Shown here: positions 1 to 37,015 of the stretch, piece after piece
Layout: every line of letters begins with the position of its first letter
Position numbering within the stretch: position 1 is the stretch's first letter
DNA from: Bryobacteraceae bacterium
GTDB lineage: Bacteria > Acidobacteriota > Terriglobia > Bryobacterales > Bryobacteraceae
Reading direction: 5' to 3'
Length of the DNA: 37,015 nucleotides
Assembly: GCA_030041035.1 (NCBI GenBank)
Contig: JASHOO010000079.1
Coordinates: forward strand, 1 to 37,015
Translations under genes and position numbers: made by a program
The notes under the pieces: generated by a model
The model's database searches: none
What the model saw: the letters and a program-made list of their open reading frames with translations, nothing else
What the model was told of the DNA's origin: nothing

Positions 1-241
1 GGATTCTTCGCTGAGCAAAGAATTCCATCTGTCCGAACAACGTTATTTCCAGTTCCGCTGGGAAATGTTTAACTCATTGAATCACATGAATCTGGGCCTG
101 CCCAACACGAACTGGTGCCTGCCGCCTTTAGCCAACGGCTCGACGAATCTCGTGAACCAATCCGGATGTTCATTCGGGCTCATAACGAACATCGCGACCG
201 ACCCGAGGCGGATGGAGTTTACCTTGAAGTTCTATTGGTAG
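1..241 (+). CDS. TonB-dependent receptor (Oar-like), C-terminal fragment
   Basis: Open from the left edge in the frame starting at base 2, ending at TAG 239-241, giving about 79 residues. It contains FQFRWEMFNSLNHMNLGLPN, a segment with FGLITN, and ends DPRRMEFTLKFYW. This pattern (RxExFNxxNHxNxGxPNT, FGxIT, DPRxxxFxLKxxF) is the usual last-strand region of the large acidobacterial Oar-like TonB-dependent receptors, whose terminal aromatic residue is the outer-membrane sorting signal. The protein would be an outer-membrane beta-barrel importing a bulky substrate or binding matrix. The remainder lies outside the window. It converges on the amidohydrolase gene, so a functional link to the neighbouring catabolic genes is only suggested by position. 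Confidence 0.75.
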   Translation, partial: DSSLSKEFHLSEQRYFQFRWEMFNSLNHMNLGLPNTNWCLPPLANGSTNLVNQSGCSFGLITNIATDPRRMEFTLKFYW

Positions 242-338
242 GAGGGGCAAGCCGTGCGGTCGGTCGCTGCGCGTAATTCCGTGAAAGGGTTAGACATTAA
301 GCGAGTGTGCATTGCCGTGATCCCCGTGCTATTTGCCA

Positions 339-1517
339 TCACCTTATGGCGCGGAATACTTCCATATCGGAATCGTACAGGTCGCGGAGGTGTATCTTGG
401 CACTGCCCGGAAGATGCACTTGCCCCCTTTTGATGACTAAAGTGGGAACGATTCTTCTACTCCCGCGGCGCACTGCCAAATGAGTGTCGGTAAAGGGAAA
501 ATCGCCCGTCTCGACGTCGAAGACCAGGATATCGGCTCGCGCCCCTGATGCCAGCGTTCCAATCTCGCGTTCTCGGTGCAGCACCCGTGCCGGAATCGCA
601 GTGGTCTTCCGGACGGCATCCTCCAGGCTCATCCCGATACACAACATCTTCGACATTACCTGCGGAAGCGTGACGCAAAGAGGATCGCACACGCTGTACC
701 GATGAAGGTCAGTACTGATCGTATCAGGATAGAAATGGTGTTCGAAGGCGCGGCGCGCTGAATCCCATGAGAAACTCCCGCAGCCATGACCCACGTCGAA
801 GAAAACTCCGCGCTGCCGGGCTTGGCTGACTTCGGGAACGACAGTTTCCGCTATCATCCCGTTGCCTCTCCCGTGGAAGCAGTGAGTTAGGATGTCGCCG
901 GGGCGGAGCCGGCGGAGGATTGCCCGCTCGTCGGCACCGCCGCTGATGTGCACCATGAGGGGAACTGCTGCCGCGTTAGCGGCTGCGAGAGCCGCGTCCA
1001 GGGCGGCCATTCCGTGATTTGCCGTCATGCTCCCAACGCGCAGTTTCACGCCGATCGCACGATCCGGATGTCTCGCAATCACTTCGGCGGTCTCCTGCGG
1101 CCGGGCATACCGCAGGTCGATCAGTTCTTCGGCGTAGGGCGCGTGGAGCCCCATGAAAGAGATGTGAATGAATGCGAAGACGTCCGCGAGACAGTGGTCA
1201 ATTGTGGTACGCCGGAATTCGGGGAAATTCGCATAGCCGGTGCTGCCCGCATCCACCGCGGTGGTAACGCCGTGATCGAGACAAAGAAGCGGGTCTATGC
1301 CATAGAGGTTCCCCTCATACCAATGGCCATGAAGATCGATAAGGCCGGGGCATACGTACTTGCCGGAGATTTGGCGAACATCCGGACAGTTGGCAGAGTC
1401 GAGGTTGGCCCCGACTTGTGCCACGCGGCCATCCTGGACTCCAACGTCTGCCACCGCATGGAGCGATTGAGAGGGATCGATTACGGTTCCGCCGGCGAGC
1501 AACAGGTCAAACGCCAT
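339..1517 (-). CDS. COG3964-type amidohydrolase / deacetylase
   Basis: Metal-dependent amidohydrolase-fold hydrolase of 392 aa. Visible features: beta-sandwich N-terminus (LLLAGGTVIDPSQ); HxH metal ligands in GLIDLHGH (His63, His65); candidate carboxylated Lys158 in GVKLRVGS; further ligands His190 (LMVHISGG) and His212 (THCFHGRG); a late TDLHRYS Asp. The open frame runs further upstream, but ATG 1517 has a GGGAG Shine-Dalgarno (1524-1528) at 6-nt spacing and opens the fold correctly. It overlaps the upstream dehydrogenase gene by 11 bp, so the two are co-transcribed. Characterised relatives (Atu3266, Bb3285) cleave N-acetyl-D-amino acids or acetyl-mandelate, and the EF_0837 subgroup travels with SelA-like enzymes as here. 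An N-acetyl-aldonate (an N-acetyl-D-amino acid chemically) is my preferred substrate. A dihydroorotase or allantoinase role is less likely. Confidence 0.85.
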   Translation of the reverse strand: MAFDLLLAGGTVIDPSQSLHAVADVGVQDGRVAQVGANLDSANCPDVRQISGKYVCPGLIDLHGHWYEGNLYGIDPLLCLDHGVTTAVDAGSTGYANFPEFRRTTIDHCLADVFAFIHISFMGLHAPYAEELIDLRYARPQETAEVIARHPDRAIGVKLRVGSMTANHGMAALDAALAAANAAAVPLMVHISGGADERAILRRLRPGDILTHCFHGRGNGMIAETVVPEVSQARQRGVFFDVGHGCGSFSWDSARRAFEHHFYPDTISTDLHRYSVCDPLCVTLPQVMSKMLCIGMSLEDAVRKTTAIPARVLHREREIGTLASGARADILVFDVETGDFPFTDTHLAVRRGSRRIVPTLVIKRGQVHLPGSAKIHLRDLYDSDMEVFRAIR

Positions 1518-2517
1518 CCACATCTCCCAGTTCCACGGCGTGAGCTGTAGCTGCGGCCTGGTAATAAGCCATGATGACTCGCAGCGACTGTGTGCTGTCC
1601 TCTGCCGAAGGCCAGGGGACGCGGCCTTCCATGATAGCGGCACAAAACTCGCTGATTTCTCCTGCGATGCCGGTCCGTACCTTAGCGCGGTGCGGCTCAT
1701 CTGTGTAGAAGACCTTTTGCTGATGGCCGGTTTCGTTCCATATTTCGTAGCCGCGCCAGGTGTGGACGATGACGCTGCCGCGCGTGCCGATCACCTGCAG
1801 ATCACAGAGCAACGGGTGCGGCTCACGCATGAAAGCGACGGTGACCTGCGCGGAGATTCCACTGCGGAATCGCAGGAACATCTGTCCGGCGTCCTCGACG
1901 TCGGCGCCGAAGTACTTATTCGAGGCGCATCCAGCTACCATACTTACTTCATTAGCCGTAAACCAGCGGAGCCGGTCGACGAGATGAATGCCGGAGGTGA
2001 GAGCAGGGCCGCCACCGGCGAACTTTTTTTCCACGTACCAGGGGGGAGTGTTCAGAAATCCCACATGCTCCAAAGCGCAATCATTGCAAGCCACGATATT
2101 GCCGATAGCACCATCGTCCACAAGCTTCTTGGCTTCGCGGAGTTCGGGGTAGAAGCGGTGTGTCATTCCCACGTAAAGCACACGCCGTGCCGTCCTGGCG
2201 GCACGCAGCATGCACCGCGCTTCCTCCAGGCTCACGGCGATTGGCTTTTCCACGAGAACATGAATGCCGCGCGCTAACGCATTGACAGCAACCTCGCAAT
2301 GCAGATGGGTTGGCAGGCAGATACTAACAGCCTCGACGCCACTTTCGAAAAGCTCTTCATATGTACTGCATGCTTGGACACCGGGAGGCAGATCAACGAG
2401 GTTTTCCGGCCTTGACTCGGCGATTGCGGCTAACTGCGCGAGCGGTTCCGCCACATACGCTTGCGCGTGGATCTTCCCCGTGTAGCCGTAGCCGATCACA
2501 CCGACCCGGAGCGGCAT
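1507..2517 (-). CDS. Gfo/Idh/MocA family NAD(P)-dependent oxidoreductase
   Basis: Cytosolic sugar or polyol dehydrogenase of 336 aa from ATG 2517. The Rossmann motif GVIGYGYTGKIHA is at the start, followed by the family's VEKPIAVS motif, whose Lys is the usual catalytic residue, and a GG-rich segment before the C-terminal beta-sheet domain (GGGPALTSGIHLVDRLRW). The frame opens at ATG 2568, but ATG 2517 starts right at the fold (MPLRVGVIGYG) and has GGAGG at 2529-2533 (11-nt spacing). The longer form adds 17 residues without homology. It is the first gene of a two-gene operon with the overlapping amidohydrolase. Context suggests oxidation of a sugar at C1 to its lactone. Myo-inositol-type or other C3 oxidation cannot be excluded from sequence alone. 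Confidence 0.85.
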   Translation of the reverse strand: MPLRVGVIGYGYTGKIHAQAYVAEPLAQLAAIAESRPENLVDLPPGVQACSTYEELFESGVEAVSICLPTHLHCEVAVNALARGIHVLVEKPIAVSLEEARCMLRAARTARRVLYVGMTHRFYPELREAKKLVDDGAIGNIVACNDCALEHVGFLNTPPWYVEKKFAGGGPALTSGIHLVDRLRWFTANEVSMVAGCASNKYFGADVEDAGQMFLRFRSGISAQVTVAFMREPHPLLCDLQVIGTRGSVIVHTWRGYEIWNETGHQQKVFYTDEPHRAKVRTGIAGEISEFCAAIMEGRVPWPSAEDSTQSLRVIMAYYQAAATAHAVELGDVDGV

Positions 2518-2568
2518 CAGCGGCTTGACCTCCGCGCCAGGCACTGCAGCGCCATCGAAAAGTTCCAT

Positions 2569-2686
2569 GGGTACAGGAAGTATGCAACAAAAAGAGGTGC
2601 CATAGTTGCGGGAGCAATTGTATTATATGGAAATTCAGGTCGCGACCACACAGCCAACGGAGGCCATTTCCCAGCGCGAGTGAAGC
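2569..2686. promoter_or_regulatory. divergent promoter region with perfect palindrome
   Basis: This gap separates the minus-strand dehydrogenase operon from the plus-strand lactonase operon. On the minus strand TATAAT (reverse of 2622-2627) is a perfect -10 match, though no good -35 lies 17 bp upstream. Just upstream of it is a perfect 10-bp palindrome, GGTCGCGACC, at 2638-2647. Its position next to a -10 and between divergent operons fits an operator for a shared regulator, but no regulator gene is in the window. Promoter assignment is by eye only. Confidence 0.35.
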
Positions 2687-3628
2687 ATGCCGATCATCAC
2701 AGTCACGGGGCCGATTCCATCTTCTGAAGCGGGCTGCACTCTTTCGCACGAACACGTGTTGTGTGACCTGTGGTCGTTCGTCAGGAGCTACGACGGCATC
2801 TTGGACGACGAATCCCTTGCCATCAGGGAGCTAGCCCATTACCGTGATGCCGGAGGCTCGACCCTGATTGACGCAACCAGCGTTGGGTTGGGCCGAAATC
2901 CGATGGCCCTGCGCCGTGTATCAGAAGCCACTGGCATTCGGATTGTCATGGGCTCCGGATGGTACCGTGAGTGCGTCTACCCAGCCGCGGTTTGGGAACG
3001 CGATACGAACGCGCTGGCAGATATGATCGTGAACGATTTGGTCCACGGCGCCGATGGCACCGACGTTCGCGCAGGCATCATTGGGGAGATCGGCACCGAG
3101 AGAAAGCACATCACGCCAGCCCAGGAGAGGGTGTTCCGGGCAGCGGCCCGGGCGCAGCAGCGTACCGGCGCATGCATCATGACCCACACCACGCACTTTG
3201 GCGAACTGGCCATTGAACAGATCGCACTTCTCCGTGAGGAGCGTGTACCGGCGGAGCGGATTGTAATCAGCCATCTGGGCGACCGGCATGACCCGGGGCC
3301 GGTGCGGAGAATTGCGGAGCAGGGCGTTTTTCTCAGTATTGACAACATCGGCTACGTCGGCAACGGTTACCCGCCGGACGATGTGCGCACGCGCAGCGTC
3401 TGCCTGCTCGTCGCCGAAGGTCACCTGGCGCAGATAGTGCTGGGCGGCGACATCTGCCAGAAGAGTCATCTTGCTGCCTTCGGCGGCAAAGGTTACGCAC
3501 ATGTGCAACGTTGTTTTGTGCCACTGCTCCGCGCGCAGGGTGTGAACGAGGACGCCATTCATCAGATGACTGTTGTAAATCCCGCGCGCATGCTGGACAT
3601 CCCAGAAAACACTAAGGACCGGATCTAA
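2687..3628 (+). CDS. phosphotriesterase-homology family hydrolase, probable lactonase
   Basis: Protein of 313 aa with the phosphotriesterase-family binuclear metal site: HEH at residues 21-23, His167 (MTHTTH), His196 (VISHLGDR) and Asp255 (LGGDICQK). The bridging position reads GEIGTE, so Glu134 probably replaces the carbamylated lysine of true phosphotriesterases. That substitution is seen in the PHP/lactonase branch (E. coli PHP) and fits sugar-lactone rather than organophosphate hydrolysis. An in-frame TGA at 2681 makes ATG 2687 the first possible start; the Shine-Dalgarno is weak. It is followed one base later by the PLP-enzyme gene, so they form an operon. Inferred role: opening the aldonolactone made by the divergent dehydrogenase. 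Confidence 0.85.
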   Translation: MPIITVTGPIPSSEAGCTLSHEHVLCDLWSFVRSYDGILDDESLAIRELAHYRDAGGSTLIDATSVGLGRNPMALRRVSEATGIRIVMGSGWYRECVYPAAVWERDTNALADMIVNDLVHGADGTDVRAGIIGEIGTERKHITPAQERVFRAAARAQQRTGACIMTHTTHFGELAIEQIALLREERVPAERIVISHLGDRHDPGPVRRIAEQGVFLSIDNIGYVGNGYPPDDVRTRSVCLLVAEGHLAQIVLGGDICQKSHLAAFGGKGYAHVQRCFVPLLRAQGVNEDAIHQMTVVNPARMLDIPENTKDRI

Positions 3629-3629
3629 G

Positions 3630-4817
3630 GTGCACGTATACGAAAAACTCGGCGTACGGAGGCTCATCAACGGTCGCAGTTTCAGCACCAAGGCCGGTGG
3701 TTGTGCTTTGCCCCGAGAAGTGCTGGACGCCATGCGGGAGGCAGGCGAATACTGCGTACGGATGGACGAACTGCAGGCGGCTGCGAGCGAAGTCATCGCC
3801 CGTGCGACCGGCGCCGAAGCCGGTATTGTAACCAGTGGTGCGTCGGCGGCCCTGACTTTGGGAGCGGCGGCCTGCCTGGCGCGTCTCGACGTCAACCGTA
3901 TGAACCAGTTGCCTGATACGACCGGCATGCCGAACGAGTTCGTTACACATCGGGTGCATCGCAATGACTACGACCACGCCGTGCGGCTGGCAGGTGCAAA
4001 ATTTGTTGAGGTCGGCTTCAGCTATTACACATTCAGTTACGAGGTGGAATCGGCGATCACTGCTCGAACGGCGGCGCTGTACTACGAGGCAGGAGCGAAT
4101 CACGGCGTGCTGCCGCTGGAAAAGTATGCCGCAATTGCTCACCGCCATGGGCTTCCGGTGCTGGTGGACGCTGCGCCGGAGATGCCCCCGGCCTCCAATC
4201 TGCGGTCCTTCGTGGCGGCCGGCGCGGACCTGGTTGCCTTTAGCGGCGGCAAGCACCTCCAAGGTCCTCAGGCGACCGGGATCCTTTGCGGCCGGCGTGA
4301 TCTCATCCTTTCTGCGACGTTGCAGCATCAGGATATGGACGTATTTCCGGAAACCTGGCCCTTGCGCTCTCTGGTCGAAAGCGGAACCGTTCTAGGTCCT
4401 CCACATCACGGGATAGGGCGGGGGTTCAAGGTTGGAAAGGAGGAAATCGCTGGTCTAGTGACCGCACTCGAGTTGTATCAGGGGCGCGATTTTGCGGCTG
4501 AGCGGGCACGCTGGACCGCCGATATGGAATGCGTGGTAGCCGGAGTTCGCGATCTGCCGGGGATTTCGGCGCATGTGCAATATCCGCAGCCGAACGGCCG
4601 CGAGGTGCCAAGCGCCCTGGTGAGAATCGATTCCGCCATGGCCGGAACCAATGCCCACGCCGTAATCAATGCGTTGCAGGCAGGAGAACCACCCATATGG
4701 GTCTTTGAGAAGTTTGCGAGGTCCGGGGAAATTGTGGTTTTTCCGGAAGCCTTGCGGCCCGGCGAAGCGGCTACGATTGCACGCCGGCTTCGCGAAGCTC
4801 TCCAAGCCGAGCGCTAA
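3630..4817 (+). CDS. SelA-like PLP enzyme, probable amino-acid-sugar ammonia-lyase
   Basis: Protein of 395 aa from a GTG start one base after the TAA of the lactonase gene. It is a fold-type I PLP enzyme of the SelA-related group: early glycine-rich VTSGASAAL (cofactor phosphate region), Asp180 in LVDAAPE (pyridine nitrogen), and Schiff-base Lys208 in FSGGKHLQGP, followed by GILCGRRDLI. Relatives include DgaE, the D-glucosaminate-6-phosphate ammonia-lyase, and the selA_rel family that neighbours EF_0837-type amidohydrolases. It lacks the N-terminal domain of true selenocysteine synthase, and no selenocysteine genes are near. Expected reaction: removal of ammonia from a 2-amino-2-deoxy-aldonate to give a 2-keto-3-deoxy-aldonate. 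The exact sugar and whether it is phosphorylated are unknown. Confidence 0.8.
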   Translation: MHVYEKLGVRRLINGRSFSTKAGGCALPREVLDAMREAGEYCVRMDELQAAASEVIARATGAEAGIVTSGASAALTLGAAACLARLDVNRMNQLPDTTGMPNEFVTHRVHRNDYDHAVRLAGAKFVEVGFSYYTFSYEVESAITARTAALYYEAGANHGVLPLEKYAAIAHRHGLPVLVDAAPEMPPASNLRSFVAAGADLVAFSGGKHLQGPQATGILCGRRDLILSATLQHQDMDVFPETWPLRSLVESGTVLGPPHHGIGRGFKVGKEEIAGLVTALELYQGRDFAAERARWTADMECVVAGVRDLPGISAHVQYPQPNGREVPSALVRIDSAMAGTNAHAVINALQAGEPPIWVFEKFARSGEIVVFPEALRPGEAATIARRLREALQAER

Positions 4818-4883
4818 GCTGGGGCATCGCCACCTTCATAGCCACTCTCTTTATATACGCACAGCAAGAACGAGGACAAATAG

Positions 4884-6230
4884 CTATGAAATCTGCATTC
4901 GTCCCTTTCGCCAGCTCGGGTCCTTCCACTTGCCGTCAGTGAAATCAGGCATATCAACACGAGCGCCACCCCGGTCGAGTGACAACTTGGAGCAAAAAAT
5001 GATCGAGCTCCAAGTCGCTGCGTCGAAAACATCGATCCAGGGTTCCTGGTCCTCACGGAGCATCTTCACAAAGTCGGAGATGCAGTGGTAGTCGATGCCT
5101 CCGTGCCCGCCAGTCCGCCGAGCGGCGGCGCCATTCTCGCGCCAGTACGGGTGCTGGTACGTCGGCTCATATTTCGCCAGTGGTTCCCACGCCCCCTCCG
5201 CACCACTCTTCCCTGGGCTGGAGTCCTCGAGGAAAACTCCCGACCGTGAATCCCAGCACCCTTTGGTCCCTTGCAAGAGATAATACCGCGAGTAAGGTCG
5301 AGTGCAACAGATGCTGTAATCGAGGCGAATCATCCGCCCTTTAGCTGTGGAAATTAGGCTCGTCACGAAGTCGCCTTGCTTAAATTGAATCCGGGCCTGT
5401 TCGCTGCCAGGCCCGAACTGAGTCACGGTACGAAGGTGGGATTCGTGACCACCCGATGCCATCATCGTTTGGCAGGACTCCAGACGGTCGCCGTCGTTAA
5501 TCTGCAGCCATTTACAATTCGAGCCCAAGCCGTGCTGCGGGTACGTGCTGCCATAACGGTCCCGCTGCAGCTCGCCGCGCCAAGTGATCTTTCCGCCGGG
5601 ATCGAAGAATAACGACCGGCAATCATGGACGTAGCTGCCTTCGGCATAATACGGTTCTCCAAATACGCCATGATTAATCATGTTATAGATCATCATGTTC
5701 TCGTTGCCGTAACAGCAGTTTTCAAGAAACATGACGTGCTTACCGCTTTTTTGTTTTTCGCGAACCATTCCCCAGCACTCTTCTTCGGTCTGAGGGCCAG
5801 CCACTTCGAGAGCCGCGTGTTTACCGGCGCGGAGGGCGTCGACAGTCATACGACCCAGCCAATAGACCGGGGTAGCGATCAAGACGGCGTCCAAATCATC
5901 TCGCTGGCACAAGTTGCGGTAGTCATATTCGCCCTTCGCATAGCCAGCGGGGGTGGTGCCGCGCATCTCTTTGACTATCTGGACAGCCGCATCCAGGTGG
6001 TCTTCCTGGATATCGCAAATAGCGACTACTGTAACGTCTGGGTGGTTGGTGAGGAGATTTCGGACGTGCCATTGGCCACGAGGTCCCACGCCAATGACAC
6101 CTATACGGATAAGCTGTGAAGGCCTATCTTGGCCGCGGGTCAGAGGAGCAGCCAAACTCGCAGCAGCAGCTCCCACCAACCCCTGCTGGAGAAAACGCCG
6201 CCGGTCTAGATTGCGACTTTCGTCGATCAT
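4884..6230 (-). CDS. Tat-exported GH109-type (Gfo/Idh/MocA-fold) glycosidase
   Basis: Protein of 448 aa with a twin-arginine signal (LDRRRFLQQG, residues 8-17, then an alanine-rich stretch to about 33), so it is exported folded with its NAD. Rossmann GVIGVGPRGQ is at 44-53. The EKP of ordinary dehydrogenases is replaced by LEVAGP. GH109 hallmarks follow: ENCCYGNENMM (170-180), GEPYYAEGSYVHD, YPQHGLG (230-236), INDGDR, and near the C-terminus DVFDAATWSSII and MPDFTDGKW. GH109 enzymes are NAD-dependent alpha-N-acetylgalactosaminidases of about this length. ATG 6230 is chosen because AGGAG (6238-6242) lies 7 nt upstream; an in-frame TTG at 6236 is too close to it. It converges on the SelA-like gene. 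Substrate is inferred, and an exported dehydrogenase role remains possible. Confidence 0.75.
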   Translation of the reverse strand: MIDESRNLDRRRFLQQGLVGAAAASLAAPLTRGQDRPSQLIRIGVIGVGPRGQWHVRNLLTNHPDVTVVAICDIQEDHLDAAVQIVKEMRGTTPAGYAKGEYDYRNLCQRDDLDAVLIATPVYWLGRMTVDALRAGKHAALEVAGPQTEEECWGMVREKQKSGKHVMFLENCCYGNENMMIYNMINHGVFGEPYYAEGSYVHDCRSLFFDPGGKITWRGELQRDRYGSTYPQHGLGSNCKWLQINDGDRLESCQTMMASGGHESHLRTVTQFGPGSEQARIQFKQGDFVTSLISTAKGRMIRLDYSICCTRPYSRYYLLQGTKGCWDSRSGVFLEDSSPGKSGAEGAWEPLAKYEPTYQHPYWRENGAAARRTGGHGGIDYHCISDFVKMLREDQEPWIDVFDAATWSSIIFCSKLSLDRGGARVDMPDFTDGKWKDPSWRKGRMQIS

Positions 6231-6528
6231 ACTCAAACTCCTATGATGTTTTGTCTACTACAACCTGGTTCGCGTCTTTTCGCAAGGCGAAGAAACTGCA
6301 CTGCATCTGGATCCCGTATGGAGCACCCGGATGAAGCCCGCGCTGGCGACCTCCGCATCCGGCGGGGAAGCGACCTCGGCCGCTGTTGCTGCCTGCCGCT
6401 TCCCGGATTTTAATCCAAAACCCGTCGCAGACCTAAGGGTAATTGATCGCAAGACCAGACAGTTATGGAGGCGCCGCGGCAGTCAACTTAGCGCAATCTC
6501 CCGTCGAGCGATTGAGTTCAGGGGGGAG

Positions 6529-6556
6529 CGAGGTTCAAGCCCTCTCATCAACACCA
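6529..6556 (+). other. tRNA 3'-end-like remnant (T-arm plus CCA)
   Basis: The bases fit tRNA positions 49-76: a T-stem GAGG/CCTC (4 of 5 pairs) around a TTCAAGC T-loop, then seven acceptor bases CATCAAC, discriminator A and an encoded CCA (6554-6556). No matching 5' acceptor (GTTGATG), D-arm or anticodon arm is present in the 90 bases upstream, so this is not a complete tRNA. It resembles the 3' end of bacterial tRNA-Leu. Such orphan 3' ends are left at attachment sites of integrated elements, but could also be chance. Confidence 0.3.
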
Positions 6557-6778
6557 CATCTTTAGGACATAAACTTCCAGAGGCAAAGACAGAAAACCAA
6601 AGCTAGAAATGCGAGGAGTAGAAGTTCAGGCTCATAGCGTATCAGGCAGAGTAAGATGTTCCGATCCAATGGGCAAGCGCCGGGCATCGAAGTATCGGTT
6701 GATTATGTTGGTGGAATCCGCAAGGGCTCAAGATGTTTTTGGTTAGCCGCGGGTTATTACCGATAAAGGATATCTAGC

Positions 6779-6798
6779 GACAGATTCGGCAATCTGTC
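6779..6798 (-). terminator. hairpin downstream of TPR gene
   Basis: Perfect 8-bp stem GACAGATT/AATCTGTC with a 4-nt loop, starting 16 bases past the stop codon of the minus-strand TPR gene. There is no clear U-run after it on the minus strand, so intrinsic termination is likely but not certain. Alternatively it stabilises the 3' end. Confidence 0.5.
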
Positions 6799-6813
6799 AA
6801 TAAATTCAATGGG

Positions 6814-8433
6814 TTAGGTTGAATTGCTGAAATAGCCTTTCGCCAGATCCGGCTTCAGGGCCAGGGCTTTCTGCCAGTTAGCGCGGGCTTCTTCGGGCTG
6901 ACCGAGGGCTTCGAGGGCAATACCCAGATTGAGCAGGGCTTCAGCAAATTCGGGCGAGTCGGTGATGGCTTGGCGATAAAGCTGGGCTGCTTGATCGTAC
7001 TGGCCGGATTTCTGGCGCAGCAACGCGGCGTTGTAGAGGAACTCGGGAGCCCGTTCGCCGCTCTCGATCAGCTTGATATGCAGGTCGAGGGCTTCGTCAT
7101 TGCGGCCGCGTTCGAGGGCGATGGCAGCCAGGGCACGAGAAGCCTCCGTGAATTCCGGCTTCACCGCCAGGCAACGCTGGAACGCATCCTGTGCGGCGTC
7201 GAGTTCTCCCAATTTCCAATAGGCAATTCCGGCGTTCAGCAGGGCTTCCGGCCAGTCCTTGCGCTTCCACAGGCAGGCATCGAAGGCTTCGGAGGCGCCG
7301 CGGAAATCGCCCAGTTCCAGGCGCAGGCAACCCAGGCGAAAGCGGGCGTCTTCAGCCTCGGGCGAGCGATCGAGCAAGCGCGTGTACAGCTTTTCCGCTT
7401 CGGCCGCATTTTCGTCCTGCTCGAGAGCGAGCGCCAGGTTCCAGAGTGCGGTGGTGGAATCGGGATTGAGCTCGAGCGCGCGCCGGTAAGACTCGCGGGC
7501 CTTAGCACGATCGCCCCCTTCCTGATAAGCAACCCCCATGTTGAGCTGCAATTCGGCATCGTTCGGGCGCAATCGCAAAGCCTCGCCATAGGCCTTGGCA
7601 GCCTCGGGACGGCCGGCTTTTTCGAGCGCTACGCCGAGGTTGAACCAGCCCTCGAAGGCATCGGGCGCGACCTTAACCAGTGCCGCGCAGTGCGCCGCCG
7701 CCTTTTCGTAGTCCTGAACGGCAAAGGCCGCTGCGGCCAGCCCTTCATGCGCCACGCGGGAGTCCGGCCGGATTTTCAGGAGTTGCTCCGCACGATGCGC
7801 GGCACCGGCGTGGTCCTTCAATTCCAGGTGGGCGGCAATGGCGTTGGAGAGCGCCTCTTCCGACCGTGGATTCTGTTCGAGGACGCGATTGTAAAGTTCG
7901 GCAGCCTCGGCGAATTTTTTCAGAAGCTGGAGCGCCACGGCTTTTCCAAACAGAATCGGCTCAAGCCGCGCAGTCTCGAGATTCGGCATGAGCCGGAGGC
8001 AGCGCTCATAAGCTTCGAGAGCCGGGCGGGCGGCGCCCATATGCAGCCGGCTCAGGCCCAGGCCCAGGTGTGCCTCGTAACGGTTGGGATCCGCGGCCAG
8101 AGCTTTTTCAAACAGCGCCCCTGCCTCGTCCCATTTACCCAATGCTTGTAGTGCGGCAGCCAGATTGAACCATGCAGCGCCATTGGAAGGGTCAAGCGCC
8201 ACCAACTTCCGGTAAGCCTCAGCCGACGATTCAAATTGCTTACGCTCGTAATGCAGGTATCCGGCGGCGGCGTAAAGTTCGGCGTGCTGCTCACCCGCCG
8301 TGAGTGCCTGCTCGATCTGCTCCAGAGCCTCTTGCGGCTTGCCTGCCAGATGCAGGGCCACGGCGCGTCCATAGAGTTCACTCGCCGCAGCCTTGGGTGG
8401 CTCGGCAGGTTTGGCAGTTCCCTTCGACTTCAC
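6814..8433 (-). CDS. cytosolic tetratricopeptide repeat protein
   Basis: Protein of 539 aa made almost entirely of TPR units, about 14 of them, recognisable by recurring phrases such as AAWFNLAAALQALGKWDEA, FEGWFNLGVALEKAG and AEALLNLGIALEALGQPEEA with a 34-residue period. There is a short charged N-terminus (KSKGTAKPAEPPK) and no signal peptide or membrane segment, so it probably acts as a cytoplasmic protein-protein scaffold. The start is GTG 8433; no in-frame ATG precedes it and the Shine-Dalgarno is weak. It lies 56 bp downstream of the zinc-finger/LamG-like gene on the same strand, possibly co-transcribed. No catalytic domain is visible and no specific partner can be named. Confidence 0.8.
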   Translation of the reverse strand: MKSKGTAKPAEPPKAAASELYGRAVALHLAGKPQEALEQIEQALTAGEQHAELYAAAGYLHYERKQFESSAEAYRKLVALDPSNGAAWFNLAAALQALGKWDEAGALFEKALAADPNRYEAHLGLGLSRLHMGAARPALEAYERCLRLMPNLETARLEPILFGKAVALQLLKKFAEAAELYNRVLEQNPRSEEALSNAIAAHLELKDHAGAAHRAEQLLKIRPDSRVAHEGLAAAAFAVQDYEKAAAHCAALVKVAPDAFEGWFNLGVALEKAGRPEAAKAYGEALRLRPNDAELQLNMGVAYQEGGDRAKARESYRRALELNPDSTTALWNLALALEQDENAAEAEKLYTRLLDRSPEAEDARFRLGCLRLELGDFRGASEAFDACLWKRKDWPEALLNAGIAYWKLGELDAAQDAFQRCLAVKPEFTEASRALAAIALERGRNDEALDLHIKLIESGERAPEFLYNAALLRQKSGQYDQAAQLYRQAITDSPEFAEALLNLGIALEALGQPEEARANWQKALALKPDLAKGYFSNST

Positions 8434-8489
8434 CGAATACGGTCCCCATGCAGACTATCGGCAGTTTGCGAAGAACAAATCAGGGTGCT

Positions 8490-10526
8490 TCAGTTGTGCT
8501 TTCCGGGAACGAGATAGGCACAGATGCGGCCCCATGCATCATCCTGGTAGGCCACATCTACCCAACGAATGTAAGCCGTTTCACCGGGATCGGCAAAGAA
8601 TCCGAAACCGCCGCGGGCGAGCGACGTGTCGCTCCAGGTATCGATGACGTGGCCGTCTAGATACGTTGTGAACTGATCGCCGCGAATTTCCTGCCGCACA
8701 CGGAACATGGACTTGGCGGTTGCGGTTATTGGCAGAGGCAATTGGATACGCAACCGCTCGCGGCCATCGATCACCGCATATCGAACGATCGAGTAGGCAG
8801 TAACCGCGTCACGCTTGGATTCGACCAGTTTGCATGCATAGTAGTTCCGCGCGTCAGTCGCACGAAAGACCCAAGCGACGGCTTTCCTGTCGATCTCAGC
8901 CAGAAACTCGAGGTGGTAATCAGACAGTGGCGCCGAGTCCGCGAGCAGCGCCAAGCGGCCAGGGCGGGCGAAGCCGGTCGCATCGTAAGTCCAGGTATTG
9001 GACCAGCCCGGCGGACCGGTCCATTGGCTCAGGCCGGCGCGGAAATCGTCCTGGATGTCGATGGCGGCACGCCGTTGGATGTGCGCCACCAGTTCGGTGT
9101 TGGCCTTCTGCATGGCAGGGGAGGATTTCAAGTAGACGTAGCTTGAAAGCGCGAGTGCGGCCAACACAACAACTGCAGCGACTTGGCGGACCCAAAGGGG
9201 GACGGCCGACCAACGCGCGGTGAGCTTTTTCCAGAGGCTGGGAAGCGGCTCCGGTTCGCGAGGCAGGCTCAATGCGACGGGCAACGGGTCCTCAAAACGA
9301 GGCCGGACCGGGATGACCCGCGCGTGCGGCCCCAGGCGCACGCGGAATTTCCAGACCAGCGTCCCGGCACTGTTCCGCACCGGCGCCGGAGCCGCTTTGG
9401 GCGGGGGTACCTTCACGGGCACGGGTGGACCGAAGCCCAGCGCGGGCGCAGGACGGCCAAAGCACCGCGGACCGATCTGCGGCTGCGGGGGCGATACCAA
9501 ACAGCGCCGTGTGCCGGACATCGAGGCTAGCGGGCGACGGCGCGCACGCGGTGCGGAGGCAGGCATCCAAGGGCAGGCAGTAAAACCAGGGGTAACTGGC
9601 GCGAGGGCGATGTTGGGACCGCTCAAAACTTCCACAGGAGTTCGGCATGTGGAACGCGGCGCCTTCCAAGCCGGCGCGGCGGGCCCCCGGACCCGCGGCA
9701 GGACAGCCACAGGCCCCGCGAAACCGAAGATCTTGGGGGTGTGCGGTGCCAGGGCAGCCGCGGGCATGCCCAGTGAACTTCGGGGGAATGGCCAAGGGCT
9801 CGCAGGGTTCTCTTGCATGGGTGAGGTCAGTGCGAAGGCGCTAACTGCCGGCCGGCTGGTGGGCGCCAAAGTCAGCCTTACTGTGCCCGGTTTGACATCC
9901 GGTTGCACGAGAGTGGGGATGGAACAGAACCGAACAACGGCCGGACTTGAGGCTACCTGGTGCGCGGCGCCCGCCGAGACAGGCTTGAGAGAGACGAAAT
10001 CGGCGGTGGGCCGCTGGGATGGGGCTTGTTTCGTGACCTCGATCCAGAGCGGTTGAGCAGCCCATTCGCGCAATATGGGTTGCTCCATGGCGAACGATGC
10101 CGGATTCATCAGGACGGATCTGGCGTGTGAAGCTGCTGCCTGAGCTCTGCATACAGTATGGGCAGCGGGGGAAAGCGGAACAGCAGGCGCCGACAAGCAG
10201 GCAGCCGCCGGCAACACGGTATACCAGAGCGGGGACACCGGCTGCGCGTTCGAGCGTGGAACACCACTGCGGCATTGGGGCGTCACAAGCTCCCGCCGGA
10301 AATCCGCCAGCACCGGGATGGGCTGCGGGTTGGCAGGAGCGGCGGGCCGTGGGTCGGGTGGGGCTGAATCTGGCTCGGATCGGCGCGGCTTGTTCTGGCG
10401 TAGGAAGTCTACGGCAAGTTCTTCCTGCTTTTTCTGGTAAGCTTTCCGGTGCGCCGCTGAGCAGAACTCCTCATCTTGCAGCTTGCGCAAGGCGCTGATT
10501 TTCTTGCCGCAGTGGAGACACTCCAT
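8490..10526 (-). CDS. zinc-finger / proline-rich / membrane / LamG-like protein
   Basis: Protein of 678 aa with unusual layout. Residues 1-30 form a small treble-clef-like zinc site (CLHCGKK, then EEFCSAAHRKAY). About residues 45-440 are low-complexity, rich in Pro and Ala. One transmembrane helix (VRQVAAVVVLAALALSSYVY) lies near residue 460. The C-terminal ~190 residues look like a LamG/DUF1080-type beta-sandwich (DDFRAGLSQW, LEFLAEI, VAWVFRATDARNYYACKL, TYLDGHVIDTW, GGFGFF). Topology would place the zinc finger and Pro-rich part in the cytosol and the lectin-like domain outside. Proteins of this design occur in Solibacter-type acidobacteria. Function is unknown; carbohydrate binding or envelope sensing is a guess. 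ATG 10526 begins directly at the zinc site. Confidence 0.75.
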   Translation of the reverse strand: MECLHCGKKISALRKLQDEEFCSAAHRKAYQKKQEELAVDFLRQNKPRRSEPDSAPPDPRPAAPANPQPIPVLADFRRELVTPQCRSGVPRSNAQPVSPLWYTVLPAAACLSAPAVPLSPAAHTVCRAQAAASHARSVLMNPASFAMEQPILREWAAQPLWIEVTKQAPSQRPTADFVSLKPVSAGAAHQVASSPAVVRFCSIPTLVQPDVKPGTVRLTLAPTSRPAVSAFALTSPMQENPASPWPFPRSSLGMPAAALAPHTPKIFGFAGPVAVLPRVRGPAAPAWKAPRSTCRTPVEVLSGPNIALAPVTPGFTACPWMPASAPRARRRPLASMSGTRRCLVSPPQPQIGPRCFGRPAPALGFGPPVPVKVPPPKAAPAPVRNSAGTLVWKFRVRLGPHARVIPVRPRFEDPLPVALSLPREPEPLPSLWKKLTARWSAVPLWVRQVAAVVVLAALALSSYVYLKSSPAMQKANTELVAHIQRRAAIDIQDDFRAGLSQWTGPPGWSNTWTYDATGFARPGRLALLADSAPLSDYHLEFLAEIDRKAVAWVFRATDARNYYACKLVESKRDAVTAYSIVRYAVIDGRERLRIQLPLPITATAKSMFRVRQEIRGDQFTTYLDGHVIDTWSDTSLARGGFGFFADPGETAYIRWVDVAYQDDAWGRICAYLVPGKHN

Positions 10527-10621
10527 GCCGGTTATGGGATCGGATGAATGGCAGCCAGTGACGACGCAGGGAATGACCTACTTGGCTAAAGAGAAAGCCT
10601 TAACGATTCGGCCCTGGGAGC

Positions 10622-12250
10622 CTATAAGTCGTCGATACTGAGCTTCACATCCGCGTTCTTCCAAGCAGCCCGGAATTCTAGTTCGGTTTGTTTGGCCTCG
10701 ACCTTTTTTCCTTCGGACTTCAAGCATTGCCAAAGTCCGAACAAGGCACGGCCGCTGTGGGGATGACGCACGAGTTCCTCACGGAAAACCTTCTCGGCGT
10801 CGTCATATTCGTTGGCGATCATGTAGACCCGGCCGAGGGATTCGCGGGGGGGAATATACCAATCGGGGGGCTCGTCGTACCGCAACCCGTCCTCGATTTG
10901 CGCGGCTTGGCGAAAGTGCTCGATAGCTGCGGGGATGGAGACGCGCGCCAGCGCGATGTGGCCCTCCAAAACGTGGGCAGCCAGGCTCAGGATGTCGCGG
11001 GAGTGGTTCATGCCGAAGGTCGCGCTCTCGGGAACATTATTTGCAGCGGCGAACAAGGCGCGCCTTTCGTAGTCGGCGTCGTAGGTCTTGCTGGTCTGGG
11101 CGAAGGCCATGCCGCGCGAGAAATGCCAGAGAGCACGCGTGGTGAGCGCGGCGGCGTCGGGCTCCGGGATTTTGAGGACTTCGTCCCATCGATGGAACCG
11201 CACGAGGACCAGCATACGGGTTGGCAGAAAAACCTCCACCGTGGGCATGTCTTTCATCAGCGGTGCGGTGTTGCCGACGACTTGTTCGGCCGCATCGTCG
11301 GCGTCGGCCGAGCGGCCTTCTATGCTGGCAGCGATGGCAAGAAAGTGCAGGTTATGGCTGTAGTACATCGCCGGATACATACCGGTGACATGGAATTTCC
11401 GGATGTATTGCCGATCCACTTCGGCGGCTTCTTCATTGGCGCGCACGGCATCTGCATAATCCCCGACGCGGATATAAATGTGCGCCGGCATATGGACGAG
11501 GTGGCCGGCGCCGGGTGCAAGCTTGGCCAGGCGGTCGGCGCTCGCCTGCGCCCGCTCGGGATGCGGCGAGGCCTCAACGGCGTGAATGTAAAAGTGATTG
11601 GCGCCGATGTGATTGGGATCGCGCTGAAGTACGGATTCGAGCGTGGCCACGATCTCTTCGGTGCCTTCCGCAGGCTTGCCATCGGCAGTCCAGAGCTCCC
11701 AGGGCCGCAGATCCATGGCGCTTTCGGCGTAAAGCACGGCGGCATCGAGATCGTTGGGATACTTCTTCACCAGCTCGCCCATAGCCGTCTTATAGAAGAG
11801 GGCGAATCGTTTGAGGTCAGGTGTGGGCTCATTGGTATACCGCGTCGCGAGAGCAGTCAAATAGTCGTGTTCTGCTTGGGTGGCGTTTGACGCCAAAGCC
11901 AGGCCGTGCTGAACGGCGTCCCAGGCGGTCTTCTCACGGCCGAGATCGGGTTCGGGATCGTTGTAATTCGGTCCGACGGCCAGCGCGATGCCCCAATAGG
12001 CCATGGCGCAATCGGGATCGAGCTCCGCGGCGCGCTGGAACGAGCGCAGAGCTTCATCGTGATTGAAAGCCCAGATCAGCGCCAGGCCCTGGTCGAAAAA
12101 TTTTTGCGCCTCGGGATTCTTGGTGGTGATGGGATGATGGACGTCGCCCAGGCCGGGCATGAGGACGGCCTGGCGGGCGGGAGCAGCGGAGTGCTCGTGC
12201 TGGGCGAAGGCGGCGAGGGGAAGGATGAAAAGCAAAGCGAAAACCTTCAT
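10622..12250 (-). CDS. secreted TPR protein
   Basis: Protein of 542 aa starting at ATG 12250, with a clear signal peptide (MKVFALLFILPLAAFAQ, cleavage after AFA). The open frame extends 57 codons upstream, but that part runs towards rarA and lacks homology. The mature protein has TPR-like helices (FFDQGLALIWAFNHDEALRS, ERAAELDPDCAMAYWGIAL) and conserved His-rich helices (HFYIHAVEASPHPERA, GHLVHMPAHIYIRVGDY) typical of a periplasmic TPR family common in soil bacteria. These histidines could bind metal, but no catalytic activity is known to me. It lies 95 bp upstream of the zinc-finger gene and 53 bp downstream of rarA on the same strand. Confidence 0.8.
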   Translation of the reverse strand: MKVFALLFILPLAAFAQHEHSAAPARQAVLMPGLGDVHHPITTKNPEAQKFFDQGLALIWAFNHDEALRSFQRAAELDPDCAMAYWGIALAVGPNYNDPEPDLGREKTAWDAVQHGLALASNATQAEHDYLTALATRYTNEPTPDLKRFALFYKTAMGELVKKYPNDLDAAVLYAESAMDLRPWELWTADGKPAEGTEEIVATLESVLQRDPNHIGANHFYIHAVEASPHPERAQASADRLAKLAPGAGHLVHMPAHIYIRVGDYADAVRANEEAAEVDRQYIRKFHVTGMYPAMYYSHNLHFLAIAASIEGRSADADDAAEQVVGNTAPLMKDMPTVEVFLPTRMLVLVRFHRWDEVLKIPEPDAAALTTRALWHFSRGMAFAQTSKTYDADYERRALFAAANNVPESATFGMNHSRDILSLAAHVLEGHIALARVSIPAAIEHFRQAAQIEDGLRYDEPPDWYIPPRESLGRVYMIANEYDDAEKVFREELVRHPHSGRALFGLWQCLKSEGKKVEAKQTELEFRAAWKNADVKLSIDDL

Positions 12251-12303
12251 GGCTTGATTGTAAGAAATGCCGCAGGTGCCCGCAGAAGACGCCTGCCCCC
12301 GCG

Positions 12304-13626
12304 CTACGGCTTCTTCCGCCGCGCTTCGCGAATCTCTTCCAGCCTCTCCGCGATGCGTTTCTCCAGGCCGCGATTGGTCGGGTAATAATAGCGGCGCCCC
12401 GCAAGCGATGGCGGCAGGCACTCCATATCCGTAAGAGCATCTTCGAACTGGTGCGCATGCTGGTAGCCTTGGCCGTAACCGAACGCCTTCATCAAACCGG
12501 TGGGTGCGTTGCGCAGATGCAGGGGGACAGGCTCGGCGATGGCGGTTGCGACATCGGCGCGTGCCACATCAAGCGCTTTATATGACGCGTCGGATTTGGG
12601 TGCGACGGCGAGATAGATCGCCGCTTGGGCGAGCGCGAGATCGCCTTCGGGGATGCCCAAGAAATGCACGGCTTGCTGCGCGGCGATGGTCTGTTCGAGC
12701 GCGCGCGGGTCGGCCAGGCCGATATCCTCGATCGCCATGCGCACGAGGCGCCGGGCGATGTAGAGGCGGTCCTCTCCTGCTTCCAGCATGCGCGCCAGCC
12801 AGTACAGGGCGGCGTCGGCGTCGCTCGAGCGCACGGATTTGTGGAGCGCCGAAATCAGATTGAAGTGCTCTTCGCCGGCTTTGTCATAAAGCAACACCTT
12901 ACGCTCCATGGCGTCTTCCACGGCCTGGCGTGTGAGTTTCTTGCCCTCTGAGATAGCCACAGCGGCTTCGAGCGTGTTGTAGGCCGCGCGGGCATCACCG
13001 TTGGAGAGCACCGCGATCTGTTCGAGCAGTTCGTCCGATGCTTCGATTTCGAGATCACCCAGGCCGCGCACCCTATCGGCAAGGGCTCGCTTGAGTAGGC
13101 CGACGATCTCCTCGGGGGTGAGTGGGCGCAGCGCGTGCACCTTCGAACGGGAAAGCAGCGCGGAGATCACTTCAAACGAGGGGTTCTCCGTTGTCGCGCC
13201 AATGAGAGTAATGTCGCCACGCTCGACGTACGGCAGAAAGGCATCCTGCTGGGCTTTGTTGAAACGGTGGATCTCGTCGATGAAAACGATGGTGCGGCGG
13301 CCCACGCTGCGCAGGCGCTCCGCATCAGCCATCATGACCTTGATTTCTTTGATGCCGCTCAAAACCGCGCTATAAGCCATGAACTCGCAATGCGTCAGGC
13401 GCGCGATGAGACGGGCGAGCGTGGTCTTCCCTACCCCGGGCGGACCCCAAAGAATGATCGAGCTGAGAATGTCGCGCTCAATCTGCACGCGCAGAGGTTT
13501 GCCTGGCCCGAGGATGTGCTCCTGGCCGACGTATTCCTCGAGCGTCTCGGGACGCATACGATCGGCGAGCGGGCGTTGTTTATCAATGTGGGCGGGCGAA
13601 GGCGGCGACGTGTCGAACAGGCTCAC
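12304..13626 (-). CDS. rarA: replication-associated recombination protein A (AAA+ ATPase)
   Basis: Protein of 440 aa, the usual length for RarA/MgsA. It acts at stalled replication forks and interacts with single-strand-binding protein. Visible motifs: Walker A GPPGVGKTT (61-69), Walker B VFIDEIHRF (about 114-122), sensor 1 GATTENPSFE (143-152), then the conserved C-terminal MgsA domain including GEDRLYIARRLVRMAIEDIG and GYGQGYQHAHQF. The start is GTG 13626, overlapping the stop of the RNA methyltransferase gene as GTGA, so translation is probably coupled. GTG is at the usual distance before the DRMRPETLEEYVGQEH region. Confidence 0.95.
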   Translation of the reverse strand: MSLFDTSPPSPAHIDKQRPLADRMRPETLEEYVGQEHILGPGKPLRVQIERDILSSIILWGPPGVGKTTLARLIARLTHCEFMAYSAVLSGIKEIKVMMADAERLRSVGRRTIVFIDEIHRFNKAQQDAFLPYVERGDITLIGATTENPSFEVISALLSRSKVHALRPLTPEEIVGLLKRALADRVRGLGDLEIEASDELLEQIAVLSNGDARAAYNTLEAAVAISEGKKLTRQAVEDAMERKVLLYDKAGEEHFNLISALHKSVRSSDADAALYWLARMLEAGEDRLYIARRLVRMAIEDIGLADPRALEQTIAAQQAVHFLGIPEGDLALAQAAIYLAVAPKSDASYKALDVARADVATAIAEPVPLHLRNAPTGLMKAFGYGQGYQHAHQFEDALTDMECLPPSLAGRRYYYPTNRGLEKRIAERLEEIREARRKKP

Positions 13627-14429
13627 GGCTTGAGCGACCTCTGACGGCGCGCTTCATATAGGATGACAGACGCGGCCATGGCGGCGTTGAGCGACTCGAC
13701 GCCGACAGTAGGGATGGCAAGATCGATAGCGCCGGCGTGCAGCTTTTCGCTCACCCCACGGCCTTCGCTTCCGATGATCACCGCGCACTTGCGCGTGAGG
13801 TCGGCGTGGACCAGCGATTTCACGTGATTTGCGTTCGAAAATGGCACGCCGGCATAAACATCGAGTTTGTTCTGTTTCAATGCCGCCCGAGTTAGTTCGG
13901 CGTCGAGCGAGTGCGCAAAGGGCACTCGGAACAATGACCCGGCCGAAGCCCGCAGCGTTTTCGGGTTGTAGGGGCTGGCGGTGCCTTTGAGAAACAAAAC
14001 GCCGGTGGCGCCAAAGGCCTCGGCGGCGCGAACGATGGTGCCTGCGTTGCCGGGGTCCTGGACGCCATCGAGCGCCACAACCAGGCTGCGGCCGCGAAAC
14101 AGTTGAGCGAGTTCCCACGAGGGTGGAGCAATCAGCGCGATGATGCCCTGGCTGGCCTCGGTGCCGGCAAGGCTCTGGAACAGCGCGTCGGGCAACACAG
14201 CGACGCGGATGCTGGCGAGACGGCGAACATGCGCTTCCGCTGCGGACTCGACCGACCGCGCCGCCAGCACGACCTTGACCCCGCAATCACCCCGCAGAGC
14301 CTCTTCGAGCAGATGAAAACTCTCCGCCACCCACAGGCCGTCGTCGGTCAGGCCGCCACGAGCGATGGCACGGCGTACGCTCTTGATTAGAGGGTTAGCA
14401 ACGCTCGAAATTACCTCCGGTCGCGCCAT
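13623..14429 (-). CDS. SpoU/TrmH-family RNA 2'-O-methyltransferase
   Basis: Protein of 268 aa with an N-terminal substrate-binding domain (SSVANPLIKSVRRA, WVAESFHLLEEAL) and the C-terminal trefoil-knot SPOUT domain. Three family motifs are present: DPGNAGTIVRAAEAFG (Asn and Arg of motif 1), IIGSEGRGVS (motif 2, S-adenosylmethionine loop) and IPTVGVESLNAAMAASVILYE (motif 3). Length and N-domain fit the RlmB/TsnR-like group that methylates 23S rRNA ribose, but the exact nucleotide cannot be read from sequence. ATG 14429 has AAGGA about 5 nt upstream. It is the first gene of the GTGA-coupled pair with rarA and is divergent from the DUF218 gene. Confidence 0.9.
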   Translation of the reverse strand: MARPEVISSVANPLIKSVRRAIARGGLTDDGLWVAESFHLLEEALRGDCGVKVVLAARSVESAAEAHVRRLASIRVAVLPDALFQSLAGTEASQGIIALIAPPSWELAQLFRGRSLVVALDGVQDPGNAGTIVRAAEAFGATGVLFLKGTASPYNPKTLRASAGSLFRVPFAHSLDAELTRAALKQNKLDVYAGVPFSNANHVKSLVHADLTRKCAVIIGSEGRGVSEKLHAGAIDLAIPTVGVESLNAAMAASVILYEARRQRSLKP

Positions 14430-14466
14430 GCGTTTCCTTTACAATGTTCAAATCAGAATAACGCAT

Positions 14467-15054
14467 ATGAAATGGGCCGCCGCAACTGCGGGCGCGATGG
14501 TGCTACTCGCGCTGGCTGCGGAAGTGGCTCATGTGGCCGAACGGATCGCGACGCAATCCACGGTGGATGAAGCGCAGCCGGCCGATATCATCGTGGTTCT
14601 GGGCGCGGCCGAATATCGCGGCAAGCCGTCGCCCGTACTGCGGGCGCGGCTGGATCACGCACTGACGCTCTACCAGAAGGGTCTGGCGCCTAGAATTCTG
14701 ACCACCGGCGGAGCGGGCGGCGATCCCGTCTATACGGAAGGTGACGTCGGCCGCTCGTACCTGGTGAGCCGAGGCGTGCCTTCGGAAGCCATCGTGGTGG
14801 ATGCCGAAGGTACTAGCACCGCCTACGCGACCGCGTCATCAGCCGAGATCATGCGGCGCATGGGGTTGAAGTCGTGCATCGTGGTGAGTGACGGGTATCA
14901 TATCTTTCGGGCCAAGCGCATGCTGCAATCGAGTGGGGTGAAGGTATATGGCTCGCCGCGCTCGCTGCACGCGCCAGACGACTGGCGCGAGCGCTGGCTG
15001 TACGTGCGGCAGGCGATCGGATATCTGCTGTGGAGAGTGGGGGTGCCAGTGTGA
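14467..15054 (+). CDS. YdcF/SanA-type DUF218 membrane protein
   Basis: Protein of 195 aa from ATG 14467. It has an N-terminal hydrophobic anchor (AAATAGAMVLLALAAEVAHV) and a DUF218 domain: ADIIVVLGAAEYRGKPSP, RLDHALTLYQKGLAPRILTTGG, a central STAYATASSAEIMRRMG segment and VVSDGYHIFRAKRML. Relatives such as SanA and ElyC act in envelope or peptidoglycan-related processes, with the domain usually periplasmic. In-frame starts at 14365 and 14428 exist, but they run into the divergent methyltransferase gene, and 14467 leaves a normal anchor. Its TGA overlaps the GTG of the next gene (GTGA), so the two are co-translated. Confidence 0.8.
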   Translation: MKWAAATAGAMVLLALAAEVAHVAERIATQSTVDEAQPADIIVVLGAAEYRGKPSPVLRARLDHALTLYQKGLAPRILTTGGAGGDPVYTEGDVGRSYLVSRGVPSEAIVVDAEGTSTAYATASSAEIMRRMGLKSCIVVSDGYHIFRAKRMLQSSGVKVYGSPRSLHAPDDWRERWLYVRQAIGYLLWRVGVPV

Positions 15055-16127
15055 AGACGGGAAATTTAAGATTTGGGATGTGGAGTTTGGCCCTGAGAGC
15101 GATGGCCGTTGTCGGTACGCTGGCTCAGACTAGTGTAGCGGCGGAGTTGAATATCCAGACCACTGCCGATCAGCCGCCGCGCAAGGTGATCGTCGGCACG
15201 TCCATGCAAGCCTTTTGGGAGACGTATCCCGGGCTAACGAAACGGCTCGAACAGCTCACCGGCCTGGTGGATCAGATGGCTGCCGAGGCACAGAAGAAAT
15301 ACGGGCGCGGGCTGGACCTCGCAGTTCTACCGGAGACCGCCGTAACTGGCGAAGCCACGAGCAACGTCATGAGTGACGCCGTTCCGCTCCAAGGGCCCCT
15401 GCGCGAAACATTCGCGCGGAATGCGCGCGAGCACCACTGTTACATTGTGGTTCCTACTTATCTGCTCGAAGACAAAGAAAGGAAATTGTGCTCCAACGCA
15501 GCCATTCTATTCGGGCGACAAGGTGAGGTAGTAGGTATCTACCGCAAGATTCACCTGGCAGTGCACACCGGCAGCGACTCGCTCGAAGGCGGCACTACGC
15601 CCGGCAAGGATGCGCCGGTATTTGCCTGCGATTTCGGCAGGCTTGGAATGCAGATCTGCTTCGACATCGAGTATGACTACGGGTGGCGGGAACTGGCGCG
15701 CAACGGTGCGGAGCTCGTGGCGTGGCCGACGCAATCCCCGCAGACGGCGCGACCCGCCGCGCGGGCCCTCGAGAACCGCTACTACATCGTTTCCAGCACA
15801 TGGCGCAACAACGCCGCCATTTTTGAGCCAACAGGGAGGATTGCGGCACAGATTCACGAGCCGGCACATATTCTCGTCGAGCAGCTCGACCTCAGCTACG
15901 CCATTCTGCCCTGGAGCCCCCAGTTGCATAACGGAGCGGCGCTGCGCGAGAAGTATGGTGATCGAGTGGGCTTCCACTACTATGAAGACGAAGACCGCGG
16001 GATTTTCTGGTCAAACGATCCCCACACCACCATCGGCGACATGATGCGCTCGTTCGGGTTGAGCGAGCAGTACCTGGAATTGCGGCGCATCCAGAAGTTG
16101 TTGCTGAAGGCGGGAGCGCCCGAGTAG
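15051..16127 (+). CDS. secreted carbon-nitrogen hydrolase (nitrilase superfamily)
   Basis: Protein of 358 aa from GTG 15051 (GTGA overlap with the previous gene). A signal-peptide-like N-terminus (WSLALRAMAVVGTLAQTSVAA) precedes a complete nitrilase fold. The catalytic triad is visible: Glu95 (VLPETAVTG), Lys166 (YRKIHLAVHTG) and Cys203 (MQICFDIEYDYGWRELA). It would cleave an amide or nitrile in the periplasm. The closest recognisable style is the omega-amidase/N-carbamoylase-like group, but the substrate is not predictable. Pairing with a DUF218 envelope protein suggests a role in envelope or peptide amide metabolism (inference). Alternative starts at 15030 or 15078 would change only the signal region. 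Confidence 0.85.
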   Translation: MKTGNLRFGMWSLALRAMAVVGTLAQTSVAAELNIQTTADQPPRKVIVGTSMQAFWETYPGLTKRLEQLTGLVDQMAAEAQKKYGRGLDLAVLPETAVTGEATSNVMSDAVPLQGPLRETFARNAREHHCYIVVPTYLLEDKERKLCSNAAILFGRQGEVVGIYRKIHLAVHTGSDSLEGGTTPGKDAPVFACDFGRLGMQICFDIEYDYGWRELARNGAELVAWPTQSPQTARPAARALENRYYIVSSTWRNNAAIFEPTGRIAAQIHEPAHILVEQLDLSYAILPWSPQLHNGAALREKYGDRVGFHYYEDEDRGIFWSNDPHTTIGDMMRSFGLSEQYLELRRIQKLLLKAGAPE

Positions 16128-16238
16128 CGAATGTTTACCTTGATTAACTGACCTGTTCAGAGTGGACTGAAAACCGATTCTCGCCGTCCGCGCCCTGTGC
16201 TACTGTAAGAACCAAGACACCTGGAGGACTGGAAGTCA

Positions 16239-17348
16239 ATGCAGTGGACGCGACGGAATTGTCTGAACGCCATTGGCGGCGCGCTGGGCGCCACTCGCCT
16301 TTTGCCGGCGCAGGTCTCTTCCCAGGCCGGCGCGAGCAAACTCGCCATGCCGGGTCTGTTTCGCGGGCGCGTGGTCGCAGTCGAGCATCCGGGATCGATT
16401 ATCGAGGGCCGCTATCAAGCCGAGCCGGTGCGGCAAATGATCCGCAAGGGAATGGCCGAGATCACCGGAGCAGACGGCTGGGCCGACGCCTGGCGGTTGT
16501 TCGTGGAACCGGGTGACGTGGTGGGCATCAAGGTGAATCCCGTGGGGCAGCCCCACGTGATCTCGGCCGCCGAGGTGATGCGCGAGATCATCGCCGGATT
16601 GAACGCGGCCGGCGTCAAGAACAAAGACATCGTGGTCTACGACCGGTATCGTGCGCAATTCTTTCATGCCGGCTTCGACAAGTGGCTGCCCGAGGGTGTG
16701 CGTACTTCAAACGCGGCCGAAGATTATGATGCCGTGCAGCAGGCCATCGAGGGCTACGATCCGGACCATTACATGGACATGGCCCTGACTCTGCCGGGCT
16801 ATGACGCGACCAGTCTGACGGCGCGCCGGTCTTACGCCGCACACTTCATCACGAAAGAGGTCAACAAGCTGATCAACCTGCCCGTGCTGAAGGACCACCA
16901 ATCGGCGGGGGTCACGCTGGCGTTGAAAAACCTTTCACACGGCCTGGTCAATAACGTCTGCCGCAGCCATTCCTCGAGTACCCTAAACACCTGCGGGCAG
17001 TTCATTCCCGCGGTGGTCTCGATGCCGGTGATCCGCAACAAGGCGGTGCTGCACGTACTCGACGGAGTCAAGGGTCTGTATCATGGCGGTCCCGGCGCCC
17101 GCCCGGAGTTCGTGTGGGAGCACAAGACGATTTACTTCGCCACCGACCCGGTAGCACTGGATCATATTTGTTGGAAAGCGATCGATCAGAAACGCGTGGC
17201 CATGGGGATGAAGACCATCGCCGAAGACCGGCCCGACAAATACAGCACCTTCTGGAACCGCCAGCCGGAGCACGTGGAAATCGCGGGAGCGTTGGGGCTA
17301 GGGGAGTGGGACGAATCCAAGATCGACATCAGGAGAATTCGGCTCTGA
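16239..17348 (+). CDS. DUF362 domain protein with Tat-like leader
   Basis: Protein of 369 aa. The leader has a twin-arginine start (TRRNCLNAIGGALG) followed by LLPAQ, so it is probably exported. The body matches the DUF362 family: GDVVGIKVNP, EVMREIIAGLNAAGVKNKDIVVYDR, INLPVLKDH with LKNLSHGLVNN, VLHVLDGVKGLYHGGPG and FATDPVALDHICWKAID. Some DUF362 proteins carry 4Fe-4S ferredoxin motifs; none is seen here. Biochemical function is unknown. Start ATG 16239 has GGAGG at 16223-16227 (11 nt) and GGAAG closer in. Its last bases CTGA overlap the apparent CTG start of the following J-domain gene. Confidence 0.8.
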   Translation: MQWTRRNCLNAIGGALGATRLLPAQVSSQAGASKLAMPGLFRGRVVAVEHPGSIIEGRYQAEPVRQMIRKGMAEITGADGWADAWRLFVEPGDVVGIKVNPVGQPHVISAAEVMREIIAGLNAAGVKNKDIVVYDRYRAQFFHAGFDKWLPEGVRTSNAAEDYDAVQQAIEGYDPDHYMDMALTLPGYDATSLTARRSYAAHFITKEVNKLINLPVLKDHQSAGVTLALKNLSHGLVNNVCRSHSSSTLNTCGQFIPAVVSMPVIRNKAVLHVLDGVKGLYHGGPGARPEFVWEHKTIYFATDPVALDHICWKAIDQKRVAMGMKTIAEDRPDKYSTFWNRQPEHVEIAGALGLGEWDESKIDIRRIRL

Positions 17349-18322
17349 CGTATTACGACGACCTGGGCCTCTCCGCCCGTGCGTCGGGCGACGAGGTTCG
17401 GCAAGCCTACCTGAACCTCGTGCGCCTGCTGCACCCCGATCTGGCGTCTGAGCCCTCCTTGAAACGATTCTCCGAGAACCAGTTGAAGCGTGTGAGCCGC
17501 GCTTATGCCGTGCTGTCCGATCCCGACCGGCGCCGGCGCTATGACTCGCAATTGGCAAGGGCGGATGAAGAACCACCCGAAGAGCCGGTTAGCGCCCGGC
17601 GCAGCGTCGGCCGGAGCCGGGCGCGGGCCTGGATCACGCTCGGCTGGCTGATCTGCGCTTTCGCGGGAATCGTGGGCATCGGCTGGTACGTGAGCGAGCA
17701 AGCCGGGACCCCCTCGGAGCCGGCGCAAGTCAGCGCTGCGCCCAATCCGCCGGCTGCCACCGCGACTTCATCGCTGCAGCCAGCCACAGCTTCATCCGAC
17801 GCTGCGGACAAATCTGCGGATCCCGATTCTGTGCACTCCGAACTGGCCACTGCCAAGGCGGATCGCGATCGCGCCCTGGAGCAGACCGTCCTGCAAGCTA
17901 AGGAGCTGGATTTTCTGACGGGCCGCATCTTGGCCGGCAAGCCCGGCCCTGGATCCAGCCGCCTTTCGGGCGTCTGGGCGCTCCCACCGTCCCCGGCGGC
18001 ACAGGCGGCGTCCGCGTTTACTCCCGAGGCCGTGGATCTCATCGTCAGCGTACAGCAGGATGTAATACAAGGCCGCTTCCGGGCGCGTTATCCGGGCATG
18101 GGCGGGCCCGATCCGCCCATGGTGCGTTTCTATTTCGAAGGTAAGCTCCAGGATGACGTCGTCAACGCCACTTGGAACGGCGAGGATGGATCGAAGGGCG
18201 AAATCCAACTGAAGCTTTCGTCCGACAATGCCTTGCAATTGGTCTGGTCCTCCACACAGCCGGGCAAGCAGAGCGGGCCCGACTCGGGTACCCTGGCGCT
18301 GGTGCGCAAGCCCGGTCTGTAA
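17345..18322 (+). CDS. membrane-anchored J-domain protein (apparent CTG start)
   Basis: Protein of 325 aa. An N-terminal J-domain (MTYYDDLGLSARAS, HPD at residues 30-32, AYAVLSDPDRRRRYD) would stimulate a DnaK-type Hsp70. It is followed by a charged linker, one transmembrane helix (AWITLGWLICAFAGIVGIGWYV, about 96-117), an Ala/Ser/Pro-rich stretch and a C-terminal beta-rich domain (DLIVSVQQDVIQGRFRARY, VRFYFEGKLQDDVVNATW). The frame is open upstream to 17114, but the J-domain starts exactly at CTG 17345, with AGGAG at 17331-17335 (9-nt spacing) and a CTGA overlap with the DUF362 stop. A GTG at 17306 is the alternative and would add 13 residues with no good ribosome site. Confidence 0.75.
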   Translation: MTYYDDLGLSARASGDEVRQAYLNLVRLLHPDLASEPSLKRFSENQLKRVSRAYAVLSDPDRRRRYDSQLARADEEPPEEPVSARRSVGRSRARAWITLGWLICAFAGIVGIGWYVSEQAGTPSEPAQVSAAPNPPAATATSSLQPATASSDAADKSADPDSVHSELATAKADRDRALEQTVLQAKELDFLTGRILAGKPGPGSSRLSGVWALPPSPAAQAASAFTPEAVDLIVSVQQDVIQGRFRARYPGMGGPDPPMVRFYFEGKLQDDVVNATWNGEDGSKGEIQLKLSSDNALQLVWSSTQPGKQSGPDSGTLALVRKPGL

Positions 18323-18353
18323 CCACCGCCCGTAGCGTATCATCTTAACTACA

Positions 18354-19526
18354 ATGCCTCAGCCATTAACGACGCCGGTACCCGCTGGCGCGCAGGATGA
18401 AACGGCTCGGCCGAGCCGGCCGTTTGCCGAACGCGTGGTTTCTCTCGACGCCTTCCGTGGCGCCACCATGGCCCTGATGGTGCTGGTGAACACGCCCGGC
18501 GACGGGGGGCACGTCTATGCGCCGCTTGAGCACTCGGAATGGAACGGCTGGACTCCCACCGATGTCGTCTTTCCGTCCTTTATGTGGATCGTCGGCGTCG
18601 CGATCGCGATTGTAGTTGCGCGCCGCCTGGCGGCAGGAGTGCCGCGGGCTCACATCTTCGGCCAGGCTTTCCGCCGTGCTGCGATTCTTTACGTATTTGG
18701 CCTCATCGTCTATGCCTACCCGACCTTCGATCTCTCCACCCAGCGCCTCCTCGGCGTCTTGCAGCGCATCGCGATCTGCTACCTGATTGCGACCGCCATC
18801 TACTTAACGACCAACCTTCGCGGCCAGATTATCTGGATCGTTTCGCTTCTCGCCGGTTACTGGCTGCTCATGACCCTGGTGCCCGTTCCCGGGTATGGGG
18901 CCGGCCGGCTGGACCTGGAAGGCAACTTCGCACATTACGTCGACCGCATCGTGCTGGGAGCACACAATTACGCAAACACGAAAACCTGGGATCCGGAAGG
19001 AATCATCAGCACGATTCCCGCGATTGCTACGGTTCTGTTCGGAATCATGGCTGGACACATTCTGCGCCGGGAGCGTCCGCTCACCCAAAGGATCATCAGG
19101 CTTTTGGCCGTCGGCGTGCTGCTCCTCGCCGCGGGCCAGATCTCGAACATCTGGCTGCCCATTAACAAGAAGCTCTGGACCAGTTCGTTCTCGATGTTCA
19201 TGGCCGGTCTGGATTTCGTCATCTTCGCGGCGATGTTATGGCTGGTGGATGTCCGAGGCTACAAGCGCTGGGCCAAGCCGTTCGTCATTATGGGCATGAA
19301 CGCCATCACGGTCTACTTGATTTCTGAGCTGCTCGATCAGGTTTTCGACGTGATTCGCTTCAGCTCCGGCGGACACGTGGTCACGTTGCACTGGTGGCTC
19401 AACAGCCTTTTCACCACGGTAGCATCGCCTATCAACGCGTCGTTGCTTTTCGCGATTGCTTACACGCTTCTGATGTACCTGGTAGCGTACGCGATGTACC
19501 GCCGCGGCTGGTTCTTACGCGTTTAG
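18354..19526 (+). CDS. NagX / HGSNAT-like multi-pass membrane acyltransferase
   Basis: Protein of 390 aa with about ten hydrophobic helices. The start of the membrane domain has the COG4299 signature: RVVSLDAFRGATMALMVLVN, then HSEWNGWTPTDVVFPSFMW and IVGVAIAIVVARR. Later helices include LLGVLQRIAICYLIATAIYL and FVIMGMNAITVYLISELLDQV. The family contains the human heparan-alpha-glucosaminide N-acetyltransferase and bacterial NagX, which sits in chitin/GlcNAc clusters. Transmembrane transfer of acetyl groups to amino sugars is therefore plausible, but unproven in bacteria of this type. ATG 18354 is used. It lies 31 bp after the J-domain gene and ends 5 bp from the convergent permease gene. Confidence 0.8.
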   Translation: MPQPLTTPVPAGAQDETARPSRPFAERVVSLDAFRGATMALMVLVNTPGDGGHVYAPLEHSEWNGWTPTDVVFPSFMWIVGVAIAIVVARRLAAGVPRAHIFGQAFRRAAILYVFGLIVYAYPTFDLSTQRLLGVLQRIAICYLIATAIYLTTNLRGQIIWIVSLLAGYWLLMTLVPVPGYGAGRLDLEGNFAHYVDRIVLGAHNYANTKTWDPEGIISTIPAIATVLFGIMAGHILRRERPLTQRIIRLLAVGVLLLAAGQISNIWLPINKKLWTSSFSMFMAGLDFVIFAAMLWLVDVRGYKRWAKPFVIMGMNAITVYLISELLDQVFDVIRFSSGGHVVTLHWWLNSLFTTVASPINASLLFAIAYTLLMYLVAYAMYRRGWFLRV

Positions 19527-19531
19527 GCGCG

Positions 19532-20815
19532 CTATTCGTGTCGGAGGGCGGCTATGGGATCGAGGCGCGCCGCTTTCATCGCCGGCCACATGCCGAAAAA
19601 CAGACCAATGCTGGTCGCCACGACGAAGCCGGTAATGACCGACCACATAGGCACGGTTGAAGGCAGGCTGGGCACGAGTGTCCGAATGGTCACGCTGAGC
19701 AGCCACCCGATGAGGATGCCGATCAGTCCGCCGGATGCGGTCAACGTCATGGCCTCCAACAGGAACTGCCAGGTGATATCGCTACGGCGCGCGCCGATGG
19801 CCTTGCGTACGCCGATCTCGCGCGTCCGCTCCGTGACCGACACCAGCATGATGTTCATCACTCCAATACCGCCCACCAGCAGACCGATGGAAGAAATCAC
19901 CACCATCACCAGCGCCACCGTGCTGATGATCTGGCGGAAATTGCCGATGACCGAGTCCGCGCTCGCGATGCCGAAATTATTGGGTTCGGTCGGCTTCACG
20001 TGCCGGCGCCGCCGAAGCACCTCCGCCACTTCATCCTTGGCCCGTTCCATTTGTCCCTCTTTGACCAGAACAAAGATGATGTTGTCCTTGGCTTCAGGGT
20101 AAAGTTTCTTGAAGGTGTCGTACGGGGTCAGGATGCCCTTGTCATTCTCGTCGTCGCCCAGGAATGACTTGAACTTGGTGAGGACGCCGACCACTTCCAG
20201 GCTGTGCCCGTCCGCAACGAACGTCTTTCCAATCGGATCCTCATTTTGGAAAAATCTCTTGCGCACGCCGTCGCCAATTACGGCGATATCGCGCCGGTGC
20301 AGGTCCTCGACGTCGCTAAAGAACCGGCCTTCCCCCAGCGCGGCGTTCAGAAGGCGCACGTGCTCCGCGGTAACGCCGACAAACAGGGCGTCCACCATAT
20401 CCTGACCTTTGTACTTGGCGGTAACGGGTGGCAAGCCCATGTCGTTGATGCCTAATCCGGGAAACAGCTCCACCGATACCGTATCCACCGACGGGCACTG
20501 TTCCTTAATCGCCATCGCATCGTCGTAAGTCAGCGGCTTGCGCGTCCGTTCCTCGGGGGTCAACCGGTGCGGGTTGCCGACCTCTAGCTTGTAAACGTAC
20601 AAAGTGCGGGTGCCGAACTGCTCCATCACATCCACCAGTTGCTTGTCCAATCCGGCAATGATCGAAGTGACGGCAATCACTGTTGTGGTGCCAATGACTA
20701 CACCGAGCACGGTCAGAAACGAACGGAACTTATGCGTGCGCAGGGTGTCCAACGCCAACCCGAGATTCTCGCGAACATTTTGACCGTATGACCGCATCGC
20801 TTGACTCGCCCTCAA
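19532..20815 (-). CDS. MacB-like ABC transporter permease
   Basis: Protein of 427 aa with the MacB/FtsX layout: N-terminal helix after LRTHKFRSFLTVLGVVIGTT, a large periplasmic domain (about 60-290), and three C-terminal helices with the conserved coupling segment REIGVRKAIGARRSDITWQFLLEA. Members export peptides, lipids or drugs, or act as mechanotransmission devices, together with a separate ATPase. Start: TTG 20815 overlaps the previous gene's TGA (TTGA); ATG 20797 seven codons in is an alternative. It is the second gene of a permease pair. No ATP-binding subunit or membrane-fusion protein lies in the window. Confidence 0.85.
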   Translation of the reverse strand: MRASQAMRSYGQNVRENLGLALDTLRTHKFRSFLTVLGVVIGTTTVIAVTSIIAGLDKQLVDVMEQFGTRTLYVYKLEVGNPHRLTPEERTRKPLTYDDAMAIKEQCPSVDTVSVELFPGLGINDMGLPPVTAKYKGQDMVDALFVGVTAEHVRLLNAALGEGRFFSDVEDLHRRDIAVIGDGVRKRFFQNEDPIGKTFVADGHSLEVVGVLTKFKSFLGDDENDKGILTPYDTFKKLYPEAKDNIIFVLVKEGQMERAKDEVAEVLRRRRHVKPTEPNNFGIASADSVIGNFRQIISTVALVMVVISSIGLLVGGIGVMNIMLVSVTERTREIGVRKAIGARRSDITWQFLLEAMTLTASGGLIGILIGWLLSVTIRTLVPSLPSTVPMWSVITGFVVATSIGLFFGMWPAMKAARLDPIAALRHE

Positions 20816-22110
20816 TTCTCCGTTCGCAGCGCCTCAATGGGATCGAGGCGTGATGCTTTGTTGGCCGGGTAGATGCCGAAAAACAACCCCACGGCGGTGG
20901 ATAGAGTCAGACCGACCACTACGGCACTCGCGGGAACAGAGGCCGTAAACACCGCATTGACCAGCTTGGCAATGAGGATCGCCAGAATCACTCCCGCGAT
21001 TCCCCCCGTGCCGGCCATCACACCCGACTCGATGATGAACTGCCACAAAATGTCCTTCCGCCTGGCTCCCAGCGATTTGCGAATGCCGATCTCATGCGTC
21101 CGCTCGGTCACGCTCGCCAGCATGATGTTCATGATCACGATCCCGCCCACCACCATGAACACCGCCACCAGGCCAATGGTCACGGCAAAGATGGTGCCCG
21201 TCAGGCCCTGCCATGCAGCCATGATTGTGTCGGAGGCGTTGATGCCGAAAGTATCTTCTTCCTTGTAGGGAACGTGCCTGCGAACGCGCATCAGCGCGCG
21301 TGTTTCGTCTTCCAGTTCCAGCATGTGCTGGGCATCCGGCGCCATGACGAAGACCAGCAGCTCCGGCCGCGTTGCCCAAACCACCCGATAGGTCGTCAGC
21401 GGGACAAAGGCGAAGTTATCCTGGCTTTGTCCAAACGTGCTGCCCACTTTTTCCATCACTCCAATTACCCGGAACGGAATGCCCCCCAGTAGCACTTCTT
21501 TGTCCAGGGGATCAACCCAGGGAAACAATTTCTCCACCAGGTCCTGCCCGATCACGCAGACCCGCGCATTGTGCTCATAATCGGTGTCGTTGATATACCG
21601 TCCCCGCTCCACTTTTTCGCGGCCGATGTCGGCATGGCTGGGGGTCACCGCCGTCAGTTGGATTTCCTCGATCAGGCGGTCTCTGTAGCGCGCGCGGGGA
21701 TTGGGCTGCAGGTTCGCAATCGCCGAGATGTGTTCGTATCCGCGCAGGTTCTCGACCAGATAGTCGTAGTCCTGCATGCGGATGGGCAGGTTACGCCGCC
21801 TGGCCTTGAGAAACGAGTCAAATCCCTGCGCCCACTGGAACTGATGCAACACGAAAGTATTGGCGCCGAGATTCGCAATGTGCGTGGCGATGTAAACGTT
21901 CATGCCGTTCACAATCGACATGACCACAATCAGCGTAGTTGTCGCGATCACCACACCCAGCAGCGTGAGGAAAGACCGCAGTTTGTGACTGCGCAGTGCC
22001 TCGAGCGCGAGCCAGAACGCCTCGCGCGCGGTTACCCACACGCTGACGCCTTTGTAGGTCTTGGTGACCCGCGACTCCATAAACGCCTCAGATGGGGTGA
22101 GCATTGGCAC
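20812..22110 (-). CDS. MacB-like ABC transporter permease
   Basis: Protein of 432 aa, paralogous to the next gene downstream: EALRSHKLRSFLTLLGVVIATT (first helix), periplasmic domain with VIGQDLVEKLFPWVDPLDKE, FtsX-type C-terminal helices and HEIGIRKSLGARRKDILWQF. Starts at GTG 22110, ATG 22104 and ATG 22080 are all possible and none has a clear Shine-Dalgarno. It overlaps the following permease by 4 bp, so the two likely form a heterodimer. Substrate is unknown, and the ATPase must be encoded elsewhere. Confidence 0.85.
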   Translation of the reverse strand: MPMLTPSEAFMESRVTKTYKGVSVWVTAREAFWLALEALRSHKLRSFLTLLGVVIATTTLIVVMSIVNGMNVYIATHIANLGANTFVLHQFQWAQGFDSFLKARRRNLPIRMQDYDYLVENLRGYEHISAIANLQPNPRARYRDRLIEEIQLTAVTPSHADIGREKVERGRYINDTDYEHNARVCVIGQDLVEKLFPWVDPLDKEVLLGGIPFRVIGVMEKVGSTFGQSQDNFAFVPLTTYRVVWATRPELLVFVMAPDAQHMLELEDETRALMRVRRHVPYKEEDTFGINASDTIMAAWQGLTGTIFAVTIGLVAVFMVVGGIVIMNIMLASVTERTHEIGIRKSLGARRKDILWQFIIESGVMAGTGGIAGVILAILIAKLVNAVFTASVPASAVVVGLTLSTAVGLFFGIYPANKASRLDPIEALRTEN

Positions 22111-22163
22111 GGCTAAACCTCTGAGTGTAATGCTTCATACTGATTATCGCCGATTCGGCACGC

Positions 22164-22892
22164 TCAACGCTCGATCAGCCTGCCGGCCGGCTCGTCAAGA
22201 AACCACTCCACTCCCTCAGCCTCGCGCAGACCGAGTTGCGCAGGGTATTTCAGGGGATCGTACGGCTCCTGGAACACCGCTCGCACCGCAGTTGCTTTGT
22301 CCTCTCCGGCCACCAGCATGGCGGTGTGACGCGCCGCCAGCAGCACTCCCGGAAGTAGGGTGATGCGCCATTGCGAAAGCTTTTCCACCCGAACAGGCGC
22401 CGCAATCTTTTGCCGGTCGGCGATCAGCGGTTCGCCGGGAAACAGGCTGGCGGTGTGCGCCTCGGCGCCCATGCCCCGATGGATCACGTCAAATCGCGGC
22501 AACTCATCCGGCCGGACCTTAAAGAAGCTGCCGATTTCTTCTACATACATGTCCGCGGCCGTCCTTGGATCAAGCTCGGCGTGAATGCGGTGCACCTGCT
22601 CCGGCGGAATGGCGGCGGGCAAGAGCAGCGCCCCGTTCGCCAGTCTGTAGTTGCTCTGGTTGTTGTCCGGCGGTACCGGCCGCTCATCCACCCAGAAAAA
22701 ATGAATCCCCTTCCACTGGAACTTGGAAGCCGCCATCCGCTCAAACATCAGCTTCGGTGAGGTGCCGCCCGACAAGGCAATCGTCGCCTGGCCCCGCTCC
22801 GCCCGCGCCTCTTCCAGCACGCCCAGAATATATTTCGCACACGCCTGCGCGGCCGCCGGCGGATCGGCAAAAATGTGGCGTTGTACGCTCAC
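22164..22892 (-). CDS. pgl: 6-phosphogluconolactonase
   Basis: Protein of 242 aa, typical DevB/Pgl length. It hydrolyses 6-phosphogluconolactone to 6-phosphogluconate, the second step of the oxidative pentose phosphate pathway. Family motifs: TIALSGGTSPKLMFE (phosphate-binding loop) and the WVDERPVPPDNNQSNY active-site segment; a later HRGMGAEAHTASLFPG carries the usual GxGxDGHTASLFPG motif with some changes. GTG 22892 overlaps the opcA stop (GTGA), so it is translationally coupled as the third gene of zwf-opcA-pgl. Confidence 0.93.
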   Translation of the reverse strand: MSVQRHIFADPPAAAQACAKYILGVLEEARAERGQATIALSGGTSPKLMFERMAASKFQWKGIHFFWVDERPVPPDNNQSNYRLANGALLLPAAIPPEQVHRIHAELDPRTAADMYVEEIGSFFKVRPDELPRFDVIHRGMGAEAHTASLFPGEPLIADRQKIAAPVRVEKLSQWRITLLPGVLLAARHTAMLVAGEDKATAVRAVFQEPYDPLKYPAQLGLREAEGVEWFLDEPAGRLIER

Positions 22893-23905
22893 TGCCGCTC
22901 CGCAGCCAGCCTCCCGGCACGCGCCAGGCTCTTCTCGTAGACCGCATCGCGCCCCGGAATCGACAGCTCCTCGCGTAGAAGCTCATAATCATTGTCCGGC
23001 GGAAACACGGCATGACTTGCGAGCGTATCGATTTGTACCTCCGCAAACTGCTGCGCCCGATCTCCGGAAACGAAGATGGCGACGTGCAATCCGCCTTCCA
23101 CCGGCCCTGTCAACTCGAGACGCGAAATCTGCCCCGCCCCTACATCCGGCGCCGCCTGCCACTTCACATGCGGATGGGCACCAGCGCTCTCCAGACACTC
23201 TGATATCCACGCCGCCAGATAATACGCGCCCGTCGGCGGAAAAGTTCCCCCGTACGTGACCGCCACCTGCGTTAGTTCCGGCAGTCGCGCCAGGTAACTA
23301 CGGCTCTCGAAAATCTGCGAGATCAGCTCCCGCACGCGCGTCAGCCGCGTCCACGCCAGATCGCCGGCTACTTTCCCGGTACGCTGAATTTGTGCCAGAA
23401 TCGCCGCCGGATCTGGAAATGCTGATGAATCCAGCAACAGCTTGTGCGCAATCCGGGCGATTTGGGGGAACTCCGGCAATCCGAACAATCGCGCGCTGCG
23501 GCACCAGACCATCACCGGCAGATCAGCGACCGCCAGAGGAAGCACCACCGGGGCCAGATCGGGCAGGCTGGCATCCGACGCACTGATCTCGATCTGTTCG
23601 CAGCAGATCTGCCGGCGATGCCCAAACGGCATCCAACATTGCGAGAATACGCGCGACGCCAGCTCTCGCATACCCGAGGGATGGAAGCGAATGACGATCG
23701 CACGGCTGGGATGCTCGGGCATCAGCGCTGCCATCGTGGACCACACGTCGCTCGGGTCTTCCGATTCCTCCACCAGCGTGATCAGCGTCATGGTGCACGC
23801 TCGCAGCACGCCCGATGAATGCGCCGGATCCGATTCCTTACCCAGCGTCACCCAAAGCTCCGCCAATTCCCGCAGCACGCGCTCGGGTTGGATCGTCGTG
23901 CTCAC
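22889..23905 (-). CDS. opcA: glucose-6-phosphate dehydrogenase assembly protein OpcA
   Basis: Protein of 338 aa. OpcA binds and redox-regulates glucose-6-phosphate dehydrogenase in cyanobacteria and actinobacteria. Recognised by SSGVLRACTMTLITLVEE near the N-terminus, MPEHPSRAIVIRF, the CCEQIEI segment and LPVMVWCRSARLF. The first ATG (23917) lies inside zwf. GTG 23905 is preferred because GGAG (23912-23915), part of that ATGGAG, lies 6 nt upstream, and GTG overlaps the zwf stop as GTGA. Order zwf-opcA-pgl is the classical arrangement. Two adjacent cysteines (CCEQ) are present, but whether they serve thioredoxin control is unknown. Confidence 0.88.
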   Translation of the reverse strand: MSTTIQPERVLRELAELWVTLGKESDPAHSSGVLRACTMTLITLVEESEDPSDVWSTMAALMPEHPSRAIVIRFHPSGMRELASRVFSQCWMPFGHRRQICCEQIEISASDASLPDLAPVVLPLAVADLPVMVWCRSARLFGLPEFPQIARIAHKLLLDSSAFPDPAAILAQIQRTGKVAGDLAWTRLTRVRELISQIFESRSYLARLPELTQVAVTYGGTFPPTGAYYLAAWISECLESAGAHPHVKWQAAPDVGAGQISRLELTGPVEGGLHVAIFVSGDRAQQFAEVQIDTLASHAVFPPDNDYELLREELSIPGRDAVYEKSLARAGRLAAERQ

Positions 23906-25422
23906 GGCGTTCTCCATGTGTGCCCGCGGCGCGCCAGCATCTCATCGGCCGCCTTCGGGCCCCACGTTCCGGCGTCGTAGTTGGGAAAATCGAACTTCTG
24001 GTTCTGCCAAACGTTCAGGATGGGCTCCACTGCCCCCCAGCTCGCCTCCACCATGTCCTGCCGCGTGTACAGCGTCGCGTCGCCGATCATCGCATCCAGC
24101 AGCAGCGTTTCGTATGCCGTGGGCGACCGCTCGCCGAAGCTCGTTCCGTAATTGAAATCCATCGATACCGGCCGCAGCTTCATCCCCGCACCCGGCCGTT
24201 TCGACAGAAACCGCAGCGAGATCCCCTCCTCCGGCTGGATGCGCAGGATGAGAAGGTTCGGCGTGGACCCGTCATCGTTACCGCCAAACACCGCATGCGG
24301 CGCCTCGTTGAACTGAATGGCGATTTCGGTCACTCGCTTGGGCAGCCGCTTACCCGTGCGAATGTAAAACGGCACGCCCGCCCAGCGCCAGTTGTCCACA
24401 AAGAACGTTGCCGCCGCGTAGGTGTCCGTCTGCGACTGCCCATCCACTCCCTTCTCCTGCCGGAATCCGGGAACGTCTGCTCCGCCGATCCGCGCCGGTC
24501 CATACTGCCCCGACACCGAATTCGCAAGAACCTCATCCGGCTTCATCACTCGCACCGTGCGCAGCAGCTTGGCGCGCTCGTCGCGCACCGCATCCGGCTG
24601 AAATGTGGCGCTCGGCTCCATGGCAATCGTCGCCATGATCTGCAGCAGGTGGTTTTGAATCATGTCGCGCAGTGCGCCGGCTTCCTGATAATATCCGCCG
24701 CGCCCTTCCACACCGATCGATTCTGCCGCCGTGATCTGCACGCTGTTCACATACCGCCGGTCCCACAGCGGCTCAAAAATGCCGTTTCCGAACCGGAACG
24801 CCAGGATGTTCTGCACCGTCTCCTTACCCAGGTAGTGATCGATGCGATACACATCGGATTCGCGGAACACCTCGTGCAGGTTGCCGCTCAGCTCGCGCGC
24901 GCTCTCCAGGTCGTGCCCGAACGGCTTTTCAATGACAATCCGCCGCCACCCGTTGCCCGCCGCCAGGCCCGCCGCACCGATACCCTTGGCCGCCGCTGCA
25001 TACTGGCTGGGCTGCGTCGATAGATAAAACAGCACGTTGCCCGCCGTGTGGCGGCATTCTTCAATCCCGTTCAGGTGGGACGCCAGATTCGAGAACGCCC
25101 CCGAATCGCCGATGTCTCCCGCCATGTAGTAGAGCCCCTGCGCGAAGCCGGACCACACCTCTTCATCGAACGGCGAGTCCTCCAGGAACTTCGCGACAGA
25201 CTCACGCATGCTCGCGCGAAACTGATCGTCGGACATCGGCGTGCGCGAAATTCCAACCACCGCAAATCCCGGTGACAACCGCCTCTCATACGCCAGCCGG
25301 TAGAGCGCAGGCAGTAGCTTGCGCTTCGTCAGGTCTCCGTTCGCTCCGAAAATGGCTACCGCGCATTCCGGAATGCGCCGCTCGAAACGCAGAGGATCCT
25401 GAAACGGGTTCGCCGAAGCCAT
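23902..25422 (-). CDS. zwf: glucose-6-phosphate 1-dehydrogenase
   Basis: Protein of 506 aa, normal length. It oxidises glucose-6-phosphate to 6-phosphogluconolactone with NADP+ or NAD+. Motifs: dinucleotide site IFGANGDLTKRKLLPAL (about 24-40), IVIEKPFGHD (162-171) and the active-site peptide RIDHYLGKETVQN (193-205) with the catalytic His. The open frame begins at 25467, but ATG 25422 gives the standard N-terminus and the first 15 residues of the longer form have no family match. It is the first gene of an operon with opcA and pgl, supplying NADPH and pentose phosphates. Confidence 0.95.
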   Translation of the reverse strand: MASANPFQDPLRFERRIPECAVAIFGANGDLTKRKLLPALYRLAYERRLSPGFAVVGISRTPMSDDQFRASMRESVAKFLEDSPFDEEVWSGFAQGLYYMAGDIGDSGAFSNLASHLNGIEECRHTAGNVLFYLSTQPSQYAAAAKGIGAAGLAAGNGWRRIVIEKPFGHDLESARELSGNLHEVFRESDVYRIDHYLGKETVQNILAFRFGNGIFEPLWDRRYVNSVQITAAESIGVEGRGGYYQEAGALRDMIQNHLLQIMATIAMEPSATFQPDAVRDERAKLLRTVRVMKPDEVLANSVSGQYGPARIGGADVPGFRQEKGVDGQSQTDTYAAATFFVDNWRWAGVPFYIRTGKRLPKRVTEIAIQFNEAPHAVFGGNDDGSTPNLLILRIQPEEGISLRFLSKRPGAGMKLRPVSMDFNYGTSFGERSPTAYETLLLDAMIGDATLYTRQDMVEASWGAVEPILNVWQNQKFDFPNYDAGTWGPKAADEMLARRGHTWRTP

Positions 25423-25790
25423 GTTCTTCAGCTTATCGCAAGGCCTGACCGTAGCGCCGCAGAGCACATGTTACGATTCCGTTGCACCCTCTGCGCTCTC
25501 TTCGTCCCCTTCCGGTACACAGTAAACGCCGGCAGCAGTCCTGTGCGTCTTGAAGCGGCGAGCCGGCGTGCCGCGAATCAACCAGCCGGATTTCTTGGCC
25601 GTTCTCGGCGTCTCTGCGTCTCGGCGGTGAAAAGTAGTTTTCCCTTTGGCGCTACCTGCGGATTCAAGCCGCGCGCTTGCGCAGCCATGGCGAACCGAGT
25701 AAGATAATTCTTCCTTCCGAGTTTCTATCGGGTCCAAAGACCAAGCGAGCTTGGAGTATGTCTGCAGAGGAGTTGTTGTAGTCGGATTGT
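25423..25790. other. intergenic region with dispersed repeat
   Basis: About 370 bp between divergent zwf and the receiver gene. It contains the dispersed repeat at 25591-25634. A weak plus-strand promoter guess is TTGCGC (25677-25682), 17 bp, TAAGAT (25700-25705). AGAGGAG near 25764 is too far from ATG 25791 to be its ribosome site. No gene is supported here. Confidence 0.5.
25591..25634 (-). repeat. HRRDAE-type dispersed intergenic repeat
   Basis: Read on the minus strand this is a run of CCGAGACGCAGAGACGCCGAGAA type, with GAGACGC repeated, flanked by TTTTCACCG. The same sequence style is found scattered between genes in many acidobacterial, planctomycete and other genomes, where it is often mis-annotated as short proteins containing HRRDAETQR. 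Only one copy is in this window. The family memory is not verified by search. Confidence 0.45.
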
Positions 25791-26171
25791 ATGCAAAAGC
25801 TGGGTAGCAAAAAAATTCTGGCGGTGGTCAGCGATCTGTTCTTCTCCGTCAAGATCAATGACGCCGCGAAGCGCGCCGGCATGTCGGTCGAGTTCGTCAA
25901 GGGTGAAGATGATGTCCTCGCCAAGGCTAAAGCCAAACCTGCCCTCATCATCTTCGACCTCAATTTCGACAGCGCCAACCCGCTCGAGATTATCCGCAAG
26001 CTCAAGGCCAACGCCGAATATAAAGGGATCAGTATGATTGGATATTTGTCACACGTTCAGGGCGAACTCAAACAGCAGGCCCATGAAACCGGATGCGATA
26101 TGGTCCTCGCCCGATCCGCGTTCTCCCAAAATCTTCCGCAGATCCTCAAACGCCACTCCGGCGCCGTGTAG
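25791..26171 (+). CDS. degenerate response-regulator receiver protein
   Basis: Stand-alone receiver-like domain of 126 aa without an output domain. The beta-strand order is readable: KKILAVVSD (one acidic residue where DD is usual), ALIIFDLNF (candidate phosphoacceptor Asp), SMIGYLSHV (Ser at the Thr/Ser switch) and MVLARSAF, where the invariant Lys is replaced by Arg. The missing second acid and Lys suggest weak or no phosphorylation. It may work as a pseudo-receiver protein-interaction module. ATG 25791 has no good Shine-Dalgarno. It ends 18 bp from the convergent trpD. Confidence 0.75.
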   Translation: MQKLGSKKILAVVSDLFFSVKINDAAKRAGMSVEFVKGEDDVLAKAKAKPALIIFDLNFDSANPLEIIRKLKANAEYKGISMIGYLSHVQGELKQQAHETGCDMVLARSAFSQNLPQILKRHSGAV

Positions 26172-26189
26172 GGGCCGGGCAAGCCCGCC

Positions 26190-27203
26190 CTAGCGAAATC
26201 GCGCCAACTCCTCCACTTTTCTCCACGCCGCTCCGGAATCAATCGACTCTCTCGATAACTCCATCCCCTCGCCGAACTCCGCCGCTTTCCCCGCCGCCAC
26301 CAGCGCCGCCGCCGCGTTCACCAGCACGATGTCCCTTTGCGAACCCCCCGCACCTCCCAACACCGCGCGCGCAATCGCCGTGTTCCCGTCTTTGCCTAGC
26401 CCCTTCAGCGCCGATGGGTCCGCGCGTTCCACGCCGAAATCTTCCGGTGTCAGCGTGCGACGTTCGATGCGTCCGCCTCGAATCTCAAACGCCGTCGTCG
26501 CCGCCGTAGTGGTGATCTCGTCCAGCCCGTCCGACCCATGCACCACAAACCCGTGCTCCAACCCGAGCTCGGCCAGAGCTCCCGCCATCAATTCCGCCGT
26601 CCGCTCCGAAGGCGCGCCCACCAACTGCGCGGTGGCCCCCGCGGGATTCGTGAGTGGCCCCAGCAGATTGAAAACCGTGCGCATCTTCAGCTCCACCCGC
26701 ACCGGATGCGCGTGCCGGGTCGCGGTGTGAATCGCCGGTGCAAACAGAAATCCGATCCCGATCTCGCGTATCGCCTGCGCCACCTTTTCCGGCGGAAGCA
26801 CGACCGCGATGCCCAGGCTTTCGAGCAAATCCGCGCTGCCTCCCTGGCTCGAAATCGACCGGTTCCCGTGCTTGGCCACGCGTACCCCCGCGCCCGCCAC
26901 TACGAACGCAGCGATGGTCGAGATGTTGAACGTTCCCTGCCCGTCCCCGCCGGTCCCGCAGGTGTCGAGCAGCACCTCGCCGTTGAGCCCCGCGTCCACC
27001 CGCACCGCGACCTCCCGCATCGCCCGCGCGAATCCTACCAGTTCCTCCACCGTCTCTCCCTTCATGCGCAGCGCCGTCAGGAACGACGCAATCTGCACCG
27101 ACGAGACTTCGCCCGCCAGAATCGCCTGCATCGCCGCGCGCGCCTCTTCGGCCTTCAGATGACGGTGTTCGGCAACGGCGTGCAGGTACTGCAAAAACGG
27201 CAT
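26190..27203 (-). CDS. trpD: anthranilate phosphoribosyltransferase
   Basis: Protein of 337 aa, standard length. It transfers phosphoribosyl from PRPP to anthranilate in tryptophan synthesis. Motifs: N-terminal helical domain with RMKGETVEELVGFARAM, PRPP/magnesium site DTCGTGGDGQGTFNISTIAA, KHGNRSISSQGGSADLLE, and the conserved RTVFNLLGPLTNPAG with VHGSDGLDEIT. ATG 27203. It stands alone, not in a trp operon, and is divergent from sucC across 53 bp. Confidence 0.95.
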   Translation of the reverse strand: MPFLQYLHAVAEHRHLKAEEARAAMQAILAGEVSSVQIASFLTALRMKGETVEELVGFARAMREVAVRVDAGLNGEVLLDTCGTGGDGQGTFNISTIAAFVVAGAGVRVAKHGNRSISSQGGSADLLESLGIAVVLPPEKVAQAIREIGIGFLFAPAIHTATRHAHPVRVELKMRTVFNLLGPLTNPAGATAQLVGAPSERTAELMAGALAELGLEHGFVVHGSDGLDEITTTAATTAFEIRGGRIERRTLTPEDFGVERADPSALKGLGKDGNTAIARAVLGGAGGSQRDIVLVNAAAALVAAGKAAEFGEGMELSRESIDSGAAWRKVEELARFR

Positions 27204-27256
27204 GTTATAGTGAAGAATTAGTCTGGCTTTCTCGCCATACTAGCACGGCATAACCC
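27204..27256. promoter_or_regulatory. divergent trpD/sucC promoter region
   Basis: Only 53 bp separate the two divergent starts, so promoters for both must lie here or reach into the coding ends. TATAGT just after the trpD start (about 27206-27211) is a possible -10 for sucC, with a ~45-nt leader. No convincing -35 is seen. Confidence 0.3.
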
Positions 27257-28414
27257 ATGAAAATTCATGAGTATCAGGCCAAGGACATCTTGGCCCATTA
27301 CAAGGTCCCCGTGCCGCGTGGAGAAGTTGCGTTTTCGGCCGAAGAGGCCGTAGCCGCGGCAAAAAGAATCGGTGGCAGCGTCGTCGTCAAAGCCCAGATC
27401 CATGCCGGCGGACGCGGCAAAGGTGGCGGCGTCAAAATCGCGCGTAGTGCCGATGAGGCCGAAGAACTCGCCAAACAGATCCTCGGCATGACCCTCGTCA
27501 CCCATCAAACCGGCCCCGAAGGCCGCGTCGTCAAGCGCCTGCTGATCGAGGAAACCCTGCCCATCGAGCGCGAGCTTTACATCGGCATCGTGCTCGATCG
27601 TGTCCAGGCCAAACCGGTATTCATGGCTTCAGCCGCCGGCGGCATGGAGATCGAAGAGGTCGCCGCCAAAACACCCGAGCTGATTCTCAAGGAAGCCTTT
27701 GACCCCGACATGGGCCTCCAGCCCTACCAGGCCCGCAAACTGGCTTTCGGCATGGGTATTCCCGCCACCAGCGTGAATGCCGCCGTTGCCGCCATGATCG
27801 CGCTCGCCCGCGCTTACGTCGCCATCGACGCCTCGCTCGCCGAAATCAATCCTTTCATCCTCACCAACGATGGCAAGGTCTACGCCCTCGATGCCAAAAT
27901 CAATCTCGACGACAACGGCCTCTACCGCCACAAGGACCTGATCGAGCTTCGCGATCGGAACGAAGAGGACCCGCTCGAAGTCGAAGCGTCCACCTTCGGC
28001 TTGAATTACATCAAGCTCGACGGCACCGTCGGCTGCATGGTCAACGGCGCCGGCCTCGCCATGGCCACCATGGACATCATCCAGTATGCCGGCGGTAAAC
28101 CCGCAAATTTCCTCGATGTCGGCGGCGGCGCCAACGCCGAACAGGTGAAAAACGCCTTCCGCATCCTCCTTTCCGATCACCATGTCAAAGCCGTGTTGAT
28201 CAATATCTTTGGCGGCATCCTGCGCTGCGACACCCTCGCCACCGGCGTCGTCGGCGCTGCCCACGATCTCAACATTCAGGTGCCCGTCGTGGTTCGCATG
28301 GAGGGCACCAACGTCGAGCTCGGCCGCAAAATTCTCACCGAATCCGGATTCAATTTCACCGTCGCCGAAGACATGCGCGACGCCGCCGAGAAAGTCGTGA
28401 GGCTCGCGGCATGA
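27257..28414 (+). CDS. sucC: succinyl-CoA synthetase, beta subunit
   Basis: Protein of 385 aa, the normal bacterial length. It is the ADP/GDP-grasp subunit of the TCA-cycle succinyl-CoA ligase. Opens with [39 protein letters not shown] is the ATP-grasp nucleotide region; AEINPF (magnesium ligands) and [22 protein letters not shown] and [10 protein letters not shown] form the power-helix and CoA-side C-terminal domain. First gene of a sucC-sucD-ndk operon with ATGA overlaps. Confidence 0.97.
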
Positions 28415-29277
28415 GCATCCTCGTCGACCGCAGCACGCGCCTCCTCGTCCACGGCTTCACCGGCCGCGAAGGAATGTTCCACGCCCAGCAGGCCATTGCC
28501 TACGGAACCAACGTGGTCGGCGGTGTCACCCCCGGCAAGGGCGGCACGCGACATCTCGATCTTCCGGTCTTCAACACGGTCGCCGAAGCGGTCCAGGCTA
28601 CCGACGCCAACGCTTCCGTGATTTTTGTTCCCCCGCCGTTCGCGGCCGACGCCATCATGGAAGCCGCCGACGCCGGCATCCCCCTCGCCGTCTGCATCAC
28701 CGAAGGAATTCCCGCGCTCGACATGGTCCGCGCCTGGGATTTCCTCCGCGGCAAATCCATGCGCTTGATCGGCCCCAATTGCCCCGGCATCATCTCGCCT
28801 GGCAAATGCAAAATCGGCATCATGCCCGGCCACATTCACAAGGAAGGAAACGTCGGCGTCGTCTCGCGCTCCGGCACTCTGACCTATGAAGCAGTCGGAC
28901 AGTTGACCAAGCTCGGTATCGGCCAATCCACCTGCATCGGTATCGGCGGCGATCCCGTCATCGGCACCAACTTCGTCGATGCCATCCGCCTGTTCAATGA
29001 CGACCCTGATACCCACGCCATCATCCTGATCGGCGAAATCGGCGGCAACGCCGAAGAGACCGCCGCCGCCTACGTGAAAGAGCACGTGAAAAAGCCCGTC
29101 GTCGGCTTTATCGCCGGTCAGACCGCCCCACCCGGCCGCCGCATGGGCCACGCCGGAGCCATCATCTCCGGGGGATCCGGCGCGGCGCCCGACAAAATCA
29201 AAGCCCTCAAAGCCGCCGGCATTACCGTCTGTTCGTCACCCGCCGAAATGGGAGAAAAAGTAAGAGGCCTTTTATGA
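28411..29277 (+). CDS. sucD: succinyl-CoA synthetase, alpha subunit
   Basis: Protein of 288 aa. It binds CoA ([25 protein letters not shown]) and carries the phosphohistidine His247 in [25 protein letters not shown] and [11 protein letters not shown] are further family motifs. ATG 28411 overlaps the sucC stop as ATGA, and its own TGA overlaps ndk the same way, so the heterotetramer subunits are made in coupled translation. Confidence 0.97.
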
Positions 29278-29690
29278 TCGAGCGAACGTTGTCCATCATC
29301 AAGCCCGACGCCGTAGCCGAGGGCCACACCGGCGATATTCTCGCCGACCTCGAAAAAGCCGGATTCAAGATCCTGGCGCTCCGGATGACCCGCCTGTCCC
29401 AGGCACAAGCCGAAGGCTTCTACGCTGTCCATCGGGAACGTCCGTTCTTTCCAAGCCTGGTAAAGTTCATGACCGAAGGTCCCATCGTTGTGATGGCCCT
29501 CGAATGCGAAAACGCGATCGCAAGGCTCCGCGAATTGATGGGCGCCACCAATCCCGCCAACGCCGTCGAAGGCTGCATCCGCAAGCGTTTCGCCACCAGC
29601 ATCGAACGCAATTGCATCCACGGCTCCGACTCGCCCGAAACAGCCGCCGTCGAGCTGCGCTATTGCTTCAGCACCCTGGACCTCCTGTAG
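29274..29690 (+). CDS. ndk: nucleoside diphosphate kinase
   Basis: Protein of 138 aa, normal length. It moves the gamma-phosphate between nucleoside di- and triphosphates. [14 protein letters not shown] opens the fold; GATNP and the active-site peptide [11 protein letters not shown] with phosphohistidine His116 are intact. Some usual residues differ (Asn-Cys-Ile-His for Asn-xxx-His), all within family range. Coupling to sucCD through ATGA fits channelling GTP or ATP from succinyl-CoA synthetase. Confidence 0.96.
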
Positions 29691-29857
29691 GGGCGAAACA
29701 CGCCTCGCCGCGCATTCGCCACATCTTACCGCCTCTTTCCCCAATCCATTCAATGGCTTGGCCAAGGAATCCTCTTCATCGGCCACTTCCCCCGCATATC
29801 CTGGGTCGGGATGCCGTTCCTCTCACAAAGTCCCTCCAAAACATATACTTGCGGCGA

Positions 29858-29905
29858 ATTCTGCTTTTTTGCAAAACAAACCCAATCCCAAAATCGGACA
29901 GTCCA
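29858..29905 (+). repeat. KTNPI-type dispersed intergenic tract
   Basis: The tract containing CTTTTTTGCAAAACAAACCC then AATCCCAAAATCGG reads as FCKTNPIPKSD in one frame. Spurious short proteins containing FCKTNPI are, to my memory, widespread in acidobacterial and planctomycete annotations and reflect a non-coding dispersed repeat. Only one copy is in this window, so the assignment is tentative. Confidence 0.35.
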
Positions 29906-29934
29906 TGGCTGCCGGTCCGGGCATAGACATATAG

Positions 29935-30015
29935 GTTGGGGGGTTAACGGTGTCTCCCCAACTAATCGCAATCTTGTTTCCAGAAGCTGGATCGCCGAAA
30001 AGAGTAGGAGACACC
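29935..30015 (+). promoter_or_regulatory. candidate H-type pseudoknot leader (riboswitch-like)
   Basis: Stem 1: GTTGGGG (29935-29941) with CCCCAAC (29956-29962), perfect 7 bp. Stem 2: GGTGTCT (29949-29955), in the loop of stem 1, with AGACACC (30009-30015), perfect 7 bp. The stems abut with no spacer, as in coaxially stacked H-type pseudoknots. Loop 3 holds a hairpin TCCAG-AAG-CTGGA (29979-29991). Alternatively stem 2 extends to 9 bp (GGTGTCTCC/GGAGACACC) at the expense of two stem-1 pairs. It ends 9 nt before the GGGAGG ribosome site of the gene, so translational control is possible. I do not recognise a known riboswitch consensus. Confidence 0.45.
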
Positions 30016-30038
30016 TGAAAACCCGGGAGGCAATGGAA

Positions 30039-31514
30039 ATGTCAAAACCACTAGCGGTGAGGCGCGCTCGATTTCGCAGAACTCTGTTCTTCCTCGGATT
30101 GACAACAGCCCTCACGGATCGATTGGCGGCACAGGCTTCCGGCGGATTCCAGAACTCCGCACCGGCGGACACCCTGGCCTCCATTGCCCAGGTGGCTTCG
30201 GCGGGAGGCTGGGATACCACCCTTACCCTCGTTAACCTGAGCACCGTGCCAGCGGCAGCTACGCTGAATTTCTTCGATGACTCCGGCAATCCACTCAGCC
30301 TGCCGTTCACTTTCCCGCAGGGCACCATGACCGCCACAACCAACTCCACCGTTCAAGGCACCATCAATGCCAGCGGCCTCCTGTTGCTCGACACCACCGG
30401 GTTACCGACCGAGGTGGCCAATATCGGATGGGGGCTCATGCAAGCCAGCGGAACCGTCAGCGGCTACGCCCTGTTTACCAACACGCAAAACAATTGGCAG
30501 GCGGCAGTGCCGATTGAAACGCTGAACGCCAATTCCTATCTGCTGCCCTTCGACAATACGGGAGCCCTGAGCACCGGCCTGGCCATCGCGAATCTGTCCA
30601 CTCAGGCGGCCGATATCAACGTCACCATTTGCGACGACAGCGGAACAACCATCGGTACCGATGTAATCAGCGTGCCCGCACAGGGCCACACGTCTTTTAT
30701 GCTGAATTCGGTGTACCCGGTTACCGCTGCCATCCGTGGCACCGTCGAATTCGAAACACCCACCGGCGGCCAGATCAATGTACTGGGGTTGCGCGCCAAT
30801 GGTCCGGCACTCACCACGCTTCCGGTGCTGGCGGACGTGGGTACCGGTGGAGGATCCATCGCACACGTCACTTACAATCAGGGCTGGCAGACCGCATTCA
30901 CCCTGGTCAATACAGGAACGTCCCCGGCGCAGGCTACATTGAGCTTTTTCGATGACTTTGGCACCCCGCTCGCCATGTCGGTGATGTTCCCGCAGACCGG
31001 CGCGGTGTCTGACTCCACAACCATCACCCAGACTCTGGCTGCGGGTGCGTCTTGGATCATACAAACGAATGGGGTTGACAATTATAAATCGGTCACGGGA
31101 TCGGCTCTACTCTCCACCACGGGCAACGTGAGCGGATTCGCCATCTTCCGTTATGACCCGAGCCAGCAGGAAGCGGTCGTGCCGCTCGAAACCCGCAATG
31201 CCAGCACGTACACGGTGGCCTTTGATAACACCGATGGTCTCGTGACGGGCATGGCTCTGGCCAATCTAACGGACCAGGCTGTGAGCCTGACCCTGATCGT
31301 TCGTAACGATAGTGGCGCGGAATTGTCAGGCGGAATCGAGAACCTGCCCGCATATGGACACACGGCTCTGGTCCTGTCACAGAGCTACCCGGCGACCGCA
31401 GGAATCCGGGGTTCGATCGAGATTGAGGCACCCACTGGTGGCGAGTTCAGCGCCCTGGGCCTTCGATTCACGCCCAGCCAAAACATCACCACCATCCCGG
31501 TACTGACTAAGTAG
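30039..31514 (+). CDS. secreted protein with two ~220-residue repeats
   Basis: Protein of 491 aa from ATG 30039, chosen because GGGAGG (30025-30030) is 8 nt upstream. The basic N-terminus (RRARFRRTLFFLGLTTALTDRLAAQ) is a signal peptide. Two tandem repeats fill the rest (about 48-267 and 273-490). Each has a first half with GWDTTLTLVNLST/GWQTAFTLVNTGT and LNFFDDSGNPL/LSFFDDFGTPL, and a second half with VPIETLNANSY/VPLETRNASTY, IRGTVEFETPTGG/IRGSIEIEAPTGG and TTLPVL/TTIPVL. It is Ser/Thr/Asn-rich and beta-structured, with no cysteine pair, anchor or catalytic motif. Such proteins recur in acidobacteria; function is unknown, and an extracellular adhesive or matrix role is only a guess. Confidence 0.75.
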   Translation: MSKPLAVRRARFRRTLFFLGLTTALTDRLAAQASGGFQNSAPADTLASIAQVASAGGWDTTLTLVNLSTVPAAATLNFFDDSGNPLSLPFTFPQGTMTATTNSTVQGTINASGLLLLDTTGLPTEVANIGWGLMQASGTVSGYALFTNTQNNWQAAVPIETLNANSYLLPFDNTGALSTGLAIANLSTQAADINVTICDDSGTTIGTDVISVPAQGHTSFMLNSVYPVTAAIRGTVEFETPTGGQINVLGLRANGPALTTLPVLADVGTGGGSIAHVTYNQGWQTAFTLVNTGTSPAQATLSFFDDFGTPLAMSVMFPQTGAVSDSTTITQTLAAGASWIIQTNGVDNYKSVTGSALLSTTGNVSGFAIFRYDPSQQEAVVPLETRNASTYTVAFDNTDGLVTGMALANLTDQAVSLTLIVRNDSGAELSGGIENLPAYGHTALVLSQSYPATAGIRGSIEIEAPTGGEFSALGLRFTPSQNITTIPVLTK

Positions 31515-31568
31515 TGCTGACGGCGCGGCGAGCATTCTCGCGGCCTATTGCGCTTTCTTCGGAGCGTT

Positions 31569-31580
31569 GAGCGATCGCTC
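31569..31580. repeat. perfect 12-bp palindrome between convergent genes
   Basis: GAGCGATCGCTC reads identically on both strands. It sits in the 105-bp gap between the convergent repeat-protein and esterase genes and contains GCGATCGC. It could mark a shared terminator region or a methylation site. No U-run follows. Confidence 0.3.
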
Positions 31581-31619
31581 CACCATATCATGTACGTCCG
31601 TAGACACCCCGTGGTCTCG

Positions 31620-32570
31620 TCACAGCCACCGCATCATTTCTGGAAATACCGTGCGCAACATGCTTTGTCCGTGCCGCTGAATGCCCCACGAGTAGTTCAC
31701 CTCATAACCCTTCTCCGTGAGGGCCTGCTGCATCCGCACGTTCTGGTAGAACCAGTCGCGAGTCTGATCGTAACTGCCATCCGCACGCAGCCCGCGATTA
31801 TCGTTCCGGCCGTCGACAAGAAATACGCGCAAGGGCTTCCTCTCGCTGTTCCGGATGATGTCGGGATACGCGTTCCCGCCGCGAAGATTGGTGAAGCTGC
31901 CGACGTTGCTCAGCACCTTGCGGAAGTCGTTCGGCCGTTCCCAGGCGACCGTAAATGCCGCGATCGCTCCCGAGCTGGAGCCTCCAATACCGTGGCGCTC
32001 CGCATCTTTCGAGATGTTGTACTCCTTGTACAGCACGGGCATCAGTTCATCCACGATGACCCGGGCGTACTTGTCATCCAAAGTGTTGTACTCAGTCGGC
32101 CGATTCGTGTCGCGATCCCCCCAGTTGCTGAGAGTCGGCTCCGGTTGATCGGGACGCCGTCCGGGGTTGATGAAGACGCCGATCATGACCGGAATTTCCC
32201 TCCGGTAGATGAGGTTGTCCATAACGATCTGCGCGCGCACATCACCTTCTGGTGCCATGAAAGCCTGACCGTCGTTGTAGATCATCAAGCTCGCCGGCGA
32301 CGCCGCATCGTACTGCGCAGGAACATAAACCCAGTAAGTGTGCTGCGTTCCCGGATAGGCCTCGCTCGGCAGCGTGAAGGGACCGCGGATCTCGCCCCTG
32401 GGAACTCCCTCATGCGCGGTCGCGTCAGGCGCCAGTTGATAATACAGGTCGGTATTGGGTGTCTCGGCCGCCGCCGGACGCTCATGCGGCAAAGTACTGG
32501 ACGCGGGAGGCGACTGGGAAAGTGCTGCGACCGCGAGTACGGCATAGATTGGCGCAGGATTCAGCTTCAT
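31620..32570 (-). CDS. secreted Fes/IroE-like alpha/beta-hydrolase (esterase)
   Basis: Protein of 316 aa from ATG 32570 with a signal peptide ([18 protein letters not shown]). The body matches the enterochelin-esterase/putative esterase D family: [54 protein letters not shown], nucleophile elbow [12 protein letters not shown], Asp in [11 protein letters not shown] and His in [10 protein letters not shown]. It probably cleaves an ester (feruloyl, siderophore or sugar ester) in the periplasm. Its start codon lies 47 bp from the left end of an insertion sequence, so its native promoter may have been displaced. The open frame extends 8 codons further upstream (32594), still outside the IS. Confidence 0.85.
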
Positions 32571-32617
32571 GGTTTTCGGCAGCCAACATAACACAAGGAA
32601 GGCACACCTAGCATTTT

Positions 32618-32639
32618 CTCATCGAAGGATGAGCCTGGA
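32618..32639. repeat. left terminal inverted repeat of IS
   Basis: CTCAT-CGAAGG-ATGAGCCTGGA, matching the reverse complement of the right end except at the central 2-3 bases and one inserted base. The outer CTCAT/ATGAG is itself an inverted repeat. Confidence 0.65.
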
Positions 32640-32711
32640 CGGACGAGGTGAAGGTGGATCGGGGCTGAGTCCTTTCTGTTTTGGTTTTGAGAGAAACAGT
32701 CGCACCCGTCG

Positions 32712-32820
32712 GCGCTGTGGGAATGTGGGAATCGCGGCAGCGATTTCCGAGGGTTGTGGAAAGAGAGGGAAACTGCCGTTTGTTTTCCTCTCTTTCCACG
32801 GCCCGGCATTTCCACAGCGC
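32712..32820. repeat. three-way-junction inverted-repeat element inside the IS
   Basis: Outer stem: 32712-32725 GCGCTGTGGGAATG with 32807-32820 CATTTCCACAGCGC (13 of 14 pairs). Inside it are two hairpins: 32728-32735 GGAATCGC with 32740-32748 GCGATTTCC (4-nt loop, one bulge) and 32756-32768 GTGGAAAGAGAGG with 32787-32799 (perfect 13 bp). It lies between the transposase stop and the left terminal repeat, just downstream of the gene. It could be a terminator or RNA-stabilising structure, a transposase or replication site, or a nested element. Confidence 0.55.
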
Positions 32821-32834
32821 GGGGTTGGCTTTTT

Positions 32835-34061
32835 TTATGCGCTGCGTCTCCGGATTTTGATCCATAACTGGCGTTTGGCTTCTTGCAGGTCGCGGGCGGC
32901 TTCGGTGTCGGTTTGCGCAGCCGCCTGTGCGTCCAGTGTCGCTATGCTTAGTTCCGGGCGCAGAAAGCCTGCGCACCCCGGCCGGTGGCGCAAGATCTCC
33001 CACGGTGTGGCCCAACGGCGATACACGCGCTTGAGCTTGCCCTTGGCCGTGCGGACGATTTCGGGAATGCCGCACGGCCGGTGAAAATTCAGATAGGGAT
33101 TCAGAAACTCGCGGTGAAACTGGCCCACGGCTTCGGCGTGTTGGCTGGCAATATGGCCCCAGCCAATGTGTTTGCGAATCACCGCGCCGTTCTTCGATTC
33201 CACCAGGCCGTTGTCGTTGGAGTGGCGCGGGCGTGACTTGGTCTGCGCGATCAGCAACTTGTTGAGCAACCGGGCCACCGTGTGGTTGATGAACTCGCTG
33301 CCATTGTCGGAATGAAACCCGTGAATCCGGAACGGAAACTGATCCAGCAGGTCTTCCAGCACTGGGATCAGAAACGCTTCGGCAATCTGTGGCGCCGCGC
33401 CCACCACCTGCCATTGCGTCACTTCGTCGACGGCATTGATGTGATACAACCCCTTTTGTCCTTGTTGATCGCCCTGATGCACGGTGTCGACCCGCAGGTA
33501 GCCCGGCCGGCCGCGCGGATCGGGTCGCCGGCGCTCGCCGATGGAAACCGGCGTGGGCCGTGTCGGTTGATACGTGCTGTTCCGTTTGCGGTACGCGGCA
33601 GTCTTGCGAAAGCGGTAGATCTGCGCCACCGAGATCCCCGCCAGCCGCTCGAACACGGCTTGGCCATACGCGCAGCACTCCCGCTCCAGAATCCGCCGGG
33701 TCGCCGGACCGCTGAGTCCGCCATGCATCCGGTCGACGTAGGCCAGCAGTTCGATGTCCGCGGTCGTGTACCGCGCCGCGAATCGATGCCGCTGGTAAGG
33801 CTGCGCTTTCACTTGCCCCTTTTCGCGGTAACTCGACACCAGCCGCGTGACTTGTGCCCGGCTCAGTCCGGTCATTTTTCCCAGGTACTGCCGCACCAAA
33901 CCCTTCTCGGCCCGGCCTAACTGCATGTAGTCCTGCTCCCGCAGCGTCCGCTCCACCCAACTGTATGTCTCCTCCCGCCTTTGGCCGGCAAACTCTACTG
34001 GGGCGGCTGCGGCCAACAACGCCCGCATCCCCTCCAGGCTCATTTTTCCCGAATCGTTCAT
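32835..34061 (-). CDS. IS transposase with integrase (rve) catalytic core
   Basis: Protein of 408 aa from ATG 34061 (the frame opens at TTG 34073; another ATG is at 34043). N-terminal helix-turn-helix region (GLVRQYLGKMTGLSRAQVTRLV), a second DNA-binding segment (AGISVAQIYRFRKTAAYRKR), then the RNase H-like core with Asp192 (LRVDTVHQGD), Asp252 (GFHSDNGSEF) and Glu288 (NGLVESKNGAV), i.e. 35 residues between the second Asp and Glu. The C-terminal part includes NPYLNFHRPCGIPE. All catalytic residues are intact and the frame is unbroken, so the element may be active. The gene begins within the right-end repeat cluster. Confidence 0.88.
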   Translation of the reverse strand: MNDSGKMSLEGMRALLAAAAPVEFAGQRREETYSWVERTLREQDYMQLGRAEKGLVRQYLGKMTGLSRAQVTRLVSSYREKGQVKAQPYQRHRFAARYTTADIELLAYVDRMHGGLSGPATRRILERECCAYGQAVFERLAGISVAQIYRFRKTAAYRKRNSTYQPTRPTPVSIGERRRPDPRGRPGYLRVDTVHQGDQQGQKGLYHINAVDEVTQWQVVGAAPQIAEAFLIPVLEDLLDQFPFRIHGFHSDNGSEFINHTVARLLNKLLIAQTKSRPRHSNDNGLVESKNGAVIRKHIGWGHIASQHAEAVGQFHREFLNPYLNFHRPCGIPEIVRTAKGKLKRVYRRWATPWEILRHRPGCAGFLRPELSIATLDAQAAAQTDTEAARDLQEAKRQLWIKIRRRSA

Positions 34062-34097
34062 GCTGATGATCAATCCCCAGCATCCCGATCTTTCCTT

Positions 34098-34116
34098 TCA
34101 GGCTCATCTTGTGTGA
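34098..34116. repeat. internal subterminal copy of IS end repeat
   Basis: CAGGCTCATCTTGTGTGAG repeats the right terminal sequence with two changes. CAGGCTCAT also starts at 34035 (in the transposase 5' end) and 34134 (right terminus), giving three same-orientation copies spaced 64 and 35 bp, likely transposase-binding sites. Confidence 0.55.
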
Positions 34117-34131
34117 GAATCCATTCCCCGC

Positions 34132-34152
34132 TCCAGGCTCATCTTGCATGAG
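34132..34152. repeat. right terminal inverted repeat of IS
   Basis: TCCAGGCTCATCTTGCATGAG pattern, inverted relative to the left end (shared TCCAGGCTCAT and ATGAG). It ends 52 bp before the acylase start codon. Confidence 0.65.
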
Positions 34153-34204
34153 ACAAGACTTCAACATCAGGCTTCTGCCCTCGCGTGCTATCATCGGCGC
34201 GAGC

Positions 34205-36223
34205 ATGAAACCGTTCGCGCTCTTGTTGCTCGCCTCCACCTGTTGCTGGGGCGCGGAAAAAATCCGCATTCTGCGCGACGAATTCGGCGTGCCCCACATC
34301 TTCGCGGAAACGCCGGCGGGCGCAGCGTACGCCTCCGGCTACGCGCAGGCCGAGGATCGGCTTGAAGAGTTGCTGCGCAATTACCGCAAGGCCGAAGGCA
34401 CCATGTCCGAAGTCTTCGGTGAAAGCTGGTTTCGCCACGACTACCGCCAGCGCCTCTGGCGCCACCGGCGCGTTGCTGAGGAGCATTACAAGGATCTCAG
34501 CCCGCTCTCGCGTGCCATCATCGAAGCTTTTCAAGCCGGGGTGAAGCAGTTCATGTCGGAGCATCCTGACCAGGTTCCCGCCTGGGCGCCAAAGATCGAG
34601 CCCTGGCAAGTCGTCGCGCTCGGCCGCTACATCATCTGGGGTTGGCCCGAAAGTGAAGCGGGCGGCGATCTGCTGCACGCCGGGATTCAGCCCGATCCGA
34701 TCGCCTATCACGGCTCGAACGAGTGGCTCGTCGCTCCCGGCCGCACTGCCATGCACGCGCCCATCGCTCTCATCGATCCGCATCTCACCTGGTATGGCGA
34801 ATTCCGCTTCTACGAAATGCGGGTTTACGCCGGCGATCTGGCGTATTCCGGTGCAGCCATCGTTGGTGTCCCCTTCCCTACCCTGGGCCACAGCCGATAC
34901 GTTTCGATCGCCATGACCACCGGCGGCCCGGATACCTCCGACGCCTACGAGGAAGAAATTCAGGACGGGAAATACAAATTCCACGGCGAATGGCGGTCCA
35001 TCCAAAGCTGGACCGAAAAAATCGGCGTGAAAGTCGGCGACAAAGTCGATTGGAAACCGGTCACCATCGAATTCACCCACCACGGCCCCATCGTCGCGCA
35101 CAAGAACGGCAAGGCCTACACGCTTGCCATACCCTATGCCGACGAGTTCGGCCTGATGGATGAAAGCTGGGCCATGATCACATCTCACAATCTCGCGGAG
35201 ATGAAAAAAGCTCTCGCTATGCGGCAGTACATGGCGCAAAACATCATGGTGGGAACCGTCGATGGTGACATTTACTACGTGCGTAACGGCCGCGTGCCCG
35301 TCCGGCCGGCGGGCTGCGATCCCTCGAAGCCCATGCCCGGTACCGGCGCGTGCGAATGGCAGGGCATCCACCCTTTCGAGGATCTCGTGCAGATCCAGAA
35401 TCCGCCGCAAGGCTACATGCAGAACTGCAATATTTCCCCGTGGGTCATGATGAAGGATTCACCGCTCGTACCCGAAAAATACGCCGCCCATCCGTACCTG
35501 TATAATGCAGGCCGCACGCCTGCCAATCAACGGGCCGCCATGGTGCTCGACGATCTGGCCGCGGCGCAAGACCTGACCGCCGGGCAGGCGATGGACATCG
35601 CACTTTCCACCCAAGTCTACGAAGCTGATCTGTGGCAGGAGCGCATTCGCAAAACCGGCGCCGCCGGCAATTTCGCGCGCAGCATTCTCGATTGGAACCG
35701 CCGCAGCGATGCGGATTCATCCGGCGCGCTCGCCTACTATCTCTTCAAGATGGCGCTCGGCGAGCGCGGCACGCTGATCGAGCCGCCCGCCGATCTCACG
35801 GATGATGACCTCCGCGCCGCACTCGCCAAAGCAGAACAGCAGTTGCATGCCGATTTCCCACTGGGCGCCGTTTACGGCACGTTGTTTCGCGTGGGCCGCG
35901 AAGGCTCGCCCCGAAACTGGCCGGCCGGCGGAGGCACCTTGCCACTAGCCGCTATGTCCACACCGCGCGCCATCAGTTTCGAAAAGAAAGACAAAATTAT
36001 GCTGGGTAATGGCGGGCAGACTTCCACGCAGCTCGTCATCCTCACCAAGCCACCGCAGTCCTGGATGGTGCTCCCGCTAGGCGAAAGCGACCATCCCGAT
36101 TCGCCGCATTTCGATGATCAGGCGGAGAAACTCTTCAGCAAAGCACGCATGAAGCCAACTTATTTTCTCCGCCGCGAAGAACTTGAAAAGCATCTCACCG
36201 CGGAAAAGGATCTGACTTATTAG
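34205..36223 (+). CDS. penicillin-acylase-family N-terminal-nucleophile hydrolase
   Basis: Protein of 672 aa from ATG 34205 with a signal peptide ([19 protein letters not shown]). The open frame starts earlier at 34109, but that part lies in the IS end. Family marks: [34 protein letters not shown] in the alpha region (about 23-56); the autocatalytic cleavage point before Ser171 in [21 protein letters not shown]; and a late [12 protein letters not shown]. The new N-terminal Ser is the nucleophile. Members cleave amides of penicillins, acyl-homoserine lactones or lipopeptides in the periplasm. The alpha chain (about 150 residues mature) is of aculeacin/quorum-quenching acylase type, so acyl-homoserine lactone or lipopeptide deacylation is plausible but not shown. 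Confidence 0.88.
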
Positions 36224-36278
36224 TCCCACCGTCACGATCTTCAAAATCAATACGTCGACGTTCGATTGCTCGGGCGCG

Positions 36279-36902
36279 ATGGATATCCTGAACACAGCCG
36301 AACGGGCCCGCGCCGGCCGCTACCGCTTTGACGAGGACCGCGCGCGCTACCTCGCCGGACGCGCCACGCTGAAGCGCGCGCTCGCCGAGCGCACCGGGCT
36401 TCGGGCATTGGACCTCTGCATCGAAGAAGCCGATTGGACCAAGCCGCGCCTGGCTCTCCTTCCAGGCGATCCGCCGATTTTCTTTAATGTTTCCCATTCC
36501 GGCGATTACGCGCTGGTGGCCGTCACCGATGCCGCCGAGGTAGGAATCGATATCGAGCAGATTCGCAGCGATTGCCCGATTGACGACCTCGCCCGCCGAT
36601 ATTATTCGGCTCACGAATATAAAATGTTGCGCAAGTTGCCTGCCACCCGCCGGCTCCATGACTTTTACCGCCTCTGGACCGCTAAAGAGGCCGTGCTTAA
36701 ATGTGCCGGACTGGGTTTATCGGTACCGCCCGCCCTGCTTGAGGTTAGGCTCAGTGCCAGCGCCGCTCCCGCTATTCATTGCCTCGACCCGCAACGCCGG
36801 TTTCTGGAGCAGATTTTGGTACGCGAACTAATGGTAGCGGAAGGGTATGTATCGGCCGTTGCCGTAGAACGGCATACGGAAATTCGGATTAATATCATCT
36901 AA
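36279..36902 (+). CDS. Sfp-type 4'-phosphopantetheinyl transferase
   Basis: The first ATG (36279) gives 207 aa, with all catalytic motifs: FNVSHSGDYALVAV (69-82), VGIDIEQIR (88-96, magnesium ligands) and FYRLWTAKEAVLK (129-141). It attaches phosphopantetheine to carrier proteins of fatty-acid, polyketide or nonribosomal synthesis; no such synthase is in the window. The N-terminal strand expected in Sfp proteins is missing from this form, but the same frame continues upstream as TVTIFKINTSTFDCSGA, which fits. No ATG, GTG or TTG lies there. ATT 36219 has AAGGA 8 nt upstream and would give 227 aa, so the true start is probably 36219. It follows the acylase gene directly. Confidence 0.88.
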   Translation: MDILNTAERARAGRYRFDEDRARYLAGRATLKRALAERTGLRALDLCIEEADWTKPRLALLPGDPPIFFNVSHSGDYALVAVTDAAEVGIDIEQIRSDCPIDDLARRYYSAHEYKMLRKLPATRRLHDFYRLWTAKEAVLKCAGLGLSVPPALLEVRLSASAAPAIHCLDPQRRFLEQILVRELMVAEGYVSAVAVERHTEIRINII

Positions 36903-36922
36903 TTATCAGATATCTCCGTGCC

Positions 36923-36934
36923 AGTACTAGTACT
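36923..36934. repeat. perfect 12-bp palindrome downstream of the PPTase gene
   Basis: AGTACTAGTACT is identical on both strands, with another palindrome AGATATCT at 36908-36915. It lies in the 113-bp AT-richer tail after the last gene. It may be an operator for a gene to the right or chance. No U-tract makes it a clear terminator. Confidence 0.25.
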
Positions 36935-37015
36935 TCTGTTGTGCGCCAAAGGTTAATTCCTTATTGAGCTGTAGGTATATCTTCGCCACATTATTAGACA
37001 GAAGCAGTATGGGAT

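Follow-up and report, generated by a model that had tools for sequence, protein, structure and literature searches.

We describe a conserved unit of four linked genes in Acidobacteriota whose enzymes probably break down an N-acetylated amino sugar to acetate, ammonia and a keto-deoxy acid, with oxidation taking the place of phosphorylation. The genes encode a COG3964-type amidohydrolase (DAC), a Gfo/Idh/MocA oxidoreductase (GFO), a phosphotriesterase-family hydrolase (PTE) and a SelA/DgaE-type PLP enzyme (SEL), and were analysed in a soil Bryobacteraceae bacterium in a window of 37,015 nt, which is the entire contig JASHOO010000079.1 of assembly GCA_030041035.1 (positions 1 to 37,015, forward strand). 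All genes that an earlier note on this DNA had named were found in place and had been typed correctly, as judged from profile and structure matches (Table 1); their present annotation is generic (hydrolases, oxidoreductases, selenocysteine-synthase-like proteins). DAC and GFO overlap by 11 bp, SEL begins one base after PTE, and the two pairs run divergently.

Table 1. Positions of the four-gene unit and its neighbours in the window
Feature	Position	Strand	Evidence
TonB-dependent receptor, barrel C-terminus	2..241	+	79 codons, PF25183 50 bits; truncated by contig edge
DAC, COG3964-type amidohydrolase, proposed N-acetyl-hexosaminate deacetylase	339..1517	-	PRK09237 just below cut-off, 8je0/2ogj, metal ligands
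GFO, Gfo/Idh/MocA NAD(P) oxidoreductase, proposed 1-dehydrogenase	1507..2568	-	PF01408, PF22725, PF02894, EKP motif
Putative operator, 25-nt block GAGCAATTGTATTATATGGAAATTC	2612..2636		divergent promoter; identical in L055
PTE, phosphotriesterase-family hydrolase, proposed lactonase	2687..3628	+	PF02126, metal ligands
SEL, SelA/DgaE-type PLP enzyme, proposed 2-amino-2-deoxy-hexonate ammonia-lyase	3630..4817	+	DgaE model, 8t7j/7lc0
GH109-type Tat-exported glycosidase (predicted), neighbour outside conserved unit	4884..6236	-	PF21252, 2IXA/6T2B

None of these enzymes reaches a substrate-defining cut-off among the curated NCBIfam models. DAC falls narrowly short of PRK09237 (360 (359.8) bits, cut-off 371) and matches PDB entries 8je0 and 2ogj, its match to D-aminoacylases being limited to the first ~100 residues. 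The metal ligands H63, H65, K158, H190, H212 and D270, assigned as the HxH, Lys, His, His, Asp set from the alignment with 2ogj, are kept in 9/9 entries of at least 50% identity, three duplicated stretches among them. GFO combines a Rossmann fold with a C-terminal domain (PF01408, PF22725 and PF02894, all above cut-off) and carries an EKP motif at residue 107; it reaches no NCBIfam equivalog, with a UDP-GlcNAc 3-dehydrogenase model as top match (141 bits, cut-off 450), and its proposed link to C1 oxidation is at the level of the family. PTE (PF02126, 244 bits) retains the bridging E134 together with H21, H23, H167, H196 and D255 in 12/12 entries of at least 55% identity, some of which are duplicate stretches; the earlier note had pointed out this Glu-bridged site. 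Its fold and Glu-bridged metal site are those of PTE-family lactonases (PHP, phospho-furanose lactonase; PF02126), whereas its scores stay below every curated equivalog cut-off; the lactonase role is a prediction.

SEL, which we take to be of fold type I, is a SelA/aminotransferase-V-like protein with PDB matches 8t7j and 7lc0 and a score of 219 (218.8) bits against the NCBIfam DgaE model, far under the equivalog cut-off of 600. Compared at reference residues taken from PMC9529869, SEL shares with its relative DGL (PDB 7lc0, 7lce; PMC9529869), whose substrate is phosphorylated, the PLP family, the PLP lysine (21/21 core-clade sequences) and the carboxylate arginine (19/21). In contrast to DGL, the phosphate-binding Arg301/332/346 are all replaced (0/21 at each position), His162/His163, described as strictly conserved (PMC9529869), fall in a gap in 21/21 sequences, and the SEL alignment shows an insertion of about 28 residues. 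The lack of phosphate-binding arginines supports the reading that the substrate is unphosphorylated. In the wider SEL clade these arginines are mostly lost too, and the neighbours there, creatininase and, by visual assignment, MlrC-like and dipeptidase-like proteins, have no obvious link to amino sugars. A deacetylase gene adjoining a SelA-like gene is also the arrangement of EF_0837-type cassettes, which are COG3964 plus SelA-like gene pairs; such pairs exist in the Acidobacteriota loci L037, L048-L050 and L053, but they differ from the window in having neither PTE nor GFO, and their SEL is 30-40% identical to that of the window.

The divergent DAC-GFO / PTE-SEL arrangement occurs in four loci, namely the window, L055, L057 and L059, and L056 carries GFO-PTE-SEL. 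Rearranged versions are the compact operon PTE-SEL-DAC-MFS of L206, whose MFS protein is nearest to a D-galactonate transporter model (183 bits, below cut-off), the single-stranded order PTE-SEL-c499-c15-DAC of L182, and PTE-DAC in L185; PTE-SEL pairing persists in more distant relatives. With PTE alone as query, 4/299 class genomes gave a close PTE, and all 4 belong to the 25 genomes in which SEL is encoded (hypergeometric 3.9e-5; 4.6e-4 when the genome of the window is left out; relatedness uncorrected). GFO is absent from the examined stretches of L035, L061, L062, L182 and L206, and since several of these loci are otherwise similar, it may not be obligatory. The check for conserved co-occurrence that the earlier note had called for thus shows that, of its five genes, DAC, GFO, PTE and SEL do recur together as a linked unit in other Acidobacteriota genomes, but GH109 does not.

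The 25-nt block in the divergent promoter of the window aligns with TTGTAt/gATGATATTG sites of L056, L057 and L059. In L057 and L059 this putative operator is common to the promoters of the divergon, the TonB receptor and GntR; in L056 it is present at the divergon. In a leave-one-out test the L055/window site was not recovered, pointing to a weaker, diverged site in that branch. The TTGTAgTATGATAtT site is a candidate for GntR binding.

The GH109 protein is a good member of its family (PF21252, 120 bits, cut-off 27; PF01408, 34 bits, likewise above cut-off). It matches the solved alpha-N-acetylgalactosaminidase 2IXA at 4e-68, as well as 6T2B, shares the 2IXA motifs ENxCY, WR, YPxHG and RPY, which lie around the NAD/sugar pocket, and has a Tat motif, RRRFLQ, at residue 12. 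Its proposed membership of the amino-sugar unit did not hold. None of 80 related loci has a GH109 match, the 298 other genomes of the class lack a close orthologue, and its promoter has no significant operator (motif score 6.4, top score of shuffled sequences about 13), so that the conserved unit is left with four members.

TonB receptors flank L055, L057, L059 and L060, and the partial receptor recognized earlier beside the gene group of the window is weakly similar to those of L057 (31%, 7e-5) and L060 (0.003). The relatives' loci further contain a GntR regulator and EamA transporters, and Acidobacteriota loci also a DUF4838 protein and other TIM-barrel-like proteins. The recurrent neighbours c42 and c499 match no Pfam family above cut-off and are, by their look, putative TIM-barrel glycosidases. 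The rare secreted protein c15, seen in 1/299 class genomes and there in the same related locus, carries a GH20b domain. A first structural model, at pLDDT 59, allowed no firm conclusion; the predicted fold of the model remade with 10 sequences (mean pLDDT 67) matches GH84 and GH20 N-acetylglucosaminidases (Foldseek 3e-15, about 12% identity). In L100 (Chloroflexota), an OngB-family D-aminoacylase lies beside SEL-PTE.

With this in mind, we consider it somewhat more probable than not that the unit is a conserved module that breaks down an N-acetylated 2-amino sugar without phosphorylation, for which we infer the substrate, the C1 oxidation and the order of reactions. N-acetylhexosamine would be supplied by outer-membrane TonB receptors together with secreted hexosaminidases, which are GH84/GH20-like in relatives and may be GH109 here; GFO would oxidise it at C1 to the lactone; some relatives may import lactone or acid instead. 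PTE would open the lactone to N-acetyl-hexosaminate, DAC would remove acetate, and SEL would use PLP to eliminate the C3 hydroxyl and release ammonia, and the resulting 2-keto-3-deoxy-hexonate would be processed by a general kinase and a KDPG aldolase encoded elsewhere in the genome. The pathway suggested by the earlier note is partly supported: the linked unit, the loss of phosphate arginines in SEL, the secreted GlcNAcase-like proteins of relatives and the KDPG aldolase genes of the genome speak for it, and GH109 drops out. As for the kinase or aldolase sought nearby, the genome has two eda-type KDPG aldolase genes, both away from the locus, and no KDG kinase is linked to the unit in Acidobacteriota, as judged from a PfkB query of the window and the genes listed in related loci. 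Among the KDG-like PfkB kinases checked, the top candidate, on C319, is classed as a tagatose kinase by NCBIfam. The absent kinase counts against the main reading, as do the unreached curated cut-offs, the loci without GFO, the family-level link of GFO to C1, the lost histidines and the wider-clade features of SEL, and the model confidence and identity of c15. Independence from NagA/NagB holds for the locus only: the genome contains NagA-like sequence that stays under the cut-off, and no NagB was called in it, the sole strong PF01182 match being a 6-phosphogluconolactonase near zwf in the window.

Analogous chemistry has been proven for oxidised chitin in the ong pathway of Pseudoalteromonas prydzensis (PMC9537276), where, as proposed here, N-acetyl-hexosaminate is deacetylated before a PLP enzyme eliminates ammonia to yield 2-keto-3-deoxygluconate, and where TonB receptors and a secreted hexosaminidase likewise feed the pathway. 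The ong enzymes differ, however: the deacetylase OngB belongs to the D-aminoacylases of subtype V, and the PLP enzyme OngC has fold type III (PMC9537276). In the window unit, a COG3964 deacetylase and the SelA/DgaE-type SEL stand in their place, a dehydrogenase and a lactonase-like enzyme are added, and no linked counterpart of the KdgK and RidA of ong was found, RidA being judged from ORF listings alone. The two systems are analogous and non-orthologous, in agreement with the earlier view that the enzyme sets differ. An equivalent dehydrogenase/lactonase/deacetylase/lyase pathway had no match in the open-access papers searched; reports in other journals are possible.

Other readings have to be weighed. 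The core might be PTE-SEL-DAC alone, acting on an imported lactone or acid (e.g. N-acetyl-hexosaminate set free by an oxidase or LPMO); GFO would then play a side role, either salvaging free sugar or oxidising a position other than C1, for instance C3. The five loci without GFO, one of them (L206) with a sugar-acid-type MFS protein, and the UDP-GlcNAc 3-dehydrogenase model as best GFO match speak for this, yet GFO is tightly coupled to DAC through the gene overlap and is present in all four complete units and in L056, and we regard this reading as unlikely. It appears quite improbable that the substrate is an N-acyl-D-amino acid or a non-sugar D-2-amino-3-hydroxy acid (derived, e.g., from a modified peptide or from peptidoglycan) whose ester or lactone PTE would cleave: the GH20b/GH84-like, DUF4838 and TIM-barrel-like proteins and TonB receptors of the Acidobacteriota loci are typical of glycan use, even though COG3964 relatives act on N-acetyl-D-amino acids, L100 has a D-aminoacylase-type deacylase, and oligopeptide-type ABC transporters, dipeptidase-like proteins and creatininase neighbour the wider SEL clade. 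That five unrelated single-enzyme genes are chance neighbours would agree with GH109 being unlinked elsewhere, but is refuted for the four-gene core by its recurrent linkage in several genomes, with rearrangements, and by the co-occurrence of PTE and SEL; as a whole it is extremely improbable.

In summary, our analysis favours a catabolic module for N-acetylated 2-amino sugars. More tentatively, it may represent a second, independently assembled oxidative route for free amino sugars in Acidobacteriota, with a Chloroflexota variant, controlled by GntR and fed by a new GH84/GH20-like glycosidase family (c15), which is possible rather than probable. Amino sugars of chitin and peptidoglycan are major soil stores of carbon and nitrogen, and Acidobacteriota are abundant and hard to grow. 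If true, a phosphorylation-free route would escape the usual NagA/NagB annotation, and the module would give a function to a clade of PTE-family lactonases, to a branch of SelA-like PLP enzymes and to a probably new glycosidase family.

All five genes that the earlier note had joined into one oxidative amino-sugar pathway are present with intact reading frames, as is the partial TonB receptor (see table), in the window, which is an entire contig (G000:C620) of a 6.85 Mb genome in 780 contigs. A 118 bp promoter region separates two divergent pairs: DAC-GFO (COG3964-type amidohydrolase, proposed deacetylase; Gfo/Idh/MocA oxidoreductase, proposed 1-dehydrogenase) and PTE-SEL (phosphotriesterase-family hydrolase, proposed lactonase; PLP enzyme, proposed ammonia-lyase). 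While the observation is confirmed, its interpretation is partly supported, namely for the four-gene core and not for the glycosidase gene GH109.

Coordinates of genes in the window and of recurrent neighbour families in related loci (L)
Feature	Location	Strand	Remark
TonB-receptor C-terminus	2-241		truncated at contig edge
DAC	339-1517	-	11 bp overlap with GFO
GFO	1507-2568	-	
PTE	2687-3628	+	one base between PTE and SEL
SEL	3630-4817	+	
GH109	4884-6236	-	convergent with SEL
c15	L057:3090-5471; L061:97-5128; L035:11445-19132; L036:340-8111; L182:13719-16133		
c42	L057:7682-8905; L059:5471-6691		
c499	L059:3975-5474; L182:8271-9764		

Scanning the genome_contigs collection with a SEL alignment gave 80 loci, the best of them from Bryobacteraceae/Solibacteres-type Acidobacteriota, a group to which the host presumably belongs as well. 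The complete divergent unit recurs in L055 (69-77% identity), L057 (65-75%) and L059 (47-66%), and parts of it as GFO-PTE-SEL (L056), PTE-SEL (L061, L062, L035), PTE adjoining DAC (L185) and a single-strand PTE-SEL-c499-c15-DAC order from which GFO is absent (L182). Against bias from looking only around SEL, PTE alone also served as the query for 299 class genomes: four match, all among the 25 with SEL; three of these PTE genes adjoin SEL and the fourth adjoins DAC (co-occurrence probability 3.9e-5, rising to 4.6e-4 when the own genome is left out; neither value is corrected for relatedness). The most diverged of the four, L206, is a compact PTE-SEL-DAC-MFS operon whose transporter comes closest to the model for D-galactonate transporters (183 bits, under the cut-off). 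Of the proposed five-gene co-occurrence the core thus stands, but GH109 was found in none of the 80 loci and has no close orthologue in the other class genomes of the 299-genome set. Gene pairs of COG3964 and SelA-like type are more widespread.

The divergent promoters of L056, L057 and L059 share a putative operator, TTGTAgTATGATAtT, which in L057 and L059 also precedes TonB-receptor and GntR genes; in leave-one-out scans its sites reach scores of up to 24, whereas top scores in Markov-shuffled 37 kb average 13. The corresponding place in the window (2612-2636) and L055 holds an identical 25-nt block, putatively a diverged version of this operator, which the leave-one-out test did not recover. 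In the promoter of GH109 no site reached significance.

DAC retains the metal-ligand set HxH, Lys, His, His, Asp, and PTE retains His/His, the bridging Glu134, His/His and Asp. GFO combines a Rossmann domain, a C-terminal domain and an EKP motif, with no equivalog model matched. GH109 is soundly placed in its family (PF21252, 120 bits) and carries the twin-arginine motif RRRFLQ at residue 12. SEL falls among the SelA/DgaE-type PLP enzymes (DgaE model 219 bits, cut-off 600). By the residue assignments of Phillips and co-workers (PMC9529869), its core clade (21 rows, some being one locus fetched twice) keeps the PLP lysine in 21/21 and the carboxylate arginine Arg226 in 19/21; His162/163 is missing in all 21, and arginines 301, 332 and 346, near which the 6-phosphate was modelled, are retained in none. 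Because these arginines are replaced, the comparison argues for an unphosphorylated substrate, with the qualification that the phosphate was placed by manual docking (PMC9529869) and that the wider SelA-like clade also largely lacks them.

The surroundings of the unit in its relatives suggest an amino sugar as substrate. Six related loci (L035, L057, L059, L061, L062, L182) encode c15, a secreted protein of ~800 residues with a GH20b domain and a conserved LYIHHED motif, frequently in tandem copies and found here only beside PTE-SEL; the L059 copy ends at a contig edge. It is rare, occurring in one of the 299 class genomes, there in a PTE-SEL locus. Its profile matches GH84 and GH20 N-acetylglucosaminidases in the GH20b domain only. 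An AlphaFold model from ten sequences (pTM 0.75, mean pLDDT 67) has GH84 O-GlcNAcases as top Foldseek matches (E ~3e-15; target-normalised TM ~0.53), and the list of matches further includes GH20 hexosaminidases and GH138; c15 is possibly a new glycoside hydrolase family with a predicted GH84/GH20-like fold. A second L182 copy (5614-8090) is spread across two frames, which may reflect a frameshift, a pseudogene or an assembly error. TonB receptors, FCD-type GntR regulators, a DUF4838 protein and split EamA transporters are further recurrent neighbours, as are c42 and c499 (copies of the latter in L059 and L182 65% identical), neither with a Pfam family over cut-off.

In the Chloroflexota locus L100, SEL (49%) and PTE (55%) adjoin a Gfo/Idh gene (26%) and a deacylase of the D-aminoacylase family, which in the PDB matches D-aminoacylase 1M7J best (3e-87) and PpOngB as well (1e-67). 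The set in L067 is similar; its PTE is more distant (32%), and its deacylase shares 40% identity with the L100 one. The deacetylase here looks as if it had been replaced by the family with that role in the ong pathway of oxidised-chitin use. Four other Chloroflexota loci (L070, L077, L091, L098) carry SEL relatives (47-48%) with a PfkB kinase and a KDPG aldolase gene within 5 kb on the opposite strand; a creatininase gene precedes the SEL relative, a Gfo/Idh gene is nearby and three of the four have a sulfatase-like gene.

Elsewhere in the own genome, five more SelA-like PLP genes (L043-L047; contigs C429, C720, C689, C188, C183) are 32-37% identical to SEL. A TonB receptor precedes two of them, and the C720 gene is followed by SIS-like, PfkB kinase and transporter-like genes. 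In L176 (G000:C629) a PfkB kinase overlaps a look-alike, judged by eye, of the GatZ/KbaZ tagatose-bisphosphate aldolase subunit, a pair that suggests a GalNAc/tagatose-type pathway. The window also holds pgl (6-phosphogluconolactonase; the genome's sole strong match to the NagB-type PF01182) and zwf (glucose-6-phosphate dehydrogenase) around a 342-aa ORF (22164-25467, minus strand), and a 678-aa protein (8490-10526, minus strand) with a Cys-containing N-terminus (MECLHCGKKISALRKLQDEEFC) and a long Pro/Ala-rich region, without Pfam or NCBIfam match.

The ong pathway has proven deacetylation of N-acetyl-hexosaminate and ammonia elimination (PMC9537276), two steps shared with the route proposed here, whose dehydrogenase and lactonase-like enzyme are additional. 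Since OngB belongs to the subtype V D-aminoacylases (PMC12017989) and OngC is of fold-type III, unlike SEL, the two sets are analogous, not homologous. In Natrarchaeobius an oxidative route with a homologue of D-glucosaminate-6-phosphate ammonia-lyase is predicted, via glucosamine and a phosphorylated intermediate (PMC12343721).

We propose, as the most economical reading of these genes, that GFO would oxidise C1 of an N-acetylhexosamine (or its lactone), PTE would open the lactone, DAC would release acetate and SEL would eliminate the C3 hydroxyl and release ammonia, yielding a 2-keto-3-deoxy-hexonate. The GFO step is the weakest, because the gene is absent from several loci and no model assigns its substrate. 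For the downstream steps, the genome has two eda-type KDPG aldolase genes at other sites, and no dedicated KDG kinase was identified. The PTE, DAC and SEL steps are chemically coherent and every enzyme family suits its step. GH109, if a pathway member, would supply GalNAc, and the c15 proteins of the relatives point more toward GlcNAc.
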